Shown piece by piece: positions 1 to 40,798 of a stretch of DNA of 40,798 nucleotides. The notes under the pieces are model-generated. The model saw only the letters and a list, made by a program, of their open reading frames with translations, was not told where the DNA came from and ran no database searches. The translations under genes and the position numbers were made by a program. This DNA is from Natrinema pallidum DSM 3751 (GTDB taxonomy: Archaea > Halobacteriota > Halobacteria > Halobacteriales > Natrialbaceae): the NCBI RefSeq assembly GCF_000337615.1, contig NZ_AOII01000028.1:1-40798 (forward strand), given 5' to 3'. Every line of letters starts with the position of its first letter. Positions within the stretch are counted from its first letter, which is position 1.

Positions 1-100
1 CCTGCGATTTCTGGGGGTAAACACATACCGGATTTCTAATTGAATTCCCCGATTTTGAACCTACTGTCCTCCTGCGATTTCTGGGGGTAAACACATACCG
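1..100. repeat. Exact 30-bp direct repeat, two copies 70 bp apart
   Basis: Positions 1-30 and 71-100 are identical. The 40 bases between them are AT-rich, unlike the GC-rich gene that follows. The clear coding frame of the next gene begins right after the second copy, at about 101, and has no start codon. This looks like a junction: an insertion end, a small tandem duplication, or an assembly artefact at a contig edge. Two units alone do not make a CRISPR array. Confidence 0.8.
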
Positions 101-787
101 ACTATCAAGCCCGACACGGCGCTTCCCGAGCAGGCAACCGTCGTCGTCACCGGCGCGGATAACGCCGACGCCTTCGCGGACGTACCGACGATCGTCGCCG
201 ACCCCGACGACCCTCGGCGGACTGTCGACCGGGCGCTGGCGGCGGTTCGCGGCAACGGCGGCCGCACGGTCATCGGCGTCGATCCGGGAAAGGAACCCGG
301 GATCGCCGTCCTGACCGGCGAGACCATCGTCGCGACGTTTCAGGTCCCCCTCGGCGACGCGGTCGACGTGATCCAGCGCGAGGCCGCCGAGGCCCCGTCG
401 CCCCTCGTCCGGATCGGCGACGGCTCCCGCCTCGAGAGCGCGAAACTGGTCAACGAACTCGATACCGTGCAGGTCGAACTCGTCGACGAGACGGGGACGA
501 CCCCCTATCTCGGCACGGGCGCGCGGGGCATGGGCGACGTGCTGGCGGCGGTCAACATCGCCCGGCTCGAGGGGGAGGTCGTCGACGCACGCGAGATCGA
601 ACCGACGGAGGGGGAACTGCAGGTCATCAAGGACCGCTCGCGCGAGCGAAGCGAACACAACCGGGCGATCGACGAGGTGCTCGCCCGGCGTGTCGCCGCC
701 GGTGACCTGACCGTCGACGAAGCCCTCGCCGAACATCGAGACGACGGGGACGGATCGGCACCACCGGACGACCCGGACGAGTCGTAG
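101..787 (+). CDS. Hypothetical protein with RuvC/RNase H-like motif, 5' end missing
   Basis: The frame is open from 59 to the TAG at 785-787 but holds no ATG or GTG start before the GTG at 368, which is far too late. Good haloarchaeal codon use begins at 101 (TIKPDTALPEQ...), about where a start codon would be expected. Around 280-315 it reads VIGVDPGKEPGIAVL, which resembles the first strand of RuvC-like RNase H folds, where the Asp binds a metal. The tail is acidic and disordered (DDGDGSAPPDDPDES). The function is unknown. The upstream 100 bases carry a 30-bp repeat, so the native start was probably lost by insertion, rearrangement or misassembly. The gene may be intact in relatives. Confidence 0.6.
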   Translation, partial: TIKPDTALPEQATVVVTGADNADAFADVPTIVADPDDPRRTVDRALAAVRGNGGRTVIGVDPGKEPGIAVLTGETIVATFQVPLGDAVDVIQREAAEAPSPLVRIGDGSRLESAKLVNELDTVQVELVDETGTTPYLGTGARGMGDVLAAVNIARLEGEVVDAREIEPTEGELQVIKDRSRERSEHNRAIDEVLARRVAAGDLTVDEALAEHRDDGDGSAPPDDPDES

Positions 788-943
788 TCGGGTCCCGTCC
801 CGGCTGCGCGGCCGTTCTCGATGATAGACTCGCATCCGTCGCACGACGGGACGCGCCGCTCGATGACGTCGGGTGAGGTCGAAAGAAACGAAGGTCGTCG
901 GTCACGGTGGCCGAACGTCGGCCGTGTGACGGACTGGAATGCG

Positions 944-2512
944 TTACGCGCCGGCCCAGACGTTCGTCGACGCGACGGACGTGAGCTGGACGTTCTCGTT
1001 CTCCTGCAGGCTGATCTGTGAGCTACCGGCACTGCCGCCGTCTTCGGCGACTGCGACGGCGGTGTGTTGCTCGTTGAGGTTCTCCTGCGTGATGAGTTGG
1101 CTCTGCACGATCGCCGCGCTCGCGGTCTGCTCGGCGTCGTTCGTCTGGTTCGCGGTACCGGCGTAGTCGTACGACGCGCCGGGGATAGCCTCGCCCGCGT
1201 TGCCGTCGACCGTCACGGTCGTACTCGAGGTCCGGGTAACGTCGTCGGTGACGTAGCCGGGGCTCGCGTAGACGTTGATGGCGTCGGCGTAGCCGACCTG
1301 TGCGTTGTAGTTTTGCTGGTAGGCCAGCTGAATCGCGGTGGATTCGCTACCGTTCTGTGCGATGGCCAGTGCGGTGTTTTGCAGGTTGATGTTTCGCTGT
1401 TCGACCGCCTGCTCCTGAGCGACGCCGGCGGTCGCGACCTGTTCGCCGTCGATCCCGTCTTTCTTGTCCTCCTTGTCCGGTTCGCCGACGTCGGTCTCGG
1501 TCGAGAGGATGTCACCGCTGACATTGCCCGCGGTCGCGACGTTCATTCCGGTGGCCGTCGCCATCAGGTTCGAGGCGTCGGCGCTCCCGATCTGTTCGTT
1601 GAGGTTGCTCTGGTCGGTGAACTGGATCGCCGTGGCGGTACTGTTCTCGCCGATGGCGATGGCGACCGCACCGCCCTGTTCGTTGACGTTCTCCTGGACG
1701 ACGTCCTGTGACTGCTCGAGCAGCGCGTCGGCGTCCTGGCCCGTGCTCGAGCCAGCGCCGTGGTCACCCGACTTGTCCTTCTTGTGCCCGACTTTGCCGT
1801 CACCGAGGTAGACGTTCGAGGCGTTGGCCATCCCCTCCTGGAGGTTCTCGTTTCGCTGGTAGGACTGCTGGAGCGCGGTCGCATCGCTGTCGTCCATCGC
1901 GAAGGCGAAGGCGGTGCTCTGGTTGTTGTAGTTGACCTGCCCGACCGTCTGGGACTGGGCAACGCTGGCAACCGCTTCCTGTGTGATCGTCTCATCGCCC
2001 TTCTTGTCCTTGACCCCCCAGCCATCGAACTGCTGGTCGCCGCCGTTGCCGATAATGATGTTGACATCGCCGACGTTCTCGAACTGGGTTGTCGCGGTCT
2101 CTACGCTCCCGCTCTTGGAGATCGCCTCGCCGCTCTGGACGTTATCGTTCTCCTGGTTCGATTCCTGGATGGCGGTTGCCTCGCCGCCGTCGATCGCGAT
2201 CGACACCGCAGAGCCTTGCTCGTTGATGTTGACCTGATCGACGTCCTGGTATTGAACGATCTCGGTATCGGCATTACTCGAGTCGTCCGCGTGTTCGTCG
2301 ACGTACTCCTCGAGCGACTGGTCGCTCAAATCGGCACCGAACACGAGATAGAGTTCCTCACCCTCCTCGAGTGCGTGTACCGTTCCGGCATCCAACTCAC
2401 CCTCTCCGCCTGCGGTCGCAGCCGGCACGCCGGCCGCGACCATCGACAGGGCGATCATACAGGACAGAAAGAGTGTCGTAGTTCGTGAGCGTCTCGTTGT
2501 AGTGGTTGTCAT
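944..2512 (-). CDS. Secreted protein with five curlin-like Q/N repeats
   Basis: A 522-residue protein when started at the MTTTTTRRSR methionine (2512); an upstream ATG at 2572 would add 20 residues ahead of the signal peptide. Residues 1-35 form a signal peptide (Thr/Arg-rich n-region, hydrophobic core, AATAG cleavage area). After a short acidic N-terminal region come five repeats at about residues 87-132, 184-234, 266-316, 365-415 and 468-518. Each reads roughly QxQxVxQxNxNxQxxAxAIA, then ATAIQxxxQxNxNxQ, then A..N. The regular spacing of Q and N with small or aliphatic residues resembles the curlin repeats of CsgA (S-x5-Q-x4-N-x5-Q), which stack as beta-strands in amyloid fibres. Low-complexity Gly/Lys/Asp linkers separate the repeats. 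There is no Cys outside the signal peptide and no membrane or PGF-CTERM anchor. Secretion to the cell surface or medium is well supported; fibre formation is inference. It is divergent from the small secreted gene at 3201. Confidence 0.88.
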   Translation of the reverse strand: MTTTTTRRSRTTTLFLSCMIALSMVAAGVPAATAGGEGELDAGTVHALEEGEELYLVFGADLSDQSLEEYVDEHADDSSNADTEIVQYQDVDQVNINEQGSAVSIAIDGGEATAIQESNQENDNVQSGEAISKSGSVETATTQFENVGDVNIIIGNGGDQQFDGWGVKDKKGDETITQEAVASVAQSQTVGQVNYNNQSTAFAFAMDDSDATALQQSYQRNENLQEGMANASNVYLGDGKVGHKKDKSGDHGAGSSTGQDADALLEQSQDVVQENVNEQGGAVAIAIGENSTATAIQFTDQSNLNEQIGSADASNLMATATGMNVATAGNVSGDILSTETDVGEPDKEDKKDGIDGEQVATAGVAQEQAVEQRNINLQNTALAIAQNGSESTAIQLAYQQNYNAQVGYADAINVYASPGYVTDDVTRTSSTTVTVDGNAGEAIPGASYDYAGTANQTNDAEQTASAAIVQSQLITQENLNEQHTAVAVAEDGGSAGSSQISLQENENVQLTSVASTNVWAGA

Positions 2513-3200
2513 TGATCGTGTGATCTGTATCGTGATGGTCGTTTGTTTCTGAATCTCTGCGATGCAAACCATCCTATCCGCATGAGTCCCTTTGTTATCG
2601 ACAGGTTGGCGGCAGTATGAAGCGGCCTATGGATTCGAAGGCCGCTGCTTATCCGTGGAAATCGGCGGCTTCTCGATCGGATACCGGCCCACGGTTCCGC
2701 AACCGAAAGCATCTTATCGCAAACGAAGGCGGTCGTAACCGTGCCGAATCAAACCGAAGCGAACGCTCACGATACGTGGACCGTTTCGGCCGCCGAATTC
2801 GAATATTAGCGCACAAGAGTCGCGTACCGATCGTTTCACAGGGAGTGATCTCGGTCCCGAGGCGGTCGAACGCGACGGAGAGGAGACACACCCGATAGCG
2901 TCCTCGAAACGAGGACAAGTACTCGACCGCCGGCCGCTGAACGGTCCGCCTGAGACGATAGCCACCCCAATCAGGTGCTCTAATGCCGCTATTCGGTCCG
3001 AAACCGTTTGCCGGGTTCAAATGGGTCCCTGTGATGAGTAGCGACCGGGCAACGCGCCATATCGGGACGCTACCGGGAGAAGGCTGCCTGTTCGCGACCA
3101 GCGACAGCGCCGCCTGACGAGGAGTGTCCTCCCGTATGGATGCGCTCCGGTGTGGTTAGACGCGTGGTGCCCGACTGCACAGCGGTGACCGCAATCCACT
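2513..3200. other. Long divergent intergenic region
   Basis: About 690 bases lie between the divergent genes for the repeat protein and the small secreted protein at 3201. I see no convincing gene. Short open frames on both strands are rich in Arg, Pro and Ser and look like frame shadows of GC-rich DNA. The region presumably holds both promoters, but I could not place a clear TATA box. Confidence 0.5.
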
Positions 3201-3587
3201 ATGAAACGCACACTCACGCTCGCACTGACGGTAGCACTGATCGGCGGCCTCGCTTTCATGGGGTTCGCCGGAACAGCAGCGGCACAGCCGGAGTTCAATC
3301 AAGACGTTAATTCCTCCGTGGATATCGATCAGGACTCGGACGCGACGACGACCATAAACAACGATCAGAGTAACAGCAACTCACAGACCCAGATCGCAGC
3401 ATCGTTCGCCAGTTCGGACGAGAGCTACTCGAAGACTGTTGCGCTCCAGAACCAAGACGTCGACCAGAACAACGTCAACGTCGTTGACGACGTGTACACG
3501 ATCTCCGCGAACCAGGCCAACGACAACGACGCCAATGCGACCGGGATCGACGTCGACGTTGACTTCCCGGCAAATCTCATCACTTAA
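3201..3587 (+). CDS. Small secreted Q/N-rich protein
   Basis: 128 residues with a clean signal peptide (MKRTLTLALTVALIGG... ending GTAAAQ, cleavage near residue 28). The mature part is acidic and rich in Asn, Gln, Asp and Ser, with stretches such as TTINNDQSNSNSQTQIAA and LQNQDVDQNNVNV. These echo the Q/N repeats of the protein at 944-2512. The C-terminal ANDNDANATGIDVDVDF is close to QNATGVDVDF in the protein at 5183, so the two are related. There is no Cys and no membrane anchor. The signal peptide is nearly the same as those of the genes at 5183 and 7666, and all three starts share the context actATGA. The function is unknown; it could be a minor subunit or nucleator for the larger repeat protein, which is inference. 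Confidence 0.8.
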   Translation: MKRTLTLALTVALIGGLAFMGFAGTAAAQPEFNQDVNSSVDIDQDSDATTTINNDQSNSNSQTQIAASFASSDESYSKTVALQNQDVDQNNVNVVDDVYTISANQANDNDANATGIDVDVDFPANLIT

Positions 3588-3611
3588 GGATAGCAGCCCA
3601 CGTTAGCAACA

Positions 3612-3630
3612 GCGTACGCTTTTATTTTTG
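3612..3630 (+). terminator. T-rich archaeal terminator
   Basis: The run ttttattttt at 3620-3629 lies about 35 bases after the stop of the secreted gene at 3201. T-rich tracts are the usual archaeal termination signal. The other two small secreted genes (5183, 7666) also end in gct followed by a T run. Confidence 0.5.
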
Positions 3631-3955
3631 GAGTCTAGCGGAGAGACTACTGTTGTCCACCTCGAGAGAGCGAGGAGCGAAGATATCGGCGGCGAGCTGC
3701 GGCGTCGATCACTACTGCGTATTACAGGCGATGACTGCGCGTTCGCCGTGCAACCCGTCTCGAACCGACCACCCACCGTCGTACGACGCGCTTCCGCCGT
3801 CGCCCTCGTCGGCCGTCCTGCCCACGATCGTCACGGTGCCCTCGTACTCGCCGCCTTGATCTCGAGTGCATCAGATCGCTCACCGTTCCGGTCTCCTCGG
3901 TCCGTATTCGGGTGACGGACTCTCGAGCCGCGACCTGGTGACCGCCTCGAGTGGT

Positions 3956-4010
3956 CTATCGGAGCCACTGCACACCCGATTGCACGACAGTTGTGCAGTG
4001 GCTCCGATAG
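3956..4010. repeat. Perfect 19-bp inverted repeat with 17-base spacer
   Basis: Arms at 3956-3974 (ctatcggagccactgcaca) and 3992-4010 (its exact reverse complement) flank a 17-base spacer. The remaining sequence of the 3588-4146 gap is GC-rich without a convincing gene. A perfect arm of this length outside a gene may be the ends of a very short MITE, two abutting insertion-sequence ends, or a strong RNA hairpin. A transposase remnant lies 360 bases downstream, which favours a mobile origin, but I cannot match the arms to a named element. Confidence 0.7.
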
Positions 4011-4146
4011 TTCCGTGGCGGCTTGTTTAGACGCGGAACAACAATGCGTTCCACGCACTTGACCCGACGAATCGGACTGTCGGGTTAATTGGATTACCGG
4101 CGCAGAAATCACCACGCTTATTGAATTTTCAACAAGACTGCCAACT

Positions 4147-4341
4147 ATGAAGACTATCGTGAGAGGAGCGATCTCGGTCGTGCTTGCGTTGTTTCTCGGG
4201 GTTTCAATCTCATTCATGCTGAGTCCGGATCCGACGGGAATCACTCCGATACTCCTCGGACTGGTTCTGACAGGTGTTCTGATTCCAGCCTGCTATTTCG
4301 TACTCTACAGAACGGTTACAGATCAGCAGGCTTCGTCTTGA
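4147..4341 (+). CDS. Small two-helix membrane protein
   Basis: 64 residues starting MKTIVRGAISVVLALF. Two hydrophobic segments, about residues 7-25 and 33-53, are joined by a short loop (SPDPTGITP), followed by a short polar tail (RTVTDQQASS). The layout is that of a small integral membrane protein of unknown role. It stands alone between the inverted repeat at 3956-4010 and the transposase remnant at 4373. No family could be named from sequence alone, but membrane topology and haloarchaeal codon use make a real gene more likely than not. Confidence 0.55.
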   Translation: MKTIVRGAISVVLALFLGVSISFMLSPDPTGITPILLGLVLTGVLIPACYFVLYRTVTDQQASS

Positions 4342-4372
4342 TCGGTTCAGTCGATGCTAACCGAAATCAGGA

Positions 4373-4645
4373 AGGCGGTTCGATATTCCTCACAGCCGCT
4401 TTTAGAATACGGTCCGGAACTGTCCGAACCATGCCCGAGCCCGGAGCGTGTCACTGTCCCGCTGCTTGAGCGCAACGAAGACGGCCTCAACTACTGCTCG
4501 GCGATGATGGATTTTATTATTATGTCGATCATTGTATTTCATATAAAGAAGATGGCATTCACGATATTTGATCAGTAGCCGAACGCCGGCTTCCCGAAGT
4601 TCTTCACGCAAATCGCCCCAGTCATATCCGTTGTCAGCGGTACCG
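4373..4645 (-). pseudogene. Remnant of IS5-family (ISH-type) transposase, C-terminal part
   Basis: On the minus strand the frame reads ADNGYDWGDLREELREAG, then a region ending in VVEAVFVALKQRDSDTLRARAWFGQF. This matches the C-terminal part of haloarchaeal IS5-type transposases (DKGYDW..L, then the SVVEAVF.ALK region with the last catalytic Glu). The rest is broken: no start or N-terminal catalytic region is recognisable upstream, and after FGQFRTV a frameshift and stop (near 4402) separate the frame from the usual LKAAVRNIE ending, which continues in another frame at 4373-4405. Several charged residues are altered, so this is an old, inactive copy. Its AT content is higher than its surroundings. 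Confidence 0.75.
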
Positions 4646-4730
4646 GTCCGTAATCGGTTGCGATTCCGCGTGAGTCCCCTGCCGCCCAACTCGGGTATCG
4701 TGAGGCTGCTTCATCGAACAGTACATATCC

Positions 4731-5182
4731 AGGGTCGTACTGGTTTCCGTTCCGTGGTGTTCTGACGGGTTGTACCGTTGATCTCGAACAGCAGTAGTGA
4801 GATGCTATTCGCCGGTGGCGAATATGGCCAGCAAGTACGTTGTGCTCAAATTCGGACGCAGAGACAGGTTATATCCGTCTCTGCCCCCATCGGATTGGGG
4901 ACAACGAGTTGATATTCCGTATCGGCTACTAAAAAACAGCTACTGGCAGTAGTTTCGGAGAACGCTCGAGCGGTACACTGTAGGGCAGGAGTAGGGTTCT
5001 GAACGGTATTCAGCCTTCATATGGAACACTGCGGTCGTGATCGACCAGGTGACGCATCGTGATACGCGGGCATTCGCAGTCAAAGAACGACGGAGTGGTG
5101 GAGTGATCGAAACGATCCGTGTCCTATCGAAGGGCCCGCTTGTACACGGTGCGCTCGCCCAGACGAACACAGCAACCTAACT
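4731..5182. other. Intergenic region with two adjacent hairpins
   Basis: No convincing gene. An 8-bp perfect stem (gcagagac / gtctctgc, 4858-4884, 11-base loop) is followed at once by a second stem (cccca / tgggg, 4885-4900, 6-base loop). Further on, 4940-4952 is a near-palindrome (ctactggcagtag). These could be part of a small RNA or of the 5' region of the secreted gene at 5183. A TATA box could not be placed with confidence. Confidence 0.5.
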
Positions 5183-5968
5183 ATGAGACGAACATCCACG
5201 GTACTACTGACGCTCGCGTTAATTGGAAGCCTGGCGGTCATGGGCTTTGCAGGAACGGCAGCTGCAGGTGGTGAGCATCACGACGACGACGACGACAAGC
5301 GGATCGGTGACCTGGGGATCGCAGAGACGAACATCGAGCAGGGACAAGACGTTTCCCAGGTGAACCAGATCGAACAGAACGCGCTCCAGTTCGCCGATCA
5401 GAACGCGACCGGGGTCGACGTTGACTTCAACGAGCGCGTGATGGATGGCGGCGATAACGGTGCTGACGGGACCCAGCCGGGTATTCAGACCGTCACGTTC
5501 ACCCAATCGGAAGGACCGAACCCAGTCGCCGTGTTCGAATGGGACGGAGACGAGTTCGTCCTTATCGACTCCATCCAGTCGGTCGAAGTGGGTGATATCA
5601 CCGTGACCGCGACTGCGTTCAACGAGCAGGGAGAACCGATCGAAGCGACGTATACCCTCAACGATGGGCTGCCGCCTGGACAGGCCCCGACCACTGCAAC
5701 TGTCGCGTCGAACGGGCAGACGTGTGACTTCACTGTCCCTGAGGTGACCGGTGCACCTGATCTCCCCGTTAGCGGAACGGTGTCCGTGTGTTCGACCGAC
5801 GGCAACGGCGATAACGGTGGCACTGGTGGCGTCACCATCGACGGCTCTACCGGCGACCAAACGATCAATCAGACGCTGGAACAGTCGGTCGACGCGTCCA
5901 ACAATAACGGGCAGACCGCCAACGGGTCCGCATTCAGCGGCAATCTGGCCGCACTCATCGCTGGCTGA
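5183..5968 (+). CDS. Secreted protein with Q/N segments and Cys-pair domain
   Basis: 261 residues with a signal peptide of about 28 residues (MRRTSTVLLTLALIGSLAV... GTAAAGG), followed by an acidic stretch (HHDDDDDK). Residues 48-78 (NIEQGQDVSQVNQIEQNALQ, then FADQNATG) carry the Q/N repeat pattern of the 944-2512 protein. Residues 103-203 form a domain shared with the protein at 7666: both have a GDEFV-I core, a G-TCD-V segment and a second Cys. Here they are Cys181 and Cys203, probably a disulfide outside the cell. The C-terminus returns to Q/N repeats (DQTINQTLEQSVDASNNNGQ). There is no anchor. The protein thus combines repeat segments with the Cys-pair domain, linking the four secreted genes of this region. 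The function is unknown. Confidence 0.85.
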   Translation: MRRTSTVLLTLALIGSLAVMGFAGTAAAGGEHHDDDDDKRIGDLGIAETNIEQGQDVSQVNQIEQNALQFADQNATGVDVDFNERVMDGGDNGADGTQPGIQTVTFTQSEGPNPVAVFEWDGDEFVLIDSIQSVEVGDITVTATAFNEQGEPIEATYTLNDGLPPGQAPTTATVASNGQTCDFTVPEVTGAPDLPVSGTVSVCSTDGNGDNGGTGGVTIDGSTGDQTINQTLEQSVDASNNNGQTANGSAFSGNLAALIAG

Positions 5969-5998
5969 GAGGGTCGCTCTCCGGCCGATTCCACGTTC

Positions 5999-6008
5999 GC
6001 TTTTTTAT
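5999..6008 (+). terminator. T-rich terminator after secreted gene
   Basis: Six T residues (6001-6006, gcttttttata) about 30 bases after the stop of the 5183 gene, matching the T tracts behind the genes at 3201 and 7666. Confidence 0.5.
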
Positions 6009-6162
6009 ACGTTGTGCTCGAGTCGATTAGGCGACCGTATCGACCAGACGACTGGCCCGACTCGAGGCCGAGTGACGGCGACTCCGGATGCCATGTTCGC
6101 GGTCACGGAGTCGCATCGAGCCCTGCCGCTCGAGAGAGTATCCTTACGGGGCGTTAACAGTA

Positions 6163-6327
6163 GATATAAGTGACAACCCATCAAACTGAAAACCGGAAGC
6201 CGGTCTCCAGCGGCAAGGGGGCGTATCGAAATGCCCCGGGTGGTCATAGCACCCGAGACTCGCTTCCAAACCCGCGAGGGTTCCGAAGCATGATTACGTT
6301 GATTCTACCGGGATATAAACGTCCCGC
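6163..6327 (+). ncRNA. Candidate structured RNA with promoter-like TATA box
   Basis: A TATA-like gatataag lies at 6163-6170. About 25 bases later starts a series of hairpins: accgg/ccggt (6192-6204), ggggc/gcccc (6218-6237, wobble-extendable), cgggtg/cacccg (6237-6255), and a two-part stem gcttc/gaagc enclosing aaccc-GCGA-gggtt (6262-6289), which has a GNRA tetraloop. A further short stem cggga/tcccg lies near 6308-6327. The density of stems between two genes, with a promoter at the right distance, suggests a small non-coding RNA. It matches no RNA family I know (not tRNA, RNase P or 7S RNA). The last stem overlaps a second TATA-like sequence that may serve the gene at 6393. Confidence 0.4.
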
Positions 6328-6392
6328 ACGACGGCAGAACCGCCCGACGCGACCAGTGTCGACGCCGCGCTCGATCGGGAGGTGCGCTCGCG

Positions 6393-6608
6393 ATGTGTAG
6401 CGAGGGGACGGGAGATGGCGACGACGGCCGAATGGACGACTCGGCACTGCTCTCGTGTCCCAGTTGCGGGCAGCCCATTACCGCGCTGACATCGACCGGC
6501 CCCCATACTGGCGTCGTCAGGCCCTGTGGCTGTTCGGTCGCACCTGGGCTGCTCCACCGCGAGACTGACAGCGGCAGCCACCGCGAGACCGACCGCAGCG
6601 ACGAGTAA
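6393..6608 (+). CDS. Small CPxCG zinc-finger protein
   Basis: 71 residues from ATG 6393, or 58 from the in-frame ATG at 6432 (MDDSALLSCPSCGQPI). The core LSCPSCGQPITALTS and the later VVRPCGCSV give two Cys pairs (CPSCG and CGC) that could bind one zinc. This is the pattern of the many small CPxCG-type proteins of haloarchaea. The tail is hydrophilic (HRETDSGSHRETDRSDE). The role is unknown; such proteins are often regulatory. The second start leaves a more typical short N-terminus. A TATA-like gggatataaac (about 6310-6320) could drive it. Confidence 0.6.
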   Translation: MCSEGTGDGDDGRMDDSALLSCPSCGQPITALTSTGPHTGVVRPCGCSVAPGLLHRETDSGSHRETDRSDE

Positions 6609-7665
6609 TCGGGGCTCGGCGCTCGAGTCCAGTCGTCTCCGATCGGCACACCGTCCTCCACGGCGGAACCAGCAGTGGATCGCGTGGCGAACTGCCAGCG
6701 TCTCGAGCGTGGTGTGTAACTGGGACTGACGGGAGCGAAGCGTCCGACCCTCGGGGCAGGGAGTGACCGCGTCCTTCCCCTTCCCAGCCGATTCGCTCGC
6801 TCAGCCACCGCCGGAGCACGCGCTGCCAACGCCTCGCACGCTGTCGTCGACTGCCCTCGGTCTCCCCCGGGTAGTCGACAACGCGCGCCACCGCGTGCCA
6901 CCAGTCGGGAGTGATTCGTAGACCCCCTGTACAGAGCGGTTCGATGACGCCGATCTCACGAATCGGAGCGCTGGTGGCCCCAGCCCGGCCGCCAGGACAC
7001 TCGAAGCGGTCGCTCCTACCGAACGGTCGCGGCCGTCGGTAGGCACACCGCGATCCCAGTCCGCCACCGGTCCGCCCCGGGAGTAGACCGGCCGACGAAA
7101 CGGAAGGTCGTCGTTAGGGACTGTCGGTAGTAGGTCGGCGTTCGGCTCGCCGCGATCGACCAGCGGGTCCCGATGGCGACGGCGAGACGACGATTTTCGT
7201 CTCGAGCCCTCGCTTCGAATCGGTCGAAAACCGTAACAACGGCGGCCGTTGCCGGGGGTACGTGGTCGTTCCGTCGGGAGCCGTCCGATCGGCAAGCGAC
7301 CGACTCGCTCTCCGCCTTCCTGAATTATGATATTCGTGATATGATCGGCGAAGCTGATACGAGCGCTGTAATTCGGTCGCAGCGGTATATCACCCCCTTA
7401 ACTCCGTTCTACAATACTGATTCTTACACGTTGGAACGATTTAGTTTCGCCGATTTTATACAATCTTCTCAGCCACACAATTTAGATATCGACTATCCGT
7501 TTGAACGGTGTTTCGCCTTCATATGGCCGTACACGGTCGATTTCGACGGGTGATCCGCATGGAAAAGCGAGTCACGGCCGACGCGCGATGCGGTGAACCG
7601 TGACAACCCGTGTCCCATCGGGCAGCGTTCGACTCCGTGTGTGATCATCCGAGCTTCAGGAAACT
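6609..7665. other. Long gap, probably with a decayed minus-strand gene
   Basis: About 1 kb without an intact gene. On the minus strand three stretches look like protein but lie in different frames. Around 7270-7050 one reads TVFDRFEARARDENRRLAVA and beyond. Around 7020-6960 another reads SSVLAAGLGPPALRFV. Around 6960-6790 a third reads GLRITPDWWHAVARVVDY and then RRWQRVLRRWLSERIGWEGEG. A single ancestral gene broken by frameshifts would explain this, but no family is recognised. The part 7320-7560 is AT-richer and holds nothing I can name. It may include promoter sequence for the gene at 7666. Confidence 0.3.
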
Positions 7666-8286
7666 ATGAAACGGATATTCACTGCACTGTTGACAGTCGC
7701 CCTCGTCGGAAGCATGATGGTTGCAGGTGTTGCCGGCACGGCAACCGCAGGCCAGAACGAAAACACCGACGCGGACGCGATCGACTCCATCACGTTTTAC
7801 AACGACGATGGCGATCTCGAGCAGTTCGCCAAGGCGACGTGGACCGGCGACGAGTTCGTGATCGAAAAACTGGACGGCAACGACGACGTCTCCCTGACCC
7901 CCACGGAGTACACCGACGACGGCCCGGTCGAAGTCGAGTGGACGTACGAAGGGTACGTCGGCAGCGACCACCCGGATCTGGTCCGCGTCACCGCCGGCGG
8001 TGAGACGTGCGACTACGCGGTCGACTCGAGCACCTATCCGTTCACCGGCACGGCGACGGCGTGTGACTTCGCCGATGACGACGGCGATAGCGAGGACGGC
8101 AATGGCGAGGACGGCGAAGACGACAACGCTGACGACGGTGAGGAAACTGATGGCGACGACGAGTACGAGGTCCCCGACGACGAGACGATCGACGAGGCCG
8201 TCGACGGAATCGTCGACTCGACGACCGACTCGGAAACTCAGACGTCGTCCGCGATTGCCGACCTGGTCGGACTCCTCCTCGGCTGA
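7666..8286 (+). CDS. Small secreted protein with Cys-pair domain
   Basis: 206 residues with a signal peptide (MKRIFTALLTVALVGSMM... GTATAG, about 28 residues) nearly the same as those of the genes at 3201 and 5183. Residues 42-133 match residues 103-203 of the 5183 protein: TF..., WTGDEFVIEKL, then GGETCDYAV, and a second Cys (Cys115 and Cys133, a probable disulfide). Next comes a very acidic, disordered Asp/Glu/Gly tail (about 135-185), then DSETQTSSAIADLVGLLLG, which resembles the end of the 5183 protein (NLAALIAG). It lacks the Q/N repeats. It is a third member of the local secreted family, function unknown. Confidence 0.85.
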   Translation: MKRIFTALLTVALVGSMMVAGVAGTATAGQNENTDADAIDSITFYNDDGDLEQFAKATWTGDEFVIEKLDGNDDVSLTPTEYTDDGPVEVEWTYEGYVGSDHPDLVRVTAGGETCDYAVDSSTYPFTGTATACDFADDDGDSEDGNGEDGEDDNADDGEETDGDDEYEVPDDETIDEAVDGIVDSTTDSETQTSSAIADLVGLLLG

Positions 8287-8300
8287 GGAGCCCCTCCATC

Positions 8301-8316
8301 GCGATATCGCTTTTTC
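8301..8316 (+). terminator. Palindrome plus T run terminator
   Basis: The palindrome gcgatatcgc (8301-8310) is followed directly by five T (8311-8315), 15 bases after the stop of the secreted gene at 7666. It is well placed to end that transcript. Confidence 0.55.
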
Positions 8317-8806
8317 GACCGCCGACGAGACGAGTCGGTCGGCCCGCGCTCGACGGCCGCTTCCGTGCTCTCGATCGGCAGGCTCACAGATACCCGTCAC
8401 GAGTGGCCGAGCCGTGGCTTCTGCATCGGTACTACGTCCTGTGTGCCCGCGTCCGCGACCGTCCCGTCCGTTCAGCACCTCGGGGAATGCGTCATCGAGG
8501 GTGGTCTCGAGGGCAAGGGGTCGGCACCGGCGTCGAGAAACCCGGCGATGAGCATGTCGCCGCTGGTACCCATTCGACCGTCGAAAGCGAGGAGTCGTGT
8601 GTCGCTCCGTTCGTGAAGACCCAAAAGCCACTCTCCCCGTCGCATTCGGCCGGTCCCGAAAGGGCCAAAACCAACCGAGGCCGGTACATCTTTGTAACGT
8701 CCGGTCCTACCTGTGTGTGATAGCTACTAGCACAGGAAATGACTCACACTAGCAAAAAGCCTATCCGCGCACGAATCGGAGTCATTGACATCGCCGTCCC
8801 TAAAAT
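8317..8806. other. Intergenic region upstream of cdc48
   Basis: No gene is supported. Close to the cdc48 start there is an imperfect dyad (gtgtga 8715-8720 with tcacac 8744-8749, 23 bases between) that could be a regulatory site. The sequence taaaatatgaac at the start codon suggests a very short leader. Confidence 0.4.
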
Positions 8807-11035
8807 ATGAACGAAGTTCAACTGGAGGTTGCGAAGGCGTACCCGAACGACTCGGGTCGTGGTATCGCCCGACTCGACCCGGACACGCTGTTGCATCTGA
8901 AGCTGAGTCCGGGCGACATCATCGAGATCGAGGGTGCAGATACGACTGCTGCGAAAGTCTGGCGTGCAGACCGGCAGGACTGGAACACGGACACCGTCCG
9001 TATCGACGGGTTCACCCGACAGAACGCCGATGTCGGTATCGGCGAACGGGTGACCATCCGGAAGGCGGAAGCGACGAAAGCCGACAAACTGGTGCTCGCA
9101 CCGCCCGAGGAGGCGTCGGTCCAGTTCGGCTCCGACGCCGCCGGCATGGTGAAACGCCAGATCCTCAAGCGGCCGGTCGTCGGTCGCGACATCGTCCCGG
9201 TGATGTCCTCGACGAACCATCCGTTCATGCGGTCGCCGGGCCAGGCGATCCCGCTGATCGCCGTCGAGACCGAACCCGAGGGAGTAGTCCTCATCACTGA
9301 AGATACCGACGTCGAACTCCGCGAGGAGCCCATCTCGGGCTTCGAGAAGACCGGCGGCGGCATCACCTACGAGGACATCGGCGGCCTCCAAAACGAGATC
9401 CAACGGGTCAGGGAGATGGTGGAGCTCCCGATGAAACACCCGCAGATCTTCAAGAAGCTCGGCATCGAGCCGCCACAGGGCGTGCTCCTCCACGGGCCGC
9501 CGGGCACCGGGAAGACCCTGCTGGCCAAAGCGGTCGCCAACGAGACCTCCGCCAGTTTCTTCTCTATCGCCGGACCGGAGATCATCTCGAAGTACTACGG
9601 CGAGTCCGAACAGCAACTCCGGGAGATCTTCGAGGACGCCACCGAGGAGTCGCCGTCGATCATCTTCATCGACGAACTCGACTCCATCGCGCCGAAACGC
9701 GAAGACGTCACCGGCGAGGTCGAGCGACGGGTCGTCGCCCAGCTGCTGACGATGATGGACGGCCTCGAGTCCCGGGGCCAGGTCATCGTCATCGCGGCGA
9801 CCAACCGCGTCGACAGCGTCGATCCGGCGCTGCGCCGTCCCGGCCGCTTCGACCGCGAGATCGAGATCGGCGTCCCCGACGAAACGGGCCGCGAGGAGAT
9901 CCTCCAGATCCACACCCGCGGCATGCCCCTCTCGGACGATGTCAGTCTCGGCCACCTCGCCGACGAGACCCACGGCTTCGTCGGGGCCGACATCGAGAGC
10001 CTCACCAAGGAGGCCGCGATGAAGGCGCTCCGGCGCTACCTCCCCGAAATCGATCTCGACGAGGAGGATATCCCGCCGAGCCTGATCGACCGGATGATCG
10101 TCAAACGTGAGGACTTCCGGGGCGCGCTCAACGAGGTCGAACCGAGCGCGATGCGGGAGGTGCTGGTCGAACTCCCGAAGATCTCGTGGGACGACGTCGG
10201 CGGACTCCAGGACGCCAAGGATCAGGTCCAGGAATCCGTCGAGTGGCCCCTCTCGAGCCCCGAGCGGTTCGACCGGCTGGGCGTCGATCCGCCGGCCGGG
10301 GTGTTGCTGTACGGCCCGCCGGGGACCGGGAAGACGCTGATGGCGAAAGCCGTCGCCAACGAGACCAACGCGAACTTCATCTCGGTGCGCGGCCCGCAGC
10401 TCCTCAGCAAGTGGGTCGGCGAGTCGGAGAAAGCCATCCGCCAGACCTTCCGCAAGGCCCGCCAGGTCTCGCCGACGGTGATCTTCTTCGACGAACTCGA
10501 CGCGCTCGCGCCGGGCCGGGGCGGTGAAACCGGTTCGAACGTCTCCGAACGGGTCGTCAACCAACTCCTGACCGAACTCGACGGGTTAGAGGAGATGGGC
10601 GACGTGATGGTCATCGGCGCGACCAACCGCCCAGACATGATCGACCCCGCACTACTGCGCTCGGGGCGCTTCGATCGACTCGTCATGATCGGCGAACCCG
10701 ACGTCGACGGCCGCGAACGCATCCTCGAGATCCACACCGAGAACACGCCGCTGGCCGCGGACGTCACGCTGCGCGAGATCGCCGAGATCACGGACGGCTA
10801 CGTCGGCAGCGACCTCGAGTCGATCGCCCGCGAGGCGGCGATCGAAGCCCTGCGCGAGGACGAGGAGGCCGATATCGTCGAGATGCGTCACTTCCGGCAG
10901 GCTATGGAGAACGTCCGGCCGACGATCACCGACGATATCCTCGACTACTACGAGCAGATCGAAGAGGAGTTCCAGGGCGGCACGAGCGGCCCCGATCCGA
11001 CGGGTCGTCGCGGGAGTCGCATCGGATTCCAGTAG
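8807..11035 (+). CDS. cdc48: CDC48/VAT-type AAA ATPase
   Basis: 742 residues, full length for archaeal CDC48 (called CdcH in some haloarchaea). An N-terminal double-psi barrel and CDC48 domain 2 (about 1-185) precede two AAA modules. D1 has Walker A GPPGTGKT at 230-237 and Walker B IIFIDE with Asp289-Glu290. D2 has Walker A at 503-510 and Walker B VIFFDE with Asp562-Glu563. The Arg-finger regions ([21 protein letters not shown]) are present. The hexamer unfolds or extracts proteins for degradation, probably with the proteasome, in the cytoplasm. The C-terminal tail is short and acidic and ends in GSRIGFQ. The gene is monocistronic, starts next to taaaat and ends in a hairpin terminator. It converges on a second CDC48 paralog. 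Confidence 0.98.
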
Positions 11036-11047
11036 TCGCAGTCGTCG

Positions 11048-11080
11048 ACCACCCCGGCCCTGGGTGGTGCGTTTCGTTTT
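11048..11080 (+). terminator. Hairpin and T-rich terminator of cdc48
   Basis: The 7-bp stem accaccc/gggtggt (11048-11068, 7-base loop) is followed by gcgtttcgtttt, just after the cdc48 stop. Confidence 0.6.
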
Positions 11081-11316
11081 CGGCGGGGACTTCTCTTGAG
11101 CGCCGATGATCGGCGATCCGCGTCCGACTCGGTAGCGTCACGATCGTCAACGACGGCGGCCACTGTGTTCGCTGGCCCAGCCGAGTCGATCACCCTCGGC
11201 TGAGCGTTCGCGTGGCGTCCAACGGACGTCCTCGCAGCAGTTGGTGTCACGGGAACGTGATCGGTCCTTCGACGCCGATCCGGTCGCCCACCATCCACCA
11301 CCGGCTTACCACCGGC

Positions 11317-13551
11317 TTATACTGTGTCCATTTCCTCCCGCGCGGCCTCGAGGTGCCGGCGGTCGACGACGACCTCCGACGCCCGTTCGTTCGCCGCCTC
11401 GGGTCCGTACTCGTCGGCGACCTCGCGGATCGCTCGCATCGAGGCGTTCCTGACCAGCGCCTCGAGATCGGCACCGGTGTACCCCTCGAGTTCGGCCGCG
11501 AGATCGCCGAGATCGATGTCGTCGGCCAGCGGTTTCCCTTCGGTGTGGACCCCGAGGATCTTCTCTCGAGCCTCGAGATCGGGCTCGCCGACGAAGACGT
11601 GGGTGTCGAGCCGGCCGGGGCGCAACAGGGCGGGATCGATCTGGTCCTTGCGGTTGGTCGCGGCCAGCACGACGAGGTTGGGGTTTTCCCGCATCCCGTC
11701 GAGTTCGGTCAACAGCTGTGAGACGACGCGTTCGGTGACCTCGTGGCCCTCGCCGCGGGCGGCCGTGATCGCGTCGATCTCGTCGAAGAAGACGATCGAC
11801 GGGGCCGACTGGCGGGCGCGTTCGAACACCTCGCGGATCGCCTTTTCCGACTCGCCGACGTAGCGATCGACGATCTCGGGACCGTCGACGCGGACGAAGT
11901 TGACGTCCGTTTCGCCCGCCAGCGCGCGGGCGAGCAGCGTCTTGCCGGTCCCCGGCGGGCCGTACAGCAGGACGCCGGAGGGCGGCTCGGTGTTGGTCTC
12001 TTCGAAGAGTCGGTCGTAGGTCAGCGGCCACTCGACGGACTCCCGGAGCGTCTGTTTCGCCTCCGAAAGCCCGCCGACATCGGAGAAGTCGGTGGTCGGC
12101 GACTCGGCGACGTACTCGCGCATCGCGGACGGCTCGACGGACGCGAGCGCGGCATCGAAGTGCGTTTTCCGGACCGTCGGGTTCCGGCTCCAGTCACGAC
12201 GCTCGTCGGTCTCGGTCGGCCGGTCGCGGATCGCGGCCATCGCGGCCTCGCTCGCGACGGCGTCCAGGTCCGCACCGACGAAGCCGTGAGTCCGTCGCGC
12301 GATCGTATCGACATCGACGTCGTCGGCGAGGGGCATGCCGCGGGTGTGGACCTGGAGGATCTCGCGGCGACCGTCCTCGTCGGGGACGCCGATCTGAATC
12401 TCGCGGTCGAAGCGGCCGCCCCGCCGGAGCGCGGGATCGATCGTATCGACGCGATTGGTCGCGCCGATGACGATCACCTCGCCGCGGGCGTCGAGGCCGT
12501 CCATCAGGGTCAACAGCTGGCCGACGATCCGATTTTCGGCGTCGCCATCGTCGTCGCGCGTGCCGGCGATCGAGTCGATCTCGTCGAAGAAGACGATCGT
12601 CGGTGCGTTCGCCTCGGCGGTCTCGAACACGTCGCGGAGCCGCTCCTCGCTTTCGCCTTTGTACTTCGACATGATCTCCGGCCCGGAGATCGTCTCGAAA
12701 TTGGCGTCGACCTCGTTGGCCACCGCGCGGGCGATCAGCGTCTTGCCAGTCCCAGGCGGGCCGTACAGCAGGACGCCCGACGGGGGCTCGACGCCGAGCC
12801 GGCGGAACAGGTCCGGCTCGGACAGCGGAAGCTCGATCATCTCGCGGACGAGTTCGAGTTCCTCGTCCAATCCGCCGATGTCCTCGTAGGTGACGCCGGA
12901 ACTCGGCCCGGGGCCGTCGATGCCGCCCTCGGAACCGGCGTCGGCGGTGACTGCCGTCCCCGACGAATCGGTCGAGCCGCGACCGCGATCGATCGTCCCG
13001 GAGCCGCTCGAACTCGCGATGCCGCCCGGTCCCGCCTCGGCATCGACGATCCGAACCGTCGTCGCGGTCGTGATTCGAACGTCGCCGTCGGGATCGGTGT
13101 CGGTGACCCTGAACGGCTGTTGGTCGATCCCTTCGATCCGTACCTGTTCACCGGCACGGACCGGTCGGTTTCGTAGTTTTTCCGTCGCTTCGTTCTCGGC
13201 GGCTCGTCGTTGGCGGTCGGGCAGTCCCGGTGGCGCGATCAGCGTGACCCGGTCGGCGTCGGTAATGGTCGACTTGTCCTTCGCACGGACGGCAACCGTG
13301 TCCCCGACGTGGACGCCGGCGTTCGCACGCGTGTCCCCGTCGATCTGGATGGCGGTCTCGGGGACCGACTGGTCGGCGGGCCACATCTTTGCGACCGTCG
13401 TCTCCGCGCCCTCGATCACGACGGTGTCGCCGCTCAGGATACCGAGCTGGCGACGCGTCGGTTCGGGAATCCGTGCGACTCCCCGGCCGGCGTCACCTTT
13501 CTCCGCAGCGCGGACCGACAGCGTCACGCCGTCCGATTCCGACGAACTCAT
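11317..13551 (-). CDS. Second CDC48-family AAA ATPase
   Basis: 744 residues, a paralog of the convergent gene at 8807. The N-domain (about 1-170: GVTLSVRAAEKGDAGRGVAR...) is recognisably CDC48-like but divergent. A Gly/Ser/Asp low-complexity linker (about 175-222, GGIASSSGSGTIDRGRGST...) separates it from D1 and has no equivalent in the neighbour. D1 has Walker A GPPGTGKT at 264-271 with Walker B TIVFFDEID; D2 has Walker A at 531-538 with SIVFFDEID. Both ATP sites look active. Its substrates or adaptors probably differ from those of the main CDC48 because the N-domain and linker differ (inference). Haloarchaea often carry several CDC48 paralogs. Confidence 0.95.
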   Translation of the reverse strand: MSSSESDGVTLSVRAAEKGDAGRGVARIPEPTRRQLGILSGDTVVIEGAETTVAKMWPADQSVPETAIQIDGDTRANAGVHVGDTVAVRAKDKSTITDADRVTLIAPPGLPDRQRRAAENEATEKLRNRPVRAGEQVRIEGIDQQPFRVTDTDPDGDVRITTATTVRIVDAEAGPGGIASSSGSGTIDRGRGSTDSSGTAVTADAGSEGGIDGPGPSSGVTYEDIGGLDEELELVREMIELPLSEPDLFRRLGVEPPSGVLLYGPPGTGKTLIARAVANEVDANFETISGPEIMSKYKGESEERLRDVFETAEANAPTIVFFDEIDSIAGTRDDDGDAENRIVGQLLTLMDGLDARGEVIVIGATNRVDTIDPALRRGGRFDREIQIGVPDEDGRREILQVHTRGMPLADDVDVDTIARRTHGFVGADLDAVASEAAMAAIRDRPTETDERRDWSRNPTVRKTHFDAALASVEPSAMREYVAESPTTDFSDVGGLSEAKQTLRESVEWPLTYDRLFEETNTEPPSGVLLYGPPGTGKTLLARALAGETDVNFVRVDGPEIVDRYVGESEKAIREVFERARQSAPSIVFFDEIDAITAARGEGHEVTERVVSQLLTELDGMRENPNLVVLAATNRKDQIDPALLRPGRLDTHVFVGEPDLEAREKILGVHTEGKPLADDIDLGDLAAELEGYTGADLEALVRNASMRAIREVADEYGPEAANERASEVVVDRRHLEAAREEMDTV

Positions 13552-13640
13552 ACGCGTTCCTTTCGGGCCAGTCGCCTTGAGAATTGCCCTCTCCGGCAGT
13601 TTCCCGTCGCCGCCCGTTCGGGACAGGAACCGGCCACGGG

Positions 13641-14279
13641 TTACAGGGCGTTCTCGAGTAAGCGATCGATCCCGCGTCGCAATCGCTCGGAGGCCGACGG
13701 TGCCGAAATACCGAGTCGATCGCCGACGACTTCGGTCGAGGCCTCCCGCGGGACCGCGAAGTAGCCCGCTTCGTGGGCCGTGACGAGCGCCTCGTACTGT
13801 TCGTCGGTGAGACCGAACGGCGGGTCATCGGTCGACGACTCGCGGGTGAGTCGCTCGAGTTTGAACGTCCCGCCGCGGTCCGTACAGAACGCGCGATACT
13901 CCGCGAGCGCGTCCCGGTCGGGAAACCGGGCCCGCCCCCACCAACCGTCGACAGTAACGATGCCTCCCAGCGGGGTAGTCCCCAGTTCGACGTACTTCCG
14001 GTAGATCGGGAGCGGCGGGTTCCGCAATTTGATGCGGTACATCGCACTTCCCTCCCCGTTACCGTCGTCTATCGTCGTGTACGTGTCGACCGTCGGGTCC
14101 GCCGCGAGCGCCTCGAGAAACCCGTCGTCGGCCTCGACCGCACGGCAGAGGACGACCGGTCGATCGGGATCGATGACGAGTATCCGCTCGATGTAGAGCG
14201 TGACGTCCGGGACGGCCGCTACCGCGTCCGTCAACGGGAGGTCGGGGGAGTTGAGCTGAAACTCGGCGATGAGTCCCAT
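13641..14279 (-). CDS. Bat-type HTH transcriptional regulator
   Basis: 212 residues. The N-terminal about 150 residues form the ligand- or signal-binding region common to bacterio-opsin-activator-like (Bat) proteins (MGLIAEFQLNSPDLPLTD...). The C-terminal about 155-210 is the HTH_10 DNA-binding domain: LTDEQYEALVTAHEAGYFAV, then TEVVGDRLGISAPSASERLR and GIDRLLENAL. There are no membrane segments. It is divergent from the R2-like oxidase at 14366, with about 85 bases between the starts. Its own TATA (ttatatac on the minus strand, 14300-14308) is about 25 bases from the ATG, so the message is probably leaderless. It may control its neighbour and itself; that is inference from the arrangement. 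Confidence 0.9.
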   Translation of the reverse strand: MGLIAEFQLNSPDLPLTDAVAAVPDVTLYIERILVIDPDRPVVLCRAVEADDGFLEALAADPTVDTYTTIDDGNGEGSAMYRIKLRNPPLPIYRKYVELGTTPLGGIVTVDGWWGRARFPDRDALAEYRAFCTDRGGTFKLERLTRESSTDDPPFGLTDEQYEALVTAHEAGYFAVPREASTEVVGDRLGISAPSASERLRRGIDRLLENAL

Positions 14280-14298
14280 AGCGGTCCTTCGATGGGAG

Positions 14299-14337
14299 AG
14301 TATATAATGGCCCTACTGGATGAGATATAAGCTCATC
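14299..14337. promoter_or_regulatory. Divergent promoters with a palindrome over one TATA box
   Basis: The minus-strand TATA for the HTH gene lies at 14300-14308. The plus-strand TATA for the oxidase (gatataag, about 14323-14331) is embedded in a perfect 6-bp inverted repeat, gatgag (14319-14324) - atataag - ctcatc (14332-14337). A dimeric regulator bound here would block the basal factors. The Bat-type protein encoded next door is the obvious candidate. Confidence 0.55.
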
Positions 14338-14365
14338 GGACTGCGACGCATATGTTCGGGTGAGT

Positions 14366-15268
14366 ATGGCCGTCAACGACCACCCCGCGATGCAACTCGA
14401 TACGACGATTCGATCGCACAACTACTACCGAAACGCGGTCGAGAAACACTGGGACCCCCACGAGATCGATCTCGAGGCGGATCTCGAGGGCGTCGCCGAG
14501 CTCCCCGATTCCGCTTTCACGGGCCTCAAGCAGTCGCTCGCGCTGTTCGGTGCGGGCGAGCAGTCGGTGACCGAGGACCTCGCGCCGCTGGCGATCGTGC
14601 TGGGGGACATCGACGATCAGATGTTCATCACGACCCAGCTCTACGAGGAGTCGAAACACACCGACTTCTTCGATCGCTACTGGCGCGACGTGATCCACGC
14701 CGAAGAGGACCGACGCGGGCAGGAACGCTCCTCGCCGACCGACGAGCGGTGGTTCAACGAACCCTACGACGAACTGTTCGAGCGCAACGAGCGGGCGATG
14801 GCACGGCTGCTCGAGGAGGATACGGCCGAAACTCGAGCGCGCGCATACTGTCACTATCACCTGACGATCGAGGGGATTCTGGCCCAGACCGGCTACTACG
14901 GGCTCACCCTCGCCTACGGTGAGAACGAGCCCGACCTGCCCGATCTGCCGGGGCTGGTCGAGGGGCTCAAACTGATTCGCAGCGACGAGGGCCGTCACGT
15001 CGGCTTCGGGATGGCGAAACTCAAGGGACTCGTCAGCGACGGCGCGGTCGAGCCGGCCCTCCTCCGCGAGACGATCGACGAACTGGTGCCGCTCGTCCAA
15101 GAGAGTATCGCGGGCGACGAGGGGGCCAGTTCCGAAGACGGACCCGGCCCGAACCCCGCCGATCTGGCCGACTACGCGTACACGAAACACGAACAGCGAA
15201 TGCAACAGATCACCTCCGCGAGCGAGCAGATCCCGGCCGTCGAAGAGCTAACCGAACTCGACGCCTGA
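14366..15268 (+). CDS. R2-like ligand-binding oxidase (R2lox)
   Basis: 300 residues from ATG 14366; a GTG two codons earlier (14360) is possible. It belongs to the ferritin-like R2 superfamily. Metal ligands can be placed at Glu65, Glu95, His98 (YEESKH), Glu169 (TIEG), Glu208 and His211 (DEGRH). Val68, three residues after Glu65, and Tyr164, five before Glu169, match the spacing of the Val-Tyr ether crosslink of R2lox proteins, which hold a Mn/Fe cofactor and a fatty-acid-like ligand. These features, and the lack of a nearby class I large subunit, argue for R2lox rather than a true ribonucleotide reductase beta chain, the likely automatic annotation. The natural substrate of the family is unknown. 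The tail is acidic. Divergent from the HTH gene. Confidence 0.85.
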   Translation: MAVNDHPAMQLDTTIRSHNYYRNAVEKHWDPHEIDLEADLEGVAELPDSAFTGLKQSLALFGAGEQSVTEDLAPLAIVLGDIDDQMFITTQLYEESKHTDFFDRYWRDVIHAEEDRRGQERSSPTDERWFNEPYDELFERNERAMARLLEEDTAETRARAYCHYHLTIEGILAQTGYYGLTLAYGENEPDLPDLPGLVEGLKLIRSDEGRHVGFGMAKLKGLVSDGAVEPALLRETIDELVPLVQESIAGDEGASSEDGPGPNPADLADYAYTKHEQRMQQITSASEQIPAVEELTELDA

Positions 15269-15352
15269 TCGCGAGCGGTCCGATCCGACGCCCCAACCGA
15301 CGGCGACGGTGCCCGGAGAAACGCCTGTTCTCGTCCGTATCCACCGTCTCCC

Positions 15353-15475
15353 ATGGTTGTCCAGACGGAGCACGACGACACCACCTGGGACGAGTTGTGA
15401 AACCTGCCGGCGTCTCTTCGACGAGCAGTCCGATGCTGCGGCACACGAAAAGCAGTGTGACGGCTCCGGTCCGAC
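15353..15475 (+). pseudogene. Frameshifted small zinc-finger gene (DUF7128-like)
   Basis: From ATG 15353 the frame reads MVVQTEHDDTTWDEL then stops (15398-15400). One base over, the frame continues as CETCRRLFDEQSDAAAHEKQ and then Cys. Together they match the usual haloarchaeal pattern MVVxTExDxxTW-x-CxxCxxxFDxxxDAxxHExxC, a single C2H2-like zinc finger. A one-base insertion near 15395 explains the break. After CDG the normal short C-terminus and stop are also missing, and the frame runs on into the convergent gene. The gene is either decayed or carries a sequencing error. Relatives are about 50-60 residues long. Confidence 0.6.
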
Positions 15476-15491
15476 GGACATCCGGCAGCGG

Positions 15492-15737
15492 TTACTCGAG
15501 TCGGTCGCGGTGCTCGGCCGCGAGTTCGCCGGCCCCCTCGAGCGTGTGGGTCTCCGTCCAGCGGACGCGGTCGCCGTCCCCATAGGCTAGCGCGCTCTTG
15601 AGTTCGTCCCGGAGGACGCCGTGATCGATCGCCAGTACCGTCCCCGACCCGTCGCCGAGTTCGTAGACGCCGGGCCGATCCGGCGCGGCGGCGACCGTTT
15701 CTCGCTCGAGGTCGCGCCAGGGTTTTTGCAGCGGCAT
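15492..15737 (-). CDS. Conserved haloarchaeal protein (DUF7508-like)
   Basis: 81 residues: MPLQKPWRDLERETVAAAPD, then RPGVYELGDGSGTVLAIDHG, a central LRDELKSALAYGD and a C-terminal EHRDRLE. The PGVYEL segment followed by a GDG turn recalls the start of GIY-YIG-like folds, but no catalytic motif is complete. It is a small conserved haloarchaeal family of unknown role. The start ATG overlaps the stop of the upstream gene (TAATG), so the two are translationally coupled in one operon. Confidence 0.85.
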   Translation of the reverse strand: MPLQKPWRDLERETVAAAPDRPGVYELGDGSGTVLAIDHGVLRDELKSALAYGDGDRVRWTETHTLEGAGELAAEHRDRLE

Positions 15738-16168
15738 TAGTCCGTCCCCTCGACGAGTTCGTAGGCGTGTTCGCTCATCTCGTCCTCGGCGAAGACGAAC
15801 ACCCGCCCGTCGACGACCGAGCGGTCGGCGTCGACGCGGATCGAATACGCCTCCGTCGCGACGGTGACGCCCGGGAACAGTTCCGTCTCGTCATCGCGGT
15901 CGAGCATGACGCGACCGACGCCGGTCGTCTCGAGGATGTCGTCGTGCGTGTTCCGGTCGTTAACGTAGGTCATGACGCCCTCGACGCCGTCGGGATCGGT
16001 GACGAGGACGTGGACCTCCTTCCCCGGGGGGGTCGTTAGCGGCCCCTCGACGGGTTCGGGAGGGCCGTGGTAGAACACCTCTCGACCGTCGTGGTACTCG
16101 ACGACCACGCCACCGTCGACGAAATCGACGCCGATCGTGCTGGGGGCGACGTCGTTGCGTGCACTCAT
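15737..16168 (-). CDS. DUF5796 family protein
   Basis: 143 residues from the MSARNDVAPSTIGVDF methionine at 16168; an earlier in-frame ATG (16222) would add 18 poorly conserved residues. Family hallmarks are VEYHDGREVFYHG, LTTPPGKEVHVLVTDP, YVNDRNTHDDILETTGVGR and ELFPGVTVATEAY. It is a soluble, acidic, mostly beta protein conserved across haloarchaea with no assigned function. It is the first gene of a two-gene operon with the DUF7508-like gene. Confidence 0.9.
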   Translation of the reverse strand: MSARNDVAPSTIGVDFVDGGVVVEYHDGREVFYHGPPEPVEGPLTTPPGKEVHVLVTDPDGVEGVMTYVNDRNTHDDILETTGVGRVMLDRDDETELFPGVTVATEAYSIRVDADRSVVDGRVFVFAEDEMSEHAYELVEGTD

Positions 16169-16232
16169 ATCGACTCGTTGGATCGGATCGGGGAAAAGCA
16201 GTGTGCTCTCCCAATCCGTCATCTCGAGTCAC

Positions 16233-16433
16233 ACTGCTCTCGTTTCGAACGCGAAATATCGAACACGTCGGCCGGACGCGGGAGCCGTCGCCTACATCTT
16301 CGAGGACATCGACGCCTCGATGCGTATCATGGAGCAACTCGACTTTCACGCCGGTCGCGACGGACTGGGCAGCGCCTTGCTCGGCCAGTGGCCGGATTCC
16401 GAAGCGGAGCGCTACCGACCGGTCGCCGCGTAG
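16233..16433 (+). other. Possible small or remnant gene before aroK
   Basis: The frame ends AGAVAYIFEDIDASMRIM, then EQLDFHAGRDGLGSALLGQW and PDSEAERYRPVAA, and has haloarchaeal codon use. A 37-residue version could start at ATG 16320 (MRIMEQLDFHAGRDG). There is no recognised family and no clear start or promoter. It may be a real micro-protein, a remnant, or chance. Confidence 0.25.
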
Positions 16434-16479
16434 TCACGAGACCGTCAGCCGTAAGTACGCGCTCTGAGAGTGTCCGGGT

Positions 16480-17352
16480 ATGGATGGCCGTGCTGTCGCC
16501 CCCGCAGCCGGGACGGTACTCAACGCGCTTGCGACCGGCACCGGGTCGGCGTTCGCGATCGATCTCGAGACGACCGCGACCGTCGAACTCACCGAGGACG
16601 GCGAGGTCGTCGGCGAGGTCGCCGGCCAACCCGAGGCCGATACGACGCTCATCGAACGCTGTGTGGCGATGGCGATCGGTGAGTACGCCGAGCAGGCCGG
16701 GCTGGACGACTCGACGGTCGGCGCTCGAGTCCGCACCGAAAGCGAGGTGCCCATGGCCGCCGGGCTGAAGAGTTCCAGCGCCGCCGCCAACGCGACGGTG
16801 CTCGCGACGCTGGACGCCCTCGCAGTCGCCGACGCGGTCGAGCGGATCGACGCCTGCCGACTGGGCGTTCGGGCCGCCCGCGACGCCGGCGTGACGGCGA
16901 CCGGGGCGTTCGACGACGCCAGCGCGAGCATGCTCGGCGGCGTGACGGTGACCGACAACACGGCCGACGCGCTCCTCGCTCGCGAGGAGATCGATTGGAA
17001 CGCGCTGGTCTACACGCCGCCCGAACAGGCCTACAGCGCCGACGCCGACGTATCGGCCTGCGAACGCGTCGCCCCGATGGCCGCCCTCGTCGAAGAACTC
17101 GCGCTCGACGGCCGCTACGGCGAGGCGATGACCGTCAACGGCTTCGCCTTCTCGGCTGCACTCGAGTTCCCGACGGGGCCGATGATCGACGCCTTGCCTG
17201 ACGTGACCGGCGTTTCGCTGTCGGGCACCGGCCCGAGCTACGTCGCCGTCGGGGAGCGGGACGCGCTCGAGACGGTTCAGGAACGGTGGAGCGAGCGGGA
17301 CGGAACGACACGGTTACTGCGAACGCGAACGGACGGCACACGACGGATATGA
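16480..17352 (+). CDS. aroK: Archaeal shikimate kinase (GHMP family)
   Basis: 290 residues. It phosphorylates shikimate with ATP in the chorismate pathway for aromatic amino acids. Archaea use this GHMP-type kinase, unrelated to bacterial AroK. The start MDGRAVAPAAGTVLNALATG fits the first GHMP motif. The ATP-binding loop PMAAGLKSSSAAANA (about 88-102) and the C-terminal GVSLSGTGPSYVAVG motif are intact. The last codons overlap the start of the chorismate mutase gene (ATGA), so two steps of the same pathway are translationally coupled. Confidence 0.97.
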   Translation: MDGRAVAPAAGTVLNALATGTGSAFAIDLETTATVELTEDGEVVGEVAGQPEADTTLIERCVAMAIGEYAEQAGLDDSTVGARVRTESEVPMAAGLKSSSAAANATVLATLDALAVADAVERIDACRLGVRAARDAGVTATGAFDDASASMLGGVTVTDNTADALLAREEIDWNALVYTPPEQAYSADADVSACERVAPMAALVEELALDGRYGEAMTVNGFAFSAALEFPTGPMIDALPDVTGVSLSGTGPSYVAVGERDALETVQERWSERDGTTRLLRTRTDGTRRI

Positions 17353-17684
17353 CTCGAGACCCAACTGATGCGGCGACGGACGGCGGAATCGACGAAGCGG
17401 AACGGACCCCCGAGGAGATGGACCTCGACGAACTGCGCGCGGAGATCCGGACGATCGACCGGGAACTCGTCGAGTTGATCGCCCAGCGAACCTACGTCGC
17501 GGATACCATCGCCGCGGTCAAAGACGAACAGGGGTTGCCGACGACCGACGAAACACAGGAACAGCAGGTCATGGAGCGGGCGGGGGAGAACGCCGAACGG
17601 TTCGACGTCGACGCGAACCTCGTCAAGGCGATTTTCCGACTCCTGATCGAACTGAACAAGGTAGAACAAAGACAAAACCGGTAA
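17349..17684 (+). CDS. aroQ: Chorismate mutase (AroQ class)
   Basis: 111 residues from ATG 17349, which overlaps the aroK stop by four bases. After an acidic N-terminal extension of about 22 residues, the all-helical chorismate mutase domain begins (MDLDELRAEIRTIDRELVEL, then IAQRTYVADTIAAVK), with the usual Arg and Lys active-site positions. The end is LIELNKVEQRQNR. It converts chorismate to prephenate, the first step to Phe and Tyr. Its last 36 bases occur again, diverged, at 19935 and 20471. Confidence 0.95.
   Translation: MTRDPTDAATDGGIDEAERTPEEMDLDELRAEIRTIDRELVELIAQRTYVADTIAAVKDEQGLPTTDETQEQQVMERAGENAERFDVDANLVKAIFRLLIELNKVEQRQNR
17649..17684 (+). repeat. aroQ 3'-end repeat, copy 1 (in the intact gene)
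   Basis: Codes for ELNKVEQRQNR and stop. The core aacaaggtagaacaaag (17655-17671) has related copies at 19935-19970 and 20471-20506, all on the plus strand and all ending in a stop. Confidence 0.7.
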
Positions 17685-18010
17685 ATCGCCGGACGGCGCG
17701 GTGATTTCGATTCGTGGAGAATACTCTTTAAGTAGGACATAAATCAACGAGACAGACAGCCAATATAATTGGATGTTCGGCTTTGTTAAACCACTCGGGA
17801 AGTGACAGGTGGTGCGTGCTGAATATAGAGCATGAATGCAGCACGTTGACTGTGTTCGACTCGGGAGTAGGCTGGATCAACTGCGAGGAACGCGTGTGTT
17901 TCTTGTAATCTGAAAGGCCACGATCGTGAATCGTGATCACCAACGGGAACGAACAGAAAGGCATTAATCGATGAGTACTCACCGGCCACGTAACGGGTTC
18001 TCCACCTCGT
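17685..18010. other. AT-richer gap between aroQ and the phosphate permease
   Basis: About 325 bases with no supported gene. The segment 17705-17800 is clearly AT-richer than its surroundings (ctctttaagtagg, caatataattgg). It lies just after copy 1 of the aroQ 3'-end repeat and may be the inner edge of an inserted segment. It presumably holds the permease promoter. Confidence 0.4.
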
Positions 18011-19225
18011 ATGTCATCTGTCATTGGAATCGTAGCTATCGCACTCGGCACGTCGCTATTCATGGCGTTTACCGTCGGAGCGAACAGCAACTCCGCACCC
18101 ATTGCGCCTGCTGTCGGCGCGAACGCGATCTCGACCCTCAAGGGAGCGTTAGTGGTCGGTATCGTCGCCGGTCTCGGGGCCGTCGCACAGGGCGGCAGTA
18201 TCTCGAAGACTATCGGGCATGGGCTGATTACAGGGGTCACGATCACACCCCTCGCCGCTGCCGCGACGTTGCTCACGGCAGCCACGCTCATCACGATCGG
18301 CAATACCTACGGCTATCCGATCCCCTCCGCGTTCACCGTGAGCGGGGCCGCCGTCGGCGCGGGCCTCGCACTCGGCGGTGGCCTCGCGGTCGGAACGTAC
18401 CTCCAGATTCTCGGGTTCTGGTTCGCAATCCCGGTCGTTGAGGGGGTACTCGCCTACGGTCTTGCACGACTCTTGCTTGGCGACCGGATTCCCGACACGA
18501 TCTCCATCCCGTTGCTGGTCGCCGGTGTCGGGTATGCGCTGGCCAACGTCCAACTCTCGTTCGTCTCGACGCCACGCGGTGAGCAGGGTTCGATCGCCGG
18601 CTTCCTTGCTCATCACCTGGCGGGGCAGTTTGGGCTCTTCGGGATCGACGGACTCGTGGTCGTCCTCGTCAGCGTCGTCATGGCACTCGCCGCGGTCGGG
18701 GTGACCTACAGACAGTTGGACAAGGACGTGACGACGGGGATCAATCGCATCCTGATTGCGCTCGCCCTCGTCGTCGTGTTTACGAGCGGCGGGACGCAGG
18801 TCGGCCTCGCAACCGGGCCGCTGGAGCCGGTCTTCTCGTCCGCACTCGGGCTGCCGGGGCTGTACTTGCTCGCGCTCGGCGGCCTCGGTATCCTGTTGGG
18901 CGGCTGGATTCGGTCGCCGCGGCTCATTCAGGCTGTGTCCCGCGAGTACGCGTCTCTTGGGCCCAAGCGGTCGATTGCCGCGTTCATCCCTGCGTTCCTC
19001 GTCGCGCAGACCGCGATCGTCCTCGGCTTCCCTATCTCGTTCAACAAGGTGATGATTTCGAGTATCGTTGGGGCTGGTCTCGTCGGTGGGTCGTCCGAGT
19101 CAGGTGGCGTATCTGCCAAGAAGACGGGCTATACAGTCGGTGCGTGGATCGGTTCGATGGTCGGCGGTGCAGCGATCAGTTTCGCGCTGTACCACGCCCT
19201 CGCCGCTGTTGTCGGTTCAGGGTAA
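18011..19225 (+). CDS. PiT-family inorganic phosphate permease
   Basis: 404 residues, strongly hydrophobic with about ten to twelve membrane helices. The N-terminal signature GANSNSAPIAPAVGANAIS and the C-terminal half KKTGYTVGAWIGSMVGGAAI fit the inverted-repeat fold of PiT transporters, which move phosphate with Na+ or H+. The loop FNKVMISSIVGAGLVGG is also typical. The stop touches the stop of the convergent gene at 19226. It lies between copies 1 and 2 of the aroQ 3'-end repeat, so it may have come in on an inserted segment. No phoU-like gene is beside it. Confidence 0.92.
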   Translation: MSSVIGIVAIALGTSLFMAFTVGANSNSAPIAPAVGANAISTLKGALVVGIVAGLGAVAQGGSISKTIGHGLITGVTITPLAAAATLLTAATLITIGNTYGYPIPSAFTVSGAAVGAGLALGGGLAVGTYLQILGFWFAIPVVEGVLAYGLARLLLGDRIPDTISIPLLVAGVGYALANVQLSFVSTPRGEQGSIAGFLAHHLAGQFGLFGIDGLVVVLVSVVMALAAVGVTYRQLDKDVTTGINRILIALALVVVFTSGGTQVGLATGPLEPVFSSALGLPGLYLLALGGLGILLGGWIRSPRLIQAVSREYASLGPKRSIAAFIPAFLVAQTAIVLGFPISFNKVMISSIVGAGLVGGSSESGGVSAKKTGYTVGAWIGSMVGGAAISFALYHALAAVVGSG

Positions 19226-19555
19226 TCAGACGTGAGTCAGTGTGATGAGGTCTGCCACAGCGGAGCTTTCTTTCATTTCTGACCACCTCTCGAAATCGGT
19301 CGTCCGTTCCACAAAGTCGTTGCGCTCATTGGCAGACAATCGTCGGATGCCAGCGATGGAATCACGCTCGCAGGGGCTAGCTTGGCAAAACGCGTCGAAT
19401 GATTCAAACTCGGTATAGCGCTGGATAAACGAGTCCGCAAAGAACGCATCCGCGTCGTACGAATTGCGCGTCTCCGGTGCGATAGCCTGTTCAATTACCG
19501 CCCTGACACGGGTGGAAACCGGGTCGTCTGTCTTGACCTGAAGGTCAAGAACCAT
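19226..19555 (-). CDS. Hypothetical haloarchaeal protein
   Basis: 109 residues, soluble and acidic (MVLDLQVKTDDPVSTRVRAV, a middle with DADAFFADSFIQRYTEFESF, and DFCQASPCERDS-like segment; ends ADLITLTHV). No catalytic motif is visible; three Asp/Glu-rich helices and a CERD segment stand out. Its stop abuts that of the permease. I do not recognise the family with confidence. Codon use supports a real gene. Confidence 0.7.
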   Translation of the reverse strand: MVLDLQVKTDDPVSTRVRAVIEQAIAPETRNSYDADAFFADSFIQRYTEFESFDAFCQASPCERDSIAGIRRLSANERNDFVERTTDFERWSEMKESSAVADLITLTHV

Positions 19556-19589
19556 ACGGATGTATTCCTCTGAAATCCATTAAATCTGG

Positions 19590-19770
19590 TACGGGGCACC
19601 CGAACACGAGGAGCAGGCGACCGCACCCGAGGTTGTCGTGGATGCTGTCGATGGCGTATCGAATCTCGAGTATGAGACGACCGTTGATTCTTTCTGAGTC
19701 TGTCCTGAACGATCCCGACGCCTACGTTCTCGCGCCGGATCGTGCGAGACTCGCGACGTGTATGCAGCAC
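19590..19770 (+). pseudogene. Decayed gene fragment
   Basis: Two protein-like stretches lie in adjacent frames: GAPEHEEQATAPEVVVDAVD then GVSNLEYETTVDSF and a stop near 19697, and ESVLNDPDAYVLAPDRARLA then TCMQ up to about 19775. One frameshift at about 19693-19697 would join them. The family is not recognised and no start is seen. It sits between copies 1 and 2 of the aroQ-end repeat. Confidence 0.35.
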
Positions 19771-19934
19771 AAATCCTGAAACATATCACCGACCGAGGGA
19801 TTCAACAAGGGCCTCATATCACCATCGTTGTTTCTTTATATAGGGTTGTGGTTCGAGGTCTCTGACGACTGATATCGGCGACCTTGAATGCATGACCGCT
19901 TAATTTTCCACGAGAATCCATGGTGGATTGCAGC

Positions 19935-19970
19935 GACCTGAACAAAGTTGAGCAACGGGAGAGTCGGTAG
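19935..19970 (+). repeat. aroQ 3'-end repeat, copy 2
   Basis: Codes for DLNKVEQRESR and stop, against ELNKVEQRQNR in the intact gene. In the LNKVEQR core, differences are mostly at third codon positions (aaa/aag, gtt/gta, gag/gaa), the mark of a segment that once ended a working aroQ. No chorismate mutase body precedes it. Confidence 0.65.
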
Positions 19971-20047
19971 CGAGTAGGATAGCTCGGCATTCGCTCGCCC
20001 CGGACACTCCCGTCTCTTTTTTCGGCAGAAAGAGAACACGAAGACCG

Positions 20048-20411
20048 ATGATCTCGAAGGAGAAGATGCTGAACGGAGACCTCTACGACGCCGACGACCT
20101 TCGACTGCGTCGTCTTGGACGTGTGCCGAGTGGACATCGGGAAGAACTGCCGACTCGGACCGGGCGTCCACATCTACACGGCGACTCATCCGCTCGATGC
20201 AACTGAGCGAATCAAGGGGCCGGAGTACGGAAAACCGGTCACGATCGGTGACAACGTCTGGATTGGTGGCCAGGCGATTCTCAACCCCGGCGTGACGGTT
20301 GGAGATGACGCCGTCATCGCGTCCGGCGAAGTCGTAACCGAGGACGTTCCTGACGAGGTCGTCGTTCAAGGGAATCCTGCCGCGGTGGTTAAACAACTAA
20401 AGACGAACTGA
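20048..20411 (+). pseudogene. Sugar O-acetyltransferase (maltose/NodL type) with internal deletion
   Basis: The start [17 protein letters not shown] is the beginning of the Mac domain of maltose-type acetyltransferases. At about 20100 it joins, out of frame, [20 protein letters not shown], which continues with [31 protein letters not shown] and [20 protein letters not shown], the left-handed beta-helix and end of the same family. About 70-80 residues of the middle are missing relative to a normal protein of around 185, and the fusion shifts the frame. The catalytic His region (TATHPLD) survives, but no functional protein is expected. Bracketed by copies 2 and 3 of the aroQ-end repeat. Confidence 0.8.
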
Positions 20412-20470
20412 ACCCGCCGGTACGGGGGCAGAAAGCGGCAAACTGAGCGAAATTTGTAACGCGAGTTATT

Positions 20471-20506
20471 GACCGGAACAAGGTCGAACAACGGGACGAG
20501 AGATAG
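20471..20506 (+). repeat. aroQ 3'-end repeat, copy 3
   Basis: Codes for DRNKVEQRDER and stop. The core ggaacaaggtcgaacaacg differs from the aroQ end at few positions, mostly synonymous. Together with copy 2 it brackets the deleted acetyltransferase gene. Confidence 0.65.
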
Positions 20507-20584
20507 CACAACAGGAATATCGGAGGGCGTGTACCGGTCTGTTCGGTTGGGACGCTTCCGATTGCTGTTCAGCTGGTTCTTCGA

Positions 20585-20980
20585 TCACAGTTCACTATCG
20601 CGGATGACCATCACTTTCACTCGGCGCACCCCGTCGAAATCACGTAGTCGATATGTGAGTTCGCGCACCCGTTCGGCAGAACCGCGACAAAACAGCGATT
20701 CGAGACACCACTCGCCTTGATGCGTGTGGCTCGTATTGAGAATCACGTCCTGATACTCGTGTTGGACGCCGTGGAGTTCCTGAATCACGTCGTGATGACG
20801 GTAGTCGAATCCCACGAGCGCGACGATCTCACCGATCGTATCCTCGAGTCGAGCGTGGGCTTCGATGAATTCCAGCATCGCTTCTCTGACGGCTCGGGAC
20901 CGATTCTCGAGTCCCTCGTCCTGCCACACCCGGTCGAACTCCTCGATCACTTCGTCGGGAATGTTGAAACTCGTTCGCAT
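20585..20980 (-). CDS. nikR: NikR nickel-responsive regulator
   Basis: 131 residues from MRTSFNIPDE (20980); an in-frame ATG at 20989 adds only MNP. The N-terminal ribbon-helix-helix (1-40, RTSFNIPDEVIEEFDRV...SRAVREAM) binds DNA. The C-terminal ACT-like domain holds a nickel site: His74, His85, His87 (HTHQGEWC) and Cys92. The His-to-Cys spacing is one residue shorter than in E. coli NikR. With nickel bound it represses uptake genes. It is divergent from the NicO-type permease at 21087, which is its likely target. The 106 bases between the starts must hold both promoters and the operator. Confidence 0.93.
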   Translation of the reverse strand: MRTSFNIPDEVIEEFDRVWQDEGLENRSRAVREAMLEFIEAHARLEDTIGEIVALVGFDYRHHDVIQELHGVQHEYQDVILNTSHTHQGEWCLESLFCRGSAERVRELTYRLRDFDGVRRVKVMVIRDSEL

Positions 20981-21086
20981 CGGGTTCAACTGACTCGCGC
21001 AGATACAAGAGGGTCGTTATGACGAATCCCCCGATCCGGTATTAACAATCCCTAAGCTTGCTAGTTTCTGCGTGTCGAGTGAGTCG

Positions 21087-21896
21087 ATGGTTCCACACGA
21101 GATACTTGGTCCGCTCGTCGGTGCTGTCGTGCTCGGTGCGATCCATGGGATCGAACCGGGCCACGGCTGGCCGGTCGCCGCCTCGTACGCGCTCGATCAA
21201 ACGAACAAATGGGTGTACGGGCTTGCGGCGAGTCTGCTCATCGGAATCGGCCATCTCATCAGCAGCCTCGCAATGGTGGCCGTCTTCTTCTACGCGACGG
21301 ACTACTTCGACCTCACACGACTCAATGACCCACTCACGGTTTTCGGTGGCATCCAAATCGGCGGCCCTGTGAGTCTCGTCGCCGGGCTACTGCTTCTCGC
21401 ACTCGGGATTCGCGAATACACTCACGGCCACTCGCACGGAGAGGCCGGACACATTCACGGCGACCACAGCCACGATCACTCCCCCGCAGAGCACGGCCAC
21501 GAGCACGACATCGGTTCGTCGGATGGGGGACTGGCTCGGCTGAAGCGACGCCTCCCGTTCGGAGGAAATTCCTCACACACTCATTCGCACGATGAACCCG
21601 ACGATACCGCTGCCCGTGGCCTTCTCGGAATCGCATGGTTTGCGTTCGTCCTCGGGTTCGCTCACGAGGAGGAGTTCGAGATTATCGCGCTGTGCGCCGG
21701 CTCGAATTACTGTCTCGAACTGATGGGCGCATACGCCATCACGGTCGTCATCGGTATCGTCGGGCTGACGCTGCTACTGATCGCAGGCTATCAAAACTTC
21801 GAACACGAAATCGAGCAGTACACACCGTATCTCCCGGCATTTTCGGCGTCGGTCCTCATCTTCATGGGACTCGGATTCATTACGGGACTCTTTTAA
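21087..21896 (+). CDS. NicO-type nickel/cobalt permease with His-rich loop
   Basis: 269 residues from ATG 21087; a GTG at 21072 is an alternative. Six or so membrane helices. The first has HGIEPGHGWPVAASYALD, the nickel/cobalt transporter signature (H..E.GH). A long cytoplasmic or exposed loop is packed with His (HGHSHGEAGHIHGDHSHDHS), then HGHEHD and HTHSHDEPD; such loops buffer metal. A second signature, GFAHEEEFEI, lies in a later helix. It probably imports Ni2+ or Co2+, under control of the divergent NikR. Confidence 0.9.
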   Translation: MVPHEILGPLVGAVVLGAIHGIEPGHGWPVAASYALDQTNKWVYGLAASLLIGIGHLISSLAMVAVFFYATDYFDLTRLNDPLTVFGGIQIGGPVSLVAGLLLLALGIREYTHGHSHGEAGHIHGDHSHDHSPAEHGHEHDIGSSDGGLARLKRRLPFGGNSSHTHSHDEPDDTAARGLLGIAWFAFVLGFAHEEEFEIIALCAGSNYCLELMGAYAITVVIGIVGLTLLLIAGYQNFEHEIEQYTPYLPAFSASVLIFMGLGFITGLF

Positions 21897-22068
21897 TCAG
21901 TTTTAGCGCGACTCGTTCCGCCTCGAGGACTTCGTGGGCCATCTCGGCTGAACGTCGTCATCCCCGAACTGGGGTCGGTGACGATCGGTAGAACGATCTG
22001 TCGCCGTTCTGCATTCCCGTCCGGGAACGAACACGTCGCAAAGCACGTCTCGCCCCGGCTCGGGCCGT

Positions 22069-24606
22069 CTAGTACTTCCCGGTCAGTGAGCGAACCGACG
22101 CCCGCCACTGCACGTCATCGAGTGGACCGAATCGCCGCTCGAGGCGGTCCCAGACGACGATCGTCGAGGGCAGGAGGAGGATCGACGTGAGGTAGGCATA
22201 GAAGACCCCCAGCGCGAGCAGGAGTCCGAACTCCATGATCAGGGGGATCAAGGCGAGATACAACACGCCGAGTCCGCAGACGGTCGTGAGCATGCTGCCC
22301 GTCAGGGCACCGCCGGTTCCGCGAACGGTAACCGCCAGCGCCTCGTGGACGTCGGCCCCGGCCTCGTACTCGTCGACGAATCGGTGCATGAAGTGGACCG
22401 TGTAGTCGACGCCCAGTCCGATCGAGACCGAAAGGATGGGGGCATTAAACGGCGACAGCGGGACATCGAACAGCCGCATCGACGCCGCGAGCATCGCGAC
22501 CGTCACGAGGACCGGCACGAGGTTGATCACACCGTAGATCATCCGGCCCTCGAGCCACCAGTAGGACAGCATCAGGAAGCCCGCGGTGAGGATGAACGCG
22601 ACGATGAGGCTCCTGATCGCCGAGTCGCTGATGCGGTCGATGACGGCCTGATTGACCACCAGACTCCCCGTGGCCGTCGCGTCCATGGACATGTTGACGG
22701 CGACCGCCTCGGCGGCGTTCGTCGCATCGGTCTGATCGGCATCGACATCCACCTGGTAGACGATCCGGGTCGCGCTCCGGTCGCTCGTGACGTACTGGTG
22801 AGCGGCGTCCGACTCGAGCAGTTCGTCGTAGACGTGATCGACGTTTCGGTTCGGCAGTTCGTCGCCGTTCGAATCGGCTCGCGTGACCGTCGCTGCGAAC
22901 TCGGGATCGGTCGATTGCCGTTCTTTAAGAGCGCTTACGAGACTGTCCGCTTCTGCCCGCCGGTCGGTTTCGACGAACGCGTCGGGCGGCTCCGTGACTG
23001 CACGGTCGACCTCGCGGAATGCGGCGGCCGATCTGACGTCGGGGTCGTCGACGTAGACGGTAACCGAGCCCACGAACCCCTGATCGAAGTCCTCCTCGAG
23101 GTAGTCGAGGACAGTCATGAACGTATACTCGCCGGGTGCAAACGGCTCGGGAAGCCGTTCGTACTGGGCGATCCGCTCCTCGTCCGGGAAGAACGCCTCC
23201 TGTGAGAACTCCGTGTCGACGCCCGTCCCGTAGCCGGCCGCTGCCGCACCGAAGACGAGCGCGCTCACGAGGACGATGACGGGAGCGATCCGTGCCGCTT
23301 TCGTTCCCACGGGGAGAACGCGTCCGAGGATCGAGTCCTCGCTTCCGAGGGGTCTCGTTCCGAAACTCGGCATACGGGTCCCCTCACGGAGTCCGTCCAG
23401 GCCGACCTTCCCGGCCGGCAGGAAGAAACCGAAGATGAGGAAGGTGAAGCTAATACCGACGGCGGCGACGATACCGAAATCACGAAGTTGGGAGAGCGAA
23501 CTCGTCAGGTTCGCGGCGAACCCGATGACGGTCGTGAGCGTGACGATCAAAAATGCACCCGAGAGCTGTCGCGACGTGATGGCCATTGCGTCGCCGATCT
23601 CCGCTCCCGCCGCCCGCTCTTCGCGATACCGGTTGATGATGTGGATTCCGAAGTCGATCCCGACGGCGAGCAACAGCGGAAAGACCGTGATCAGCGAGTC
23701 CGAGAACGGGATGTTCGCATAGCCCATGAATCCGAACGTCCAGATCAACGTCATGACCAGCGCGACCAATCCGAGCGCGAGATCGATCGGGTCGCGGTAC
23801 GCGACCAACAGGAAAAACATGATCAACACCAGCGCCGCCGGGAACACGACGATCGCGGTGTCGCCGAGCAACTGCAGCGTCTCTTCCTGAATGATTGCGT
23901 CACCGAACACCTCGACGTTTTCACCCGTCTCGTAGCCCTCGATCTCGTTCGCTAACTCGACGGTCCCAGTCTGTAATTCGGCTCTGTCGTCCGAATCAGC
24001 CTTCGGGGGCGTCTCGTACGTGACCGCGATCTGCGCGACGTCGGCCTGTGCCGACTCCCGGGTGAAGTCCGTACTCACCGGCAACCCCGCGGCTTCGTCG
24101 GCATCCGCGATCGCCGCTTCCAGGTCCCGTTGGGTAGCCCGCTCGACGGCACGTCGCTGTTCCTCGCGTGTTTCAGCGTCCGGATCGAGTTGGCGAGCGA
24201 CCAACGAGGCCGGACTCGTCGTCGATGCGATCCTGAGTCCGTCCGCGTGTTCCGCACGCTCCTGGAACACGAGCATCCGACGGAGACTCGACTTCGAGAG
24301 GGTGTTTCGCTCGTCGGTGATGAAGAGGTTCGCGCTCGAGTTGCCGCTCTCGCGGCCCTCGGCCTGGAAATCGTCCTGCATGTCCTCGAGCGCCTCCTGT
24401 TCTTCGAGCCCGTCGGTAAACTGGTCGGTTCCGGCCTGTTGTTCGCCACCGCCACCCATACCACCGACGAACAGCACGGTAACGATGACGAACGCGAGAA
24501 CGACCTGCCAGGGTCGGTCGGTGATCACTGCATTGACCCGCCGTCCGAGCGACGACTCGTGCTCCGTTGAGTCGGTCCCGCCGCAGATTTCATCGAGGTC
24601 CGGCAT
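22069..24606 (-). CDS. RND/MMPL-family exporter (copy 1)
   Basis: 845 residues with the RND plan: one helix (about 33-52), a large extracellular domain, helices 2-6 (about 255-460), a second extracellular domain, and helices 7-12 (about 665-830). The helix-4 motif VGIDFGIHIINRYREE and the helix-10 motif GLGVDYTVHFMHRF (Asp734) carry the paired Asp residues used for proton coupling in MmpL proteins. It follows the COG1361-like gene by 3 bases, so both are one operon. Archaeal members of this group are thought to move lipids or other hydrophobic molecules; the substrate here is unknown. A paralog lies at 32703. Confidence 0.93.
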   Translation of the reverse strand: MPDLDEICGGTDSTEHESSLGRRVNAVITDRPWQVVLAFVIVTVLFVGGMGGGGEQQAGTDQFTDGLEEQEALEDMQDDFQAEGRESGNSSANLFITDERNTLSKSSLRRMLVFQERAEHADGLRIASTTSPASLVARQLDPDAETREEQRRAVERATQRDLEAAIADADEAAGLPVSTDFTRESAQADVAQIAVTYETPPKADSDDRAELQTGTVELANEIEGYETGENVEVFGDAIIQEETLQLLGDTAIVVFPAALVLIMFFLLVAYRDPIDLALGLVALVMTLIWTFGFMGYANIPFSDSLITVFPLLLAVGIDFGIHIINRYREERAAGAEIGDAMAITSRQLSGAFLIVTLTTVIGFAANLTSSLSQLRDFGIVAAVGISFTFLIFGFFLPAGKVGLDGLREGTRMPSFGTRPLGSEDSILGRVLPVGTKAARIAPVIVLVSALVFGAAAAGYGTGVDTEFSQEAFFPDEERIAQYERLPEPFAPGEYTFMTVLDYLEEDFDQGFVGSVTVYVDDPDVRSAAAFREVDRAVTEPPDAFVETDRRAEADSLVSALKERQSTDPEFAATVTRADSNGDELPNRNVDHVYDELLESDAAHQYVTSDRSATRIVYQVDVDADQTDATNAAEAVAVNMSMDATATGSLVVNQAVIDRISDSAIRSLIVAFILTAGFLMLSYWWLEGRMIYGVINLVPVLVTVAMLAASMRLFDVPLSPFNAPILSVSIGLGVDYTVHFMHRFVDEYEAGADVHEALAVTVRGTGGALTGSMLTTVCGLGVLYLALIPLIMEFGLLLALGVFYAYLTSILLLPSTIVVWDRLERRFGPLDDVQWRASVRSLTGKY

Positions 24607-24609
24607 CGG

Positions 24610-26229
24610 TCAGTCCCGTCGCAACCAGAGGCCGATCCCGATTCCGGTCACGGCGAGGACACCGAGCATGCCGACGATCAGCGACGGGAACCCGCCACCG
24701 CCGTCTGTACCGGGTTCGACGTCGATCGGGTGGGTATAAACGTCCGAGAGGACCGTCTCACCGCGTGCGGTGTCGTACTCGAAGTCGAGTTCGACCGGAT
24801 GCGTCTCGACGGTCGCAGCCATCGACGCCGAGATATCGAACGGAATCGTGGCCGACTCCCCGGGCTCGAGTTCCTTGACGAAGGCTTCGTCGTCCGACGT
24901 GTCGAGATCCCCTTCGGTGTAGAGTCTGGCGTCGATGTTCGTCACCGTCTCCGGGCGCTGATTCGTGATCTCGAGGACGAGATCGCTCGTCTCGCCCTGC
25001 CGGACCGACGCGTTGTCGTCGCTGATCGAGAACTCGTCGGTCCGGTCGTCGACCACGACCCGCTCGGAGATCGGGCCGTCCCGCAGGGTCGCGTCCCCGC
25101 TGCCGGTGTATTCGACGGTAAATCGGAGCTGCCGGGCACCCGGGTCGGCCTGGCCGCTTACTTCCATCGGGTAGGTAAACGTCGCGGCCTCACCCGACTT
25201 CAGTTCGGGGAGCGCGTAGCGGGTGTCTTCGACGAACAGCGAGTCGCTCATCGGTTCGACGACCAACACCGCGTCGTCGACCGGTCGCGGGCCGTCGTTG
25301 ACGATCTCACCCGTCACGGTTCCCTCGTAGCCGACCGAGAGGGACCCCTCGAGCGTTCGCAGCGAGAACGTCTGCTCGCCTGCGGGCGCGAACGTCGACC
25401 GAACGGGCGTCGATGTCCGTTCGACACCCGATCGATCCTCGTACGTAACTGTTGCCTCGATCGACTTGGCCGCCGCGCTGGTGGAATTCGCGATCGCCGC
25501 CTCAACCGTCGTGGTCGTCGTCTCCCCCGGCTCGAGGTCGCCGACGGCGGTCTCGCTCGTCCCACCGTCGATCGTCACGCCGCCGAATCCGGTCACGGCG
25601 ACGCGCGTCGCGGTTGCGGCCTCGGTTCCGGTGTTTTCGATCTCGAGCGTCATGTCGCCGCTCCCGCCCGGTGCGACGTCCGTATTGACGTTCGAGATAG
25701 AAAACCGGGGCTCGTCGGGAACCGTGACCGTCATCTCGAGCGTTTCGGTCTTCGTGAAGCGTTTCTGTAACTCCGACGCGTCGGAAACCCATGCCGTATA
25801 CGCGTATTCGACCTCGATTTCGATCTCGTACTCGCCGGGATCGGTGTGTTCGGGGATCGTTAGATCGAGCGGGGCGGTTGCGATCTCGCCGTCCCGGATC
25901 GGACCGACGCCGACTTCGCCGGATTCGGACTCGAAGGGGCCAGCATCGTCGATCCTCGCGGTCACACCGCGGGCGGTCAGGACGCGATCGCTCTGGGCAC
26001 CGGTCCCCAGTTGCCCCTCGTTTTTGAGTTGGACCTCGAGCGTGGTTTCCGTCCCGGGCGTCACGTCGGGGTTGGAATCGACGACTTCGAGGATCGGCTC
26101 ACCGCTCGTCTCCTCACCGGTGGCCTGCTGAGCCAGTGCTGCCGGGCCGGCGAGCGACAGCAACAATCCGAGACTCGTCACAATGGCAAGTACGAGGGCT
26201 GCAGCGCGGCGATCCCTCACGGCATCCAC
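24610..26229 (-). CDS. COG1361-like surface protein with C-terminal anchor (copy 1)
   Basis: 539 residues: a signal peptide (about 1-34, ending ALAQQ), then several beta-sandwich, CARDB/NEW3-like domains with the pattern VTPGTETTLEVQLKNEG, VAPGGSGDMTLEIENTGTE and VRQGETSDLVLEITNQRPE. A single C-terminal helix (FPSLIVGMLGVLAVTGIGIG) ends in WLRRD. The protein is thus tethered outside the cell. It is first in an operon with the RND exporter, 3 bases apart, and may act as its extracellular partner, like an adaptor (inference). Divergent from the TetR gene at 26487. Paralog at 35190. Confidence 0.9.
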   Translation of the reverse strand: MDAVRDRRAAALVLAIVTSLGLLLSLAGPAALAQQATGEETSGEPILEVVDSNPDVTPGTETTLEVQLKNEGQLGTGAQSDRVLTARGVTARIDDAGPFESESGEVGVGPIRDGEIATAPLDLTIPEHTDPGEYEIEIEVEYAYTAWVSDASELQKRFTKTETLEMTVTVPDEPRFSISNVNTDVAPGGSGDMTLEIENTGTEAATATRVAVTGFGGVTIDGGTSETAVGDLEPGETTTTTVEAAIANSTSAAAKSIEATVTYEDRSGVERTSTPVRSTFAPAGEQTFSLRTLEGSLSVGYEGTVTGEIVNDGPRPVDDAVLVVEPMSDSLFVEDTRYALPELKSGEAATFTYPMEVSGQADPGARQLRFTVEYTGSGDATLRDGPISERVVVDDRTDEFSISDDNASVRQGETSDLVLEITNQRPETVTNIDARLYTEGDLDTSDDEAFVKELEPGESATIPFDISASMAATVETHPVELDFEYDTARGETVLSDVYTHPIDVEPGTDGGGGFPSLIVGMLGVLAVTGIGIGLWLRRD

Positions 26230-26486
26230 CTCGAGCGAGCCCCGAGCGTGACCGTCGGTCCGATCGCCATCGGGGCCACGTGATCGACGCGTCCAGCGGG
26301 CGGACTGTCACACATTATTCGATGACGCGAAGGCGATCGTTATAACTTTTCTTACGTCGAAATCGAATCAAACCGGTTATGCCGGCGCGACGCGCTCCAT
26401 TCGAGTATGAACGTGCCCGATCAGAATTCGTCCGGACTCATCGCGGAGACGGCACCACGACCGGCTCGTGATCGAGGTGAGTCGCC

Positions 26487-27092
26487 GTGAGCAGCGATGT
26501 CTTCGAAAACCCGGTCAATACCCGCGAAGAAATCCTCGCGGCGACCTATCGAACGCTCAGGGATCGCGGCTACGCCGATCTGACGATGCAGGCGATCGGC
26601 GAGGAACTCGACCAAAGCCCCTCGTTGGTCTACCACCACTACGAGGACAAGGACGCACTGGTGCGTGCGTGTCTCGAGTACCTCCTCGAGCACTTTCGGG
26701 ACGAGTACAGCTACGAGACGATCGACGATCCGCGCGAGCGACTCGAGGAGGTGGTCGACTGGTGTTTCGGAACGGCCGATGCCGACGACGATCGGCAACC
26801 GTTCGTCAGGACGGTGCTCGAACTCCGCGTACAGGCGATTCACGATCCGGCCTACCGGGCCCACTTCACGCGGAGCGATCGGGTGTTCACCGAGACGATC
26901 GCAGCGATCATCCGCGTGGGCATCGAAACAGGCGACTTCCGGGACTGTGACCCGAATGCGGTCGCCGAGACGCTACAGACGGTCTTCTTCGGGATGATCA
27001 GTCGCCTGTTCAGTACCGATGCTGATGCGTGGGCCGACGCCGTCTCGAACGAAGTCGAACACTATCTTGATTCACGCGTGTACGCGGAATAG
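26487..27092 (+). CDS. TetR/AcrR-family regulator
   Basis: 201 residues from a GTG start (26487, MSSDVFENPVNTREEILAAT); the nearby ATG at 26498 is out of frame. The HTH lies at about 12-58 (TMQAIGEELDQSPSLVYHHY is the recognition part). The C-terminal domain, VVDWCFGTADADDDRQPFV onward, is the variable ligand pocket. TetR proteins of this kind often control RND pumps. It is divergent from the COG1361-RND operon with 257 bases between starts, so that operon is its most likely target. A TGAAT-N4-ATTCA site before the second operon could be another. Confidence 0.92.
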   Translation: MSSDVFENPVNTREEILAATYRTLRDRGYADLTMQAIGEELDQSPSLVYHHYEDKDALVRACLEYLLEHFRDEYSYETIDDPRERLEEVVDWCFGTADADDDRQPFVRTVLELRVQAIHDPAYRAHFTRSDRVFTETIAAIIRVGIETGDFRDCDPNAVAETLQTVFFGMISRLFSTDADAWADAVSNEVEHYLDSRVYAE

Positions 27093-27337
27093 AATTTCTC
27101 GATCGGCCGAGTATGGTGAGCGATCGAAAACAGTTCTTCCCCGTTGGGATGCAGTGATCTCGATTTCCCTCCTGCGGTAAAATCTAATTACCAGCCCGAG
27201 ACGAGGGACGAGGTCGAAACGAACTCCAGGGATAGTATTACCGGAGTACGGGTGTGGCCCGCGAGTCGAATCGAAGTCCCGGACGGGGACGTCATCGCTC
27301 GAGACCGGATTCGGCGGACGACGCGATCCGGTAATAT

Positions 27338-27346
27338 ACTATAAAT
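27338..27346 (+). promoter_or_regulatory. TATA box of the S-layer gene
   Basis: actataaat stands in an AT-rich patch. Transcription would start near 27370, giving a leader of about 190 bases before the ATG at 27561. Long leaders are unusual among haloarchaeal messages, most of which are leaderless, but they do occur on S-layer genes. A second AT-rich box (gatataat, 27553-27560) abuts the ATG. Confidence 0.5.
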
Positions 27347-27560
27347 CAGACCTATTTTTCCGATCAATTATAGCGAAATACCGGGGGTGGACAACAAAGC
27401 ATATATGGTGAGCCTCGCAACGGTTGTACTGTACCCCTACCCATGGTCATGCAAGCAAGTAGGATCGACGGCCGAGTCGGGGTCGGATGTAATATCCGAT
27501 TACCGAGCGCCCGATCGGAACGCAAGCGTGGCCGTGCAGAACACACGACTACGATATAAT

Positions 27561-30038
27561 ATGACAACAGACAACATAACCTATCGCGAGAAGGGACGCG
27601 CAGTGCTCCTGACCGCGATGATGGTACTCTCTGTCGTTGCGATGTCCGCGGCGTTCGTGGGCGGAGCAGCGGCGGTGAACGAGCGGTACGATAATCCAGA
27701 CAGTCCGGTTGTATCGGAAGACACGCTCTTCCAGGGCGAAGATGACTTCGTCCTTGAGGGCGATGACTTCGAAAATAGGCCTTCCCTCGAAGGTGTGAGC
27801 GGTAACGCTGAGGGCGAACTCCTTGATCTCCAGACCTCGATTCCGGAAAGTCAGACTCCGGGTCGCTATTCCAAGGGTGGAGGCTCCGACGCTGACTACG
27901 TGTACGTTCAGACCGCTCGCGTTACGGATCTGACCGTCAACAACCTCGACGAGAACGAGGAAATCATCTCCGACGTTGACGGCTCCAGCATCTCGACCGA
28001 TGACGCAGGCGAAATGGAAGTCGTCGTCGACTACAACTTCGATAAGGCCGAACTCCTCGAAGTCGTCGTTGAGGACGAGGACGGTTCCGACATCACGAAC
28101 CAGGTCCTTCAGGACGGCGAGTCCGACACGATCGACGACTCCGGTGAAAGTGTCCTGATCGACCTTTCGGATGAGGACGCTGGCGAATACACGATCACCG
28201 CTCAGGGTTCGGAAAACCTCGACTTCGGTGATGCCGTCAAAACTACGACGGTTGAACTGACTACCGATGACGATGTTGGTCTCGAACTGAGCGACGACTC
28301 CGCAACTCGCGGTGACAATGTTCAGTACACCGTCACCGGTGGGACCGACGGCGCATACCACCTCGTCGTGATCGAGGAGTCCGAATTCCGTGACAACCTC
28401 GACAAGGAAAACGCTAAGGGAATCTTCCGATACGTTGACGATACGAACGCAGTTGGATACGAGGAAGGCGAGTTCGCCTGGGCTGAAGTCGAGATGGACG
28501 GCACCACTGCTGTCGGCTCGATCGAGACCCAGTACCTCGATGACTCCTCGATCGACATCGACGTGTACGAGTCGTACACTGCTGGAGACAGCCGCACTGA
28601 TCAGATAGCTGATATCGTCAGCGGCGACGCAGAGAGTGTGGACGATGTCTCCCTCGATGTGGAAACGGGAGACATCACGATCGAGAGTCCGGACGGCACC
28701 TACGTCGTTGGCTCTGAAATCGACGTGAACGGTACTGCGACCGGCTCCGACGAAGTCGCAATCTTCGCTCGTGACAACAGTGACTGGGAACTAGTCGCAG
28801 AGAACATCAACGTTGACTCGGACGACACGTTCGAGGAAGAAGACATCACGCTCTCTGATACGGAGTACGAGGGTTCGGACGTCTTCAGTCTCCCCGGCAC
28901 CTACCGCTTCGGTGTCATTGACCAGTCCGATGCCGACGAAGTGCGGAACGAGGCCGGCATCGATGAAGGGAACTTCTACACCATCGGCACTTCGGACTTC
29001 AACCAGGGAACCAGTACCAGTTCCTCGCTCCGAGTCGTCGAAGGTGACCTGACCGCTGAGTTCGTTACGATCAACGGCGAAATCGCCGAGGACGTCGACG
29101 GAGACATCGACGTGAACGGTGCTGCACGCGGTGAAGATGAAGTCGTCATCGCGTTCGTCGACGACCGTGGCCGCACGTATGCGACCACGGCCACTGTCGA
29201 CAGTGACGACTACACGTTCGATGAAGAGGACATCTCGCTTGGTGACCTCTCGCAGGGTACCGTCTCCGCACACGTTCTCTCCGATGGACGTGACGAGACG
29301 TGGGGCAACGGCGATATCGAAGACATGGTCAACTGGTTCGATACCCGTAGCTCCTCCCTGAGCGGCGAACAGATCCGCAGTCAGCTCGCTGACAAGACGG
29401 TCGACGAGTCGGCAAGTGACGACCGTATGGTCACGGAAACGTTCCGCTACACTGACGCTTCGACCACGATCGAGTCGATCTACCCCAAGGGGCATGAGGC
29501 CGACGGCATCAACCCCGTTTCGGACGACGGCACGATCATCGTCGAAGGTTCGACCAACCTCCAGCCGAACGACAACACGATCACGGTAGAGGCTCTGGAC
29601 GAGAACGACGAATCGAAAGAAATTAACAGCACGGACGTGTGGGACACTGACGGCCAGTGGACCGTTGAGGTCAGCACTGACAACCTCGATGTCGGCTCCT
29701 ACACGATCGAGTCCGACGACGGTGAAACTACCGACCGTGCGGACATCGAAATCGTTGACGAGATCGATACGGGCGGCGAGGACCCCGGAGAGGGTGACTC
29801 CGACGACAACTCCGACGACAACTCCGACGACAACTCCGACGACAACTCTGACGAGAACTCCGACGAGAACTCCGACGAGAACTCCGACGACAATTCGGAT
29901 GAGAACTCCGACGAGAACTCCGACGAGAACTCCGACGAGAACTCCGACGAAGACGACAGCACGCCCGGCTTCGGTGTCGGTGTCGCGCTGGTCGCACTGC
30001 TCGGCGCTGCGCTGGTCGCACTCCGACGCGACAACTAA
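27561..30038 (+). CDS. csg: S-layer glycoprotein
   Basis: 825 residues from ATG 27561; the frame is open further upstream, but the signal peptide starts here (MTTDNITYREKGRAVLLTAM..., cleavage near residue 38). The mature protein is very acidic, with repeated beta domains and many N-x-S/T sequons. At residues 747-794 the unit SDDN or SDEN is repeated twelve times as a stalk-like spacer. Then come TPGFGVGVALVALLGAALVA and the basic RRDN end, a PGF-CTERM signal (Thr801-Phe804). Archaeosortase A cuts here and links the protein to a lipid in Haloferax. It forms the paracrystalline cell wall. Codon use is richer in U-ending codons (gtt, gct, ggt) than neighbouring genes, as expected for a very highly expressed gene. 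It stands between the two COG1361-RND operons. Confidence 0.95.
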   Translation: MTTDNITYREKGRAVLLTAMMVLSVVAMSAAFVGGAAAVNERYDNPDSPVVSEDTLFQGEDDFVLEGDDFENRPSLEGVSGNAEGELLDLQTSIPESQTPGRYSKGGGSDADYVYVQTARVTDLTVNNLDENEEIISDVDGSSISTDDAGEMEVVVDYNFDKAELLEVVVEDEDGSDITNQVLQDGESDTIDDSGESVLIDLSDEDAGEYTITAQGSENLDFGDAVKTTTVELTTDDDVGLELSDDSATRGDNVQYTVTGGTDGAYHLVVIEESEFRDNLDKENAKGIFRYVDDTNAVGYEEGEFAWAEVEMDGTTAVGSIETQYLDDSSIDIDVYESYTAGDSRTDQIADIVSGDAESVDDVSLDVETGDITIESPDGTYVVGSEIDVNGTATGSDEVAIFARDNSDWELVAENINVDSDDTFEEEDITLSDTEYEGSDVFSLPGTYRFGVIDQSDADEVRNEAGIDEGNFYTIGTSDFNQGTSTSSSLRVVEGDLTAEFVTINGEIAEDVDGDIDVNGAARGEDEVVIAFVDDRGRTYATTATVDSDDYTFDEEDISLGDLSQGTVSAHVLSDGRDETWGNGDIEDMVNWFDTRSSSLSGEQIRSQLADKTVDESASDDRMVTETFRYTDASTTIESIYPKGHEADGINPVSDDGTIIVEGSTNLQPNDNTITVEALDENDESKEINSTDVWDTDGQWTVEVSTDNLDVGSYTIESDDGETTDRADIEIVDEIDTGGEDPGEGDSDDNSDDNSDDNSDDNSDENSDENSDENSDDNSDENSDENSDENSDENSDEDDSTPGFGVGVALVALLGAALVALRRDN
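29799..29942 (+). repeat. 12-bp tandem repeat, 12 units, in the S-layer gene
   Basis: Units of tcc-gac-ga(c/g)-aac code for SDDN or SDEN (4 SDDN, 3 SDEN, 1 SDDN, 4 SDEN). Unit 8 has variant codons (aat, tcg, gat). Slippage could change the copy number, and with it the length of the acidic stalk before the membrane anchor. Confidence 0.9.
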
Positions 30039-30057
30039 GCACTGAGCGGTAACCGGT

Positions 30058-30100
30058 AACTGGGCCTTCACCCAGTTCTTGCCGAACGTTCCTTTCTTTT
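30058..30100 (+). terminator. Terminator of the S-layer gene
   Basis: A 7-bp stem, aactggg/cccagtt (30058-30077, 6-base loop), is followed by the pyrimidine tract cctttctttt (30091-30100), 20 bases after the stop. Strong for an archaeon, which suits a highly expressed gene. Confidence 0.65.
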
Positions 30101-30464
30101 GCAATGCTGACCGGATAGTGACGACGCTGCCTGTTCATCGGACCGCAGCGAATATCCGGTTGCCAGCGACCGAATCTGATCGTCCTGGCGAGTGACGCGA
30201 ACAGTACTGGTGGGCGATCACCGACTTCCACGCCCTCGAGACGGCCACTAGTGATCAGGCGTTTCGATACTGCACCCGTATTCGGGCGTGTCCGACTCGT
30301 TAATTCAGATGCATACTGTGCCGTATTTCAAAATTGATCGCCCTACTATCGACTGGTGGCCCCATCCTGTGTTGGCGTTGTGAAGCGAGTCTCGCATAAT
30401 GACACCGAACGAGAAACTGTCCAGAAAGTACTTACCGGAAGAAAAGAAGTAGTCTACAACTACT
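30101..30464. promoter_or_regulatory. Gap with inverted repeat touching the next start codon
   Basis: No gene is seen. An inverted repeat agtagt-ctaca-actact (30448-30464) directly abuts the ATG at 30465. It may bind a regulator or form a small hairpin at the start of the message. No clear TATA box was placed. Confidence 0.4.
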
Positions 30465-32093
30465 ATGACGCATCGTACGCTGCTATGGACAACAACCGCC
30501 GTGCTCTCTCTCTGTCTGCTTCTCTCGATATCAGTCGTGGGTGCCGGGTCCGGAACCGAGGTCGATACCGGGGCCGAGATCGGGCCCCAACCGGTCGACG
30601 GGACCGTCGAATTTGCCGATTCGAACGTCGTCGAGCAACGGGGGAACGTCGCGACGATCCAGCTCGAGCTGGCAAACACCGACGAGGCAAGTCTCTTGGT
30701 TCGGTCCGCACAACGGGACTTCAAAGCGGACCTCCGGGTTCGGGACGAGGACGGTGACGGGACGGTCCGCGTCCGATTCAATACGTTTTACGGAGTCGAG
30801 CAGCAGGGCCGACCGGCCTTCACTGCCGGTGGGGACGACAGCGTGACCGTTCGCACGCACGCGACGACCCAATCACTGCCGATGCTCGAGGCCGGTCGGT
30901 ACAATATGATCGCAGCGACCGAGACGTCCCGTATCGCGGGCGTGTTACAGATCGAAGAGCCAACGGTCGGTGAGAGTCGAAGCAGGGCGATCGCACCCGG
31001 AACTGATGTAAAGACCGTCGCTGCCAGTGGGGTCGATATGCACGCCACTGCGGAGAAAACGACGGTCGCAAAGGGTGATATCGGCCGCGCCGAGTTCGAC
31101 GTTGGAGGTATCGAAGGACTACTACAGGACCAGACAGCACGTGACCAGCTAGTAACTGCAACCGATAGTCGGCCGGGAGCCCAAACGACGCATCGCCTCC
31201 AACAGACCCCCGATCGGGATATCGAGGACGTGGACACGATATCGATCGACTACGATGAAGCGGGCGGCGTCGCCCCGAACATTCAAAGCCTCTCCTGGAA
31301 CGATATCGAAATCCTCGGCGTCGACACGGACAACGACGGACACATCGACCGGTCCGTGACGGGGTCCGTGTCGGGCGTTCGGACGACATCCGCCGGTGAG
31401 ATTACGATTCGGTTCGACGATCCGGTGTCGATTGCCGAGTCCGAAACGTTCGTTGCGGCGTATGCGGCGACGAATCCGAGCAGGACGGGGACCGCTGACG
31501 TTCGTGTTCGCTTCGGAGCGGATCAATACGTCGAGACGGGCGACATCTCCTATGGGGTGGAGAGTCTCGGAACGCTCACCCACGGCGTCGATCTACGCCT
31601 CCAATCCGCCGACGACCGATCACGGATCGGGGCACCACTCCGGTCGCTGACGACCACGTATAACTCGACGACGGACACGCTCGTTGCCGATGTCGATACT
31701 ACCCACCTCGAGCCCGGAACGTACACTGTCAGGTTCCAGATCTACGACGACGCTCCCGTTTCCGACGACGGGAGCGTCGTGACCGAACGGTTCGTTGTCG
31801 TTCCCCAGTCCACGAGCGTGTCGGAGCCAACGCTGATGAACGAATCGACGCTCGTCGTGAACGCAACGACGAACCTCGCCCCGGGGAACGATGTCGCGAT
31901 GCGAGTGCAAACGGATCCGTTACGAAAAGGATACCTGCTCGAGTGTAACACGACCGTCGAAAGAGATGGGACGGTGACATGCGAATACGAGTTGCCGGAT
32001 ACCGAATCGCCGCTGAACGTCACGATTAGACGAGACGGGACGCAACTCGCGGAGCCGGTACAGTACGAACTGCCGGACGCAACGAACCGCTAG
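30465..32093 (+). CDS. Secreted surface protein (DUF7827/BGTF-like)
   Basis: 542 residues with a signal peptide (MTHRTLLWTTTAVLSLCLLL..., cleavage near VGAGS). The first domain, about 44-160 (DGTVEFADSNVVEQRGNVAT, then IQLELANTDEASL), matches the pattern found in haloarchaeal S-layer-like surface proteins (DUF7827, also seen as BGTF surface domains). Later parts are beta-rich, with sequons (NST, NCS-like NTT, NVT) and a Cys pair (LLECNTTVERDGTVTCEYEL). No PGF-CTERM or helix at the end, so it is either released or held by interactions. It follows the S-layer gene in the same direction but has its own spacing of over 400 bases. Possibly an S-layer-associated or minor wall protein. Confidence 0.8.
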   Translation: MTHRTLLWTTTAVLSLCLLLSISVVGAGSGTEVDTGAEIGPQPVDGTVEFADSNVVEQRGNVATIQLELANTDEASLLVRSAQRDFKADLRVRDEDGDGTVRVRFNTFYGVEQQGRPAFTAGGDDSVTVRTHATTQSLPMLEAGRYNMIAATETSRIAGVLQIEEPTVGESRSRAIAPGTDVKTVAASGVDMHATAEKTTVAKGDIGRAEFDVGGIEGLLQDQTARDQLVTATDSRPGAQTTHRLQQTPDRDIEDVDTISIDYDEAGGVAPNIQSLSWNDIEILGVDTDNDGHIDRSVTGSVSGVRTTSAGEITIRFDDPVSIAESETFVAAYAATNPSRTGTADVRVRFGADQYVETGDISYGVESLGTLTHGVDLRLQSADDRSRIGAPLRSLTTTYNSTTDTLVADVDTTHLEPGTYTVRFQIYDDAPVSDDGSVVTERFVVVPQSTSVSEPTLMNESTLVVNATTNLAPGNDVAMRVQTDPLRKGYLLECNTTVERDGTVTCEYELPDTESPLNVTIRRDGTQLAEPVQYELPDATNR

Positions 32094-32702
32094 TTCGTCG
32101 CGGTCCACACTACTCCGGACCACCGTTCGCTCGTCACGCAGTCTGCGAACACCCCGACGTGGGGACTCTCGTTTCGAGAGCACGGGTCTCGAGTCCGAAG
32201 CGGTCAACCGAGAGCGGCGGGTCCACAGTCGTTCAAAATCCGATCGACGATGGTCACAGCGCGAAATCGGCACGTGATTTCGCGGCCGGCCGGAGGGTAT
32301 CTCGGCGACGCGTTGCGATAGCACCACCTGGAACGAGTGACATACTCATCGCACAGCCGTCGTGCGAGCAGGTGTGCGGGTCCTTTCTGTGCGATGATAG
32401 CTGCGGCGATTCCGTGCCCCAACAGTCGTCATGGCCGTCGGAACGTGGCCCTGACGTGTGATGGGCACGGCTCCACACATGCGCACGTGACGCTCGTGTA
32501 TCGAGGCGCGAGAGGTTATTCGACCGGACCGTCGGCATCGAGGGCCGTAATCTCGAGAGTCACGTGTCGTCTATCTGGGCAGCCACGTACTGAGTCGAGA
32601 TGCGCGAAGAGAGACGACGAAGGGGCAACCGTGTGACTGACTCGGACCGCCTTACCGTCCGACCGTCCGCGAGTCGAAACCGGGCGTTCGATGGGGAGGC
32701 GG
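32094..32702. other. 600-bp convergent gap with a 9-bp perfect stem
   Basis: No gene is supported in either direction. At 32260-32284 cgcgaaatc and gatttcgcg flank the 7-base loop ggcacgt, a strong hairpin that could end transcripts from either side or belong to a small RNA. The rest is plain GC-rich sequence. Confidence 0.5.
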
Positions 32703-35186
32703 TCAGTGACGGATGCCGACCGCAGTGGTCACGCGGTGCCACAACGATGGGGATTCGTTATAGCTGGCCCAGAGGAGCATCGCGGGTGGAAGTGCGACGA
32801 TCGCCGTCACAAACGAGTAGACGACGCTCAGCGCCATCAGCAGGCCGAAGTCACCCAATACGGGGGTAATCGCGAGTGCGAGTGCACCCGTTCCGAGAGC
32901 CGTCGTGAGCATGCTCCCCATGAGCGCGCCGCCGGTTCCCGAGAGCGTCGTCATGAGCGCGGTGAACGCGTCAGCCGATTTGAACTCGTCGATGAACCGG
33001 TGCGTGGCGTGGACCGAGTACGCGATCCCGAGCCCGATAGAGATCGATAGGATCGTCCCCGTCAGCGCGTTCAGCGACATGCCGAGGGACCGCATTGTGG
33101 CAATCAAGAGCGCGATCGCGATCAGGATCGGGAACACGTTGACGATCCCGAGTAACGGCTTTCGCTCGAGTGCGGCGTACGTGATGACGAGGAACACGGC
33201 GGTCAAGCCGATTGCGAGGATCAGCCCTTGGACCGACGACGAGAAGATCAGGTCGGTCACCGCTGCGAAGACGACGATATTCCCCGTTGCCGTCGCTTCG
33301 TAGCGGAAGTCGGTGGCGAACTCGGCGGCGTCCGCGGCCACCGCCTGCTGGGACGCATCGCCGTCGATGGCGTACTCGACCTGGGCCTTGCGTCGGTCTT
33401 CGGTCAGATACTGTTCCGCCTGCGAGCCGGCCGGCGACGCGAACAGTTCGTCGTAGATCAGATCGAGGTTCCGATCGGGGATGTCGTTGTCGTTCCGATC
33501 GTTCCGATCGACGAGCGCGGCGAACTCGGGATCCTCGGCGGCGTGGGCCTGGATGACCGTGATGATACTCCGTGCCTCCGCTTCGCCGCCGGAGCCGACT
33601 GCGAGGTTGCTCGGCGGATCGTCGTTCGGGTCGGCCAGAGCCTCGAGCGCGTGGTCGTCCTCGAACGATCCTTCGACGTATATCTTGACGGATTCGTCTT
33701 GGTCAGTCGCGAACTTGTCTTCGAGGAGGTTGATCGTTTCCGTTACCGTGTACTCGTTGGGGGCGAGCGGGGCCGGGACGTATGAGACGTACGCGGGTTG
33801 CTCTTCGGGAGGTAGGAAGTCCTCAGTGTCGAACGAGGTATCAACTCCCGCCCCGTACCCGGCTGCCGCGCCGCCTATGACGATGAGCACGACGACGAAC
33901 ACGAGCGGTGCGTGACGACTCGCCCTGGCGGGCATCGCAAGGAGGCGTCCGAGGGACGAGTCCTCGGATGCGATCGGGTCCGAGCCGAACTCGGGGACGC
34001 CGAACCGCTCGCGAAGTTGGTCGACCTCCAGCTTGGCTGCCGGAAGGAAGATTCCGAAGATGAAGAACGTGAAGATGATCCCGACACTCGAGGCGATTCC
34101 CATGTTCCGGATGGGGCCGAGGTCCGAGATCACGTTCGCCCCGAACCCGAAGACGGTCGTCACCGTGACGATGACGAACGCGATCATAAGCTGATTGTTC
34201 GCGGTCCGCATCGCCTCGAGCGGTTCGTACCCTTGGACGGTTTCCTCACGATACCGGTTGACGATGTGAATCCCGAAGTCGACCCCGACGGCCAACAACA
34301 AGACGGGAACGGAGACCATCTGCTGGTTGAACGGAATCCCGGAGTATCCGAGGAAACCGAACGTCCAGATGACCGTCATCAACAGCGCCAGGAGCCCCAG
34401 CGCGAGGTCGATCGGGTCCCGGTACGAGATCGCAAGGAAGGCAAGCAACAGGAGGACGACTACGGGCATGACGAGCGTCATCGAGTCACCGATGACGTTC
34501 GCGGTCTCCGCGTCGGTGATACCGCTCCCGAACGCACGAATGTCGCCCGGCTGGTCGCTCGCGATCGACTTGATCGACAGCTGAATGTCGGTCAAGTCGT
34601 CGTCGGTGAACTCGTTCGGGATGTCGTGGGAGATCACCGTGATCGAGGCCGACGCCGACGCCGCCGTCGGGTTGAAATCCGTGGACAGGGTACGCTTAAA
34701 CGTGGGATCGTCGCTCTGCTCCCGGATCGCCTGTCGAATCTCGGTAGTCGTCGCGGATTCGATCACCCGCCGCTGTTCGGCCGGTGTGGTCGCCGTCGGA
34801 TCGATGGCCTGAGCGATAAGCGGTGCGGGTCCGTTCGCCGACTCCATGCGGAGGTCCTCGCGCTGTTCGACGCGTTCGAGGACCAGCAGACTCCGGATGA
34901 GGCCTTCCTTGGTCAGAACGTTATCTCCGGTATGGACGAGCTGTGTCGTCTCGTCCGAGGTCTGGAACGGGCCCTCGAACTCCTCGTTGACGGAGTCAAG
35001 CGCGTCCTGCTCCGGGAGGTCTTCGGTAAACGAGTCCGTCGAATCCGTATCGGTGGTGACCAGTCCGAATCCACCGGCGAAGACGACGGTGAGGACCAGA
35101 AACCCGATCACGACTGTTCGTGATCGGGCGATGATCACGTCATTGAGGGTTTCGGTCGCAGTCTCGATTCGCTCGCCCGCTGTCAT
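32703..35186 (-). CDS. RND/MMPL-family exporter (copy 2)
   Basis: 827 residues with the same plan as copy 1 at 22069: N-terminal helix (ARSRTVVIGFLVLTVVFAGG), extracellular domain, helices 2-6, second extracellular domain, helices 7-12. The helix-4 motif GVDFGIHIVNRYREE is kept. In helix 10 the motif reads GLGIAYSVHATHRF, with Ala722 (33021-33023) where copy 1 has Asp734. That Asp belongs to the proton-relay pairs of MmpL-type pumps, so coupling may differ. It follows its COG1361-like partner by 3 bases, as in copy 1. Substrate unknown. Confidence 0.92.
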   Translation of the reverse strand: MTAGERIETATETLNDVIIARSRTVVIGFLVLTVVFAGGFGLVTTDTDSTDSFTEDLPEQDALDSVNEEFEGPFQTSDETTQLVHTGDNVLTKEGLIRSLLVLERVEQREDLRMESANGPAPLIAQAIDPTATTPAEQRRVIESATTTEIRQAIREQSDDPTFKRTLSTDFNPTAASASASITVISHDIPNEFTDDDLTDIQLSIKSIASDQPGDIRAFGSGITDAETANVIGDSMTLVMPVVVLLLLAFLAISYRDPIDLALGLLALLMTVIWTFGFLGYSGIPFNQQMVSVPVLLLAVGVDFGIHIVNRYREETVQGYEPLEAMRTANNQLMIAFVIVTVTTVFGFGANVISDLGPIRNMGIASSVGIIFTFFIFGIFLPAAKLEVDQLRERFGVPEFGSDPIASEDSSLGRLLAMPARASRHAPLVFVVVLIVIGGAAAGYGAGVDTSFDTEDFLPPEEQPAYVSYVPAPLAPNEYTVTETINLLEDKFATDQDESVKIYVEGSFEDDHALEALADPNDDPPSNLAVGSGGEAEARSIITVIQAHAAEDPEFAALVDRNDRNDNDIPDRNLDLIYDELFASPAGSQAEQYLTEDRRKAQVEYAIDGDASQQAVAADAAEFATDFRYEATATGNIVVFAAVTDLIFSSSVQGLILAIGLTAVFLVITYAALERKPLLGIVNVFPILIAIALLIATMRSLGMSLNALTGTILSISIGLGIAYSVHATHRFIDEFKSADAFTALMTTLSGTGGALMGSMLTTALGTGALALAITPVLGDFGLLMALSVVYSFVTAIVALPPAMLLWASYNESPSLWHRVTTAVGIRH

Positions 35187-35189
35187 CGA

Positions 35190-36812
35190 TTAGTCCCTCC
35201 GATACCAGAACACGCCGACCGCGCCGATGAGAAGCGAGCCCGTGATGAGGACCAGCGATAGCGGGAAGCCGCCGTCGTCGGTCGTAACGGACATCGGCAC
35301 GCGAATCGTGTTCGAAAGCTGGCTCTTGTTCCGTTCGTCGTCGTATCGGAAGTCAAAGGAGACCGGGTACGTCTTTTCTGTCGCCGACTCCGACGCGCTC
35401 AGTTCGAACGTCATGGTGACCGACTCGCCGGGCTCGAGCGACTCGACGTAACCCGTGTCGTCGTCACCGGTGTCGAGCGGGTCGTCGGCGAAGATACGCG
35501 CCTCGACGTCGGTCACGGTCTGATTGAGTTCGTTCGTGACCGAGACGGTGATCGCTTGCTCGCCGCCGGCCGTGATCGTCGACTCCTGTATATCGACATC
35601 GAACTGATCACGTTCGCGAGCGATATCGGCGGTCACATCGAGTTTGGTGTACTGACGAATCTCCGCCTCGGAGTTCCGATAGCGGACGGCGAAGTCCAGC
35701 GATTTCGCTCCGGCTTCGGCCTCGCTACTCATTTCGATCGGCAGTCGGAACGACGCCGAGTCACCGGGCTCGAGGGCCCCGACGGCGACGGACCGCTCGA
35801 TGGGAATCACGTTCGGCGAACCCTCGTCGGCGAACCGGACGACGGTGCTGTTGACCCGTTTCGGACCCGTGTTGGTGACGGTTCCCGAGATGCTCCCGTC
35901 CTCGCCGACCCGCAGCGTCGAGGAGACGTTCTCGAGGGCGAACGACTGTTCGGCGGCAGTCGGGACGCCGGCCTCCAACGGGGGTGACGTTCGCTCGATA
36001 CCGTCGCTATCGGTGTATCCGACGGACAGACCGAGCGAGTAGCCGCGGTGTGGGGCATCGTCCGACAATGCGACGCTGTAGGTGACCGTTTTCGTCTCCT
36101 CGGGTTTCCACTCGCCGACGTAGCCCGTCGACGTCTCCGGACCGGCACCGAAGGACATTTCCGCCGTCTTGGACTGTGCGGTCACGCTCGCGTCACGTGC
36201 CGTCTTGGTTCCCGTGTTCCGGAGCGTCACCGAGACGTCGTTTCGATCGCCGACTTGGGCGTTCGATTCGACATCGACGACTTCGAACTGCGGTTTGTCT
36301 TCGACTTCGATCGTCAGCGTCGCCGTCCGCGTCCGCGTCAGGTCGTTGTACTCCGCGCTCGCTTGATTGAATTCGACGACGCGCGTGTACGAGTACTCGT
36401 ATTCGACCGGGAGTTCGTAACTTCCCGGCTCGAGGTGGTCGGGAATCGTGACCCGAACCGGCGAGACGCCTCTCGTCCCCGTCGGAACGTTGCCGACGGA
36501 GATCGGCCCGCTATCCACATCGATCGGCGAGTTCTCGTCCTGGAAATCGAGCGACAGGCCGCGTGCCGTCGTGACCCGTTGCTCGTACTGTGACGGGCCG
36601 GCGCGGTCGATCTGCCCGCGGTTCGTGATCGAAAGCGGGAGTTCGACCGACGTCCCGGGGGTCAGCTCACCGGCCGACGATTCGATGGTGATATCCGGCT
36701 GTCCGACGACTTGGCCCGACCGTTGCCCCGACTGGGCGAGTGCGGGACCGATACCCGCGGTGGTGACCAAGACGACGACGAGGAGGCAGCCGAGTGTGCG
36801 ACCCGCCCTCAT
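35190..36812 (-). CDS. COG1361-like surface protein with C-terminal anchor (copy 2)
   Basis: 540 residues, a paralog of the protein at 24610 along its whole length: signal peptide (ending ALAQS), CARDB/NEW3-like repeats (ELTPGTSVELPLSITNRGQ; QVGDRNDVSVTLRNTGTK; TITAGGEQAITVSVTNELNQ), the shared ESLEPGESVTMTFELSAS near the end, one C-terminal helix (LSLVLITGSLLIGAVGVFWY) and RRD. It is the first gene of the second COG1361-RND operon. A TetR-like palindrome lies about 67 bases upstream of its start. Confidence 0.9.
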   Translation of the reverse strand: MRAGRTLGCLLVVVLVTTAGIGPALAQSGQRSGQVVGQPDITIESSAGELTPGTSVELPLSITNRGQIDRAGPSQYEQRVTTARGLSLDFQDENSPIDVDSGPISVGNVPTGTRGVSPVRVTIPDHLEPGSYELPVEYEYSYTRVVEFNQASAEYNDLTRTRTATLTIEVEDKPQFEVVDVESNAQVGDRNDVSVTLRNTGTKTARDASVTAQSKTAEMSFGAGPETSTGYVGEWKPEETKTVTYSVALSDDAPHRGYSLGLSVGYTDSDGIERTSPPLEAGVPTAAEQSFALENVSSTLRVGEDGSISGTVTNTGPKRVNSTVVRFADEGSPNVIPIERSVAVGALEPGDSASFRLPIEMSSEAEAGAKSLDFAVRYRNSEAEIRQYTKLDVTADIARERDQFDVDIQESTITAGGEQAITVSVTNELNQTVTDVEARIFADDPLDTGDDDTGYVESLEPGESVTMTFELSASESATEKTYPVSFDFRYDDERNKSQLSNTIRVPMSVTTDDGGFPLSLVLITGSLLIGAVGVFWYRRD

Positions 36813-36878
36813 TGGTCTGCCCGTCTCGAGTACGGAATTCGGTTCCCGTCCTGTCCGCTATGTCGACGTACTAAGCGG

Positions 36879-36898
36879 TCTTGAATACTCATTCAAGA
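36879..36898. promoter_or_regulatory. TetR-type palindromic operator candidate
   Basis: tcttgaat-actc-attcaaga is an 8-bp perfect inverted repeat of the form TGAAT-N4-ATTCA, a shape common for TetR/AcrR dimers. It lies about 67 bases upstream of the copy-2 COG1361 gene, near its promoter. The TetR protein encoded at 26487 is a candidate ligand. Confidence 0.5.
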
Positions 36899-37129
36899 GA
36901 GAATACAGTGATCGTCTCATATAGGGGTATTGGTTTCTCACCGTGTCCCGACAGTGTGCTCGCTGGATAGGGGGCTATCGAGCGCGCTGTCGTTTCGACG
37001 ACGGACCGCGAGCGAGACCACACGGGAACCGGACGGCGATCGGCAGAACGGAGGAGGAGCCGAAACCGACGGGAATCAGTTCGTACGGTGACGGATAATA
37101 GTCGACGACTGCGCCGAGCGGACCCGCCC
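36899..37129. other. Intergenic region
   Basis: No gene is seen. A small stem with a ttcg loop (gtcgt/acgac, 36989-37002) is the only structure noted; it may help end the thioredoxin reductase transcript arriving from the right. Confidence 0.35.
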
Positions 37130-38455
37130 TCAGTCGTCCGCCGCGGCCGGCTCGACTTCTTCCCCACTCGAGTCGGCTCGCTCGAGGTCGTCGAGGTACT
37201 CGTCGGCGTCGAGGGCCGCCTTCGAGCCCATGCCGGCGGCGGTCACAGCCTGCTGGTAGTGGTAGTCGACGACATCGCCCGCGCCGAAGATACCGGAGAC
37301 GTCGGTTTCGGTCTGGTTGCCGCCGTCGCCGCCGTTGGTCTTCAGGTATCCGTCGTCGTCGGTTTCGACGCCGGTGTCCTCGAGATAGTCGGTGTTCGGC
37401 GTGTGTCCGATCGCGAAGAAGACCGCCCCAACGTCGAAGTCGAACTCCTCGGTCCCGGGGTCGTCGAGGCGGTCGGTGGGATGACCTTTGTCGTTCTCGA
37501 CGAGAGTGACGTGATCGACGCCGTCCTCCTGGGAGCCGTGGATCTCGGTCAGTTCGGTGTTTTTCATGATTTCGATCTCACCGTCCTCGACCTTCTCGTG
37601 GACGCGATCGACCCAGTAGTCCTCGGCGCGGAACTCCTCGCGGCGGTGGGCGATGTAGACGGTGTCGGCGAACTTCGTCAGGAAGGTCGCTTCCTCCATG
37701 GCGGCATCGCCGCCGCCGACGACCAGCATATCCTCGCCGCGGAAGAACGCGCCGTCACAGGTCGCACACGTCGAGAGGCCGTAGCCCATGAGCTCGTCTT
37801 CCCCGGGGATACCGAGCGTGCGGGCGCTCGCACCCGAGGCGGCGATGACGGCATCGGCGGTGTAGACATCGCCGTCTTTCATCTCGACGCGGAACGGTCG
37901 GCTCGAGTCATCGACGGATTCGATGATCCCGTTTTTCAATTCGGCCCCGAACTGTGTGGCCTGCTCTTTCATGTTGTTGACGAGTTCCGGACCGCCGATC
38001 CCCTCGGGGAAGCCGGGGTAGTTGGCGACATCGGTAGTCAGGGTGAGTTGGCCACCGGGCTCATCGCCCTCGATAACGAGCGGCTCGTTGTTCGAGCGCC
38101 CGGCGTAGATGGCGGCGGTGAGGCCGGCGATGCCGGTACCGGCGATGACGAGTTTGCGGTGTTCGACGATCCCATCGTCGTTGTCCTCGGCGATGCCCAG
38201 CTTTTCGTCGAGTTCGCCGGTCTCGTTGAGCGCGCTGGTGTCGTCCCAGCCGCCGATGAGTTCGTCGTCGATGAACACTTCGGGGGCCGTCTTGCGGCCG
38301 TTCGCACGCTCGACCATCTCCTCGAAGCGGTCGTCGTCGTCGGTGACGTTGTAGGTCTCGTACTCGATGCCTTTGCTATCGAAGAGGTCCGTGGCCTTCT
38401 CACAGTATGGACAGTCCGTCTTGGTATAAATCTCGACGCGTGGCTGGTCGCTCAT
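37130..38455 (-). CDS. trxB: Glutaredoxin-thioredoxin reductase fusion
   Basis: 441 residues. Residues 1-90 are a glutaredoxin domain with active site Cys15-Pro-Tyr-Cys18 and the TAPEVFIDDELIGG substrate-binding region. Residues 97-430 are a thioredoxin reductase: FAD motif GTGIAGLTAA (about 106), redox pair Cys230-Ala-Thr-Cys233, NADPH motif GGGDAAMEEA (about 247), and the second FAD motif GIFGAGDVVD. A short Gly/Asn insert (GGDGGNQTETD) precedes the last. The fused domain could accept electrons directly, giving a self-contained disulfide reductase. Haloarchaea use gamma-glutamylcysteine instead of glutathione, so the natural partner may be that thiol. Divergent from the DUF357 gene. Confidence 0.95.
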   Translation of the reverse strand: MSDQPRVEIYTKTDCPYCEKATDLFDSKGIEYETYNVTDDDDRFEEMVERANGRKTAPEVFIDDELIGGWDDTSALNETGELDEKLGIAEDNDDGIVEHRKLVIAGTGIAGLTAAIYAGRSNNEPLVIEGDEPGGQLTLTTDVANYPGFPEGIGGPELVNNMKEQATQFGAELKNGIIESVDDSSRPFRVEMKDGDVYTADAVIAASGASARTLGIPGEDELMGYGLSTCATCDGAFFRGEDMLVVGGGDAAMEEATFLTKFADTVYIAHRREEFRAEDYWVDRVHEKVEDGEIEIMKNTELTEIHGSQEDGVDHVTLVENDKGHPTDRLDDPGTEEFDFDVGAVFFAIGHTPNTDYLEDTGVETDDDGYLKTNGGDGGNQTETDVSGIFGAGDVVDYHYQQAVTAAGMGSKAALDADEYLDDLERADSSGEEVEPAAADD

Positions 38456-38578
38456 GTCCCTTATTTCGGATAGAGCGCCTAAACGCCTTGCGCTCTCAGC
38501 AATCTCTCCCCCTTACTGTGCCGGGCCGATCGCCACCGACGCCGACGCACTTACGGGGCAGAGCGACGAGAGTCGACC

Positions 38579-38866
38579 ATGGCTGCCGATCTCGAGGAGA
38601 AGACGAACCGCTATGGCGAACTGCTCACTGACGCGCTCGAGGCGGCGACGATCGCGCCGCCCGAGGGGACTCCGATGGCGGACGCTGCCGCCGACTGCTA
38701 CGAGATGGCGGCGTCCTATCTGGAGGACGGCAATCACTTCCGGGAGCAGGACGATCCCGTCAATGCACTCGCATCGTTTTCGTACGGGCACGCGTGGCTC
38801 GACGCCGGGGCCCGCATCGGGTTGTTCGACGTACCGAAGGATGGCCACCTTTTTACCGTCGAGTAG
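38579..38866 (+). CDS. DUF357 family protein
   Basis: 95 residues, mostly helical and acidic: MAADLEEKTNRYGELLTDAL, a central DAAADCYEMAASYLEDG and DPVNALASFSYGHAWLDAG, end HLFTVE. The helical pattern with ALASFSYGHAWLDAG is typical of archaeal DUF357, a small family of unknown role. The ATG is next to the divergent trxB start region (123 bases apart). tfb follows in the same direction after about 215 bases with its own promoter. Confidence 0.88.
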   Translation: MAADLEEKTNRYGELLTDALEAATIAPPEGTPMADAAADCYEMAASYLEDGNHFREQDDPVNALASFSYGHAWLDAGARIGLFDVPKDGHLFTVE

Positions 38867-38985
38867 CGCGGCCCGTTCGCCGGGAAAGGGCCGACCTCTC
38901 ACTGCACTATTTCAAACGATTAATGAGTATATAACCGGAACCTATATAACAGAAAATTCGGGCAATTTATAAAATAGCCGAAACC

Positions 38986-38993
38986 TTTATATG
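38986..38993 (+). promoter_or_regulatory. TATA box of tfb
   Basis: tttatatg preceded by a purine-rich BRE-like gccgaaacc (about 38977-38985). Transcription would start near 39018, giving a leader of about 65 bases. The leader holds ccgggtttcttctggttacc, which may pair within itself. Confidence 0.6.
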
Positions 38994-39082
38994 CCTTACG
39001 GCCTTACCCTATGTTAGGCGAGGCGACCGGGTTTCTTCTGGTTACCCCACCCGGGAGCCCCGAGTAACCCACCCGATACACT

Positions 39083-40063
39083 ATGACAGACACAAGCATC
39101 CGAACCTATACGAACGAGCGGGAGACCGAAATCGAGGAGGAAAACACGGCGGTATCCGACGAACAGGAACACTGCCCCGAATGTGGCGGACGCCTGATCT
39201 CGGACGATGAACACGCGGAGACGGTCTGTACGGACTGTGGTCTCGTCGTCGAGGAAGACGAGATCGACCGCGGCCCCGAGTGGCGTGCGTTCGACGCCGC
39301 CGAGAAAGACGAGAAGTCCCGCGTCGGTGCACCGACGACGAACATGATGCACGACCAGGGACTCTCGACGAACATCGGCTGGCAGGACAAGGACGCCTAC
39401 GGCCGGTCGCTCTCGAGTCGCCAGCGCCAGAAGATGCAGCGCCTACGCACGTGGAACGAGCGCTTCCGCACTCGCGACTCCAAGGAACGGAACCTGAAGC
39501 AAGCGCTCGGCGAGATCGATCGGATGGCCAGCGCGCTCGGTCTCCCGGAGAACGTCCGCGAGACCGCGTCGGTCATCTATCGACGCGCACTCGAGGAGGA
39601 CTTGCTTCCGGGGCGCTCGATCGAGGGCGTCGCGACGTCCTCGTTGTACGCCGCCGCTCGCCAGGCCGGGACGCCGCGCAGTCTCGACGAAATCTCCGCG
39701 GTTTCCCGCGTCGAGAAGATGGAACTGACCCGTACGTACCGCTATATCATCCGGGAACTCGGTCTCGAGGTTAAACCGGCCGATCCCGAACACTACGTAC
39801 CGCGGTTCGTCAGCGATCTCGACCTCTCCGACGAGACCGAGCGCATGGCCCGCGAACTGCTCGAATCGGCCCGTCAGGAGGGCGTCCACAGCGGGAAGTC
39901 CCCGGTCGGCCTCGCCGCAGCAGCGGTGTACGCCGCCGCCCTGCTGACCAACGAGAAGGTTACCCAAAACGAGGTCAGCGAGGTCGCGAGCATCTCCGAA
40001 GTGACCATCCGGAACCGGTACAAGGAACTGCTCGAGGCCTCGGACACGGCCGCACCTGCCTAA
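39083..40063 (+). CDS. tfb: Transcription initiation factor TFB
   Basis: 326 residues. The N-terminal zinc ribbon has Cys31, Cys34, Cys49 and Cys52 (CPECGG...CTDCG). The B-finger region follows (GPEWRAFDAAEKDEKSRVGA) and then two cyclin-like repeats (about 130-215 and 225-315). TFB joins TBP at the BRE and TATA box and recruits RNA polymerase. Haloarchaea have several TFBs with different promoter preferences; this one has the complete standard layout. A strong hairpin terminator follows. Confidence 0.97.
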   Translation: MTDTSIRTYTNERETEIEEENTAVSDEQEHCPECGGRLISDDEHAETVCTDCGLVVEEDEIDRGPEWRAFDAAEKDEKSRVGAPTTNMMHDQGLSTNIGWQDKDAYGRSLSSRQRQKMQRLRTWNERFRTRDSKERNLKQALGEIDRMASALGLPENVRETASVIYRRALEEDLLPGRSIEGVATSSLYAAARQAGTPRSLDEISAVSRVEKMELTRTYRYIIRELGLEVKPADPEHYVPRFVSDLDLSDETERMARELLESARQEGVHSGKSPVGLAAAAVYAAALLTNEKVTQNEVSEVASISEVTIRNRYKELLEASDTAAPA

Positions 40064-40090
40064 ATCGGCCGAGTCTGCGGTCGTGTCTGT

Positions 40091-40119
40091 CGCGTCGCGA
40101 TGACGCGGGGGGTCTTTTT
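40091..40119 (+). terminator. Hairpin and T-run terminator of tfb
   Basis: The stem cgcgtc/gacgcg (40091-40107, 5-base loop) is followed by ggggggtc and five T (40115-40119). Confidence 0.65.
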
Positions 40120-40173
40120 CGGTTGTATGGAACCGCGGCAACGTTTTTCACCACTCATGTGAAAGAATGTGAC

Positions 40174-40353
40174 ATGGATAGAACGACCGTCCAACTGTTG
40201 TGTCCCGAGTGTACGAAGGACTGGCGGACGTCTCCGGACGACCTCCCTGCGGCCGCCGAGATGTTTCACTGTCCGAACTGTCATGCCTCCCGTCGGACCG
40301 CTGAGTTCATGCGAACCGACCGTGATCTACAGACGCTGAAACAGCTCGGGTAG
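40174..40353 (+). CDS. Small zinc-ribbon protein (DUF7836-like)
   Basis: 59 residues from ATG 40174: MDRTTVQLLCPECTKDWRTS, then AAAEMFHCPNCHASRRTAEF, end LKQLG. Two CPxC pairs about 22 residues apart form a zinc ribbon. It resembles a small haloarchaeal family with the same spacing and the RTDRDL-x-TLK ending. The role is unknown; nucleic-acid or protein binding is likely. Confidence 0.8.
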   Translation: MDRTTVQLLCPECTKDWRTSPDDLPAAAEMFHCPNCHASRRTAEFMRTDRDLQTLKQLG

Positions 40354-40632
40354 TGTCGAAATCACCCCCGATCTGATACCTAACAGATATTTTCACACCG
40401 TCGTTCCAGTAGTAGCCACGGTTTAACTCTCCGAACGCAGCGTATCGGAAGCTGGAGAGAAAGAAAATATTACACACATAAATAGAGTTATAACCCCACG
40501 GAGTCCCGTGGTTTCACTCCTTTAGGGACGGCATTCGAATCTTCTTCACGGATGACACACCACACATATGACATTGTATGTGTGTTAACGCGACTCAAGA
40601 TAATAATATAACCCTGCAGTGGATAGGACGAG
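40354..40632. other. AT-rich gap with a hairpin of IS200/IS605-end type
   Basis: No gene. At 40496-40511 ccacgg-agtc-ccgtgg forms a stable stem followed by tttcactcctttagggacgg. Haloarchaeal IS200/IS605-type elements end in imperfect palindromes of this look, so a relic end is possible, but no tnpA or tnpB is in view. TATA-like ataataatataacc (about 40599-40612) lies upstream of the gene at 40639. Confidence 0.4.
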
Positions 40633-40638
40633 ATGGTT

Positions 40639-40798
40639 ATGAAGAAGCAGGAGCTCATTCACCTTCACGGCCTTCTCGCGGAGGTATCCAATCAGTGTGC
40701 AGCGTGGGAAGACTGTCAGATCGATCTCGAAGAGTACGAGTCGCGGGGTATTCGGCCGACATCGATCCATAAATCGAAAACCGACCACAAAGCCGCTG
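40639..40798 (+). CDS. UPF0058 family protein, cut by the window end
   Basis: 53 residues are visible from ATG 40639 (MKKQELIHLHGLLAEVSNQC, continuing to HKSKTDHKAA); an ATG two codons earlier (40633) is the alternative. MKKQELIHLHGLLAEV and the ESRGIRPTSIHKSKTDHK segment are the signature of haloarchaeal UPF0058 proteins, small helical proteins of about 75-90 residues with unknown function. The 3' part lies outside. Confidence 0.85.
   Translation, partial: MKKQELIHLHGLLAEVSNQCAAWEDCQIDLEEYESRGIRPTSIHKSKTDHKAA

Follow-up and report, generated by a model that had tools for sequence, protein, structure and literature searches.

The 40,798-nucleotide stretch of Natrinema pallidum DSM 3751 DNA analysed here (the window) encodes a probable haloarchaeal two-component secreted system, in which a large protein with five Gln/Asn-rich units is accompanied by small secreted proteins carrying a single unit of the same type. 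Most likely, at a probability of about one half, the five-unit protein and its one-unit partners co-assemble into an extracellular cross-β polymer. The large/small protein pair is real and conserved and, as far as the open-access literature shows, undescribed before, no description of the family having been found there. The units, their number and spacing, the secretion and anchor signals, and the divergent gene pairing are established at the level of sequence and are described in turn below.

The Large Five-Unit Protein

The large secreted protein (positions 944–2512, minus strand) has 522 residues, or 542 when read from the upstream ATG at 2572, and includes a Sec-type signal peptide different from that of the small neighbours, a conserved N-terminal segment (ELYLVFGADL..SLEEYVDEHA), and five two-ladder Q/N units with linkers. 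The unit is composed of two copies of the ladder QxxxQxNxNxQ, so that the five units provide ten ladders, all of them perfect. Units 1 to 5 are located on the minus strand at 2108–2266 (boundaries approximate), 1805–1969, 1556–1726, 1262–1429, and 950–1120, with the ladders starting at residues 89/116, 188/215, 269/297, 368/395, and 472/499, respectively. The Q.N.N.Q pattern was matched 10 times; among 5000 shuffles of the same composition the average was 0.03 and the highest count 2. This confirms the regular five-repeat Q/N ladder that the first-pass annotation had described in this open reading frame. The Gln/Asn residues of the protein are autocorrelated at lags 2, 4, 6, 8, and 10, as expected of a β-strand with one Gln/Asn face. 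The same annotation proposed that each protein of the cluster is secreted by its own signal peptide, and this agrees with the predicted Sec-type signal of the large protein and the signal peptides predicted for the small proteins beginning at 3201, 5183, and 7666.

Distribution and Anatomy of the Family

The large protein was found in the N. pallidum genome and in all 28 Natrinema genus-mates searched, and among the loci collected Natrinema gari and N. altunense are the nearest relatives that have a name. Within Natrialbaceae the family occurs in 99 of 125 genomes, representing 26 of 29 genera, and it extends to Haladaptatus and related genera. Among 393 genomes drawn from the whole phylum the unit matches were confined to Natrialbaceae; the draw included no Haladaptatus match and is thus not exhaustive. 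No relatives were found in phage records. Family members are named “hypothetical” or “PGF-CTERM sorting domain-containing” in public records, and in Pfam and NCBIfam scans neither the four window proteins nor the family members matched an informative family except for the PGF-CTERM tail.

The anatomy was studied in 122 non-redundant homologues out of 164 large open reading frames gathered. Exactly five units are present in 121 of them, the remaining one having six by profile. The spacing from ladder to ladder amounts to 27 residues in units 1, 2, and 4, as it nearly always does in unit 5, while in unit 3 it is 28 residues in all 110 homologues measured. Across 555 units the entropy is near zero in the Gln/Asn columns of the ladders and low in most flanking Ala columns, while the interleaved columns between ladder residues vary freely (about 2 nats). 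The linkers are variable, with 35–108 residues between the second ladder of a unit and the first ladder of the next.

A PGF-CTERM signal is present at the C-terminus of several large homologues, as it is in surface proteins anchored by archaeosortase: Pfam PF18204 was matched in 6 of 16 members, TIGR04126 in the homologue L035 (36.5 bits at an NCBIfam curated cut-off of 24.5), and the PGFG motif in 16 of the 122 non-redundant homologues. Unlike these proteins, the window protein is without the tail, and the family is defined by its units and not by an anchor; archaeosortase A is encoded in the N. pallidum genome. One further group of large homologues possesses Tat-type signals.

The Small Secreted Proteins

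Three small secreted proteins are encoded on the plus strand of the window. The first (3201–3587, 128 aa) contains one Q/N unit with the halves swapped (B then A); in the second (5183–5968, 261 aa) a two-Cys domain appears to be inserted between the A half and the B half; and the third (7666–8286, 206 aa) consists of a signal peptide and a two-Cys domain related to that of the second, without a ladder. The signal peptides of the three, previously called near-identical, are clearly alike, although this term is too strong for about 75% and 57% identity (estimated by eye) of the 3201 signal peptide to the other two. Within the genome this type of signal peptide is confined to the cluster, and the 3201 protein matches only the 5183 and 7666 proteins, via the signal peptides. 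The two-Cys domain has no Pfam match; the 7666 protein aligns to the 5183 relative in locus L021 (E 2e-7), and domains resembling it are found in small proteins elsewhere, at other loci.

The Q/N segments that the first-pass annotation saw in the 3201 and 5183 proteins are present as half-units, but those of the former are weaker than the single units of other genera, and the A half of the latter scores 11.5 bits, which is approximately the level of the best shuffle. In single-sequence searches the half-units of both proteins were no better than shuffles. A relative of the 5183 protein, L026_5583, is clearer (16.7 bits) and supports the half-unit reading. The swapped B-A order was supported only by the small-family profile, which is built from a mixed set gathered in part by the likeness of the signal peptides: in hhalign (E 0.0015 and 3.5e-6) positions 17–40 of this profile align to the B half and positions 45–71 to the A half. 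Small proteins of the 3201 type in other Natrinema loci have the same order of halves. We read the swapped halves as a circular permutation of the unit, which would be tolerated if the units stack head to tail.

In other genera the single units are complete. With the large-unit profile they were detected in small secreted proteins of the loci L066 and L067 (Haladaptatus-type) and L059/L060, the best match among 9406 six-frame open reading frames being in L066 (E 1.7e-16), where five tandem secreted genes with single or partial units are located at 4038–5979 of this Haladaptatus sequence. The first-pass idea of a multi-unit protein paired with single-unit relatives is upheld. The small proteins are diverse between lineages.

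Gene Pairing and the Locus

The large gene and the 3201 gene are divergent and have a common intergenic region (2513–3200). About 100 bp of it upstream of the signal-peptide ATG of the large gene (2513–2610), including TCGATAACAAAG, are conserved across Natrinema; since a part of this segment reads as an N-terminal extension from the ATG at 2572, the conservation may belong to a promoter or leader as well as to coding sequence.

The pairing was counted for large genes with enough upstream sequence and for small genes within 2.2 kb, detected by a crude rule of signal peptide and composition. Of 77 large genes that are Sec-type and unanchored, 66 have a divergent small secreted gene beside them (62 when a Q/N content of at least 10% was required), at a distance of 500–760 bp in 56 of these 66 pairs (median 694). 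The corresponding counts were 8 of 16 for large genes of the PGF-CTERM type and 0 of 23 for the Tat-type paralogues, and same-strand small candidates were seen in only 5 of 122 cases. That large and small genes occur together in other haloarchaea, on which the first-pass annotation had made its proposal depend, holds up. The locus also keeps its surroundings, being flanked by genes for Cdc48-type AAA ATPases and, at the opposite end, by a RadA-like gene (names read from the sequences), so the pairing there partly reflects vertical inheritance; yet a plasmid locus of Haladaptatus, with other gene surroundings, contains two divergent single-unit genes. The neighbours of the large gene in 30 loci include no conserved secretion or chaperone gene.

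Some other elements were observed in this part of the window. An uncharacterised open reading frame at 368–787 (plus strand) has no match in Pfam or NCBIfam; 14 of 30 loci retain it beside the large gene. A DDE transposase remnant (4402–4689, minus strand; PF01609, E 2.6e-5) lies between the 3201 and 5183 genes, a possible 64-aa membrane protein (4147–4341, plus strand) with no family above the cut-off lies between the secreted genes, and a perfect 19-nt inverted repeat with a 17-nt spacer (3956–4010) is intergenic after the 3201 gene. The Rfam search of the first 14 kb gave no match.

Structure Prediction

The AlphaFold model of the full-length large protein with eight homologues has a pLDDT of 33 and is usable for secondary structure only, in which ten strands of 18–27 residues are paired into five units. 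The two-unit model, calculated from a 32-row alignment of the window protein and its relatives, reaches a pLDDT of 75–82 in the units and a pTM of 0.42, with predicted strands at 5–29, 33–54, 86–110, and 115–137 and a low-confidence linker. The short turns of this model suggest that the units are β-hairpins. Of the stacked β-solenoid anticipated earlier, the β-structure is thus predicted, but in the form of long hairpins and with no clear solenoid. A spacing of 27 residues between ladders is also compatible with parallel stacking, and because Q-x-N-x-N-x-Q is palindromic, parallel and antiparallel registers both put like on like. Direct coupling and mutual information analysis of the 555 units did not discriminate between antiparallel and parallel strand pairing, the invariant columns dominating the raw scores. 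Foldseek comparison of the unit-pair model with the PDB gave no significant match, and the FapC entry 9u4u at E=6.5 is not evidence.

Likeness to FapC and to the Methanospirillum Sheath

FapC is a proven functional amyloid with three almost invariant repeats per chain, variable linkers, and conserved Asn/Gln (PMC12392863, PMC12822426). The haloarchaeal family is similar to the FapC/FapB pair of Pseudomonas in the fixed number of imperfect repeats (five in 121 of 122 homologues), linkers varying within 35–108 residues, invariant Asn/Gln, secretion, and paired homologous subunits. It differs from FapC in having five units instead of three, a strict alternating QxNxNxQ ladder, one-unit partners, and apparently no fap secretion operon (fapABCDEF), conserved secretion genes being absent among the neighbours in 30 loci. 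When the unit profiles A2 and A4 were compared with all PDB chains at E≤10, only an insignificant PhoQ match was obtained and none to FapC. Since a fixed number of units is separated by linkers, the architecture is closer to FapC than to CsgA, and FapC is the closest architectural analogue, without detectable sequence kinship.

The sheath protein SH of Methanospirillum is an archaeal amyloid-like extracellular β-arch polymer (PMC10593813). The present system is comparable to it as a putative archaeal extracellular β polymer and differs in organism group and lifestyle.

Proposed Mechanism

In the proposed mechanism the β unit would be formed by two strands of about 24 residues, each with a QxxxQxNxNxQ ladder. 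The five-unit protein and its one-unit partners would be exported separately and, outside the cell, would most likely co-assemble into a cross-β polymer by stacking of their unvarying Gln/Asn and Ala faces. The polymer would grow by single-unit proteins as its subunits, while the five-unit protein would serve as a ready-made nucleus or backbone, held at the membrane in those lineages that have the PGF-CTERM signal; this division of roles is suggested by analogy with CsgB/CsgA and FapB/FapC. Extracellular co-assembly best explains why five-unit and one-unit proteins, invariant ladders, separate export, and a conserved gene pairing occur together. Polymerisation and a role at the surface or in the matrix would be part of this model, and a functional-amyloid-like mechanism is plausible for the pair. 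Against co-assembly stand the full-length pLDDT of 33, the pair model with a pTM of 0.42 and no significant PDB match, the half-units of the window small proteins, which individually are at the shuffle level and emerge only through the mixed family profile, and the Tat-type paralogues, which have no adjoining small partner (0 of 23).

A more specific version, held only tentatively, is that of a haloarchaeal functional amyloid independent of curli and Fap, in which the five-unit protein nucleates or anchors fibres of single-unit, even circularly permuted, subunits that would be exported without a dedicated machine and be stable in molar salt.

Alternative Explanations

The main rival, less likely in our estimate, takes the large protein for a closed, soluble β protein of five hairpins that acts as an adhesin or binding scaffold, with the small proteins as single-hairpin ligands or caps and no polymer formed. 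A unit number fixed at five would be just as consistent with a closed globular fold, and the constant spacing of 28 in unit 3, the hairpin-like AlphaFold units, and the membrane anchor of some homologues are in accordance with it. However, long variable linkers and recurring one-unit secreted proteins suit stacking better, and a fixed number of repeats is seen in the FapC amyloid too (PMC12822426).

An improbable explanation is that these are secreted surface proteins whose units have another function, such as cell-cell adhesion, S-layer or glycan binding, or competition, with no polymerisation. The two-Cys domain of the 5183 and 7666 proteins together with the acidic linkers suggests extra functions, and the diversity of the small proteins between lineages is also consistent with this; alone it leaves the one-unit/five-unit design and the near-invariant ladder face unexplained.

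A true archaeal curli system with CsgA and CsgB homologues is very improbable and was rejected. Q/N ladders, β repeats, and a secreted subunit with large and small relatives are indeed shared with CsgA/CsgB, and one archaeal protein bearing curli-like repeats had already been mentioned in 2012 (PMC3521004). Nevertheless, family membership, as the curli resemblance drawn in the first-pass annotation might imply, did not hold. The profile search with PF07012 suggested there gave no match in the N. pallidum genome at E≤1, the E. coli control being over the cut-off, and no curlin match among the family members tested at E≤10. Matches to PF07012 below the cut-off were observed in the control genomes of Haloferax volcanii and Methanosarcina acetivorans. 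CsgG (PF03783) is absent from the N. pallidum genome while the controls were positive, in agreement with the earlier remark that no CsgG-like secretion gene is present; an outer-membrane exporter of this kind is unexpected in an archaeon. The curli motif is essentially absent, with 0.7 occurrences per protein of Q-X-G-X2-N and 0.08 of QX4NX5Q, and instead of the minimal curli repeat X6QXGX2NX10 (22–23 aa, placed end to end) the family has two-ladder units with a period of 27/28 and linkers between them.

Finally, a low-complexity or compositional coincidence without function, which the Q/N-rich and Ala-rich composition might suggest, is refuted by the strict register, the cross-genus conservation, and the conserved gene pairing and deserves practically no credence.

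Significance

In biofilms of Haloferax volcanii dyes suggest amyloid, while the protein is not established and only a candidate has been proposed (PMC4180959). With co-assembly of the five-unit protein and its one-unit partners as the preferred reading, the present family is a concrete and widely conserved amyloid candidate in other haloarchaea, with a defined subunit and possible nucleator genes, and through it one can test directly whether amyloid matrices are built by haloarchaea. If true, it would represent an independent second solution, one whose fixed Gln/Asn ladders work in molar salt.
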